Source: Lentisphaerota bacterium (lineage in GTDB: Bacteria; Verrucomicrobiota; Kiritimatiellia; UBA8416; VGWI01). Taken from it: 40,007 bases of DNA. Position 1 is the stretch's first letter. Each line of letters opens with the position of its first letter. The notes under the pieces were generated by a model, which was not told the origin of the DNA, did no database searches, and was given only the letters and a program-made list of their open reading frames with translations. The translations under genes and the position numbers were made by a program. Where the stretch lies: the NCBI GenBank assembly GCA_016873655.1, contig VGWI01000014.1, forward strand, positions 1 through 40,007, given 5' to 3'. This document shows, in pieces, positions 1-40,007 of this stretch.

Positions 1-177
1 GTGGTATATCGCCCCGGGAAACTCCACTCGCAGGTGTCTTGCCATGCCCGGAATATGGCATGCCTATTCTCCCCCTGCAATGTTTATTGTGAAGGGCTGA
101 CCCCAATGCGTCCGTGGGCAGGATATAACCATGCCACTGGTTGCGGACAGCTACCGGTGTTGACCCGAGAGAAAGGG

Positions 178-254
178 TGGCGCGCCCGGAGAGATTCGAA
201 CTCCCAACCCTCTGGTCCGAAGCCAGATGCTCTGTCCAGTTGAGCTACGGGCGC
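178..254 (-). tRNA. tRNA-Arg (anticodon TCG)
   Basis: The reverse strand folds as a complete tRNA. The 7-bp acceptor stem pairs GCGCCCG with CGGGCGC, followed by discriminator G and an encoded CCA at 180-178. The anticodon stem TCTGG/CCAGA closes a 7-nt loop CTTCGGA, which gives anticodon TCG, decoding CGA and, if modified, other CGN arginine codons. The T arm contains the standard GTTCGAATC. It begins only 7 nt after the stop codon of the upstream membrane-protein gene on the same strand, so it is probably co-transcribed with that gene and trimmed from a longer RNA. Confidence 0.95.
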
Positions 255-261
255 CCCGGTA

Positions 262-765
262 TCACTTGAAGAAGTGGTCCTTGATCTCTGTGTTCCGTTT
301 CTTGATCGCCGAGGCGTCCGTCTTGCCCGACATGAACGCGTCGTGCACTGCCGACACGAGGAAGACGGCGATGACGCCCATCACGATGGCGGAAACCCAC
401 GGGAACAGGGTCTCCCCGTACTTGGACCTGTGCCACAGGCCCGTCAGCGGCACAACAATCGCGAGCCACGCAATAACCGCGCAGACGAGCGGAATCCACG
501 GGCCGACGCGGCTGCCGAACCGGTCGGCAAGGTATTCCCGCGCCGCTATCGCCGCGGCCATGGCAATCATGCCGCCAAGCACGACGGACCCGAACGAGCG
601 CGCCGGGTCTGTGTTCGCTATCTTCATCAGCCGGGCCACGAAACCGAACGCCACGACCATGAGAATCACCGTCACGGCGACGGTGCCCCATTTCTCCGTC
701 GCAGTCTCGGGATTCCTTGCAAGAACCGTTACCAACCCGTCCGCGGCCTTGATCCATCTGTCCAT
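262..765 (-). CDS. Four-helix integral membrane protein of unknown function
   Basis: The product is 167 residues long. It has four clear hydrophobic segments, at about residues 27-46, 57-76, 88-110 and 120-140, a short charged N-terminus and a Lys-rich C-terminal tail (about 145-167). I do not recognise a family. The ATG at 765 is preferred because AGGGAGG lies just upstream on the coding strand. An in-frame start at 837 would overlap the DUF362 gene by more than 50 bp and adds an Arg-rich stretch that looks non-coding. It follows the DUF362 gene by 19 nt on the same strand and is followed by tRNA-Arg 7 nt later, so the three probably form one transcription unit. Confidence 0.7.
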   Translation of the reverse strand: MDRWIKAADGLVTVLARNPETATEKWGTVAVTVILMVVAFGFVARLMKIANTDPARSFGSVVLGGMIAMAAAIAAREYLADRFGSRVGPWIPLVCAVIAWLAIVVPLTGLWHRSKYGETLFPWVSAIVMGVIAVFLVSAVHDAFMSGKTDASAIKKRNTEIKDHFFK

Positions 766-784
766 TGCAGTCGCCTCCCTTCGG

Positions 785-2068
785 TCACGACGGCTTGTGC
801 CGCCGCCGCGCCGCAAACTCAGGAGCCTCCCTGACACACGTGCCCAGCAACGAAAGCGATTTGCGGATAAGCTTCATGGTTTCCGGCTTCAGGTCCAGCG
901 GTTCACTGCCCACGTCTGACCAGCCGGGTGTGGAAAGATCGCCCGGCGCGAGCTGGAGCTTCTCCCAGTTGTGGAAGAGCCGTCCCCATGGCGAGTTGAG
1001 GATTCCGTGAACAAGCGCCTGGTGGGACGGATACCAGAAGGCGTCGTGGTAGAGAACGCTGGCGATGTACGACCACGGGGCCAGGATCGTCTTGAGCGAC
1101 CACTCCAGCGGCTTCTTCAGCGGCCCCCAGTAGATCTTGTGCTGCATGCGGCTCGCAAACGTCATTTTGCTGTACGGGCCGACAAAATCCCATTTCTCGT
1201 TCATAACGTCCGCATCACCGACAATCTCGATGTTGTTCACATCGCCGCAGCCGAGCCCCAGCTCGTGCGCAAGCCGCACGAACTTGATGTCTTTCAGCGG
1301 GTCGAAGCCCATGAGCTTCGCCGCAACCGCGTCGATCGCCACCTGATCGGACGAGGCCAGCAGGATGTTCTTCACGTACGGCACCATGCACCGCGGGCCC
1401 GGCCCGTCGCCGGCAAACGTGCCGTCCATGACCGCGAATAGCCCGCTGTGGATTTTCTTCTGGATCATCAGGAGATCCACCAGCGTCTCGTGAATCACCG
1501 GGTGCGTCCAGTGCCGGTGCTCGTTCAGCAGTCCGCCGAACGCGTTCTTCATTGCCCCCGTGGTCGTCGTGAAGACGTGCGTCTTCACGGTCGGGAGGTG
1601 GATGATGTTGGACCCGATAAACTTCTTCGGGATCATGAAGCCCTTCGGGTACACCTTGTTCAGGCACAGGAACCCGTCCGCGAGCGCGCCGACCGCCTCG
1701 CGCACGTTGATCCACTCCTCGCCTTCGTAGAGATGGATGTTGCGAAGCCCGTGGTTGCGGACGACGTTGATCTGCTTGTTCTGCTCCTCGCCGAAGTGGG
1801 CGTCTATGACGACGGTGCGGTTGTGGCAGGCGTGTATGAGGTCCGTGCTGTAGCCGTCGCGCTTCATGGCCCTGATCACGCCGTCAAGCTGCCACGGCGT
1901 GGTGGATGCGGCCGGCATGAAGAAGTGCCAGCTTATGTTCACCTTGAGCGCGGTGTCCCTGTCTTTCGGGAGTGCCGACTGGTAGCCGGCCAGGTTCATA
2001 AGCCTGTGGTAATCGGCGAGAACGGTCGCCGGACTTGTGCGAACTACGGCTACCTTTGATTGCGACAT
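785..2068 (-). CDS. DUF362 domain-containing protein
   Basis: The 427-residue product matches the DUF362 family in general pattern. It starts with the KVAVVRTSP-type strand, has a central segment with LPTVKTHVFTTTTGAMKN (about residues 158-175), and a later VMDGTFAGDGPGP motif followed by ASSDQVAIDAVAA. The biochemical role of DUF362 is poorly defined. Many members carry a C-terminal ferredoxin-like cluster, but no CxxCxxC pattern is present here, so this is a stand-alone version. The C-terminal third (about 300-427) is rich in aromatic residues and is not recognised. It is the first gene of the unit containing the membrane protein and tRNA-Arg, and is divergent from the nucleotidyltransferase gene, with 75 nt between the two starts. 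Confidence 0.8.
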   Translation of the reverse strand: MSQSKVAVVRTSPATVLADYHRLMNLAGYQSALPKDRDTALKVNISWHFFMPAASTTPWQLDGVIRAMKRDGYSTDLIHACHNRTVVIDAHFGEEQNKQINVVRNHGLRNIHLYEGEEWINVREAVGALADGFLCLNKVYPKGFMIPKKFIGSNIIHLPTVKTHVFTTTTGAMKNAFGGLLNEHRHWTHPVIHETLVDLLMIQKKIHSGLFAVMDGTFAGDGPGPRCMVPYVKNILLASSDQVAIDAVAAKLMGFDPLKDIKFVRLAHELGLGCGDVNNIEIVGDADVMNEKWDFVGPYSKMTFASRMQHKIYWGPLKKPLEWSLKTILAPWSYIASVLYHDAFWYPSHQALVHGILNSPWGRLFHNWEKLQLAPGDLSTPGWSDVGSEPLDLKPETMKLIRKSLSLLGTCVREAPEFAARRRHKPS

Positions 2069-2143
2069 GGGGTCATGTTATTCTCCGGCCCGTCCCGTAG
2101 CAAGTCCAAGCCCGGCCGCGGTCGGGACGGGTGGAGGAGGATC

Positions 2144-3064
2144 ATGAGCGAGACAGCGAAACCGGCACTTGTCGTGCTGGCAGCCGGAATCGGGAGCCGG
2201 TACGGCGGCCTGAAGCAGATGGACCCGGTGGGCCCGTCGGGCGAGTTCATCATTGATTATTCGATCCACGATGCCGTGCGCGCCGGGTTTGGTTCGGTTG
2301 TGTTCGTGATCAGGAAGGCCATCGAACCGGATTTCCGGGCAACCATCGGACAGCGCATAGGCGAAAGAATGCCCGTGCGGTACGTCTTTCAGGAACTGAA
2401 CTCTCTTCCGCCCGGGTGCAGCGCGCCGGAGGGACGGGGCAAGCCATGGGGAACCGGTCACGCGGTTCTGCTCTGCGGTGAAGCAGTGGGCGACTCATTC
2501 GCCGTGATAAACGCTGATGACTTCTACGGCCGCGATTCTTTCGAGAAGCTGGCGGATTTCCTGCGATCCACCTCGGACGATCCGCACGCTCACGCGATGG
2601 TCGGGTTCTCGCTCCAGTCCACGCTCTCGCCGCACGGAACGGTGGCGCGCGGTATTTGCCGCGCAGACGGGACGTCGCGTCTGCAGAACATTGAGGAAGT
2701 GACCGGGATAGGCGTTGTGGATGGCCGACCACGGGCCGGCAACCGGGTTCTTGACGGATCGGAACTTGTTTCGATGAACATGTGGGGGTTCAAGACCTCT
2801 GTGTTTCAGGCCCTGGACCAAGGGTTCCGAACGTTTCTCCGAACGGACGCGTCGAAACCTGGCGCGGAGTTCTATCTGCCTGCGGCAGTCCAGATGATCA
2901 TCAGTTCCGGCAGCGGAACAGTGACTGTCCTGCCCGCTTCGTCGTCGTGGATGGGCATGACGAACCGCGAGGATCGCGCGGCGGTGTCTGAACAGATTGC
3001 CGGCCTGATCGCTTCAGGCGCTTACCCTCATTCCCTGTGGGGGTCGCGCACAAAGGGCACATGA
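2144..3064 (+). CDS. NTP-transferase family nucleotidyltransferase (sugar-phosphate nucleotidyltransferase-like)
   Basis: The 306-residue product opens with the Rossmann-like nucleotide-binding signature LAAGIGSRYGGLKQ (about residues 12-25), the GxGxR..K pattern of enzymes that join NTPs to sugar-1-phosphates or related compounds. The sequence VINADDFYG, about 40% along, supplies the metal-binding acidic residues. The substrate cannot be read from the sequence. The start at 2144 is chosen because GGAGGAGG sits just upstream; an earlier in-frame ATG at 2060 has no such site and would overlap the divergent DUF362 gene. A weak promoter-like pair, TTGATT (2056-2061) and TTATTC (2078-2083) with 16 nt between, lies upstream. 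No terminator is evident downstream. Confidence 0.82.
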   Translation: MSETAKPALVVLAAGIGSRYGGLKQMDPVGPSGEFIIDYSIHDAVRAGFGSVVFVIRKAIEPDFRATIGQRIGERMPVRYVFQELNSLPPGCSAPEGRGKPWGTGHAVLLCGEAVGDSFAVINADDFYGRDSFEKLADFLRSTSDDPHAHAMVGFSLQSTLSPHGTVARGICRADGTSRLQNIEEVTGIGVVDGRPRAGNRVLDGSELVSMNMWGFKTSVFQALDQGFRTFLRTDASKPGAEFYLPAAVQMIISSGSGTVTVLPASSSWMGMTNREDRAAVSEQIAGLIASGAYPHSLWGSRTKGT

Positions 3065-3599
3065 TCATGAGAGAGCGGTGATCTGTGCTTTGCGTTCCCC
3101 TTACCGAGAACCCGCGCGGGCATGGTAATGGGCTCACTGGCATCCCACAGGAATCCTAATCGCAATCCTGATCGTAATCGTAATCATCTGTCACAGAGAG
3201 GATTATGAGTAGGATTACGAAGGGAAGTTCAAGAATCACAATCTCGCACACTATTCCAAAACATCAGCAAATACGGGGTTTTGTGATCGTGAAACGTTGC
3301 CTGTGGGATGACAGTGCAATGGGCTGATGATCCGGGGGGACAACGCACTGTTCATAACTAGCGTGCGCGCCGGATTCCGGGACAGGCGCGGAGGCAAGCA
3401 TGCCTCCAACGTGGTGATTTACCACTCGCTGCGCGCCCTGCTCCAAGCGGGAGACGAACAGGAATCCGCCGCTTGTTCCGTCAGGAGAAGGTCTGCGCAG
3501 GCCGCAGCCCACGCCATGGCCAACCCGGGTGCGTACGATCTGACGCGCCGAACCGAAGAGCCTTGCCGCGCGCAGCGGCGGTGTGGTTTGCTCTGCCGC
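3065..3599. other. Intergenic stretch with short repeats
   Basis: This interval lies between the nucleotidyltransferase stop and the preferred start of the zinc-motif protein. It is less GC-rich than its surroundings and contains the AATCNTAATC-type repeat described separately. The frame of the next gene stays open upstream as far as 3327, but that extension is Arg- and Ala-rich and would put the signal peptide deep inside the protein, so I treat it as non-coding. No RNA gene or clear promoter was recognised. Confidence 0.5.
3151..3219. repeat. Tandem AATCNTAATC-type repeat with inverted copy
   Basis: Between 3151 and 3186 the sequence repeats degenerate units such as AATCCT, AATCGC, AATCCT and ATCGTA. 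An inverted, imperfect copy (GATTATGAGTAGGATTACGA, 3200-3219) follows after a short spacer, so the RNA could form a long imperfect hairpin. It lies between two genes and has no coding potential. It could be a dispersed intergenic element or an untranslated-region structure; one copy alone cannot decide. Confidence 0.5.
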
Positions 3600-4739
3600 G
3601 TGAAAACGCTTCCGGCCTTGCTGGTTCTACTGATGTGCCTGCGCAGTTCGGCCGACACCACCAACCGGGCGGTTTTCGCCCGGGCCGGCTTCATATGCGA
3701 CGAACTTCTCAAGACGCCGGATAGTGCCGACGCACTGGAGACTTTTCGCGCTTCGGCGGCCGGAATCGAGGCGGGGGACGAGATAAGGACACGCCTGGCG
3801 GCGGTGTACGCCCTGGGCCTGTTGGCGGCCGGACAAGACACCCGCGCAGACGCGGTCATTACCGCTCTGTTGAAGACACCGGCGGATTCCGACGCCGCGG
3901 CCCTTCTCGGCCCGGAGAAGTTCACCGCCCCGTGCCCGGCGTGCAACGGCAGCAAGTCCATGCCCTGCGCCGCCTGCCGCGGCAGCCCAGCCTGCAGCCG
4001 TTGCGGCGGGAAGGGCTGGATTCCAGGCTCCGTGATAGGCGGCATTAACACGCGGCCCGCATGTCCTTCCTGCCGCGGAACGGGCGCATGCACATCCTGC
4101 ATGGGCAAAGGCAAACTGAGTTGCACAGCCTGCGGCGGCATCGGCCGGGTCCGCTCCGCGGCAATAGCCAGGGAGAACTACCTGTCTGCCATCACTGTGG
4201 TCCGCGCCTACATGCAGGACCGGGAATTCCCGGAAGCCGGCCTGCTCCGGACCGAGATGGACAGGGCGCGACGCAGCATGGACATAGATGAGGCGATCGC
4301 CACCGTGTCAACTGCGCTCTCGCGCTGGCCCGAAGCGCCGAATGCCGCGGAGGCGAAGAGGCTGTTGGCCGGCCTGAAGAGGGACCGGGAAGAGGCGCGC
4401 TCCAACCAGGCCGTGAAGGAGGCGCTCATCCGCAATGCCGGTCGCGCCTCCGACGACTCAGAAAACGCGCCGGCACAGGCGTCTGCTGTCGTGAACGAAC
4501 TGCTCCGGGTTCTCTCCCGAGGTGGAGACGGCGCTGCGTTCATGGCTCCCTCCTGCCGCGCCACAGCCTCCTTCACTCCTGTGTCCTGGCGCGTCGGCGA
4601 AGCAGCCGTGATCGGCGCGGTCGCACGGGTCCCTGCACGCGTGGAAGCCGACGGCGTGGGGCCGGACGCCGTACGGAATCTCGTTTTCACCCTGGAATTT
4701 CGCGGCGATTGGACGGTAACGCGTATTGATTCACGGTAG
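3600..4739 (+). CDS. Exported protein with six DnaJ-type CxxCxG zinc motifs
   Basis: Read from a GTG at 3600, the 379-residue product begins with a signal peptide (hydrophobic LPALLVLLMCL, then RSSADTT). After about 100 residues of helical, TPR-like sequence there is a cysteine-rich block with six CxxCxG units: CPACNG, CAACRG, CSRCGG, CPSCRG, CTSCMG and CTACGG. This resembles the zinc-binding domain of DnaJ, which normally has four units. No J-domain (HPD) is present, so it is not a DnaJ co-chaperone. The C-terminal half is helical and ends in a small beta-like region (VFTLEFRGDWTVTRI). The start is uncertain because no strong ribosome site precedes it; the signal peptide decides it. It appears to be transcribed alone. 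Confidence 0.65.
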   Translation: MKTLPALLVLLMCLRSSADTTNRAVFARAGFICDELLKTPDSADALETFRASAAGIEAGDEIRTRLAAVYALGLLAAGQDTRADAVITALLKTPADSDAAALLGPEKFTAPCPACNGSKSMPCAACRGSPACSRCGGKGWIPGSVIGGINTRPACPSCRGTGACTSCMGKGKLSCTACGGIGRVRSAAIARENYLSAITVVRAYMQDREFPEAGLLRTEMDRARRSMDIDEAIATVSTALSRWPEAPNAAEAKRLLAGLKRDREEARSNQAVKEALIRNAGRASDDSENAPAQASAVVNELLRVLSRGGDGAAFMAPSCRATASFTPVSWRVGEAAVIGAVARVPARVEADGVGPDAVRNLVFTLEFRGDWTVTRIDSR

Positions 4740-4845
4740 CGCTGATCATTTTCAGAAACACTTACGCAAGACAACATGCCCCCATTTTCGGCTCCGGCCG
4801 ATTCTTCGAAGTATGGCCGCACCACCGGCATGGAAGCGGTCCACC

Positions 4846-4875
4846 CTGACAGAGAGAATATAAAGGCGGTATAGA
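4846..4875 (+). promoter_or_regulatory. Sigma-70-like promoter without an obvious gene
   Basis: CTGACA (4846-4851) and TATAGA (4870-4875) are separated by 18 nt, close to the housekeeping consensus and inside a locally AT-rich patch of otherwise GC-rich DNA. No open frame with a ribosome-binding site follows within the next few hundred bases. It may drive an untranslated RNA or be a chance match. Confidence 0.35.
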
Positions 4876-5311
4876 GTCGAAATCGTGATCGCCCTCAGGT
4901 CTCGATTTTGCTCTGGACCGGACAGCAGCCATCGGAGTCCGGAGCACTCTCGCAACAGCCCTTGAGACGGCGAGACATCCGTTGCAGGGGTTTCCGCAAT
5001 AGGCTTGCGCCCTGTGTTCACCTCCTTGCTCGGCACGTCCGAACACCTTGTGGACCAAGTTGTTGCGATGCACGACCTGCTGTAATGATCTTGTGAATAA
5101 CCGCTCCCGCGGCTTTCAGGCCGACCTACGGCTCACAAGGAGTCATACCCAGCCTGCAACGCTGTAACGCTACCCCTACCGCATCCTGACAACTTCTGGG
5201 GGAGGAGACGTTCGGTCACATTACCGAAAAACACGCCGCCGCAAATGTGTCATTTCTGTCTCACATCCATGCGAAATCCCGGCCAACAGATCCTGAGGCA
5301 CCCTTGGTCGT

Positions 5312-5346
5312 GTTGCGCAACACTCTCTTGCGCAACCCGTTGCAAC
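5312..5346. promoter_or_regulatory. Three TTGC(GC)AA palindromes upstream of a sigma-54 promoter
   Basis: GTTGCGCAAC (5312-5321), TTGCGCAA (5329-5336) and GTTGCAAC (5339-5346) are self-complementary sites in a cluster. They lie roughly 50-85 nt upstream of the start point predicted from the sigma-54 promoter. Clustered palindromes here are what one expects for the binding sites of a bacterial enhancer-binding protein, although the distance is at the short end. The binding protein is not encoded in the window. Confidence 0.5.
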
Positions 5347-5370
5347 TTATGAAGGGCTTGAGCAATTCGA

Positions 5371-5385
5371 TGGCATAGGACTTGC
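5371..5385 (+). promoter_or_regulatory. Sigma-54 (RpoN) type -24/-12 promoter
   Basis: TGGCATAGGACTTGC fits the sigma-54 consensus TGGCAC-N5-TTGC with one mismatch. The invariant GG (-24) and GC (-12) are separated by exactly 10 nt, the strictly required spacing. Transcription would start near 5396-5397. Three palindromic sites lie upstream. Downstream, TGATGTA (5405-5411) and TACATCA (5423-5429) can pair to form a leader hairpin, and the possible small gene at 5452 follows. Confidence 0.55.
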
Positions 5386-5451
5386 GTAGTTCTCATGTGG
5401 AGTGTGATGTAGATCAAGGAGTTACATCATCTCCGGGAAGGCTGGTAGAGG

Positions 5452-5658
5452 ATGAAGAGCCTGACTCATACCTCGGACTGCACGGTGCTGAAGTCGAAAA
5501 GCATGCCCGCCCTGTTCTATATGAACATGAAGGTTTACGAGGTAACTCCTCTTGAGCCCAATGACAGGTCGGATGCTGCTGAGCATGCCATGAGCATATG
5601 GTGTGCGGTTCACCAGGTGAACGCTCTGAGCTTTCCCGGCAATCCGTCGAAGTCCTGA
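5452..5658 (+). CDS. Possible small protein (68 aa) behind the sigma-54 promoter
   Basis: An ATG at 5452 opens a 68-codon frame beginning MKSLTHTSDCTVL and ending in FPGNPSKS. GGAAGG lies about 10 nt upstream. It has two Cys, no membrane segment and no recognised family. Its third-position GC is somewhat lower than that of neighbouring genes. It would be the first gene transcribed from the sigma-54 type promoter 55 nt after the predicted start point. Short length, absence of homologous motifs and an overlapping open frame on the other strand keep this tentative; the transcript could equally be an untranslated RNA. Confidence 0.3.
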   Translation: MKSLTHTSDCTVLKSKSMPALFYMNMKVYEVTPLEPNDRSDAAEHAMSIWCAVHQVNALSFPGNPSKS

Positions 5659-5673
5659 CGCGGGCTGAGGGGT

Positions 5674-7539
5674 TCAACTCCTCGATGCGGCTGCTGACTT
5701 CTTAAGAAGTATGCCGAGAACCGCTACGTCGGACGGACTTATCCCCGGAATCCGAGAGGCCTGACCCAGATCCGCAGGCCGCACACGGGAGAACTTCTCT
5801 CTGGCCTCGAATCGCAGCGGCATTGCTGCAGCATAGTCGAAATCCGCTGGTACGGGGGTACTCGAAGTGCGTATGGCCTCAGCGGCAAGGCGCTCTTCCC
5901 GCTCAATGTAGCCCTGGTATTTAGCTCCCGTTTCCACCTGTTCGACGACTGCCGGCGGCAGAGATGCGTCGTGCCCCGGCAAGTCGGCGTAGAGAACACC
6001 AGGCTGACGCAGAAACTGCAACAAAGTGGCTTGCCCACTGCGCACCGACACCAGCCTCGCCATCTCGGCCTCGATGAGGGCCTTGTAGCTCACCGTCTCC
6101 TCAACGGCGTCGCGATCCGCGATGCCAATGTAACGGGCCTTCTCCAGCATACGGAACCTGGCATTGTCCTGTCGAAGAAGGAGGCGACGCTCCGCCCTCG
6201 ACGTAAACATTCTGTATGGTTCGTTCGTTCCCTTGGTCACAAGGTCGTCAACCATGACCCCCACATACGACTCCGCCCGCTGAAACGCCACCGCTTCACG
6301 GCCCTGAACCGCCAGCGCAGCATTCACACCAGCTACAAAACCTTGTGCAGCAGCCTCTTCATAACCAGTTGTCCCGTTGATCTGTCCAGCCAGATACAGG
6401 TGTTTCACCCGTTTTGTCTCCAGCCCGACCGTAAGTTCACGCGGATCCACGAAGTCATACTCTATCGCGTAGCCCCAGAGGAGTACTTCTACATCCTCAA
6501 AACCCGGGAGAGATCTCAGCATCTCTTCCTGTACATCACGCGGCAGACTGTTCGAAACCCCGTTCGGGTAGACCACGCCCGAGACACGCCCCTCCGGCTC
6601 AACAAACACGTGGTGGCGCTTCTTCCCGGTGAACTTCACGATCTTGTCCTCGATAGAAGGACAGTACCGCACTCCTGTTCCTGTTATCATCCCACCATAG
6701 AGCGAGCTCCGACCCAGATTGCCCGACACGATCTCATGCGTCCGGTCTGTCGTGTGAGTCAAATAGCATGCCATCTGGTCCGACCCAGGCTCCCAGGGAG
6801 TCAACTCATCCCATTGTTCCACGTGGAACAATCGCCGCCAGTTCATGCCTCTCCACGAAACGAACGGTGGCGGCGTGGTCCCGGGCTGGGGCTCCATCCG
6901 GCTGTAGTCCAGACTGCGCGCTGCGAGTCTGGGCGGTGTCCCGGTCTTCAGGCGCGCCATGGGAAAACCCAGCGCGCGCAGGCAGGATCCGAGCCTGTCT
7001 GCCGACGGCGCTCCGTTGCGTCCGCCCGGCCACTCTTCAGCACCCACGTGAATCCTGCCGTTCAGGTAGGTTCCCGGTGTAAGAACGGCGCACCGGCATG
7101 TGATTCTATCTTCGCTGCCGGTCTCGATAGCCGTCACTTCTCCATGCTCGACGATCACGCCGCTGGCTTCGGCCTCCAACACATCCAGCCCGGCCTGGAG
7201 CTGAATCACCGATTGCATGCGACGTGCGTACGCGTCCTTGTCGCACTGCACCCTGTTCGATCTGACGGCCGGGCCTTTGCTGGTGTTTAGCTGCCGGAAC
7301 TGTATCCCGGTGAAGTCGGCGTTTCGGGCCATCTCGCCGCCCAGAGCGTCGAGTTCGAACACGAGATGTGACTTCGCAATGCCGCCGATCGCCGGGTTGC
7401 AGGGCATACAGGCGATATCAAGTTTCCGCAGCGTCACCAGTAGCGTCCGGCAGCCCATCCTCGCCGAAGCCAAAGCGGCCTCGCAGCCGGCGTGACCGCC
7501 ACCGACAACCACCACATCATACTCCGGGTGTGATGTCAT
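5674..7539 (-). CDS. mnmG: tRNA uridine-5-carboxymethylaminomethyl(34) synthesis enzyme MnmG
   Basis: This FAD enzyme works with MnmE to modify the wobble uridine (U34) of several tRNAs, using methylene-tetrahydrofolate and glycine or ammonium. The 621-residue product has the normal length. The N-terminal FAD motif [13 protein letters not shown] is followed by [15 protein letters not shown]. The later signatures LKTGTPPRL and [19 protein letters not shown], and a C-terminal helical domain used for MnmE and tRNA contact, are all present. The ATG at 7539 gives the standard N-terminus ([14 protein letters not shown]) and lies 37 nt after the mnmE stop. AAGGA directly abuts it, an unusually short spacing, so translational coupling with mnmE is likely. 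It completes the apt-mnmE-mnmG series. Confidence 0.96.
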
Positions 7540-7576
7540 TCCTTGCCGACCTGACGTAATACCTGGCGCCCGTTGT

Positions 7577-8950
7577 TCACTTACCGACGCAGAAGCGTGA
7601 GAAAACCGAATCCAGAACATCGTCCGTGTATGAGCGCCCGAGTATCTTTCCGATTTCTTCCGCTGCCGCCTTCAAATGTATTGCGCTGAGGACCAGATCC
7701 TGGTTCCCGTCGAAGCTGCCGGCTGCCAGGCCCAGCTCGACAAGAGCTTTCTCGACAAGTTGTCGGTGACGCTCGCTTATCACGGCGTGGGGTTCACGGT
7801 TCTCCGACACCCCCAAACACATCGCCATTTCCTTCCGCAAGCTCTCTACGCCATCTCCTTTCAGAGCACAGCACGTCACGGTTGAGACATTTACAACCGC
7901 TTCGGCCGCAATATGTTGCGGTAGGTCGCTCTTGTTGAGGACCGCTATGCGCCGTGTCTTTGAAAGGCCTTCGTCCAGACACGTGTACGAGGTATCCGCC
8001 GGCACCGAGGTATCCACGACATGGAGGACCAGGTCTGCCTTTGCAAGAAGGTCGAGCGCGCGTCTTACTCCTTCTCCTTCTATTGCGCTGTCGGTCTTGC
8101 GGACGCCGGCGGTATCCACGAGCCGCACGGGGATCCCCTCGAGAATCATCTCTTCCTCTATGGTGTCCCGCGTTGTGCCCGGTTCCGGAGCCACAATGGC
8201 TCGCGGTTTCCCGAGGAGGGCGTTCATCAGAGAGGACTTGCCGGTATTGGGGCGGCCGCATATGACAACCAGTGCGCCATCACGGACAAGGTGGCCTTCC
8301 CCCCATGTGCTCAGAAGCGCCTGCAGGTTTCCTCTGACCACCTCAAGGCGCTGCGCCCAATCTGCCGGAAGTTCCCGCTCCATCTCATCATCATCGAGAT
8401 CCAGCGATCCTTCAACGTCTGCCGCAAGGGAGAGCAGCACATCATAGACATCTGCAAGCGAGCTTGAGAGCCGTCCTTCAAGCTGCTCAACTGCAACGCG
8501 CGCGGCTCGTTCGGTCCGGGCGCTGATCAGATCCGCAACCGCCTCCGCCTGAACGAGATCAATCCTGCCATTGAGAAACGCCCTGCGCGTGAATTCTCCG
8601 GGATCGGCTATTCTCGCACCGCACTGAAGCACTGCGCGCAGCGTGCGCCCGGCCGACTGGCGGCCGCCGTGGCATTGGAGTTCCAGCACATCCTCGCGGG
8701 TATAGCTGTGCGGCGCCCGGTAGATGAGTGCTATTGCCTCATCCAGATCCCCGCCGTCTTTGCCGGCCGGATCTGCAAGATGCCCGTACAGAAAGCTTCC
8801 CCCTGCACACGCCGAAACGGGCCCCGAGCGCGCCTTGAACAGCTTGTCGCCTATATTCAAGGCATCGGGCCCCGAGATCCTGACGACTGCTATGCCTGCC
8901 TGTCCCGGCGGCGTGGCGATTGCCGCTATCGTGTCTTCGCTGGAGTTCAT
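7577..8950 (-). CDS. mnmE: tRNA modification GTPase MnmE
   Basis: MnmE is the GTPase partner of MnmG in wobble-uridine modification. The 457-residue product shows the N-terminal tetrahydrofolate-binding domain (from [15 protein letters not shown]), the helical domain and an inserted G domain. The G motifs are GRPNTGKS (G1, residues 232-239), TTRDT (G2, 259-263), DTAG (G3, 279-282) and NKSD (G4, 339-342). The C-terminal FCVGK (453-457) has the catalytic Cys of the FCxGK signature. The ATG at 8950 starts the conserved N-terminus and is preceded by AAGGCGG; the frame remains open to 9019 but that part is not conserved-looking. It lies 219 nt downstream of apt on the same strand. Confidence 0.96.
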
Positions 8951-9169
8951 GGACAGTCCGCCTTGTATGACATCCCGCCGCCGCGGACCATCGAAAAACG
9001 CGGCGGCGCGCCGTATCATTCAAGTGCCCTGCACGGACCTGTTCCGTCTTCGCGTTTCTCCGCGGCTGCAGGCATTTCGGCTGACCTGCACCGGGCTCTG
9101 ACATACCCCCGGCTCAGGAAACGGCCTCATTCGGAAGCAACCGATGTGTCTGCCGGGGCGCAGGGCCTT

Positions 9170-9691
9170 TCAGAACACAACCGCCGCGAACGCCGGGTGC
9201 GGCGCGAGCTTCTTTCTGCCGTCGAGGAAGGCCAGTTCGACCAGAAACGCTATCTCCGCCACCTGTCCGCCGGCGCGCTCAACAAGGCGCGCCGTGGCGG
9301 CGGCGGTGCCGCCGGTCGCAAGAAGGTCATCCATAACGACTACGCGGGCCTTGCTCCGGAAAGCGTCCCTGTGGACAGTCAGCGTCGCGCTGCCGTATTC
9401 CAGCTCGTAGCTTTCCTCGTAGGTCTTGTACGGCAGCTTGCCCTTCTTGCGCACCGGCACCAGCGAAAGCCCGAGCCGGTCGCAGACCGCCCCCGCGAAC
9501 AGGAACCCCCTTGCGTCGATTGCCGCAACGGCGTCAGCGCCCGCCGCCTTGCAGCGTCCGGCGAAGATGTCCACGGCGGCCCTGAACAATCGCGGGTCCT
9601 GCAGAACCGGAGTGATATCCTTGAATATGATGCCGGGCTTCGGAAAATCCGGCACATCGCGAATCGCAACCTTTATCTCGTCGGTGCTCAT
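9170..9691 (-). CDS. apt: Adenine phosphoribosyltransferase
   Basis: This enzyme salvages adenine by joining it to PRPP to make AMP in the cytoplasm. The 173-residue product has the usual family length. It contains the N-terminal DFPKPGIIFKDITPVL segment, AIDARGFLFAG, the RKKGKLP flexible loop (about residues 81-87), and the PRPP-binding motif VVMDDLLATGGTA (about 118-130). An ideal ribosome site, AAGGAGG, lies 8 nt before the ATG. It begins after the ppdK terminator and is followed on the same strand by mnmE and mnmG; the 219-nt gap to mnmE leaves room for a second promoter. Confidence 0.95.
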   Translation of the reverse strand: MSTDEIKVAIRDVPDFPKPGIIFKDITPVLQDPRLFRAAVDIFAGRCKAAGADAVAAIDARGFLFAGAVCDRLGLSLVPVRKKGKLPYKTYEESYELEYGSATLTVHRDAFRSKARVVVMDDLLATGGTAAATARLVERAGGQVAEIAFLVELAFLDGRKKLAPHPAFAAVVF

Positions 9692-9753
9692 GGACTAATC
9701 CTCCTTCTTGCAGGGCGCGAGTATGCCAAGCGCGCCGGACGCCGGAAAGACGC

Positions 9754-9796
9754 AAAAAAAGAGCGGGCGGACAGGTTCTCCGCCTGTCCGCCCGCT
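9754..9796 (-). terminator. Intrinsic terminator of ppdK
   Basis: AGCGGGCGGACAGG (9762-9775) and CCTGTCCGCCCGCT (9783-9796) form a perfect 14-bp, GC-rich stem with a 7-nt loop. On the minus strand the stem is followed, after one C, by seven T residues (9760-9754). This is a textbook rho-independent terminator starting 24 nt past the ppdK stop and isolating it from apt. Confidence 0.93.
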
Positions 9797-9819
9797 TTAT
9801 CCCCGTCAATCGCCGGCCG

Positions 9820-12579
9820 TCAGGCCAGCGCAGCCTGTGCCGCCGAGAGCCGTGCTATGGCCACGCGATACGGACTGCACGAGACGTAGTTGAGTCCGTT
9901 CTCGTAGCAGAACTTCACGGATGCCGGATCGCCGCCCTGCTCTCCGCAGATGCCGACCTTCAGTTCCTTGCGGGTTGAACGGCCTTTCTTCACAGCCATG
10001 CCGATCAACTGGCCGACTCCGCTCTGATCTATCGTCTGGAACGGATCCGCGGAGAGGATATTCCTGTCGAGGTACTCGTTCAGGAATCCGCCGATGTCGT
10101 CGCGGCTGAACCCGAACGTCATCTGGGTCAGATCGTTGGTCCCGAACGAGAAGAACTCCGCCTCCTGCGCCATCCTGTCCGCCAGCAGCGCCGCGCGCGG
10201 GATCTCGATCATTGTCCCGACCATGTGTGGAATCTGCCTGCGCCCCGCCTCGCGGCACACTTCCTTGTGCACGCTCTCCACCAGCTTCTTCTGGTTCTTG
10301 AGCTCATTCACGTCGCAGGTAACCGGGATCATGATCTCCGGTTTGCACTTGCCGCCCGCGGCGATGATCTCTGCCGCGGCCTCGAAGATTGCGCGCACCT
10401 GCATCTCGGTCACTTCGGGATATGTCACACCGAGGCGCACGCCGCGGTGCCCCATCATCGGGTTGTTCTCGTGCAGGGCTTCTCCGCGCCTTTTCACTTC
10501 TTCGGCTGTTATCCCGAGCGCCCGCGCAAGTTCCGCCTGCTTGTCCGCTCCCTGCGGCACAAACTCGTGCAGCGGCGGATCGAGCAGGCGGATCGTAACC
10601 GGCAGGCCCGACATCGCCTCGAGCGTCGCCTTGATGTCGCGCTTCACGAATACCTTGAGCTCCCCGAGAGCATTGCGCCGCTCGTCGGCGGTTGTGCTCA
10701 GGATCATTTTCCGCAGCAGGAAGAGCGGCTCGTCGCTGCCTTCGCCGTAGAACATGTGTTCGGTACGGAAGAGCCCGATGCCCTCCGCCCCGAACGCGCG
10801 GGCGACCTTCGCGTCGGCCGGCGTGTCGGCGTTCGTGCGGACGCCCATCTTGCGGAACTTGTCGGCCATCTTCATGAACTTCTGGAACCGCGGGTTCTCC
10901 GTGGCGTCAATCATCGCGAGCGAGCCCGCGTACACATGCCCTGCCGTGCCGTTGAGCGTAACCACGTCGCCTTCCTTGAGGACGACGTCTGTGCCCGCAA
11001 GCTTGGCGGTTTTCGCGCGAGCGTCAATGTGAAGGCTGCCTGCGCCGACTATGCAGCACTTGCCCCAGCCTCTGGCCACCAGGGCCGCGTGGCTCGTCAT
11101 GCCGCCGCGCGCCGTGAGGATGCCCGCCGCCGCGCGCATGCCCTCGACATCCTCGGGGTTGGTTTCCTCGCGCACGAGAATGCACTTCTTCCCGTCGCGG
11201 TGCCATGCCACCGCGTCCTCGGCTGTGAACACCAGCGCGCCGCATGCGGCGCCGGGGCCGGCAGGCAGGCCCTTGGCAAGAGGCTGCGCGTCCTTTTCTG
11301 CGCGCGGGTCAACGATCGGGTGCAGGAGCTCGTCGAGCTGGCTCGGATGAACACGCATGACCGCTGTCTTCGCGTCGATCAGCCTCTCGGCCAGCATGTC
11401 CATCGCCATGTTGAGCGCCGCCGTGCCCGTGCGTTTTCCGACGCGGCACTGGAGCATCCACAGCTTGCCTTCCTGAATGGTGAACTCGATGTCGAGCATG
11501 TCGGTGAAATGCCGTTCGAGCTTCGTGCGTATGGCATCAAGCTCTTTGTACGTCCGCGGCATCGCTTCGTGCATGCTCTTCAGGTGCTTGTTCTGCTCGT
11601 TCTTCGTGTCGTCGTTGATCGGGCTCGGCGTGCGGATGCCTGCAACGACATCCTCGCCCTGCGCGTTGACGAGCCATTCGCCGTAGAACCTGTTTTCACC
11701 GGTCGCGGGATCGCGCGTGAAAGCCACGCCCGTGGCGGAGGAGTCGCCCATGTTGCCGAACACCATCGCCTGGACGTTCACCGCGGTGCCCCATTCATCC
11801 GGGATCCCCTCGATGCGCCGGTAGGACACGGCCTTCTTTCCGTTCCAGCTCTTGAACACCGCCGCGATTCCGCCCCATACCTGCGCCATCGGATCGTCCG
11901 GGAATTCCCTGCCGAGATGCTTCTTTACGAGAGCCTTGAATTCGCCGGCGAGTTTCTGCAGGTCATCCGCGCTGAGATCCGTGTCCGACGCCGCGCCGCG
12001 CTCGTGCTTGTAGTGATCAAGCGCCTCGTCAAGGATCTTGCGGATTCCCTTGCCCTCGGCCGGCGCGCGACCCTCCGCCTTTTCCATCACCACATCCGCG
12101 TACATCATCACCAGGCGGCGGTAGGAATCCCACACGAAGCGCGGGTTGCCGGTCTTGGCGATCATGCCGGGAATCGTCGTGGAGCACAGGCCCACGTTCA
12201 GAACGGTATCCATCATGCCAGGCATGGATTTGCGGGCGCCGGAGCGGCATGAAATCAGGAGCGGGTTCGTCGCGCTGCCGTACTCCATGCCCATGATCTT
12301 CTCGGTCTTGCGCAGGGCGGCAACAACCTGGCCTTCGAGCTCGAGCGGAAACTTGCAGCCGTTCTCGTAGTAGGCGGTGCAGCATTCCGTTGTAACCGTG
12401 AAACCGGCAGGCACGGGGACGCCCAGCCTGCACATCTCCGCCAGGTTCGCGCCCTTGCCGCCGAGCAGGTTCTTCATGGACGCCTTGCCGTCGGCCTTGC
12501 CGCCTCCGAACATGTAGACGTACTTGCGGGCCTTTCCGGCCTGCTTGCGGGTTGCAGTTTTGGTCTTCTTCGCAGCCAT
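9820..12579 (-). CDS. ppdK: Pyruvate, phosphate dikinase
   Basis: The enzyme interconverts pyruvate, ATP and phosphate with phosphoenolpyruvate, AMP and pyrophosphate, acting either in gluconeogenesis or as a pyrophosphate-saving glycolytic step. The 919-residue product has the three expected parts: an ATP-grasp domain (with KNLLGGKGANLAEM near residue 37 and RSGARKSMPGMMDT near 112), the phospho-histidine domain with GGMTSHAA (His497; the Thr two residues before it is the known regulatory site in plants), and the PEP-binding barrel with SFGTNDLTQMTFG and GICGEQGGDP. In the last motif Gln stands where many homologues have His; the catalytic Cys is kept. The first 20 residues form a Lys-rich extension. 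GGAGG precedes the ATG, and the gene ends in a strong terminator. Confidence 0.97.
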   Translation of the reverse strand: MAAKKTKTATRKQAGKARKYVYMFGGGKADGKASMKNLLGGKGANLAEMCRLGVPVPAGFTVTTECCTAYYENGCKFPLELEGQVVAALRKTEKIMGMEYGSATNPLLISCRSGARKSMPGMMDTVLNVGLCSTTIPGMIAKTGNPRFVWDSYRRLVMMYADVVMEKAEGRAPAEGKGIRKILDEALDHYKHERGAASDTDLSADDLQKLAGEFKALVKKHLGREFPDDPMAQVWGGIAAVFKSWNGKKAVSYRRIEGIPDEWGTAVNVQAMVFGNMGDSSATGVAFTRDPATGENRFYGEWLVNAQGEDVVAGIRTPSPINDDTKNEQNKHLKSMHEAMPRTYKELDAIRTKLERHFTDMLDIEFTIQEGKLWMLQCRVGKRTGTAALNMAMDMLAERLIDAKTAVMRVHPSQLDELLHPIVDPRAEKDAQPLAKGLPAGPGAACGALVFTAEDAVAWHRDGKKCILVREETNPEDVEGMRAAAGILTARGGMTSHAALVARGWGKCCIVGAGSLHIDARAKTAKLAGTDVVLKEGDVVTLNGTAGHVYAGSLAMIDATENPRFQKFMKMADKFRKMGVRTNADTPADAKVARAFGAEGIGLFRTEHMFYGEGSDEPLFLLRKMILSTTADERRNALGELKVFVKRDIKATLEAMSGLPVTIRLLDPPLHEFVPQGADKQAELARALGITAEEVKRRGEALHENNPMMGHRGVRLGVTYPEVTEMQVRAIFEAAAEIIAAGGKCKPEIMIPVTCDVNELKNQKKLVESVHKEVCREAGRRQIPHMVGTMIEIPRAALLADRMAQEAEFFSFGTNDLTQMTFGFSRDDIGGFLNEYLDRNILSADPFQTIDQSGVGQLIGMAVKKGRSTRKELKVGICGEQGGDPASVKFCYENGLNYVSCSPYRVAIARLSAAQAALA

Positions 12580-12845
12580 GGTTCTTCGAGCCTCCGGACA
12601 CGCCGTCTCGCGACGGAATCAGGAAAACCGCGTCTTTGAACCGGGCACCACGCCCGGCCTTGCAGAGAGCGGATTTGACGAGCCTTGGAACTTACGGACG
12701 CCACCTTTACATGTCAACCAAAAGGCGGTCGCGCGCGTGTGTTTTCGCGCTCTTTCTCGAGCGCGTCTGCCGACATCGCGCCGACAACCGCGCTCTCCAA
12801 GGCTTTCGAATTGTCCGGGCAGCCCGCCTGCACTAGATTGCGGCC

Positions 12846-13907
12846 ATGGAATCCGTCACCACGGCGCAATTCTCCTCCGCCCCGCAACCGCTCCTCTCCG
12901 TTATCGTGGTCAACTGGAACGGCGGCGCGCTGCTGGACGAAACGCTCGACTCGCTCATGGCCCAGACGCTCGCCGGCTCCATGGAGATCGTTCTTGTGGA
13001 TAACGCTTCCACCGATGGTTCCCAAAGCCGGGCCGTCGAGCGTTGCGGCCCCAGCCTTCGTCTTGTGCAACTGACTTCTAACCAAGGGTTTGCCGGTGGC
13101 AACAACGCGGGGTTTGCGGCGGCGCGCGGGAGCTATTTCCTGTTGTTGAATAACGATGCCGTCGCCGCGCCGGACTGGGCGGAACGGCTGCTGGACCGCG
13201 CCCGTGCAGACACCCGGCTTGGCATGGTCACCTCGAGGATCCTCTGCGCATCGAATCCGAAGATGTTGGACAATGCAGGTCACGACATCTTCGCCGACGG
13301 ATTGAACCGAAGCCGGGGGCACATGCAGCCGGACGCCGCCCCGTACGACGAAGCCGGGCCCACCCTGCTGGCAAGCGGGTGCGCCGCACTGTACCGGGCC
13401 GACGCGGTTCGTGCTGCCGGCGGTTTCGACGAAGACTTCTTCGCCTACGGAGACGACACCGACCTGGGGCTCGCCCTGCGTTTTGCCGGTTGGGGCTGCA
13501 TTTACGAGCCTGCGGCGCGGGTTCTCCACCACGGCTCCAGCACGGCCGGCCGGCTTTCGCCGCGCAAGGTCTACCTCATCGAGCGAAACCGCGTTTGGGT
13601 GCTCATCAAGTATTTTCCCCTCTCCTGGATTCTCGCGAGCCCGTGGCACACCGCGCGGCGCCTGTTCGCGGGTCTGCGCGCGGCGCGAGGCGGCAACGGG
13701 CTGGCCCGCGAACTCACGGGGTCTATCGGGCCGATGAAACTCGGACTGACCATCTGTAGAGCCTGGTTCGACGCATTGCGGCGGCTGCCCGTCTTCTGGC
13801 GAAAGCGCCGCGCCATCTGGCGGCGCAAGAAACTCACGAACGCCGAGATCCGCGCACTCTTGAAACGCCATCTCCTCCCCGTCTCCGCCATGACCTTCGC
13901 GGAATGA
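12846..13907 (+). CDS. Family 2 glycosyltransferase (rhamnosyltransferase-like)
   Basis: The 353-residue product belongs to the GT-A fold family 2 enzymes that add sugars to surface polysaccharide, O-antigen or related glycans. It shows SVIVVNWNGGALL (from residue 18), VDNASTDGS (51-59), NQGFAGGNNAGF (79-90), the metal-binding NND (102-104), and GGFDEDFFAYGDDTDLGLA with the likely catalytic acidic residues. The C-terminal part (about 255-353) is basic and amphipathic and may rest on the membrane. Donor and acceptor cannot be inferred. It is divergent from ppdK, with 266 nt between the starts; that gap holds an inverted repeat CGCGCTC/GAGCGCG (12746-12765). Transketolase follows 214 nt later. 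Confidence 0.88.
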   Translation: MESVTTAQFSSAPQPLLSVIVVNWNGGALLDETLDSLMAQTLAGSMEIVLVDNASTDGSQSRAVERCGPSLRLVQLTSNQGFAGGNNAGFAAARGSYFLLLNNDAVAAPDWAERLLDRARADTRLGMVTSRILCASNPKMLDNAGHDIFADGLNRSRGHMQPDAAPYDEAGPTLLASGCAALYRADAVRAAGGFDEDFFAYGDDTDLGLALRFAGWGCIYEPAARVLHHGSSTAGRLSPRKVYLIERNRVWVLIKYFPLSWILASPWHTARRLFAGLRAARGGNGLARELTGSIGPMKLGLTICRAWFDALRRLPVFWRKRRAIWRRKKLTNAEIRALLKRHLLPVSAMTFAE

Positions 13908-14121
13908 CCCGCGGCGCCGACGGTCCCGGCTTCGTTCATGGGCGACTCCAAGGGGCCCGTATGCAACAATGCCGTCTTTCTCTCGTTCGTGTCGGTCGGG
14001 TTCCTTCGGAATTCCGGCGAGACCCGCCGCTGCCGGCGCGGACTCGACAAGCAGGGCGGGATATGGGACATTCCTGCGCCTTACCCGCCAAGGGGTTGGA
14101 GAAATACCGAGGAGGACCATA

Positions 14122-16128
14122 ATGGCTTCGAAGCTCGATCACGGCGATCTCACACTTGTCGCAAACACGATACGCGGACTGGCCATGGACGGCGTCCAGA
14201 AGGCGAAGTCAGGCCATCCCGGCATGCCGATGGGCATGGCGGACATCGCCGCGGTCCTGTGGCTGAGCCACCTTAACCACTGCCCGTCCGACCCGGCGTG
14301 GCCTGACCGCGATCGTTTCGTGCTCTCGAACGGGCACGGCTCCATGCTGCTCTACAGCCTGCTCCATCTCTCGGGCTACGACCTGCCCGTCTCCGAACTC
14401 CAGGCATTCCGGCAGTGGGAAAGCCGCACGCCCGGCCACCCGGAGCGCCACGTCACTCCCGGTGTTGAAACAACCACCGGGCCGCTCGGCCAGGGCATCG
14501 CCAACGCGGTGGGCATGGCGCTTGCGGAACGTATGCTCGCGGCCCGGTTCAACGACGCCCAGTTCGCCCCGGTGGACCATTACACCTATGTCTTCTGCGG
14601 AGACGGGTGCCTCATGGAAGGCATCAGCCACGAGGCCTGTTCCCTCGCCGGGCATCTGAAGCTGAACCGGCTCGTCCTCATTTACGACGACAACAGCATC
14701 ACGATCGAAGGCGCCACCAGCCTCGCATGCAGCGACGACGCGGCAAGGCGGTTCCAGGCGTACGGCTGGAACGTGCTGCGCGCCGACGCACACGATTTCG
14801 ACGCCATCGAACGCGCGCTGCGCAAGGCCCGCCGGTCAAAAGACAAGCCGACGTTCGTCATCGCCCGTTCCCACATCGGCAAAGGCAGCCCGAACAAGGT
14901 TGATACCGCCTCAGTTCACGGCGAACCGCTCGGCGACGACGAGGTCCGCGCCTCCAAGCGGAACCTGGGCCTGCCCGAAGATCAGGCGTTCCACGTGCCG
15001 GATCGCGTACGCGAGCTCTTCAGCGCCCGCGCAAAGAAGCTCGAACGACTCGCCTCCTCGTGGCGGCGCAGGATGAAGGCCATGGCAAAGGCGAGCCCGG
15101 AGAAGGCGGCCCTGTGGCGGCAGTACATGGACGACGCAATCCCCGTCGACCTCGACGCGCGCCTGCCGAAATTCGACCCCGCAACCCCGGTCGCGACCCG
15201 GTCGGCATCCGCCAAGGTCATCCAGTCCGTCGCCGCCGCGATTCCGCAGCTTGTCGGCGGTTCGGCGGACCTGGCCCCGAGCACTCGCACGCTGATAGAC
15301 GGCGCCGCCTCGGTCGCGCCGGGCAGATACGACGGCCGCAACTTCCATTTCGGCATCCGCGAGCACGCGATGTGCGCGGTGATGAATGGCATCGCGCTGC
15401 ATGGCGGATTGCGGGTGTTCGGCTCGACCTTTTTCGTCTTCGCGGACTACTGCCGCCCCGCGCTGCGTCTCGCCGCAGTCATGGAATTGCCGGTCATCTA
15501 TGTATTCACACACGACAGCTTCTACGTTGGCGAAGACGGACCCACGCACGAACCGGTCGAGCATATCGCCAGCCTCCGCTGCATGCCGGGCATGACCGTC
15601 ATCCGGCCGTCGGATCCAACCGAAACCGGCGCGGCGTGGGCGGCGGCGCTCCGACACAAGAAAGGGCCTGTGGCGTTGCTGCTCTCGCGCCAGAACATCC
15701 CCGTGATAGACCGTACCGCGAACCCGGCCGCCGCGAACTTGGAAAAGGGCGCTTACACGCTGTTCCAGACCGCCGAAGGCGACCCGGACCTCATCATCAT
15801 CGCCTCAGGCTCCGAGGTGCAGCTTGCCATTGACTCCGCCCGCGCGCTTGCAGCGCAAGCCCGGGTGCGCGTCGTCAGCATGCCGTCGTGGGAGATGTTT
15901 GACAGGCAGCCGAAAGAGTACCGGGAATCAGTTCTCCCGAAAGCCTGCGCCAAACGCATCGCCATCGAGGCCGGTGTGCCGTTCGGGTGGGAACGTTACG
16001 TGGGCAGGTGCGGCAAGGTTGTGGCGCTCAACAGGTTCGGCGCTTCGGCGCCATACAAGACGCTGGCCGAGAAGTTCGGGTTCACGACTGCCAACGTCGT
16101 CGCAACCGCGAAGGGGCTGCTGGCCTGA
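14122..16128 (+). CDS. tkt: Transketolase
   Basis: This thiamine-diphosphate enzyme moves two-carbon units between sugar phosphates in the non-oxidative pentose phosphate pathway. The 668-residue length is normal. Family signatures are visible: KSGHPGMPMGMADIA near residue 31, GPLGQGIANAVGMA, the ThDP motif beginning GDGCLMEGISHEA and ending in DDNSI, and in the second half FHFGIREHAM with the conserved Glu, followed by HDSFYVGEDGPTHEPVEH. The ATG at 14122 is preferred because it starts the usual N-terminus and has GAGGAGG 9-10 nt upstream; the open frame reaches back to 13969 without supporting features. murA follows after 44 nt, suggesting co-transcription. Confidence 0.96.
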   Translation: MASKLDHGDLTLVANTIRGLAMDGVQKAKSGHPGMPMGMADIAAVLWLSHLNHCPSDPAWPDRDRFVLSNGHGSMLLYSLLHLSGYDLPVSELQAFRQWESRTPGHPERHVTPGVETTTGPLGQGIANAVGMALAERMLAARFNDAQFAPVDHYTYVFCGDGCLMEGISHEACSLAGHLKLNRLVLIYDDNSITIEGATSLACSDDAARRFQAYGWNVLRADAHDFDAIERALRKARRSKDKPTFVIARSHIGKGSPNKVDTASVHGEPLGDDEVRASKRNLGLPEDQAFHVPDRVRELFSARAKKLERLASSWRRRMKAMAKASPEKAALWRQYMDDAIPVDLDARLPKFDPATPVATRSASAKVIQSVAAAIPQLVGGSADLAPSTRTLIDGAASVAPGRYDGRNFHFGIREHAMCAVMNGIALHGGLRVFGSTFFVFADYCRPALRLAAVMELPVIYVFTHDSFYVGEDGPTHEPVEHIASLRCMPGMTVIRPSDPTETGAAWAAALRHKKGPVALLLSRQNIPVIDRTANPAAANLEKGAYTLFQTAEGDPDLIIIASGSEVQLAIDSARALAAQARVRVVSMPSWEMFDRQPKEYRESVLPKACAKRIAIEAGVPFGWERYVGRCGKVVALNRFGASAPYKTLAEKFGFTTANVVATAKGLLA

Positions 16129-16172
16129 GACTCCCCGTTGCGGCCGCGGGCCGGGAAGGGTCGGTTTGACGC

Positions 16173-17447
16173 ATGGCCAGATTCATCATACGCGGCGGCG
16201 TTCCGCTGAAGGGGCGCCTTCGCGTTCCGGGCAATAAGAACGCCGCGCTGCCAATGCTGGCAGCCACGGTCCTCACGGACGAGCCCGTCTGCCTTTCCAA
16301 TGTCCCGCAGATCGAAGACGTCGGAACGATGCTGGAGCTTCTCTCCGAGCTCGGAGCGGACGTGAAGATCGCCGGGCACACGGTCACCGTCTGTGCGCGC
16401 GGCCTGCGTCGACGCAAGTTGAACCCGGCGCTGTGCCGGCGCGCCCGGTCCACGATTCTCTTTGCCGGCCCGATGGCGGCCCGCCACGGGCAGGTAACCG
16501 TTGCCCCGCCCGGCGGCGATATCATAGGCCGCAGGCGGCTGGATGCGCATTTTCTCGGCCTCGCCGCGCTGGGAATAAGCGTGCACGGCAAGGACCGCTA
16601 CATCTTCCGCCGTGGCCGTTTTGCCGGCGCGCAGATACTGCTCGACGAGGCCAGCGTCACTGCAACGGAGAACGTCCTGATGGCGGCTGTGCTGGCCCCG
16701 GGCACGACGACGGTCTACAACGCCGCCTGCGAGCCGCACGTGCAGGATCTTTGCCACATGCTCAACCGCATGGGCGCGCGCATTCGCGGCATCGGCACGA
16801 ATTACCTGCGGATAGAGGGTGTCGCGTCGCTCCACGGGGTGCGCCACCGCGTGAGCGGCGATTACATTGACGCCGCGAGCTTCATCGCCGCCGCGGCCGT
16901 TACCGGCGGCGAACTGATCGTCGAGGGCGTGCCGGTGCAGCATCTCGAGGTGATCGCCCGCCCCTTCAGGCGGCTGGGCGTGAAGTGGACCGTGTCAGAC
17001 GGCGAAGTGCGCCTCCCGGCGAACCAGCGGCTGGCCATCGTGAATGACTTCGGTTCCGCGGTCCCGAAGATCGAGGACGGCATCTGGCCGGCTTTCCCGT
17101 CCGACCTGATGAGCGTGGCGCTGGTCGTCGCCACCCAGGCGCGCGGCGACGTGCTCTTCTTCGAGAAACTCTTCGAAAGCAGGATGCACTTTGCCGACCG
17201 GCTTGGCGACATGGGCGCGCGCATGGTTCAGTGCGACCCGCACCGCATAATCATAAGCGGCCGCGCCAGGCTCACGGGAATCCATGTCGTCAGTCCAGAC
17301 ATCCGCGCGGGCATGGCGATGCTGATCGCGGCCCTGTGCGCGCGCGGCGAGAGCGTCATAGACAACGCGCAGATAATCGACCGCGGCTATGAAGCGGTGG
17401 ACCGCAGACTCCGCAAGCTTGGCGCGGACATCACGCGGGCGGACTGA
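16173..17447 (+). CDS. murA: UDP-N-acetylglucosamine 1-carboxyvinyltransferase with active-site Asp
   Basis: MurA transfers enolpyruvate from PEP to UDP-GlcNAc, the first committed step of peptidoglycan synthesis. The 424-residue product keeps the PEP-site pair Lys22-Asn23 in GNKNAALPMLAA, and the catalytic-loop context PPGGDIIGRRRLD at 112-124. In most bacteria the loop carries Cys at this position (Cys115 of E. coli). Here it is Asp116, the substitution known from mycobacteria and chlamydiae, which prevents alkylation by fosfomycin. DGIWPAFPSDLMS (with the conserved Asp) and the C-terminal IIDRGYEAVDRRL are also present. It follows tkt by 44 nt, with GGGAAGGG upstream of its ATG. Confidence 0.94.
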   Translation: MARFIIRGGVPLKGRLRVPGNKNAALPMLAATVLTDEPVCLSNVPQIEDVGTMLELLSELGADVKIAGHTVTVCARGLRRRKLNPALCRRARSTILFAGPMAARHGQVTVAPPGGDIIGRRRLDAHFLGLAALGISVHGKDRYIFRRGRFAGAQILLDEASVTATENVLMAAVLAPGTTTVYNAACEPHVQDLCHMLNRMGARIRGIGTNYLRIEGVASLHGVRHRVSGDYIDAASFIAAAAVTGGELIVEGVPVQHLEVIARPFRRLGVKWTVSDGEVRLPANQRLAIVNDFGSAVPKIEDGIWPAFPSDLMSVALVVATQARGDVLFFEKLFESRMHFADRLGDMGARMVQCDPHRIIISGRARLTGIHVVSPDIRAGMAMLIAALCARGESVIDNAQIIDRGYEAVDRRLRKLGADITRAD

Positions 17448-17502
17448 TCATTCCTTCACCGTTCGGCTTGCACGCATCCAGGGCAGCGCCCCGGCGGCGC
17501 GC

Positions 17503-18120
17503 TCAGAACTCCGGGGCCGGCGGAGGGCCGTCCGGCGGCGGCATCGGTGGCTGGATTCCGGGGCCGCCATCCCGTCTGCGCTCTACGCCTTCGTGTCTCT
17601 CGCGCCAGTGCTCGCCAAGCGGCCTGCGGGGGCGTTCGCGGGACATGGCGCGTACGCGGTTGATCTGTTCCGGCGAGAGCGTGTTTCTTACGGCCAGCAG
17701 AGACTTCACCCTGAGCTTCGCCATCTCCGTGCGGATGGCGCCCGCCTTCTCAACGGCCGCCATCAAAGCGGCCTCATCCAGCCTTTCCGCCGTCATCAGC
17801 CCCGCCTGCTCCATGCCCGCTTTCTCCAGAGCGGCGCGCAGTTTCGGAAATTCCTCCCGCACTCCGGCAAGAGCTGTCTTGAGCTGTTCAATCTGTTCCC
17901 TGCTTACTCCGGCGCGTTCGGCCGTCTCGGGGTTCCGCAGGAGTTCATGTATGGCATTCTCCTGCTCCTGGCCAGGTTCCTCCTGACGCCCCATTTCCCT
18001 TCCCGGGCCGCGCCTGCCTTCCGGGCCCGGTCCCGGCGGGGGCGGCACGCCTTCCGCGCACGCGATGCCTGCCGCGAGAAGCGCTCCTGCCAGCAGGATG
18101 GATGAATTGGACCTGTTCAT
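17503..18120 (-). CDS. Exported Spy/CpxP-like helical protein
   Basis: The 205-residue product begins with a signal peptide (MNRSNSSILLAGALLAAGIACA). The mature part starts with a Pro/Gly/Arg-rich segment, then a helical domain (about residues 55-150) with LLRNPETAERAGVSREQIEQL and RNTLSPEQINRVRAM. The SPEQ motif before the final helix is like the LTxxQ motif of Spy/CpxP and related periplasmic metal-sensing or chaperone proteins. The C-terminus is again Pro-rich. The ATG at 18120 is chosen because AAAGGAG lies 7 nt upstream; a closer in-frame ATG at 18138 would place that site inside the gene. It lies 80 nt downstream of the M24 peptidase gene on the same strand and converges with murA. The exact role is not known. 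Confidence 0.7.
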   Translation of the reverse strand: MNRSNSSILLAGALLAAGIACAEGVPPPPGPGPEGRRGPGREMGRQEEPGQEQENAIHELLRNPETAERAGVSREQIEQLKTALAGVREEFPKLRAALEKAGMEQAGLMTAERLDEAALMAAVEKAGAIRTEMAKLRVKSLLAVRNTLSPEQINRVRAMSRERPRRPLGEHWRERHEGVERRRDGGPGIQPPMPPPDGPPPAPEF

Positions 18121-18200
18121 GACCTGGCTCCTTTCCAAACCTCGTTACGCTGTCTCAACGCAACACCTGCGCACTTTATTTCAGCCCCCCCGGCATCCAT

Positions 18201-19325
18201 TCAGTGTTCGAACCGCTTCTCGCATGGCACCAGGTACCGCCATCCGCGGGCAGTGACCAGAACGGTATCTTCTATCCTGATCCCACCGATTCCGGGGTAG
18301 TACAGGCCCGGCTCCACGGTAACCACGTGGCCCTTGCGGATCCGAACCGGGCTCAGGCCGAGAGACGGCGGCTCGTGTATCGCCAGGCCCACACCATGGC
18401 CTGTGCCGTGGATGAACCCCTTCGGGCGCGCATCGCCGAGGACCGTCTCGAACCCGCGCCGTTTGAACTCGTTCAGCGCCGCCCTGTGCACGCGCGCGCC
18501 GCCCACGCCCGGCCGCAGCTCAGCCAGAGCCGCCTGCTGCGCCGCCCTGACAGCCGCATACATGCGGCGCAACTCGCGCGACGCCTGCCCGCGCACCACG
18601 GTCCGTGTCAGGTCGCCCCAGTAACCGTGTTCCGTGTGCTGCGGAAATATGTCGAGAACGATCGCCTGCCCCGCGAGCAGTGGGCCCGACCCGGCATCGT
18701 GCGGGTCAACCGCATGCTCCCCGCATGCAACTATTGTGTCCCTGCCAATGCAGCCGTGCGCTATCAGAACCGACTGGATTGTGTTGCGGAGCCCTTCCGA
18801 AGTAAGCACCTCGCCGCGCAGAACAAGGCGTCCGCGTTCGTCCGGCCTGCTTGCCGCGATGCGTCGAACCGCTTCCCGCATCGCCAGCACCGCCGCCTGC
18901 TGGGCCTGCGAGATTTTCGCAACTTCATCAGGCCGCTTCACGGCCCGCGATTCGTATGTTGCGCCCTCCGCGCAACACACTTTCAGCCCGGCCCGCTCCA
19001 GCCGCCGCGCCACGGACAGCGGAAAAGCTCCCGAAACCGTCACCTTCCTCGCGCCCGTGCGCCTGACGGCCGCAAGAGCCCATTCCTCGATCCTTCTCCG
19101 CCGCACCGGCGGCAATCCGAGCCGGTCCGGCGTTGCCACCTCTATTCCCCTGACCGTGTTCACCGCGCGCCCGTATTCCATGCCGGGCACCACCAGGAGG
19201 CGTCTTGTGCCGGCATCCAGGAAGACCACCGGGTCCGCGGCCCAGAAACCGGTTGCATACCTCAGGTCTGGCCATTGTTCGGGACTTCCAACAATGAGAA
19301 TCGCGTCTGTTGACTTCTTTCCCAT
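18201..19325 (-). CDS. M24 family metallopeptidase (Xaa-Pro peptidase-like)
   Basis: The 374-residue product has the two-domain plan of Xaa-Pro aminopeptidases: an N-terminal creatinase-like domain (residues about 8-125) and a C-terminal pita-bread domain. The five metal ligands are all present: Asp225 (VLDIFP), Asp238 (GDLTRT), His310 (GTGHGVGL), Glu338 (VEPGLYY) and Glu352 (RIEDT). It should be a cytoplasmic dinuclear-metal peptidase cutting before proline, although the substrate specificity of such stand-alone members is often unproven. The ATG at 19325 is preceded by CGGAGA; the frame stays open back to 19640, but that Arg-rich part has no homology features. Confidence 0.88.
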   Translation of the reverse strand: MGKKSTDAILIVGSPEQWPDLRYATGFWAADPVVFLDAGTRRLLVVPGMEYGRAVNTVRGIEVATPDRLGLPPVRRRRIEEWALAAVRRTGARKVTVSGAFPLSVARRLERAGLKVCCAEGATYESRAVKRPDEVAKISQAQQAAVLAMREAVRRIAASRPDERGRLVLRGEVLTSEGLRNTIQSVLIAHGCIGRDTIVACGEHAVDPHDAGSGPLLAGQAIVLDIFPQHTEHGYWGDLTRTVVRGQASRELRRMYAAVRAAQQAALAELRPGVGGARVHRAALNEFKRRGFETVLGDARPKGFIHGTGHGVGLAIHEPPSLGLSPVRIRKGHVVTVEPGLYYPGIGGIRIEDTVLVTARGWRYLVPCEKRFEH

Positions 19326-19904
19326 GCGCAATCTCCGCGTACGGACCGCTGGAAACGTGTTTGCCCGGCCGATTCTGCACGCGCACCTCCCCGCAAACAA
19401 CAGGGAAATACGCGCTTTTTGCGATCCCCATGCCTGCAACGCAACCGGCCGCGCGGGCGCGCGCCGGCACGCGAGCCTTCTCGAGCTGCATCGGCTGTCT
19501 TTGCTCAAACGGCCGGAAACCGCCGGTTTTTCAGTGTTTTTTCGCGCCGCACGAGCAATCCGAACCTGCTGCAAACTGCCTGCCGGATCATCCCTGATTC
19601 GGCGATCAGAAGGCTTCCGTTGCAGCCGTTGTCGCCTCAAAGATGTTCACAAGCACGTCACGGGCTGTCGCATCATGCGCACCCGCCACGCCGGCGAAAG
19701 CGCGAATCCCCTTGATTCACGGCGGGTTTCGGGGCCTCCTCCGCCTGTTGATAACCTGTTCATTCAATTCAGTCTTTTTTCCTTGTCTGGTTGTTTGGCC
19801 GCCGACACTATGGGCCGTGTTCTTTCGGGAGGAAGAACCGGTTTTACGGGTGTTATTCTCGCGCGGTGTGACGGAAAGTCGCGCCCCGTTCTGGAGATTG
19901 AGCT
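19326..19904. other. Region upstream of dnaA, possible part of oriC
   Basis: There is no supported gene in these 579 bases. Near 19746-19800 the DNA becomes AT-rich, and TGTTGATAA (19746-19754) is the reverse of TTATCAACA, a recognised DnaA-box variant. The remainder is GC-rich and contains only chance open frames. The region must hold the dnaA promoter, and may form one half of a two-part origin together with the dnaA-dnaN spacer. Only one good box is visible, so the origin claim is tentative. Confidence 0.4.
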
Positions 19905-21302
19905 GTGAGTCATCCTGAAGCCCAGCAGATCTGGGGTAGGGCATGCAAACATCTCGAGCAGGCGCTTCATCATGACGTCTACTCGCGCTGGATCGCCGTT
20001 ATCCAGCCTGTTTCGCTGGACGACCACACCCTGACGCTGGGGGTGGAGAACGACTTCTATCAGTCGTGGCTCGAGGAGAACTACGTTCCCCTGATAAAAC
20101 AGGCCCTTTCTGCGGTTTCTGGCGAGACCTACGACATCCTCTTCGCAGTGCGCGAGGGCCAGACGCCGCCCGCGGAGTCGAAGCCGGTCGAAAAACGGCG
20201 GCCGCTCCTGAGCCGGCTTTCCCGGTCGCCGCGCCTTACGGCGGCCCTGAACCCGCGATTCACTTTTGATTCGTTCATCATCGGCCCATCGAACAGCTTT
20301 GCCCACGCAGCGGCTCTTGCCGTTGCGCAGGCGCCGGCTCGCGCCTACAACCCGCTCTTCATCTATGGGGGTGTCGGTCTCGGCAAGACTCACATCATGC
20401 AGGCCATCGGCCACCATGTGCAGGCCACGTCCCGTTCGGTAGTCTGCTACGTTTCGTCCGAGGCGCTGCTGAACGAGTACATCGAGGCACTCCAGTCAAA
20501 CAGCCTCGTCCAGTTCCGCAAGAAGTACCGTTTCGCCGACCTCCTGCTCGTGGACGACATACACTTCCTCGCCGGCAAGGAGCGCATACAGGAGGAGTTT
20601 TTCCACACCTTCAACGCGCTGTTTGACTCGCGCAAGCAGATCGTCATGACAAGCGACCGTCCCGCGAGCGAGATCGCGCGCCTGGAACAGCGTCTCGTCT
20701 CCCGGTTCGAGTGGGGTCTGGTGACGGAGCTGGAACCGCCGGACCTGGAAACGCGTGTGGCCATTCTCCGGGAGAAGCAGAAGCCGGCGGCCATCCTGCT
20801 CCCCGACGAGTTTCTCCACTTCATCGCCCAGAACGTGAAGTCGAATATCCGCCGCCTCGAAGGCGCCCTTGTCAGGGCTCTTTCCTATGCGTCTCTTACG
20901 GGCAAAGACATCACGATGGACGCGCTCAGACATCTTCTGCGCGACCTTCTCGACGAGGAACACGCGGAGGAAATCACGTTCGACCGCATCCAGCGCACCG
21001 TCGCCGAGCATTTCGATCTGCGCCTTACAGACATGACAAGCAAGCGTAGGCCCCGTTCCGTCGCCATGCCGCGTCAGATAGCCATGTATCTCTGCCGGCG
21101 GATGACGCGCTCCTCCCTGCCTGACATAGCCAACGCCTTCGGCAAAACGCATGCAACGGTCCTTCACGCCTGCAAGGCTGTCGAGAGCCGGATGGATGTT
21201 GACGGCGATCTCCGCGGCAATGTCATGCTCATATCCAAGAAGCTCGGCGCCAGAATGCCTTTTGATAAGGATGTTAAGAAGGCCGATGCATCGTGTTCAT
21301 AA
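19905..21302 (+). CDS. dnaA: Chromosomal replication initiator protein DnaA
   Basis: DnaA binds DnaA boxes at oriC and, as an ATP-bound filament, opens the duplex and loads the helicase. The 465-residue product has the N-terminal domain (1-85), a short basic linker, the AAA+ domain with Walker A GGVGLGKT (155-162) and Walker B LLVDDIH (214-220), and the helix-turn-helix domain IV. The domain IV signature reads DIANAFGKTHATVLHACK instead of the usual FGGRDHTTV. It is one residue shorter and lacks the Arg-Asp pair; the Asp is a base-contacting residue in E. coli. Translation starts at GTG 19905, with GGAGA upstream. The next gene is dnaN, the classical order. Confidence 0.97.
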   Translation: MSHPEAQQIWGRACKHLEQALHHDVYSRWIAVIQPVSLDDHTLTLGVENDFYQSWLEENYVPLIKQALSAVSGETYDILFAVREGQTPPAESKPVEKRRPLLSRLSRSPRLTAALNPRFTFDSFIIGPSNSFAHAAALAVAQAPARAYNPLFIYGGVGLGKTHIMQAIGHHVQATSRSVVCYVSSEALLNEYIEALQSNSLVQFRKKYRFADLLLVDDIHFLAGKERIQEEFFHTFNALFDSRKQIVMTSDRPASEIARLEQRLVSRFEWGLVTELEPPDLETRVAILREKQKPAAILLPDEFLHFIAQNVKSNIRRLEGALVRALSYASLTGKDITMDALRHLLRDLLDEEHAEEITFDRIQRTVAEHFDLRLTDMTSKRRPRSVAMPRQIAMYLCRRMTRSSLPDIANAFGKTHATVLHACKAVESRMDVDGDLRGNVMLISKKLGARMPFDKDVKKADASCS

Positions 21303-21510
21303 CTCCGACCATGTTCACATCCTATCCGTTACCGTCTCTTTCTCCACACCTTGTCCACAGGTCCATACATCATTCCAACCCGCGTATTCACTGGACGAAA
21401 GCACCCTTTTCAACGTAATCAACATGCATAATACTGGTGCTTTGAATTAAGGTAGAGAATCAACCAGATATAAGAGACTGAAGACAACCCGCGGAGATGA
21501 AGGAGAACTC
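21303..21510. promoter_or_regulatory. dnaA-dnaN spacer: candidate origin and dnaN promoter
   Basis: TTCTCCACA (21340-21348) and TTGTCCACA (21351-21359) resemble the DnaA-box consensus TTATCCACA and lie close together in the same orientation. The following 120 bases, especially about 21405-21480, are clearly AT-rich compared with the rest of the window, as expected of a DNA-unwinding element. A promoter-like TAATAC (from about 21431) with TTTTCA 16 nt upstream could serve dnaN. Box number and spacing are modest, so an origin role is likely but not proven. Confidence 0.5.
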
Positions 21511-22608
21511 ATGAAGCTGACCATCGCGAAAGCTGCCCTGCTCAATGCCGTGCAGAAGGTACAGAACGTGGTCAACATCCGGACCACCGTGCCTGTTCTG
21601 TCAAACGCCATGATAGTGGCATCCAAGGACGGCGTGGAACTCACCACGACGGACCTGGAGGTCAGCGTCCGCTGCAAGGCTGAGGCTACGGTCCACAAGG
21701 CGGGTCAGACCACGCTGCCGGTGAAGAGACTATCGGGCATCGTGCGCGAACTGCCTGACAAGGACATTGTCATCGAGATGGGAGAGGGCAACACGACGAC
21801 GGTGGAGTGCGAATCGTCGTTCTTCAAGATAGTCGGAATCTCCGCCGACGAATTTCCACCCATGCCGAAACCGGAAGGCAAGTTCGTGTACACCATGAAC
21901 CAGGGCGTGTTCCGGGAGATGCTGAGGAAGACATCCTACGCGGCGTCGACCGACGAGACGCGCTTTGTGCTCAACGGCGTGCTCATGAGCTTCAAGGGCG
22001 GGAAACTGACGATGGTGGCGACAGACGGGCGGCGGATGGCCATGGTGGAGTACGAGGTGGAATTCCCGAAGGAAGCGGAAACCGATGTGATACTGCCGAC
22101 GAAGGCGGTGAACGAACTGTTGCACACCCTGGGAGAGGAAGGCGATCTGAAGATACAGATTGCCGGAACACAGGCGCTGTTCGAGTTCGGCGACCTGACG
22201 ATGTGTTCAAAGCTGATAGACGGCACTTTCCCGAACTTCCGGCAGGTGATTCCAAGCCAGGGCGAAGCGCGCGTAACGATCGAAAGGGAAGGGCTCCTGG
22301 CCGCGCTGAGGCGCGTGTCGCTGCTCTGCACGGACAAGGCCACGGCAACGAAGCTGCAGTTCGCGAAGAACAGGCTCACACTTACGATGAGCACGCCGGA
22401 TATCGGCGAGGCCCGTGAAACGCTGCCGATCAAGTATGCCGGACGGGAAATAAAGGTGGCGTTCAACGCCGAGTTCATCATGGACGCCCTGAAGAACCTC
22501 AGCAACGACGAGATACACATGGAACTGACTGACGACCTGAGCCCAGGCGTCATGAAGTGCGACATACCGTTCCTGTACGTGCTGATGCCGATGCGGATCA
22601 ACGACTGA
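21511..22608 (+). CDS. dnaN: DNA polymerase III sliding clamp, beta subunit
   Basis: The beta clamp is a ring-shaped dimer that holds DNA polymerase III and many repair proteins on DNA. The 365-residue product has the family length and begins MKLTIAKAALLNAVQKVQNVV, with three clamp folds following. Landmarks are LPVKRLSGIVRELPD, SSFFKIVGISADEFPPMP, ETRFVLNGVLMSFKGGKLTMVATDGRRMA, and the C-terminal YVLMPMRIND, which keeps the hydrophobic protein-binding pocket residues of the clamp C-terminus. AAGGAG lies 7 nt upstream of the ATG. It follows dnaA and converges with gcvPB, with only 17 nt between the two stop codons. Confidence 0.97.
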   Translation: MKLTIAKAALLNAVQKVQNVVNIRTTVPVLSNAMIVASKDGVELTTTDLEVSVRCKAEATVHKAGQTTLPVKRLSGIVRELPDKDIVIEMGEGNTTTVECESSFFKIVGISADEFPPMPKPEGKFVYTMNQGVFREMLRKTSYAASTDETRFVLNGVLMSFKGGKLTMVATDGRRMAMVEYEVEFPKEAETDVILPTKAVNELLHTLGEEGDLKIQIAGTQALFEFGDLTMCSKLIDGTFPNFRQVIPSQGEARVTIEREGLLAALRRVSLLCTDKATATKLQFAKNRLTLTMSTPDIGEARETLPIKYAGREIKVAFNAEFIMDALKNLSNDEIHMELTDDLSPGVMKCDIPFLYVLMPMRIND

Positions 22609-22625
22609 AGAGAAAGCCGGCGGCG

Positions 22626-24071
22626 TCAGGCGCGGAAATTCATATCCTTCACGGCCTTCACTTCGTCCGGGCGGGAGACGGGTGTTGTGGACGGGGCTTG
22701 GCGAAGGCGTTCCGGATCAGTCACGGCAAGGTCGGCTATCCGCCGCATGGCCGAGGCGAAGGCATCGAGAGTTTCCTTGCTCTCGGTTTCCGTCGGCTCG
22801 ATCATCAACGCCTCCTTCACGATCAGAGGGAAGTAGACCGTCGGCGGATGGAAACCCTCGTCAATAAGCGCCTTGGCGATATCAAGAGCACGGACGCCGT
22901 TTTCAGCCTGTTTTCGGGCGGAGAGCACGAACTCGTGCATACAGGCGCTTTTCACCGGCAGCTCGAAGATGTTCTTCAGCCGGCTCATCAGGTAGTTGGC
23001 GTTCAGGACCGCGTTTTCGCTGGTCTCGACGAGCCCCTCCGCTCCGAGCAGCAGGATATAGGCGTACGCTTTCAGGCAGACGCCGAAGTTGCCGTAAAAA
23101 GGCGCAATATAGCCGATGGACTTGGGGAAGTCGTACTCGAGGAAGTAGGTGTTGTCGTGTCGTTTTTCCACCCTGGAGACGGGCAGGAACGGCTCGAGGT
23201 CCTTCCGGACGCCAACCGGGCCGGCGCCCGGCCCGCCCCCGCCGTGGGGAGTGGCGAAAGTCTTGTGCAGGTTCACGTGCATGACGTCTATGCCCGCGTC
23301 GCCGGGCCTGAACTTGCCTAGAACGGCGTTCAGGTTCGCGCCGTCGTAATAGACCAGGGCGCCGTTGCGGTGAGCGATCTCAACAACGTCCCTGATTCTC
23401 GAGTTGAAGATGCCGAGAGTGTTCGGGTTGGTGAGCATGACCGCCGCGGTCCTGGGCGATACGATGCCGGCCAGGCGGTCGGCATCGAGCATGCCAGTGT
23501 CCGGATCGGTCGGGGCGGCAACAACAGAGTAGCCTGCGAGTGCCGCGCTGGCGGGGTTTGTGCCGTGCGCCTCGTCGGCGATCACCACTTCGGTTCGTTT
23601 TTCCCCCCGGTCGCGGTGGAAGGCGGCCACCATCATCATGCCGGTCAGCTCGCCGTGCGCCCCGGCCATCGGGTGCAGGGTGAAGGCCGACATGCCGAAG
23701 ATCTCGCACAGCAGTCGCTCAAGCTCGTGCATGATATGAAGAGCGCCCTGGACGAGCATTCCTCCGTGGCGGAGCTGGGGCAGGAACGGGTGCAGGTCGG
23801 AGAACCCCTCCAGCCGCGCGATGCGCTCGAGGATCTTCGGGTTGTACTTCATCGTGCAGGAACCGAGCGGGTAGAACCCGGTATCGACCCCGAAGTTCAG
23901 CCGGGACAGCCCCGTGAAGTGGCGCACTACGTCCAGCTCTGAAAGCTCGCAGAGCTCGGCGTCCGCGGCCCGGAGGCAGTCGGCGGGGATTTCCAGCGCA
24001 TCAGGCACGTCCGCGCCGGGAAGCATCACGCCCGCGCGGCCGGGAACGGATTTCTCGAAGATCAGCTGCAT
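22626..24071 (-). CDS. gcvPB: Glycine dehydrogenase (decarboxylating) subunit 2
   Basis: This is the PLP-binding half of the split P-protein of the glycine cleavage system, which decarboxylates glycine and passes the aminomethyl group to the lipoyl arm of GcvH. The 481-residue product has SCTMKYNPK (71-79), ADEAHGTNPASAALAG (165-180), YDGANLNAVLG (242-252) and the PLP lysine Lys270 in HVNLHKTFATPHGGGGPGAGP. Its length is right for subunit 2 of two-gene P-proteins. The start overlaps the 3' end of gcvPA by 10 nt, a sign of translational coupling. It is the last gene of the gcv operon and converges with dnaN. Confidence 0.96.
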   Translation of the reverse strand: MQLIFEKSVPGRAGVMLPGADVPDALEIPADCLRAADAELCELSELDVVRHFTGLSRLNFGVDTGFYPLGSCTMKYNPKILERIARLEGFSDLHPFLPQLRHGGMLVQGALHIMHELERLLCEIFGMSAFTLHPMAGAHGELTGMMMVAAFHRDRGEKRTEVVIADEAHGTNPASAALAGYSVVAAPTDPDTGMLDADRLAGIVSPRTAAVMLTNPNTLGIFNSRIRDVVEIAHRNGALVYYDGANLNAVLGKFRPGDAGIDVMHVNLHKTFATPHGGGGPGAGPVGVRKDLEPFLPVSRVEKRHDNTYFLEYDFPKSIGYIAPFYGNFGVCLKAYAYILLLGAEGLVETSENAVLNANYLMSRLKNIFELPVKSACMHEFVLSARKQAENGVRALDIAKALIDEGFHPPTVYFPLIVKEALMIEPTETESKETLDAFASAMRRIADLAVTDPERLRQAPSTTPVSRPDEVKAVKDMNFRA

Positions 24072-25399
24072 AGCGTGGACTCCAGGGTTTCCGCAAGCAT
24101 GCCGATTTCGTAACGGCTCCGTTTCTCGGTGACGGCGACGAGGAGATAGTTGTCCATTCCCCTGTAGAAGCGGCCGAGCGGAAGGCCGGCCGCCACGCCG
24201 CGTTCTATCATTGCGCCGACCACTTCCGTGGCGTTCGCGGGAAGCTGAACGGTGAACTCGTTGAAGGTGGGGCTCGACCGTTTCACTGAAACGCCCGGGA
24301 TGGCGTCCAGGCGGTTCTTTGCGTAGTTCGCCTTCGCGTGGCAGAGGCGGGCGACGCGTTTCAGGCCCTCGCGGCCGAGGAGAGAAAGATACGCATGTGC
24401 GCGAAGGGCGCAGAGCGCCTCGTTTGTGCAGATGTTCGACGTGGCCTTTTCGCGCCGGATGTGCTGCTCGCGGGCCTGGAGGGAGAGAACGAACGCGTCA
24501 CGTCCCGCGGCATCAACCGTGCGGGCCACCAGCCGGCCCGGCATCCTGCGAACCAGGCTCTTGCGCGTGGCCATGAAGCCCAGGTAGGGGCCGCCGAACG
24601 AAAGCGGTATGCCGAGCGACTGTCCCTCGCCGGTGACGATGTCCACGCCGGTCTCGCCTGGGGTGGCAAGAAGGGCCATGGCTATCGGGTAAACGGACTG
24701 GATAACCAGTATCCCTCGCTCGTGGCAGTGCGACACGATGTCGTCGTGCCGGTCCACCACGCCGAAGAAGTTGGGGTTCTGGACGATAACTGCCGCCGTC
24801 TCCGGGTTGAGTGCCGAGAAGAGGAGCTCGCGGTCGCTTCGTCCGTGCGAGACGGGAACTTCCGAGAAGTCTATCGAGAGGTTGGCGGTGTAGGTGTGGA
24901 CCATCGTCCGGTACACGGGGTTGATGCCGCTGTCCATCACGATCCGGCTGCGCCCGGTCGCGTGCAGCGCAACCTGGCAGGCCTCGCACAGCGCGGTGCC
25001 GCCGTCGTAAAGCGACGCGTTGGCGACATCCATGCCGGTGAGCCGGCAGATATGCGTCTGGTACTCGTAGATCGCCTGCAGGGTGCCCTGCGACAATTCC
25101 GGCTGGTAGGGGGTGTATGCGGTGTAGAATTCGCTGCGGCCGGCTACGGCGTCAACCGCCGCCGGAATGAAGTGGTCATACACTCCGCCGCCGAGAAAGT
25201 TGAGGAGGTGAAAATAATTGCGGCGGCCGGCGCGCCTGAGGAGCGCCTCAACCTCCCATTCCGAACGCGCCGGAGGCACGGCAAGGGGCGGGGCTCGCAC
25301 ATCCGCCGGGATGACGTCGAAGAAATCGGAGACATCCTTTGCGCCGCATGCGCGCAGCATCTCGGCGCGCTGCCCCGGCGTGGTGGCTATGTAACTCAT
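24062..25399 (-). CDS. gcvPA: Glycine dehydrogenase (decarboxylating) subunit 1
   Basis: This is the N-terminal partner of the split P-protein. The 445-residue product begins MSYIATTPGQRAEML and contains FLGGGVYDHFIPAAVD, the segment from FYTAYTPYQPELSQG to EYQT, DVANASLYDGGTA and LSFGGPYLGFMA, the recognised landmarks of GcvPA. It lacks the PLP lysine, as expected, because this subunit lies on the other half of the active site. The ATG overlaps the gcvH stop in an ATGA arrangement (25396-25399), and its own 3' end overlaps gcvPB by 10 nt. All four gcv genes are therefore tightly coupled. Confidence 0.96.
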   Translation of the reverse strand: MSYIATTPGQRAEMLRACGAKDVSDFFDVIPADVRAPPLAVPPARSEWEVEALLRRAGRRNYFHLLNFLGGGVYDHFIPAAVDAVAGRSEFYTAYTPYQPELSQGTLQAIYEYQTHICRLTGMDVANASLYDGGTALCEACQVALHATGRSRIVMDSGINPVYRTMVHTYTANLSIDFSEVPVSHGRSDRELLFSALNPETAAVIVQNPNFFGVVDRHDDIVSHCHERGILVIQSVYPIAMALLATPGETGVDIVTGEGQSLGIPLSFGGPYLGFMATRKSLVRRMPGRLVARTVDAAGRDAFVLSLQAREQHIRREKATSNICTNEALCALRAHAYLSLLGREGLKRVARLCHAKANYAKNRLDAIPGVSVKRSSPTFNEFTVQLPANATEVVGAMIERGVAAGLPLGRFYRGMDNYLLVAVTEKRSRYEIGMLAETLESTLCS

Positions 25400-25800
25400 T
25401 CGTCCTCGTCTTCGTCTTCTTCCTCGTCGGCGATGGTGTCCTCGTACTCGTCAGCCGAGAGAAGCTCGTCGGCCTCCTCCGCATTCGCGCACCGCAGCTT
25501 GAAGAGCCAGCCGGCATCGTAGGGGTCGTCGTTGACCGTTTCCGGCGCGTCGGCGAGCGATTCATTTATCTCGGTAACTTCGCCGGAAAGCGGGGCGTAA
25601 ATGTCGCTGGCCGCCTTGACCGATTCGATCACCGCGCACTCATCGCCCTTGTCGAACGTTTCGCCGACATGGGGCATTTCGATGAAGGTGATGTCGCCAA
25701 GCTGTTCCTGGGCGTAGTTGGTAATGCCGAGGGTGGCGACGTTGCCTTCGATCTTCACCCATTCGTGACTGCTGCTGTACATGCGATCGCCTGGTGTCAT
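25396..25800 (-). CDS. gcvH: Glycine cleavage system H protein with acidic tail
   Basis: GcvH carries the lipoyl arm that shuttles the aminomethyl group between the P, T and L proteins. The 134-residue product contains YSSSHEWVKIEGNVATLGIT near the N-terminus and the lipoylation site ESVKAASDIYAPLSGEV, with Lys62 modified. The C-terminus departs from the family. After the usual ADEYEDT it continues as DEEEDEDEDE, so most of the last 16 residues are acidic. The start at 25800 is chosen for its ribosome site (GGAG, 7-8 nt upstream); an in-frame ATG at 25851 would run into gcvT. The stop overlaps the gcvPA start. Confidence 0.94.
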   Translation of the reverse strand: MTPGDRMYSSSHEWVKIEGNVATLGITNYAQEQLGDITFIEMPHVGETFDKGDECAVIESVKAASDIYAPLSGEVTEINESLADAPETVNDDPYDAGWLFKLRCANAEEADELLSADEYEDTIADEEEDEDEDE

Positions 25801-25847
25801 TACAGGATCTCCGCTTCGAATCTCTAGCCCTTCCGGCCCCGTTTCCC

Positions 25848-26954
25848 TCAACCTTGCAACAGACCATCATCGCGCGCCGTTCCGCAAGTGTAGAACGGCA
25901 GCGAAACCGTCTCAGCCGACAGCGTTCCACGCGCGCCGGCTATATTCAGGCGCGCGCCTGGCGCGGCTGCGTCCGGCGCAACGTAAGCCAGAGCCACGGC
26001 GCATCCCATGGACGGCGCGTAGCTGCCGCTCGTTACGATGCCGGCCTGGCTGTTGTCCGCCCGTATCACGCTGTCGCCCTGACGCGCCGCACGGCGGCCG
26101 TCCAGCCTGAGGCCGGTCAGCCGCGGGCCCCGCCCGGCGGCGCGTATTGCATCCGCGCCGGTGAACTGTTTAGTTCGGGACAATGCCCTTGTAAAGCCGG
26201 ATTCCGCGGCGTTTCTTCCGGGGCCCAGTTCATGGCCGTAGAGAGGCATCCCCATCTCAAGCCGCAGCGTGTCCCTGGCGCCAAGTCCGGCCGGGAGCGC
26301 ACCCGCGGCCAGACACCCGCGCCAGAGGGCAAGGATCGTTTCGGGGGCGGCGTAGAGCTCGAATCCCAGTTCGCCGGTGTAGCCGGTCCTGCTGACGAGG
26401 ATGCGGGCGCCGCAGAAGGCGGATTCGGAGAACGAATAGTAGCGAAGCGACGCAACAACGTCGCCGAGGATGGGACGCAGCAGCCGCGTGGAACCGGGGC
26501 CCTGGACGTCGATTTTGGCGGTTTCGGCGGACATGTCGGCACAGCGCGTGGAACGGGAAACGTGCCGCGTGATCCATTCCACATCACTGCCGCGCGTGGA
26601 GGCGTTGACAACCAGCATGAACGAGTCGGGGGCGAGCCGGTACACGAGCAGATCGTCCAGCACGCCGCCGTTTTCGTTGCAGAGAAGGCCGTACCTGCAG
26701 CGGCCGGGCTGGAGCGGTGCAACGTCGCACGACACCAGGTTTTCCAGGTCATCGAGCGCGGACGGACCCTGCAGCAGGATAACGCCCATGTGGCACGTGT
26801 CGAAGACAACGGCGCCGCTTCTCGCCGCTTCGTGTTCGGCGACGATTCCTGCGGCGTACTGGATGGGCATCTCGTACCCCGCGAACGGCGCGAATCTGGC
26901 GCCAAGGGCGGCATGTTCGGGGTAAAGAACGGTTCTGGCAAGCGCTGCCGTCAT
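25848..26954 (-). CDS. gcvT: Glycine cleavage system aminomethyltransferase (T protein)
   Basis: GcvT releases ammonia from the aminomethyl-lipoyl arm and transfers the methylene group to tetrahydrofolate. The 368-residue product has the family order: FAGYEMPIQYAAGIVAEHEAAR near the N-terminus, FDTCHMGVILLQGPSALDDLENLVSCDV, NENGGVLDDLLVYRL with the conserved Asp of the active site, SRTGYTGELGFELY, and GLGARDTLRLEMGMPLYGHEL. The ATG at 26954 has AAGGGGGG upstream. It is the first gene of gcvT-gcvH-gcvPA-gcvPB. The gap to gcvH is 47 nt. No glycine riboswitch can fit in the 91-nt leader, which instead holds a stable hairpin. Confidence 0.95.
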   Translation of the reverse strand: MTAALARTVLYPEHAALGARFAPFAGYEMPIQYAAGIVAEHEAARSGAVVFDTCHMGVILLQGPSALDDLENLVSCDVAPLQPGRCRYGLLCNENGGVLDDLLVYRLAPDSFMLVVNASTRGSDVEWITRHVSRSTRCADMSAETAKIDVQGPGSTRLLRPILGDVVASLRYYSFSESAFCGARILVSRTGYTGELGFELYAAPETILALWRGCLAAGALPAGLGARDTLRLEMGMPLYGHELGPGRNAAESGFTRALSRTKQFTGADAIRAAGRGPRLTGLRLDGRRAARQGDSVIRADNSQAGIVTSGSYAPSMGCAVALAYVAPDAAAPGARLNIAGARGTLSAETVSLPFYTCGTARDDGLLQG

Positions 26955-26980
26955 GAAGCGGGTCCCCCCCTTCAACAGGA

Positions 26981-27019
26981 AGGTGCAGGCGACGGGCTGC
27001 CCGCCCGCCGCCTGCACCC
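26981..27019 (-). terminator. Strong hairpin between the QueD-like gene and gcvT
   Basis: GGTGCAGGCG (26982-26991) and CGCCTGCACC (27009-27018) form a perfect 10-bp GC-rich stem. On the minus strand it is followed by CTTCCTGTTG, which is only weakly T-rich. It lies 27 nt after the stop of the QueD-like gene and 27 nt before the gcvT start. It may act as a partial terminator, an attenuator or an mRNA-end stabiliser. Confidence 0.5.
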
Positions 27020-27045
27020 TCGACGCTGGCATCCTATTTTCAATC

Positions 27046-27540
27046 TTACTTGAACGTCTTCGTCGCCGCGTTCATTGAAGAAGACCGGAACGTGATCTTC
27101 TTGATCGGCATCTTGTCCTTGAGCAGCTCGTAGAAGAGCTCGCAAAGGTTCTCGCAGGTCGAAACCTTCTTGGTCACGACGATCCGGTATTCCGGGTATG
27201 ACCAGGCGAGCGGGTGGTCGATCTTTTTCAGCGGAACGCAGTTCTTCGCGTCGTTATGGATGCCATGCTTCTTGTAGACTGCAATCACCGCTTCCAGAAG
27301 CGGGTCGCCTTCCTGGAACAAGGTCGCATGGTGAAAATGGTCACACACTTCCCATGCCTTCTTGAATCCATCCTTGCAGGCGTGAGCAAATCCCGTCACC
27401 GGGTCCACGGTGTCTTCGAGTTCGATGCAGAGAAGACCCGAGTGCCCGTGAAGGTGCTTGGCTTCCCTCGGCCAATTCATGAACCGGTGGGCGTACTGGA
27501 AGTCGAGGTTTACGATGGATGTGTACTTGTTGTCTGGCAT
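27046..27540 (-). CDS. QueD/PTPS-family protein lacking usual catalytic residues
   Basis: The 164-residue product has the T-fold pattern of 6-carboxy-tetrahydropterin synthase (QueD) and 6-pyruvoyl-tetrahydropterin synthase. The zinc ligands His18 (FQYAHRF) and His31/His33 (HLHGHSG) are kept, as is the DHFHH segment in the middle that corresponds to the Asp-His of the catalytic relay. But the Cys normally four residues before HGH is Ala27. The residue three before HGH, a Glu in the PTPS-III folate type, is Lys28. The substrate-binding Glu near the C-terminus (ETPT or ETCT) is replaced by RSSSMNAA. It may therefore act on a different pterin or not be an enzyme. It stands just upstream of the gcv operon, which uses folate. 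GAGGAG precedes the ATG. Confidence 0.75.
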   Translation of the reverse strand: MPDNKYTSIVNLDFQYAHRFMNWPREAKHLHGHSGLLCIELEDTVDPVTGFAHACKDGFKKAWEVCDHFHHATLFQEGDPLLEAVIAVYKKHGIHNDAKNCVPLKKIDHPLAWSYPEYRIVVTKKVSTCENLCELFYELLKDKMPIKKITFRSSSMNAATKTFK

Positions 27541-27715
27541 GACTAACTCCTCTTCTGGTTGTGGGCTGACTGATGCCCTTTCTCGCGTTGGACAAACCGA
27601 ACTGACACCTGGACACGTTCTGCGCTGTCCACACCTCCTTTCGTCGGGCGGTCTCTGCCGACCGGGTGCGCGCAGGGCTTTCCCATCACCGGAAACGCGC
27701 TTCTGTTGCTCATGG

Positions 27716-28189
27716 TTACTCTACTGTTCTACCTTCCGTCTCCATTGCCTTCCGCTTGCACTTCCGGCAGATTCCTCGCAATTCGACATAAACCCCTTCG
27801 ACGCTGCCCATCTCGGACACCTCCCCGGGAACCGGGAGCCGATCCATTGCGTCGCTGTAGAAGTCGCCAATCATCCCGCACTCCGTGCAGACGAAATGGT
27901 GGTGCCGATCCGTGTTGGCATCAAACCGGGCTCTGTCTCGCAGGGAACCAACGCGAGCGATGACGCCTTTGTCCTCCAGCATCCTCAGCGTCCGATAGAC
28001 GGTGTCAACCGAGATCGCCGGGATCCGTCGCCGCACACGGACGAGAATCGTCTCGGCGTCGGGGTGTTCCTCGCTACCGGCCAACTCCCGAAGAATCTCG
28101 GTTCTCTGATGAGTTGCCTTGACGCCCTGACGACGGCAGGTGTCCAGGAACGCCGCAACGCGTTTCTCGACTTGTTCCATGGACGTCAC
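27716..28189 (-). CDS. Fur-family regulator, PerR-like
   Basis: The 157-residue product is a winged-helix metal-dependent repressor. It has the DNA-binding helix region VDTVYRTLRMLEDKGVI, then the dimerisation and metal domain. Counting from the ATG at 28180, the five regulatory-site ligands of PerR are His39 (EEHPDAETI), Asp87 (RFDAN), His93 and His95 (RHHHF) and Asp106 (IGDF). Asp at the last position is typical of PerR, which senses peroxide by oxidation of these histidines. Two CxxC pairs (CTEC, CRKC) hold the structural zinc. Translation is called from GTG 28189 because GAGGGGAGAG lies 8 nt upstream; the ATG three codons later has poor spacing. A 7-1-7 operator lies just upstream, so self-repression is likely. 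Confidence 0.85.
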   Translation of the reverse strand: MTSMEQVEKRVAAFLDTCRRQGVKATHQRTEILRELAGSEEHPDAETILVRVRRRIPAISVDTVYRTLRMLEDKGVIARVGSLRDRARFDANTDRHHHFVCTECGMIGDFYSDAMDRLPVPGEVSEMGSVEGVYVELRGICRKCKRKAMETEGRTVE

Positions 28190-28205
28190 GCGAAAAACTC
28201 TCCCC

Positions 28206-28220
28206 TCGTAATCATTACGA
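28206..28220. promoter_or_regulatory. Fur/PerR-type 7-1-7 operator
   Basis: TCGTAATCATTACGA is a perfect inverted repeat of 7 nt around a single base. It keeps the TAATNATTA core of PerR and Fur boxes. It lies directly before the ribosome site of the PerR-like gene, so bound repressor would block its own transcription. Confidence 0.75.
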
Positions 28221-28264
28221 TGTCGTAAAGGTACGTCATCGCGCTGCGGCATGCAAGCGCTATT

Positions 28265-29236
28265 TCAGTAAAACTTCGGCGCCGCGGCAGCGAGTGTCCG
28301 GCGATTTTTCTTCCTTGCCAACAGACTGTTCGTGATTACTGCCGCCAGAAGCGGCAGTCCGGCGGCGGCGGATGTCCAGCGCAGGGTCCTCAACGGCGGA
28401 ACGCGGCCTGAGGCTGCCGCGAGATTGAAGAAGATGACCGCGCAGCTCAGCCAGACGGCGGAGAAGTTGCCGAGCGGCGAATCCGAGCGGACACACTGAA
28501 GCCCCTGAACCCGCGTCCGTGAAAATGGCCAGAACAGGTTGCTGCCGAGAAAACCTGCCTGGTCGAGCAGTATGTGCAGCGCGAACGCGCCGCCGGCCGC
28601 CGCCGCACCGATCGCTCCGGCGAACGTGCCGGCAAGCGCCGTGACCCCGGCCGCCGCGGCCACGCTGTGGGAGAAACGGCGATGCCACGGAAGAAAAACC
28701 GGCACCACTGCGCCGTCGGCCGCCGGCTCCATCGCGAACATCGCATCGCCGAACCCCGAAACAGCGGTGCTCGCGCGGTATTCGAGCCGGAGCCGCGCCT
28801 TGCACGGGGCCCAGCCCTCGAAACGCGGCGCGGGGCCTGCCGTGGCGCCGCCGGGATCAACGATATCGCCCAGCCGGACGCCGATCCGGCGTCCGGCCGG
28901 GTCGAAGATGACGTCATAGCGCCGCCACAGGTCGTGTGAGACGCGTACCGGGTGGAGGCGGACGGTCACTGCCCTGCCCTGTTCGGCGGCCCGGTCCGCG
29001 GCGTCTGCAAGCGCAGCGGAGACGACGGCGGGATCGGGATTCAGCGGATCGGGCACGATTTCGACGTGGTGGGTATGGAGGAACCGGGCGAACCGGAAGT
29101 CCAGCGTATCCGGCAGCAGCGCGCAGACCGCGGCCAGCGCGAAGAAACCAGGATGCCCACGCCCGGCGGCATCCACCGCGCCGGGCAGGCACGATGTCCA
29201 TGCCAGGCCGACCGCCAGATGGGACAGGCCTTTCAT
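28265..29236 (-). CDS. DUF457/YdjM-like membrane-bound metal-dependent hydrolase
   Basis: The 323-residue product fits the YdjM/DUF457 group of inner-membrane proteins predicted to be metal-dependent hydrolases. Putative metal-site motifs are spread along it: His6 in KGLSHLAVG, LLPDTLDF near residue 43, LPWHRRFSHSVAAA in the middle and ALHILLDQAG after it. Several hydrophobic helices surround them, including one near the C-terminus (about 260-277). A soluble segment of about 120 residues (roughly 60-180) is inserted after the first motifs and is not recognised. Its ATG overlaps the stop of the kinase gene (ATGA, 29233-29236), so the two are translated together. The true substrate of this family is not known. 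Confidence 0.7.
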   Translation of the reverse strand: MKGLSHLAVGLAWTSCLPGAVDAAGRGHPGFFALAAVCALLPDTLDFRFARFLHTHHVEIVPDPLNPDPAVVSAALADAADRAAEQGRAVTVRLHPVRVSHDLWRRYDVIFDPAGRRIGVRLGDIVDPGGATAGPAPRFEGWAPCKARLRLEYRASTAVSGFGDAMFAMEPAADGAVVPVFLPWHRRFSHSVAAAAGVTALAGTFAGAIGAAAAGGAFALHILLDQAGFLGSNLFWPFSRTRVQGLQCVRSDSPLGNFSAVWLSCAVIFFNLAAASGRVPPLRTLRWTSAAAGLPLLAAVITNSLLARKKNRRTLAAAAPKFY

Positions 29237-30336
29237 GAAGGCCGCGCCGGGAAAGCCTCGGGCCAGCACGCCCGCATGGCTTCGTGCAGTGCGGAATGAA
29301 GAGTGCGCGCGGAATCCAGGCGGTTGTGCTTGTCGAACGCGGTGGCCTTCTCAAGCACTGCGCGCACGGGAACCGGAACACCGCTGAAATCGAGGACCGG
29401 CCCCGTTGAGACCTCCTTGATAGTTACCGAACCGGAGCAGGGAAGCCTGCCGGCGATGAGTTCATAGGCGAGAACGCCCATCGCATAGACGTCCGTGCGC
29501 GGATCAAGCTCCTCACCGCGCGCCTGTTCCGGGCTCATGTAGGCCGGGGTGCCCATGATGAACTCGCTGCTCCACTGGCGGTTCAACAGGCAGCCTATGC
29601 CGAAATCAATCACTTTCACGACGCCGTTTGTGTCGAGCATCAGGTTGTCGGCCTTGAGATCGTTGTGAAGAATGCCGCGCCTGTGCGCGTGCGACACGGC
29701 GTCGGCGGCCACTTCAATTATGATGTCGGCATCGCGCACGGGGAACGGGCCGGATTTGTCTATCATGCGTCGCAGAGTCTCACCTTCGACGTATTCCATA
29801 ACCAGGAAATAGGTTGAGCCCGCCTTTTCGAGGTTATGCAGTCTTACTATGTGCCTGTGGGAGAGCGCCATGGTGAGACGGGCCTCGCGGCGGATGGTTG
29901 CGAGCGCGGCCGGATCTCTGGCCAGGGCCGGGAGCAGCACCTTGACCGCAACCGCCATGTCCAGCAGCATGTCGTGCGCTTTGTAGACGGTGCCGGTTCC
30001 CCCTTCTCCGAGGCGGGGACCGACGCGGTAGCGGGTGCCGAGAGAGTGTCTTGTCTGCCGTCCCCGCATGGACCGCGCCCGTTCTGCCGCCTCGTGGAGC
30101 TGTGCGCGGTCCACGGGTTTGTGTGGAGCCGACCGCGGCCTCGCAGCGGCCCCCCCCGGGCGTATTGGTTTCGGGGCGGCTGTGGGTTGTGCGGGTGGCG
30201 CCGGAGGCCGGACCGGCTGCGGGGAGATGATCCGGAGCGGTTTCTCCAGGGCAGGGTCGTTTTCGACGAGTCTGATCATGCGGCGGGGCGGCTGCCCGCC
30301 CTGGCTCTGCGGCAACCGGTGCAGTTCTTCATCCAT
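29233..30336 (-). CDS. Serine/threonine protein kinase, soluble, HND-type loop
   Basis: The 367-residue product has a Pro-rich N-terminal region (residues about 40-75) and a Hanks-type kinase domain from about 103 to 355. Visible motifs are LGEGGTGTVYKA (glycine loop, 109-120), VAVKV with Lys132, Glu151, HND (224-226) followed by LKADN, DFG (244-246) and SPEQARGE. Asp226 is kept but the Arg of HRD is Asn, so it is a non-RD kinase; activation-loop phosphorylation may not be needed. No membrane segment or extracellular sensor domain is present. The start at 30336 is preferred over 30360 because GGAGAAG precedes it. It overlaps the YdjM-like gene and is divergent from the TPR/ExbBD cluster, with 211 nt between the starts. 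Confidence 0.86.
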   Translation of the reverse strand: MDEELHRLPQSQGGQPPRRMIRLVENDPALEKPLRIISPQPVRPPAPPAQPTAAPKPIRPGGAAARPRSAPHKPVDRAQLHEAAERARSMRGRQTRHSLGTRYRVGPRLGEGGTGTVYKAHDMLLDMAVAVKVLLPALARDPAALATIRREARLTMALSHRHIVRLHNLEKAGSTYFLVMEYVEGETLRRMIDKSGPFPVRDADIIIEVAADAVSHAHRRGILHNDLKADNLMLDTNGVVKVIDFGIGCLLNRQWSSEFIMGTPAYMSPEQARGEELDPRTDVYAMGVLAYELIAGRLPCSGSVTIKEVSTGPVLDFSGVPVPVRAVLEKATAFDKHNRLDSARTLHSALHEAMRACWPEAFPARPS

Positions 30337-30547
30337 TGCTTCGCTTCTCCGTTCGGACATGGGAGAAAGTGTTTTATCCGTCGCTGTTTGTCAACGCCGC
30401 TGCTACGCGGCGCATGGAACTCGGCTGCGCCGTGCCGCTCCGTGCTCGAGGCGTGAAAAAAGGGGCTTGTTTCCACGTTCGTCATCAACCATCATCGGTC
30501 GCCTGCATCAGCATCCCGCGGTTGTTAGGCCGCGTGGGCTATTGAAC

Positions 30548-33370
30548 ATGCGAATTCGCGTAGAAAGAGCTGCAAGTCTCCTTCTTTGCGTTGCGGTGTG
30601 CGCCGCCCTGGCGCCCGTCGTTGCGCGCGGGCAGGCCAGTCCCCGCGAATTGCGTCAGTCTGCGAACACCAAGCTTGCGCAAGGCGCGTTTGTCGACGCC
30701 GTCCCGGATCTTGAGCAGCTCATCGCGTATCTCGGCCAGAGCAAGGATGCGCGGATAGTGGCCTCAATGGAATCCGTCTTCTACAACCTGGCCATCTGTC
30801 ATTTCTTCAGCGGCCAGTTCGATCCGGCGGAGACGGCGTTCCGCGACTACGTAAAGAGGTACCCGTACGGGTCGAGGACGAAGAAGGCGCACGTTTACAT
30901 AGCCGACGCGCTTCGCTTCAAGGGCAGCCTGAAGGAAGCGCTCAAGGCGTACGAGGATGTCCTGAGGAAATACGGCCTGGAGTTCAGCAAGGACCTCAAG
31001 GCGGACATCTATTGCTCGATGGCGCGGTGTTACCTCGCCGATGACGACTGGAAGGCGGCGATCGAGCCGCTGATGAATGCCTACGTCAACGCGCCCGACT
31101 TCATGCGGAGAAACTGGGCGGCGACGCTGCTGACCACCGCGTACTTCAAGGAGCTCGACCTCGAGAAGGTCTACCCGCTTGTGCAGTACTTCCTGCGTCC
31201 CGACTCGTTCGCCTCGCGTTCGATAGCCTTCAACCTGGCCGCGCTCGAGGCCGGCGACGAGCTGTTTGCCGACGAGCAATACCGGGACGCGCTCTGGGTT
31301 CACCGCATGGTTTACCCGTACGACATGGTGCTGCTCCGGAGCGAGCAGCACCTCGCCTACCTGCAGAAGCTGGCCGACGACATGAAAGGCCGCATCGGCG
31401 ACCCGCGCGAGCTGATGCGCGTGCAGGAGAGCATCGGCGAGCTCGAGGAGGAGCTGAAGGCTCTGCGCGGCGTGCCGAATTACGACATGGAGCTCTACAC
31501 GCGCATCGCGCGCGGCTACATGGAAATGCTGCGTTACTGGGAGGCGCGCGAGATATTCCTCCACCTGCACGAAGTGGCGGATCCGAAGCTCGCCGAGGAA
31601 GCGCTCTACTTCGCGTTCATCTGCTCGACGCGCCTGCTGCCGTGGGACAGGGCGTACGCGATAGGCGAGGACTACATGCGGGTGTATCCGGCCGGCATGT
31701 ACTACGACCCGATCACTCTCGCGATGGGGCAGATGTACGCGAAGGAACAGAACTGGAAGAAGGTCATCGAGCACTTCAAGAAGGTTCTCGAGGTCAGTCC
31801 CAAGCACGAGTCTGCCGCTGAGGTATATTTCCTGGTCGGCTACGCGTCCTTCATGGAGGAGCAGTTCGCCCAGGCGATAGACTACTTCACGCGGCTCATC
31901 AAGCAGTTCCCCGGCCACGAATTCGTCGGCGCCGCGACGTACTGGACCGGCATGTCCCACCTTTTCGACGGCAAGTACGAGGAGGCTTCGCCCTACTTTG
32001 ACCGCGTCCTCCAGGACTTCGCGTCGGGTCCGTACACTGAGGACGCGTCGTTCCGCCGCGCTGTCTGCGACTACGGGCAGTCCAGGTACGAGGAGGCCGA
32101 CCGCCTGCTTGCCTCGTTCGTGGCGGCCTATCCGAAGAGCGTGCTTTACCCCGAAGCCATAATGATGCGCGCGGATGTCGCCGGGTCGGGCGGCCGGCTT
32201 GACGACGCGGTGCGCCTGTACAAGCAGGCGATGGCCGCGAAAGACTTCAACATAGAGTTCTACAATCACTGCGCCTTCCAGTGCGGGCGCATCCTCACGG
32301 ACAACGAGGACTGGCCCGGCGCCGTTTCGCACTACCGCCAGTACATCGAGAACGGGCGGGACGGATCCAACCTGCCGCTTGCCGTGTACTGGATCGGCGT
32401 TGCCCTGTGGAACAGCGGCGAGGAAGAAGGCGCCATGCGCTACTACCGCGAGGCGGTGGAGAAGCACGGCAAGGACATCAACGCGATGGGCATAGACCTG
32501 ATTCTCGACGAATGGGTCGGGCGGACGAAAAGGGCGAAGCCGGAAGAGGCCGCAAAGGCCTGGCAGGAGCTGGTCAGCTCGCTCACGCGGGCGATGCAGA
32601 ACGGGGACAAGGTTATGGAGCTGCGCCTGAAGCGCGTGCTCGTGTACCACCCGAACATGCAGGCGGGTGAAAAGGAAAAGATCATCGCCGGCCTGCTGGA
32701 CGAGGCGAATCTGCCCCACTCCAGCCCGTCGGTCCTGCAGTCCATGCTCGACTACGCGCGAGAGAGGAAGAACCAGGAATTTGCCGTGCGGGTGGCGCAG
32801 GACATAATAGACCGCTACACGGAGACCGACTATGCGCTCGACTCGCGCATGGTGCTCGCGGACGTTGCGATCGCGCGGGCGCGCAACTCCTCGGACCCCG
32901 AGCAGAAGAAGACGTTCTACGCCGAGGCGATCAGGCATCTTGACGTGATACGGGCGGTGTTCGCCAGCAGCGGCGAGGCGGCCCAGGCGCTGATGCTGCT
33001 TGGAAGCATCTACCAGGACCAGCAGCAATACGAGAAGGCGGACGAGTGTTACAAGGCGGTGCTCGGCGTGAAAGGCTGGCGCAACCTGTGGGCGGAGGCC
33101 GGGTTCGGCAGGGGCGAGGCGGCATACGCGCAGCGGCAGTACGAGGCCGCCGGCGCCCACTACCAGCATGTGTACGTCATGTACGGCCACTACCGGCTCT
33201 GGGCCGCGCGCGCGTACTTGAAACACGCCGAGACGCTGAGAAGGCTTTACCAGACCGGGAAGGCCGTAGCCGTGCTTGAAGAAATGCTCGCCGACCCGGA
33301 ACTCGCCGCGCTGCCGGAAGGCGCCATAGCGCGGGACCTGCTGGGCAGGCTGAAGGGACAGGGCGGATGA
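30548..33370 (+). CDS. Large exported tetratricopeptide-repeat protein
   Basis: The 940-residue product begins with a signal peptide (MRIRVERAASLLLCVAVC, then AALAPVVARGQA). The rest is almost wholly alpha-helical, with repeated TPR-like units, for example FYNLAICHFFSGQFDPAETAF, YFLVGYASFMEEQFAQAIDYF, YWTGMSHLFDGKYEEASPYF and LMLLGSIYQDQQQYEKADECY. Spacing near 35-40 residues suggests many repeats over the full length, forming a long superhelical scaffold in the periplasm. The ribosome site is poor; the start is set by the signal peptide. It is the first gene of the cluster with ExbB, two ExbD and the vWA protein, and its stop overlaps the next start (ATGA, 33367-33370). It could bind the vWA protein or peptidoglycan-linked partners; that is inference. 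Confidence 0.82.
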   Translation: MRIRVERAASLLLCVAVCAALAPVVARGQASPRELRQSANTKLAQGAFVDAVPDLEQLIAYLGQSKDARIVASMESVFYNLAICHFFSGQFDPAETAFRDYVKRYPYGSRTKKAHVYIADALRFKGSLKEALKAYEDVLRKYGLEFSKDLKADIYCSMARCYLADDDWKAAIEPLMNAYVNAPDFMRRNWAATLLTTAYFKELDLEKVYPLVQYFLRPDSFASRSIAFNLAALEAGDELFADEQYRDALWVHRMVYPYDMVLLRSEQHLAYLQKLADDMKGRIGDPRELMRVQESIGELEEELKALRGVPNYDMELYTRIARGYMEMLRYWEAREIFLHLHEVADPKLAEEALYFAFICSTRLLPWDRAYAIGEDYMRVYPAGMYYDPITLAMGQMYAKEQNWKKVIEHFKKVLEVSPKHESAAEVYFLVGYASFMEEQFAQAIDYFTRLIKQFPGHEFVGAATYWTGMSHLFDGKYEEASPYFDRVLQDFASGPYTEDASFRRAVCDYGQSRYEEADRLLASFVAAYPKSVLYPEAIMMRADVAGSGGRLDDAVRLYKQAMAAKDFNIEFYNHCAFQCGRILTDNEDWPGAVSHYRQYIENGRDGSNLPLAVYWIGVALWNSGEEEGAMRYYREAVEKHGKDINAMGIDLILDEWVGRTKRAKPEEAAKAWQELVSSLTRAMQNGDKVMELRLKRVLVYHPNMQAGEKEKIIAGLLDEANLPHSSPSVLQSMLDYARERKNQEFAVRVAQDIIDRYTETDYALDSRMVLADVAIARARNSSDPEQKKTFYAEAIRHLDVIRAVFASSGEAAQALMLLGSIYQDQQQYEKADECYKAVLGVKGWRNLWAEAGFGRGEAAYAQRQYEAAGAHYQHVYVMYGHYRLWAARAYLKHAETLRRLYQTGKAVAVLEEMLADPELAALPEGAIARDLLGRLKGQGG

Positions 33371-34491
33371 AGAACCTCGCGTTGATTGTTGCGATGCTGC
33401 TGGCGGTCTGCGGAACCGTTTCGCGCGGCCAGTCCGCGCCGGCCGCCACGGCCACGCTTGCCGCCGGCGCGGTGACGCCGTGCCCGGCCTACATCAAGGT
33501 GGAAGGCAAGCAGGCGAAGGTGCTCCTGGTCGGGGCCGAAGCGGGGAAGGTTCTCTTCTGCCTCGGCGACTCACCGATGGGGCAGAGGCGCGAACTGCCT
33601 GTCGAAAAGGTCGAGACCGCGTACTTCGAGTACAAGATGGACTACGGGGCGCTGAACAAGGCTGTTTACGAACGGAAATGGGGCGAGGCCGCGCGCATCA
33701 TGCTGCCGTCTCTCGGCCCGACGCTTCCGTTCCTGAACCTGGCCGACAACAACGCCGTCGAGCAGGTGCTCGAGATGGGGAGCCACATGTACAGGGCCGC
33801 GATGGCGTCGCTCGACGCCGCGGCGACCGAGGAACAGAAGGAAAAGGCGCGAGAGCAGGTGAAGGCGGCCTTCGCCGTGTTCACGAAACTCGGCAAGGCG
33901 GAATGGTCGAGCACCGGGATGCTCGGCAAGCTGAAGAGCTTCAAGTGCCTGATTGCGCTGGAGAAGCCGAAGACCGCGCGGAAGTTGTTCGATGAATTGC
34001 CGCCGCCGGCCCCCGGCGACAGGGCCTACGGCCTTTACTGGCTGCTGAAGGGCGAAATGGACTTCGCGGACGGTCTGCACAGGGACGCGATGCAGGCTGC
34101 CGTGAATTCGCTGTGCTTCGAGAACAAGGATGTTGACACGTTCCCTGATGCGCTGCTGCTTTCGGCGCAGTGCTACGAGGAGTTCCAGGAATGGCACCGG
34201 GCGCGCGACGTGTACTACGAGACGGCGAAGATATTCCCGGACACCGACTGGGCGGAAGGCGCGGTGCGCAGGCTTCATTTCATCATGGACCGCGGGCTTA
34301 CAAAGGAAGAAGAGAAGTCTGCCGTGGAAACCGTGTTCTTCGGCCTGAAAGAAGACATGAACAAGAAGGTGAAAGACCTCTTTGAGGAACTGGCTTCCGG
34401 CCGGAAACGCGTGTTCGGAGAGCCGGAAGAGGACAAGACGCCGGTTGTTGACGAGGTGGACAAACTGAATCTGGACGAGCCGGACGAATAA
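33367..34491 (+). CDS. Exported helical protein, second gene of the ExbBD/vWA cluster
   Basis: The 374-residue product has a signal peptide (MKNLALIVAMLLAVCGTVSRGQS). A short beta-rich segment follows (about residues 40-90, YIKVEGKQAKVLLVGAEAGKVLF), then a helical TPR-like domain (about 95-310) with units such as SAQCYEEFQEWHRARDVYYETAKIFPDTDW. The C-terminus is charged and acidic (EPEEDKTPVVDEVDKLNLDEPDE). No family name was recognised. The start codon overlaps the stop of the large TPR gene, and the ExbB-like gene follows after 21 nt. It probably works in the periplasm with the larger TPR protein. Confidence 0.75.
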   Translation: MKNLALIVAMLLAVCGTVSRGQSAPAATATLAAGAVTPCPAYIKVEGKQAKVLLVGAEAGKVLFCLGDSPMGQRRELPVEKVETAYFEYKMDYGALNKAVYERKWGEAARIMLPSLGPTLPFLNLADNNAVEQVLEMGSHMYRAAMASLDAAATEEQKEKAREQVKAAFAVFTKLGKAEWSSTGMLGKLKSFKCLIALEKPKTARKLFDELPPPAPGDRAYGLYWLLKGEMDFADGLHRDAMQAAVNSLCFENKDVDTFPDALLLSAQCYEEFQEWHRARDVYYETAKIFPDTDWAEGAVRRLHFIMDRGLTKEEEKSAVETVFFGLKEDMNKKVKDLFEELASGRKRVFGEPEEDKTPVVDEVDKLNLDEPDE

Positions 34492-34512
34492 GCAACCCGG
34501 AGGGGAAAGAGA

Positions 34513-35358
34513 ATGACGACCGTTAGAAGAGTGTGTGTACTTGCGTTGGTGAGCGTGGTCCTCGGAGCAGGCGTGTGGTCGGCCGTGGCGCAGGAAGCGG
34601 CGCCGGGCGCGGCCACGGTGGCGACATCGGACGCGGCGGATCCGAACCTGATGCCGGAGACGAGGATGACGCTCTGGCAGTTGTGGACGGTGGGCGGCTG
34701 GTGCATGTGGCCTCTCGGGCTTGTCAACGTGGCCGCGATAGCGTTCGCCGTGTACGGTTACATCTTCGTGCGCGAGGACAAGATGCTTGTGCCTGCGCTC
34801 GTGCCGGGGCTGCAGGAGGCGCTTGTGAACCTGAGGCTCGACGACGCGATGAAGATGTGCACATCCACCCCGAGCATGCTCACGAACACGCTGCACGCGG
34901 GGCTCCAGCGCATAACCGACGGAGTGCTGGATGTTTCCAGCCTTGAGAAGGCGATGGAGGAATCGTCCGTCGAGGAAACTCAGGCCGGGCTGCGGATGAT
35001 CAACTATATCTCGGTCAGCGCGCAGATCGCCCCGATGCTCGGGCTGCTCGGCACCGTCAGCGGTATGATCAAGGCCTTCCAGAAGATCGGGCGCGGCGCC
35101 ATGGGGAAGCCGGAGGTGCTGGCCATGGACATCGGCGAAGCGCTCGTAACCACGGCGTACGGTCTGATTGTCGGCATCCCGGCGATGATCTTCTATTTCC
35201 ACCTGAAGAGCCGCTACACGGCGAACATCACGAAGATGGGGCGCATACTCGGGAACATGGCGCATCACCTCGTGGCGGCGTCGCGGCGCGCGGATGCGGG
35301 AATCCCGCACCCGGGAAGCGCGCCGGCCGGCGCGGACGAGGCGGCGAAGGCGCAGTAG
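34513..35358 (+). CDS. MotA/TolQ/ExbB proton-channel family protein
   Basis: Proteins of this family form the pentameric stator that, with ExbD, turns proton flow into mechanical work on TonB or TolA. The 281-residue product has three core helices at about residues 62-85, 165-190 and 208-230. The signatures are SAQIAPMLGLLGTVSGMIKAF (169-189) and GEALVTTAYGLIVGIPAMIF (208-227), including the channel-facing Thr residues. It also has an N-terminal signal-like segment (1-27, ending in SAVAQEAAPG) and a 35-residue linker before the first core helix. That addition is absent from E. coli ExbB but occurs in related family members. GGAGGGG precedes the ATG. Two ExbD genes follow at once. Confidence 0.9.
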   Translation: MTTVRRVCVLALVSVVLGAGVWSAVAQEAAPGAATVATSDAADPNLMPETRMTLWQLWTVGGWCMWPLGLVNVAAIAFAVYGYIFVREDKMLVPALVPGLQEALVNLRLDDAMKMCTSTPSMLTNTLHAGLQRITDGVLDVSSLEKAMEESSVEETQAGLRMINYISVSAQIAPMLGLLGTVSGMIKAFQKIGRGAMGKPEVLAMDIGEALVTTAYGLIVGIPAMIFYFHLKSRYTANITKMGRILGNMAHHLVAASRRADAGIPHPGSAPAGADEAAKAQ

Positions 35359-35382
35359 AAAAGGCCGGACGGGAGAAGCGAA

Positions 35383-35808
35383 ATGCGGATGCCGGACATA
35401 CCTGAAGACGCCTCCACCTTCAACATGTCGCCCATGATCGACATGGTGTTCCAGCTGATGATCTTCTTCATGGTGGCGTCGCACTTCAGCACGACCCAGA
35501 ACGTTGACCTGAAGATACCCAGCGCGGTGCATGCGGTCGTGCCGAGGGACCGGCCCGACCGCGTCGTGGTGAACATAAGGGAGGACGGGGCCCTGTTCTG
35601 CGGGGAGCAGGCCGTCGCCAACGTGGATGACCTGAAGGCCGCGGTGAAGTCGTACAAGGACCTGTCGCCGGGGCTGAAGGTGTATCTCAGGGCCGATCGC
35701 GACGCGGAACACATGCATGTGCGCAAGGTTATGAATGCCATGGGCGAGCTGGGGATAGACGACTTCATCTTCGGCGCGTTCAAGCTTGGCGAGGGGCAGA
35801 GCGAATGA
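35383..35808 (+). CDS. ExbD/TolR-family protein, first copy
   Basis: The 141-residue product has a short cytoplasmic N-terminus, one membrane helix and a periplasmic domain, the standard ExbD/TolR plan. The helix begins MSPMIDMVFQLMIFFMV, with the conserved proton-carrying Asp at residue 20. The periplasmic part contains LYLRADRDA-like sequence (VYLRADRDAEHMHVRKVMNAMGE), the region that in TolR and ExbD dimerises and can bind peptidoglycan. It lies 24 nt after the ExbB-like gene and overlaps the second ExbD gene by 4 nt (35805-35808). Two different ExbD proteins may form a heterodimer inside the ExbB pentamer. Confidence 0.92.
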   Translation: MRMPDIPEDASTFNMSPMIDMVFQLMIFFMVASHFSTTQNVDLKIPSAVHAVVPRDRPDRVVVNIREDGALFCGEQAVANVDDLKAAVKSYKDLSPGLKVYLRADRDAEHMHVRKVMNAMGELGIDDFIFGAFKLGEGQSE

Positions 35809-36245
35809 AGACCAGCACACCGCCGGCCGACGATCCGGAACTCCAGATAGCTCCGCTGATCGACTGCGTTTTCCAGCTCCTGATCTTCTTCATGGTGTCG
35901 GCGAGCCTGGTGAAATCGGAAGGCGATCTCGGGATAAAGCTGCCGGGCATGAACCAGACGCCGACACAGGTGGACATGCCGGACGAGCAAATCATAGAGG
36001 TACGGTCGACGGGACAGGTATTCTTGAACGGCCGCGAGTTCGGGGACCCGCGCCGGTCGGAGCTGCCGGACCTGATCCAGACCCTGGTGCGGTACCGGCT
36101 GGCGTCGAATTCATCCAAGAACAAGCCCATGATAACCGTCTGGGCAGAGGACAGGACCCGTCATCAGCGCGTGATTGACGTTCTGGATGCGTGCAGCGCG
36201 GCGGGTATAGAATACGTGACTTTCTCCGGGTCGTCGCCGCAGTAG
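35805..36245 (+). CDS. ExbD/TolR-family protein, second copy
   Basis: The 146-residue product has the same plan as its neighbour: the helix begins IAPLIDCVFQLLIFFMVS, with Asp also at residue 20. The periplasmic part is clearly different in sequence from the first copy, with KSEGDLGIKLPG and a C-terminal VIDVLDACSAAGIEYVTFS, so this is an old duplication and not a recent repeat. Retention of Asp in both copies suggests both helices can take part in proton transfer. Its ATG overlaps the stop of the first copy, and the vWA gene follows after 28 nt. Confidence 0.92.
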   Translation: MKTSTPPADDPELQIAPLIDCVFQLLIFFMVSASLVKSEGDLGIKLPGMNQTPTQVDMPDEQIIEVRSTGQVFLNGREFGDPRRSELPDLIQTLVRYRLASNSSKNKPMITVWAEDRTRHQRVIDVLDACSAAGIEYVTFSGSSPQ

Positions 36246-36273
36246 AAACGGAACGGGACCGGGAAGGAGGCTC

Positions 36274-37764
36274 ATGGCCGAGGAACTGGTGGACAACCTG
36301 ACCGAGCAGGAGCGGCTGGACCTGGCGAAGATTGCGCCGGAGGACCGCAGTTTCGCGCTGCTTACGGGCCTCGGCTTCCAGAAGCTCAGCAAGCAGCGTC
36401 GCCGTCAGCTCCAGTACGTCTTCCTCGTCAGCCTCGCAATACACGTTGTCGGGCTGGCCGCGTTCGGGGGCTGGGTGGTTCTGCGTCACCGCGGAGAGCG
36501 GGCGACGATCTTCACGACCCCGCCGCCTTCGCGAACCTACGAGCCGCGCAAGCTGGAGCACCAGGTGAAGATCCAGAAGCGGCAACGCAGCTCGAGCCGG
36601 CCCTCGATGGTGCCGCGACTGGTGTCGCTGAAGACGTCGCAGATCGCGCTGCCGGAAATCAAGATGGACCCGAAGATCGTTCACACCACGTTCCAACCGA
36701 AGTTCAAGGCCGTGTCCGGCAAGGGACTCGGCGTGGGGCTCGGGACCGGGTACGGAACGGACGGGTTCGGCGCGGGGGTGTCCAGCTTCAACTTCTTCGG
36801 CATTCCGGCGCGCGGGGAGCGTGTGGCCGTGCTTGTGGACGTATCGGTCAGCATGGTCGAAGAACAGCGCGGCGGGCCCCAGGGGTTCTGGCGCGTGAAG
36901 GAGCGCCTGAACCAGGTCGTGGATTCGCTGAACGAGGGAACGCTGTTCACCGTCATCGTTTTCGCCGAAGCGGCAAAGGTCATGGACAAGGAGATGCTGA
37001 TCGCCAGTGAGGACAACAAGAAGAAGGCGAAACTCTTCATTCGTCCGTTCAACACCGAAGGCAACTGGGGTTTGACGCAGGGCAACGTCTCGGGCGGGCC
37101 CGGACTACAGGCGGGCGGCGGCCGCGAAAGCTCGACGCGCCTGGACCTGGCACTGACCGGCGCCATGCTCCAGGGGGCGGACACAATCCTTGTGATCAGC
37201 GACGGAATCCCGCGCGTGAAGAAGGTCTGGAGCGCGGAGCAGGCGCAGGCGTTCCAGAACCAGCAGGCGAAATGGGCGTCCGAGAACGCTGCCCAAATGC
37301 AGGCGTGGAACCAGGCGAACGCCGCCTACCAGGGATCCATGCAGACGGTTACGGAGCGTGTGTGGGTTCCGCCAACGCCGGCGCAGCCGGCCATTCCGCC
37401 GCGCCCGCCGAGCAAGCAGCCTCCGAAGGAAGGCCAGGCTCCGGACAGGGGCGATCCGGGCCGGCCGGCGCAGCCGGCGAAGCCAGGCTACTGGAAGGAA
37501 GTCACGCGCCGGGTCGGGGGAGGCGGTAGTCCGCCGGGGCCGAGACCGCAGCCGCCGCCGGTGGCCGATCCAGGCTGGTGGACGCTGACCGATTTCGTCG
37601 AGCACATCACGCTTCTGTACAACGCGGTGTACGTCAAGCAGGGCCGCAAGCCACCGGTCATCCACTGCATCGGCTACCAGATCGACGACGAAGGGCACGC
37701 CTTCCTGCAGGATCTGTCTTCGAACTACCGCGGCCAGTACCGGCGTGTCCGTCAGTTGAAATAG
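36274..37764 (+). CDS. TonB-like membrane anchor fused to a von Willebrand A domain
   Basis: The 496-residue product has a cytoplasmic N-terminus (1-46) and a single membrane helix (about 48-70). The helix contains Ser53-Leu-Ala-Ile-His57. This SxxxH spacing is the same as the Ser16/His20 pair of TonB and the matching pair of TolA, needed for coupling to ExbB/TolQ. After a basic, Pro-containing linker and a Gly-rich stretch (148-170), a vWA domain starts near 182 with the MIDAS motif DVSVS (Asp189, Ser191, Ser193) and continues to LVISDGIPR (306-314). A long Gln/Ala- then Pro-rich insert (about 319-436) separates this from the last part of the fold (437-496). There is no TonB C-terminal domain. 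AAGGAGG precedes the start. Confidence 0.85.
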   Translation: MAEELVDNLTEQERLDLAKIAPEDRSFALLTGLGFQKLSKQRRRQLQYVFLVSLAIHVVGLAAFGGWVVLRHRGERATIFTTPPPSRTYEPRKLEHQVKIQKRQRSSSRPSMVPRLVSLKTSQIALPEIKMDPKIVHTTFQPKFKAVSGKGLGVGLGTGYGTDGFGAGVSSFNFFGIPARGERVAVLVDVSVSMVEEQRGGPQGFWRVKERLNQVVDSLNEGTLFTVIVFAEAAKVMDKEMLIASEDNKKKAKLFIRPFNTEGNWGLTQGNVSGGPGLQAGGGRESSTRLDLALTGAMLQGADTILVISDGIPRVKKVWSAEQAQAFQNQQAKWASENAAQMQAWNQANAAYQGSMQTVTERVWVPPTPAQPAIPPRPPSKQPPKEGQAPDRGDPGRPAQPAKPGYWKEVTRRVGGGGSPPGPRPQPPPVADPGWWTLTDFVEHITLLYNAVYVKQGRKPPVIHCIGYQIDDEGHAFLQDLSSNYRGQYRRVRQLK

Positions 37765-37784
37765 CAGCCGGTCGGGGGAAAACG

Positions 37785-38306
37785 ATGCCCAGACTAGTCC
37801 TTGCAGCCATCCTTCTTGCATGTGGCGTCTCGACTGCGCCGGCCGGCCCGGCGGAATGGGTAAGCCGCGTACGCGTTCTGGCTGATCCGCCTAAGAACGG
37901 ACAGGTCACCTACGCCGTCAGGTTCACTCCGGAAAGGACCCTTTCATACGAGGCGATCACGTTCGAGTGCGTGTACAGGCAGGAGTTCCCGTGGGAGGAC
38001 TTCAAGGGCCGCAAGTTTACCAAGGTGCTGGAGCCGGTGATCTTCACCTTCAGGCGGGCCGCCGTGTCGTTCGTGGCGGAGCTGGACGCGGATGTCAATT
38101 TCCTGGTTCCGGTGGACTATGCGACACTGGCAGACAAGTACGGGCCCACGACGTTCAACAAGGATTACCCGATCACTATCAACAGGATCAGGATAACGGC
38201 CGTTGTTGCGGGCGCGGAGGCCTGGCAGGTTGAGTTGCCGGGCGCGGGCGGCGATTTCGACATGAAAGCGTTGCCGGCTGAGACAGAGGCGGAAACGGCG
38301 AAGTAA
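37785..38306 (+). CDS. Small exported protein of the ExbBD/vWA cluster
   Basis: The 173-residue product begins with a signal peptide (MPRLVLAAILLACGVSTAPAGPA). The mature part appears mainly beta-stranded, for example VTYAVRFTPERTLSYEAITFECVY and PITINRIRITAVVAGAEAWQVEL, and ends in an acidic, Ala-rich tail. No family was recognised. The start at 37785 has GGGGG about 6 nt upstream, and the earlier open frame overlaps the vWA gene. It lies 20 nt after that gene and 27 nt before the last gene, so it is part of the same unit. It may be a soluble or outer-membrane partner of the machine. Confidence 0.7.
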   Translation: MPRLVLAAILLACGVSTAPAGPAEWVSRVRVLADPPKNGQVTYAVRFTPERTLSYEAITFECVYRQEFPWEDFKGRKFTKVLEPVIFTFRRAAVSFVAELDADVNFLVPVDYATLADKYGPTTFNKDYPITINRIRITAVVAGAEAWQVELPGAGGDFDMKALPAETEAETAK

Positions 38307-38333
38307 GGCGGCGCCGGCCGGGATGGGATTTTG

Positions 38334-39965
38334 ATGAAGGCGCTCTTCGGATACGTTTCGGTCCTCGTTGTGCTGGGCATAGGCGCCCGCGCAGCGGAGG
38401 TCAACCTGTTCACGCCGGAGATGCAACAGCTCCGGAACAACTACGTCGCCGAGAAGACCGCGGCCGCGGAGTCGCGGCTGGGATCGCTGCGAAGCATGAT
38501 TTCCGAGGGCCGCGTCCGTTACGACCAGATGCTGGACCGGCACAAGGTGACGGGCAACATCCCCGGCCTGGCCGTGGCGCGGACAGGCATCTCGACCTTC
38601 GAGGATTTCCTGGCGCAACTGGACAAGACGAAGGACTTCACTTTCCCGCCGAGGATAAGACGCGAGCTGGAAGAGCACTTCACAGAACTGAAACAGCGCA
38701 AGGCGGAGATAGACGCCGCGCATCTGGTCGCGGTCCGGGCGATGGAGGACAAGCATCTCCTGCTCCTTGCCGACCTGTGCAGGGCGCAGGGGGCTGACGT
38801 GTCGGACCCCGCCGGACTGAAGAAGCTGCTTGCGGACCTTGCCGGCGCTGAGGCGCCGGGCGGGGCGGCGGAGCCCGGCGGTGGCGAGAAGCCGGCAGGG
38901 CCGGGGATCGTGGGGGAATCCGGCTCATCATCCAACTGGGTGCCTTTCGCGCGGTGGCACGCCACGGTGAACGGGATCGAGATACTGGAGGTCTCGGTGG
39001 CCGGGGTGCGCGAGAAGGGCTCGTTCAAGGGGCGCAGCGTGATGGGCAAGGAGTTCGAGGTGCGGTATGAGCCCATTCGCGAGATCGCACCGGTCGGCGC
39101 GGCGCAGTTCATGGTGCGGGCCCTGCCCGGAAAGCAGGCGGGCGAGGTGATCCAGTGGCCGTCCGCGCGGAACCGGTGGACCATGGCGGTGCGCCTGCGT
39201 CCGGACAGGGGCATCATCCCTTCGGAGCATGGGTTCGAGCTGTTTGCCGGTTACCCCGGCGTCGAACGCGCGCCGCTGGTTGCAGGCGCTGACCCGGAGG
39301 CGTCGCCGCCAATGACCGTCTCTCTCGCCGACACTACGGTGAAGGTAAGGTTCCTCACGCAGCCTGACGGCGCGGCCGTGTATGTCAACGGAGCGCGGAT
39401 TGACACCAGGGGCGGGCCGGCGCTGACCCCGTGCGAAGTGGATGTGCCCGAAGGCAAGCACACCGTCACGCTGAAGAAGACGGGCTACGAGGACGTTGTG
39501 TTGACGGATTTTGCGCCCGCCGCGGGGCAGGAGGTGGCCAGGTTTCTACGGAAGGATCCGCGCTTTGTCGAGAAGGCCCTGCAGGTGTCGGCCAGGGGCA
39601 AATGGCGCAATTCGGGAATCGAACTCCAAGCGGGGGATATTGTTTCGATCGAGGTGGAAGGACTCTGGAGCTGCGGATCGAAAGGCGAGATGGTCGGGCC
39701 GGAGGGATATCCCAACAGCCAGCAGTTTTATCACTACTACATCAGACCTTCGCAGAGCCCGCGCCAGGATGACAAGGCCAGCTACGGCGCGCTCCTGATG
39801 CGCATAGGGATTGACGGGCCGATGGCGGCGATAACCGCGCGCAGCTTCCGGGCGGCCATCCGGACGGCGGGCACGCTGTACTTTGATATCAACGAGGCCG
39901 AGTCGGCGCGGACCGACAATGTGGGTGCGCTGACCCTGACGGTCCACAAGGGTCCGGCCGACTGA
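38334..39965 (+). CDS. Exported protein with PEGA and PA-IL-like domains
   Basis: The 543-residue product starts with a signal peptide (MKALFGYVSVLVVLGIGARAAE). A helical region (about 25-150) is followed by a Gly/Ala/Pro linker (171-200) and an unassigned beta-rich domain (about 202-315). Next is a PEGA-type domain (335-400: LTQPDGAAVYVNG ... TPCEVDVPEGKHTVTLKKTGYED), a small surface-protein fold. Last is a PA-IL/LecA-like beta-sandwich (417-538) with WRNSGIELQAGD, the SYGALLMRIG strand, and a C-terminal DNVGALTLTVH; galactose or calcium binding is possible but not shown. The domains suggest a carbohydrate- or wall-facing protein. It is the last gene before the window edge. Confidence 0.75.
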   Translation: MKALFGYVSVLVVLGIGARAAEVNLFTPEMQQLRNNYVAEKTAAAESRLGSLRSMISEGRVRYDQMLDRHKVTGNIPGLAVARTGISTFEDFLAQLDKTKDFTFPPRIRRELEEHFTELKQRKAEIDAAHLVAVRAMEDKHLLLLADLCRAQGADVSDPAGLKKLLADLAGAEAPGGAAEPGGGEKPAGPGIVGESGSSSNWVPFARWHATVNGIEILEVSVAGVREKGSFKGRSVMGKEFEVRYEPIREIAPVGAAQFMVRALPGKQAGEVIQWPSARNRWTMAVRLRPDRGIIPSEHGFELFAGYPGVERAPLVAGADPEASPPMTVSLADTTVKVRFLTQPDGAAVYVNGARIDTRGGPALTPCEVDVPEGKHTVTLKKTGYEDVVLTDFAPAAGQEVARFLRKDPRFVEKALQVSARGKWRNSGIELQAGDIVSIEVEGLWSCGSKGEMVGPEGYPNSQQFYHYYIRPSQSPRQDDKASYGALLMRIGIDGPMAAITARSFRAAIRTAGTLYFDINEAESARTDNVGALTLTVHKGPAD

Positions 39966-39977
39966 CCGTCCGCGCTA

Positions 39978-40006
39978 CCCCCCCCCCCCCCACGAAAGCC
40001 CCCCCC
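39978..40006. repeat. Poly-C tracts at the window end
   Basis: A run of 14 C (39978-39991), the 7 bases ACGAAAG, and a second run of 8 C (39999-40006) close the window. They lie just downstream of the last gene, outside coding sequence. Homopolymers this long are unusual and may be sequencing or assembly artefacts at a contig end. Confidence 0.6.
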
Positions 40007-40007
40007 A

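Follow-up and report, generated by a model that had tools for sequence, protein, structure and literature searches.

A putative ExbB/ExbD-coupled transducer with a von Willebrand A domain in a Lentisphaerota bacterium, and the diverse output domains of its relatives

Two machines, the Ton and Tol systems, are well known for delivering inner-membrane energy to the outer envelope. Motor-driven force transducers bearing a von Willebrand A (vWA) domain, the Tichowtungia family, were described by Williams-Jones et al. (Mol Biol Evol, June 2025; PMC12204202), who gave no phenotype for these proteins and whose AF3 models place the His of the transducer on the motor. The idea of a motor-driven vWA transducer, which the initial annotation of the present locus had also put forward, is therefore already in print; beyond that work, we add comparative evidence, drawn from sequence alignments, for docking on the motor and a variety of output domains that had not been reported.

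We analyzed a stretch of 40,007 bases (hereafter, the window), which makes up an entire contig of a draft genome of 3.08 Mb; the named relatives are MAGs from Lentisphaeria. From the features that it shares with them, we place the window protein among the vWA transducers of Williams-Jones et al. Like those transducers, it has a single N-terminal transmembrane (TM) helix with Ser-x3-His and a globular C-terminal vWA domain, and its gene is preceded by TPR genes, a tolQ-like gene, and two distinct tolR-like genes. It differs from them in three respects: only the S and H of the SHLS motif (S-x3-H-x6-L-x3-S) are kept, with Phe64 at the Leu position and Val68 at the second Ser position; Asn occupies the contact site of its ExbB; and the vWA domain carries a large proline-rich insertion. 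The transpore-helix vWA proteins associated with TolQ (PMC12204202) likewise place a membrane-tethered vWA domain beside a TolQ-type protein; however, they lack exbD/tolR genes and SxxxH and carry an aspartate in their own helix, whereas the window has two ExbDs, an SxxxH motif, and a transducer helix without Asp. With TonB and TolA the window protein shares the N-terminal SxxxH helix, the periplasmic linker, and ExbB/ExbD- or TolQ/TolR-type genes alongside. Unlike them, it ends in a vWA domain with no Pfam TonB_C match, in agreement with the initial annotation, and it lacks the L and second S of SHLS. It probably works like TonB or TolA, yet it is neither.

Architecture of the Transducer and Its Operon

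Orthologues of the transducer gene, with 50–67% identity, were observed across Lentisphaeria. The protein has one hydrophobic helix only, at its N-terminus, and this helix contains S53-L-A-I-H57 (table 1). The linker that follows is about 100 residues long, and its length and conservation fit the linker of the vWA transducers, whereas the hydrophobic pattern of the D-box was matched in part only. By analogy with TonB (PMC10907165), a strand of this linker may bind ExbD.

The vWA assignment of the C-terminal domain was supported by an orthologue profile and by a predicted fold. On its own, the window transducer matched the Pfam vWA family PF13519 with an E value of 3.5e-4, which is below Pfam's cut-off; PF13519 was found at E 0.01 or better in 11 of 18 orthologues, and a profile built from 18 orthologues reached inter-alpha-inhibitor H4 in its vWA region (E 9e-4). 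An AlphaFold2 model of the whole transducer built from six sequences was poor (pLDDT 48.7) and its fold search was meaningless; thus, only the model of residues 160–496 (pLDDT 62.6) was used, for which the top Foldseek matches were the vWA domains 6fpy, 4fx5, and 6pyo, all with probability 1.00. The five MIDAS residues are all present in the window protein. All but one of the close homologues also keep them (29 of 30, the exception being a fragment at a contig end), against only 62 of 96 vWA-type relatives overall, so that about one-third are without an intact MIDAS. Thus, we suggest from this distribution that the MIDAS is probably functional in the clade of the window and is no requirement of the family.

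The gene order TPR-TPR-ExbB-ExbD-ExbD-transducer recurred across Lentisphaeria, often followed by the genes for the 173-aa and PEGA-domain proteins, and the same order up to the transducer was observed in other Verrucomicrobiota, with weaker TPR matches. What had initially been observed in the sequence was confirmed: the Ser53-xxx-His57 motif in a single N-terminal helix, the position of the gene directly after ExbB, ExbD, and ExbD, and the C-terminal vWA domain with an intact MIDAS; in addition, the search that had been suggested for other SxxxH-vWA proteins next to exbBD returned them repeatedly in this order. When searched with a profile of the helix and linker, 100 of 388 genomes sampled from the phylum contained a match (E 1e-3), as did 65 of 346 from the class (E 1e-20).

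The window genome contains eight ExbB-type matches. Its single TonB_C protein, as detected with Pfam, is encoded on contig 32 (G000:C32; L032, L038, L104) and adjoins two adjacent ExbB-type genes and an ExbD. The SxxxH-vWA protein was considered as the TonB replacement of this genome; because contig 32 carries a separate TonB_C protein, the vWA transducer does not stand in for TonB. A reading as an anti-phage defence system was also dropped, since the PADLOC models gave no match to the ExbB, ExbD, or vWA protein at E 0.01. A Ser/Thr protein kinase-like ORF (29233-30360, minus strand) is divergent from the motor operon. The last bases of the contig (39978-40007) form a C run interspersed with a few other bases, which looks like an assembly or sequencing artefact.

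Table 1. Features of the window and of related loci
Feature	Position	Strand	Match or basis
Large TPR protein of about 940 aa that opens the conserved operon; YbgF/CpoB-like repeats and an apparent signal peptide	30548..33370	+	TIGR02795, E 1.5e-45
Second TPR-like protein, 374 aa, kept in the operon	33367..34491	+	
ExbB/TolQ-type motor subunit, 281 aa	34513..35358	+	PF01618, E 1.9e-27
ExbD/TolR-type protein 1, 141 aa, TM aspartate D20	35383..35808	+	PF02472, E 1.4e-26
ExbD/TolR-type protein 2, 146 aa, TM aspartate D20	35805..36245	+	PF02472, E 9.2e-21
SxxxH-vWA transducer, 496 aa, ATG start	36274..37764	+	ORF, orthologue alignment; vWA by sub-threshold Pfam match, profile, and fold
Ser53-LAI-His57 putative motor-binding motif in the single TM helix	36430..36444	+	Two most conserved helix columns
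Conserved periplasmic linker, residues 74–170, with F80, 'EPRKLEHQVKIQK', and P110; candidate ExbD-binding strand (motor box / D-box)	36493..36783	+	
MIDAS residues D189, S191, S193, T288, and D310 of the vWA domain, all five present	36838..37203	+	
Proline-rich insertion in the vWA domain, about residues 316–430, differing between orthologues; beta hairpin in the model	37219..37563	+	
Exported protein, 173 aa, no family assigned; downstream in many orthologous operons	37785..38306	+	
Exported PEGA-domain protein, 543 aa, last gene; in part of the orthologous operons	38334..39965	+	PF08308, E 1.6e-8
SxxxH helix-linker fused to a squalene-hopene-cyclase/prenyltransferase-like toroid	L115:5423-7309; L172:99-1589; L135:6055-9333; L137:4837-6489; L070:619-2133; L159:263-1732		

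Conservation of the SxxxH Helix and the ExbB Contact Residue

Among 114 relatives, which are selected loci and not a random sample, His57 was conserved in 109 (96%) and Ser53 in 98 (86%), compared with 67% for the third-ranked column of the helix. Since the Ser and His columns exceeded all other helix columns, the motif is not a chance occurrence. In the E. coli cryo-EM structure, Ser16 and His20 of TonB contact Ser34 and Trp38 of ExbB (PMC12215075). We addressed the co-variation of the two partners in 72 operons with both a transducer and an ExbB gene. The residue equivalent to ExbB Ser34 was Ser in 68 of the 69 operons whose transducer has the His and in none of the three without it (Fisher p 6.7e-5); among 249 ExbB columns, this one gave the strongest association, with p 0.011 for the runner-up. 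In the His-less operons, His was replaced by Tyr with Asn in ExbB (L044), by Leu with Ala (L041), and by Thr with Phe (L053); one further His-less relative was on a contig too short to show its ExbB. As the Fisher test takes no account of kinship, we supplemented it with trees and a branch-length estimate: the three losses sit in separate lineages in both the transducer and the ExbB trees, and the branch-length-weighted chance of the coincidence was about 3e-4, a rough figure estimated after the pattern had been seen. The six operons that have lost the Ser of the motif but retain the His also retain the ExbB Ser; therefore, the ExbB residue tracks the His. The TM aspartates of the ExbDs were intact, including in the His-less operons, and the Trp38 equivalent was not conserved in the ExbBs of the vWA-transducer family (Ile/Val/Leu).

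Syntenic homologues that do not keep Ser and His had been named at the outset as a finding that would refute coupling. Such homologues do occur, in 3 of the 72 operons; however, the ExbB contact residue has changed in these as well, which argues for docking at that site in the rest of the family. The co-variation thus provides evidence that the SxxxH helix docks at the TonB site of ExbB across the family, and very probably the transducer plugs into the ion-driven ExbB/ExbD motor in the manner of TonB. The window itself is the exception. Its ExbB has Asn72 (codon 34726-34728) at the position of E. coli Ser34, the sole non-Ser residue among the 69 His-bearing operons, and the sister lineage L044 shares this Asn and additionally has Tyr for His. 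Asn72 could still bond His57; because of the Asn in its own ExbB and the further change in L044, the interface of the window may be altered or in transition.

A vWA relative at L112:5863-7269 has V..Q in place of S..H; no recognised ExbB or ExbD lies nearby, and a TPR relative is encoded upstream.

Output Domains Joined to the Helix and Linker

Clustering of the C-terminal parts of the relatives gave three groups: vWA (95 members), PA14-like (11), and toroid (7). PF07691 (PA14) was above the cut-off only in the second gene of L059, the other PA14-like members being grouped by alignment. The toroid group matched the C-terminal domain of squalene-hopene cyclase, PF13243, which was above the cut-off in L070, L135, and L115. 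In L115 and L172, the toroid protein occupies the slot of the vWA protein in complete TPR-ExbB-ExbD-ExbD operons. At L059 (6229-9241), two consecutive SxxxH proteins, the one with a vWA and the next with a PA14 domain, follow a single ExbB-ExbD-ExbD set, and in at least the second of them a SAM domain precedes the helix. We considered whether the toroid and PA14-like versions could be frame or assembly artefacts, which is unlikely, because they recur in several genomes and two of them lie in complete motor operons. Literature searches for toroid or PA14 versions of the SxxxH module found no publication.

In L126-L132 (genomes G084 and G403; family f37, genus g47), a dozen or more helix-linker proteins were observed per genome. 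Many of these are PA14-like and lie away from exbB, and nearly all have SxxxH, as if many transducers shared few motors.

We propose, with the balance tipping modestly in favor, that the SxxxH helix and linker may form a general plug that joins ExbBD motors to interchangeable outputs (vWA, toroid, or PA14-like), spread through Verrucomicrobiota, sometimes with two outputs in one operon and sometimes with a dozen copies per genome on few motors.

Proposed Mechanism and Its Alternatives

The architecture, the strict gene order, the conservation of Ser and His, and the correlated change in ExbB are directly supported. To account for them we propose an ExbBD-driven periplasmic force transducer, an explanation that we hold to be likely. 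The SxxxH helix would dock where TonB and TolA do, on the outer side of TM helix 1 in the ExbB pentamer, while the two different ExbDs would supply the proton-carrying aspartates. One ExbD would probably grip the conserved linker strand, by strand pairing of the kind seen with the D-box of TonB (PMC10907165). A pull or twist from the motor, powered by ion flow, would then move the linker and pass through it to load the vWA domain, which may hold a protein partner through a metal at its MIDAS. Such a partner would most likely be an envelope protein encoded in this operon; the TPR proteins, including the one with YbgF/CpoB-like repeats, come first as candidates.

The same components could be arranged as a sensor or clamp, in which binding of an envelope partner to the vWA domain would report load or occupancy to the motor through the SxxxH helix and gate proton flow, while the vWA domain itself would transmit no useful force. 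All features observed in this analysis fit such an arrangement as well, and in E. coli a path runs from the Ser/His contact via ExbB Trp38 to Pro190, a proposed route of motor signalling (PMC12215075). Nevertheless, sensing alone leaves the large conserved linker, with its candidate ExbD-binding strand, unexplained, and we consider it unlikely as the whole account; sensor and transducer are not mutually exclusive. Slightly less probable still is a static scaffold that merely assembles the TPR proteins and the motor, the work of which would go through ExbD or another partner. The loss of the His in the otherwise intact operons L041, L044, and L053 suggests that coupling through this residue is dispensable in some lineages, but across the 114 relatives the His and Ser are under selection, and the His is linked to the ExbB contact residue.

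The initial annotation had gone further and supposed that ion-driven force could be applied to a metal-dependent adhesion domain in place of an outer-membrane receptor. Coupling to ExbB through the SxxxH helix stood up, given the Ser and His columns, the strict synteny, and the joint change of His and ExbB; the adhesion part was not supported, as nothing in the analysis points to adhesion and the MIDAS is degenerate in about one-third of the vWA relatives. A motor-moved adhesin would resemble CglB in the gliding of Myxococcus, and a gliding role was raised by Williams-Jones et al. (PMC12204202); the complete MIDAS of the close homologues is consistent with it. However, a vWA domain about 100 residues from an inner-membrane helix should be periplasmic, and in relatives toroid and PA14-like domains substitute for it. 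We regard surface adhesion or gliding as the least probable of the alternatives.

On the preferred explanation of a periplasmic force transducer, a widespread third kind of envelope machine with a different working end would be worth characterizing. Operons in which the His has been lost naturally and one ExbB residue has changed along with it offer a ready set of mutants for tests of docking. The domain swaps suggest that the motor may be harnessable to quite different periplasmic tasks and, if the SxxxH helix and linker are indeed a general plug, the 2025 vWA transducers would represent a single branch within a broader class.
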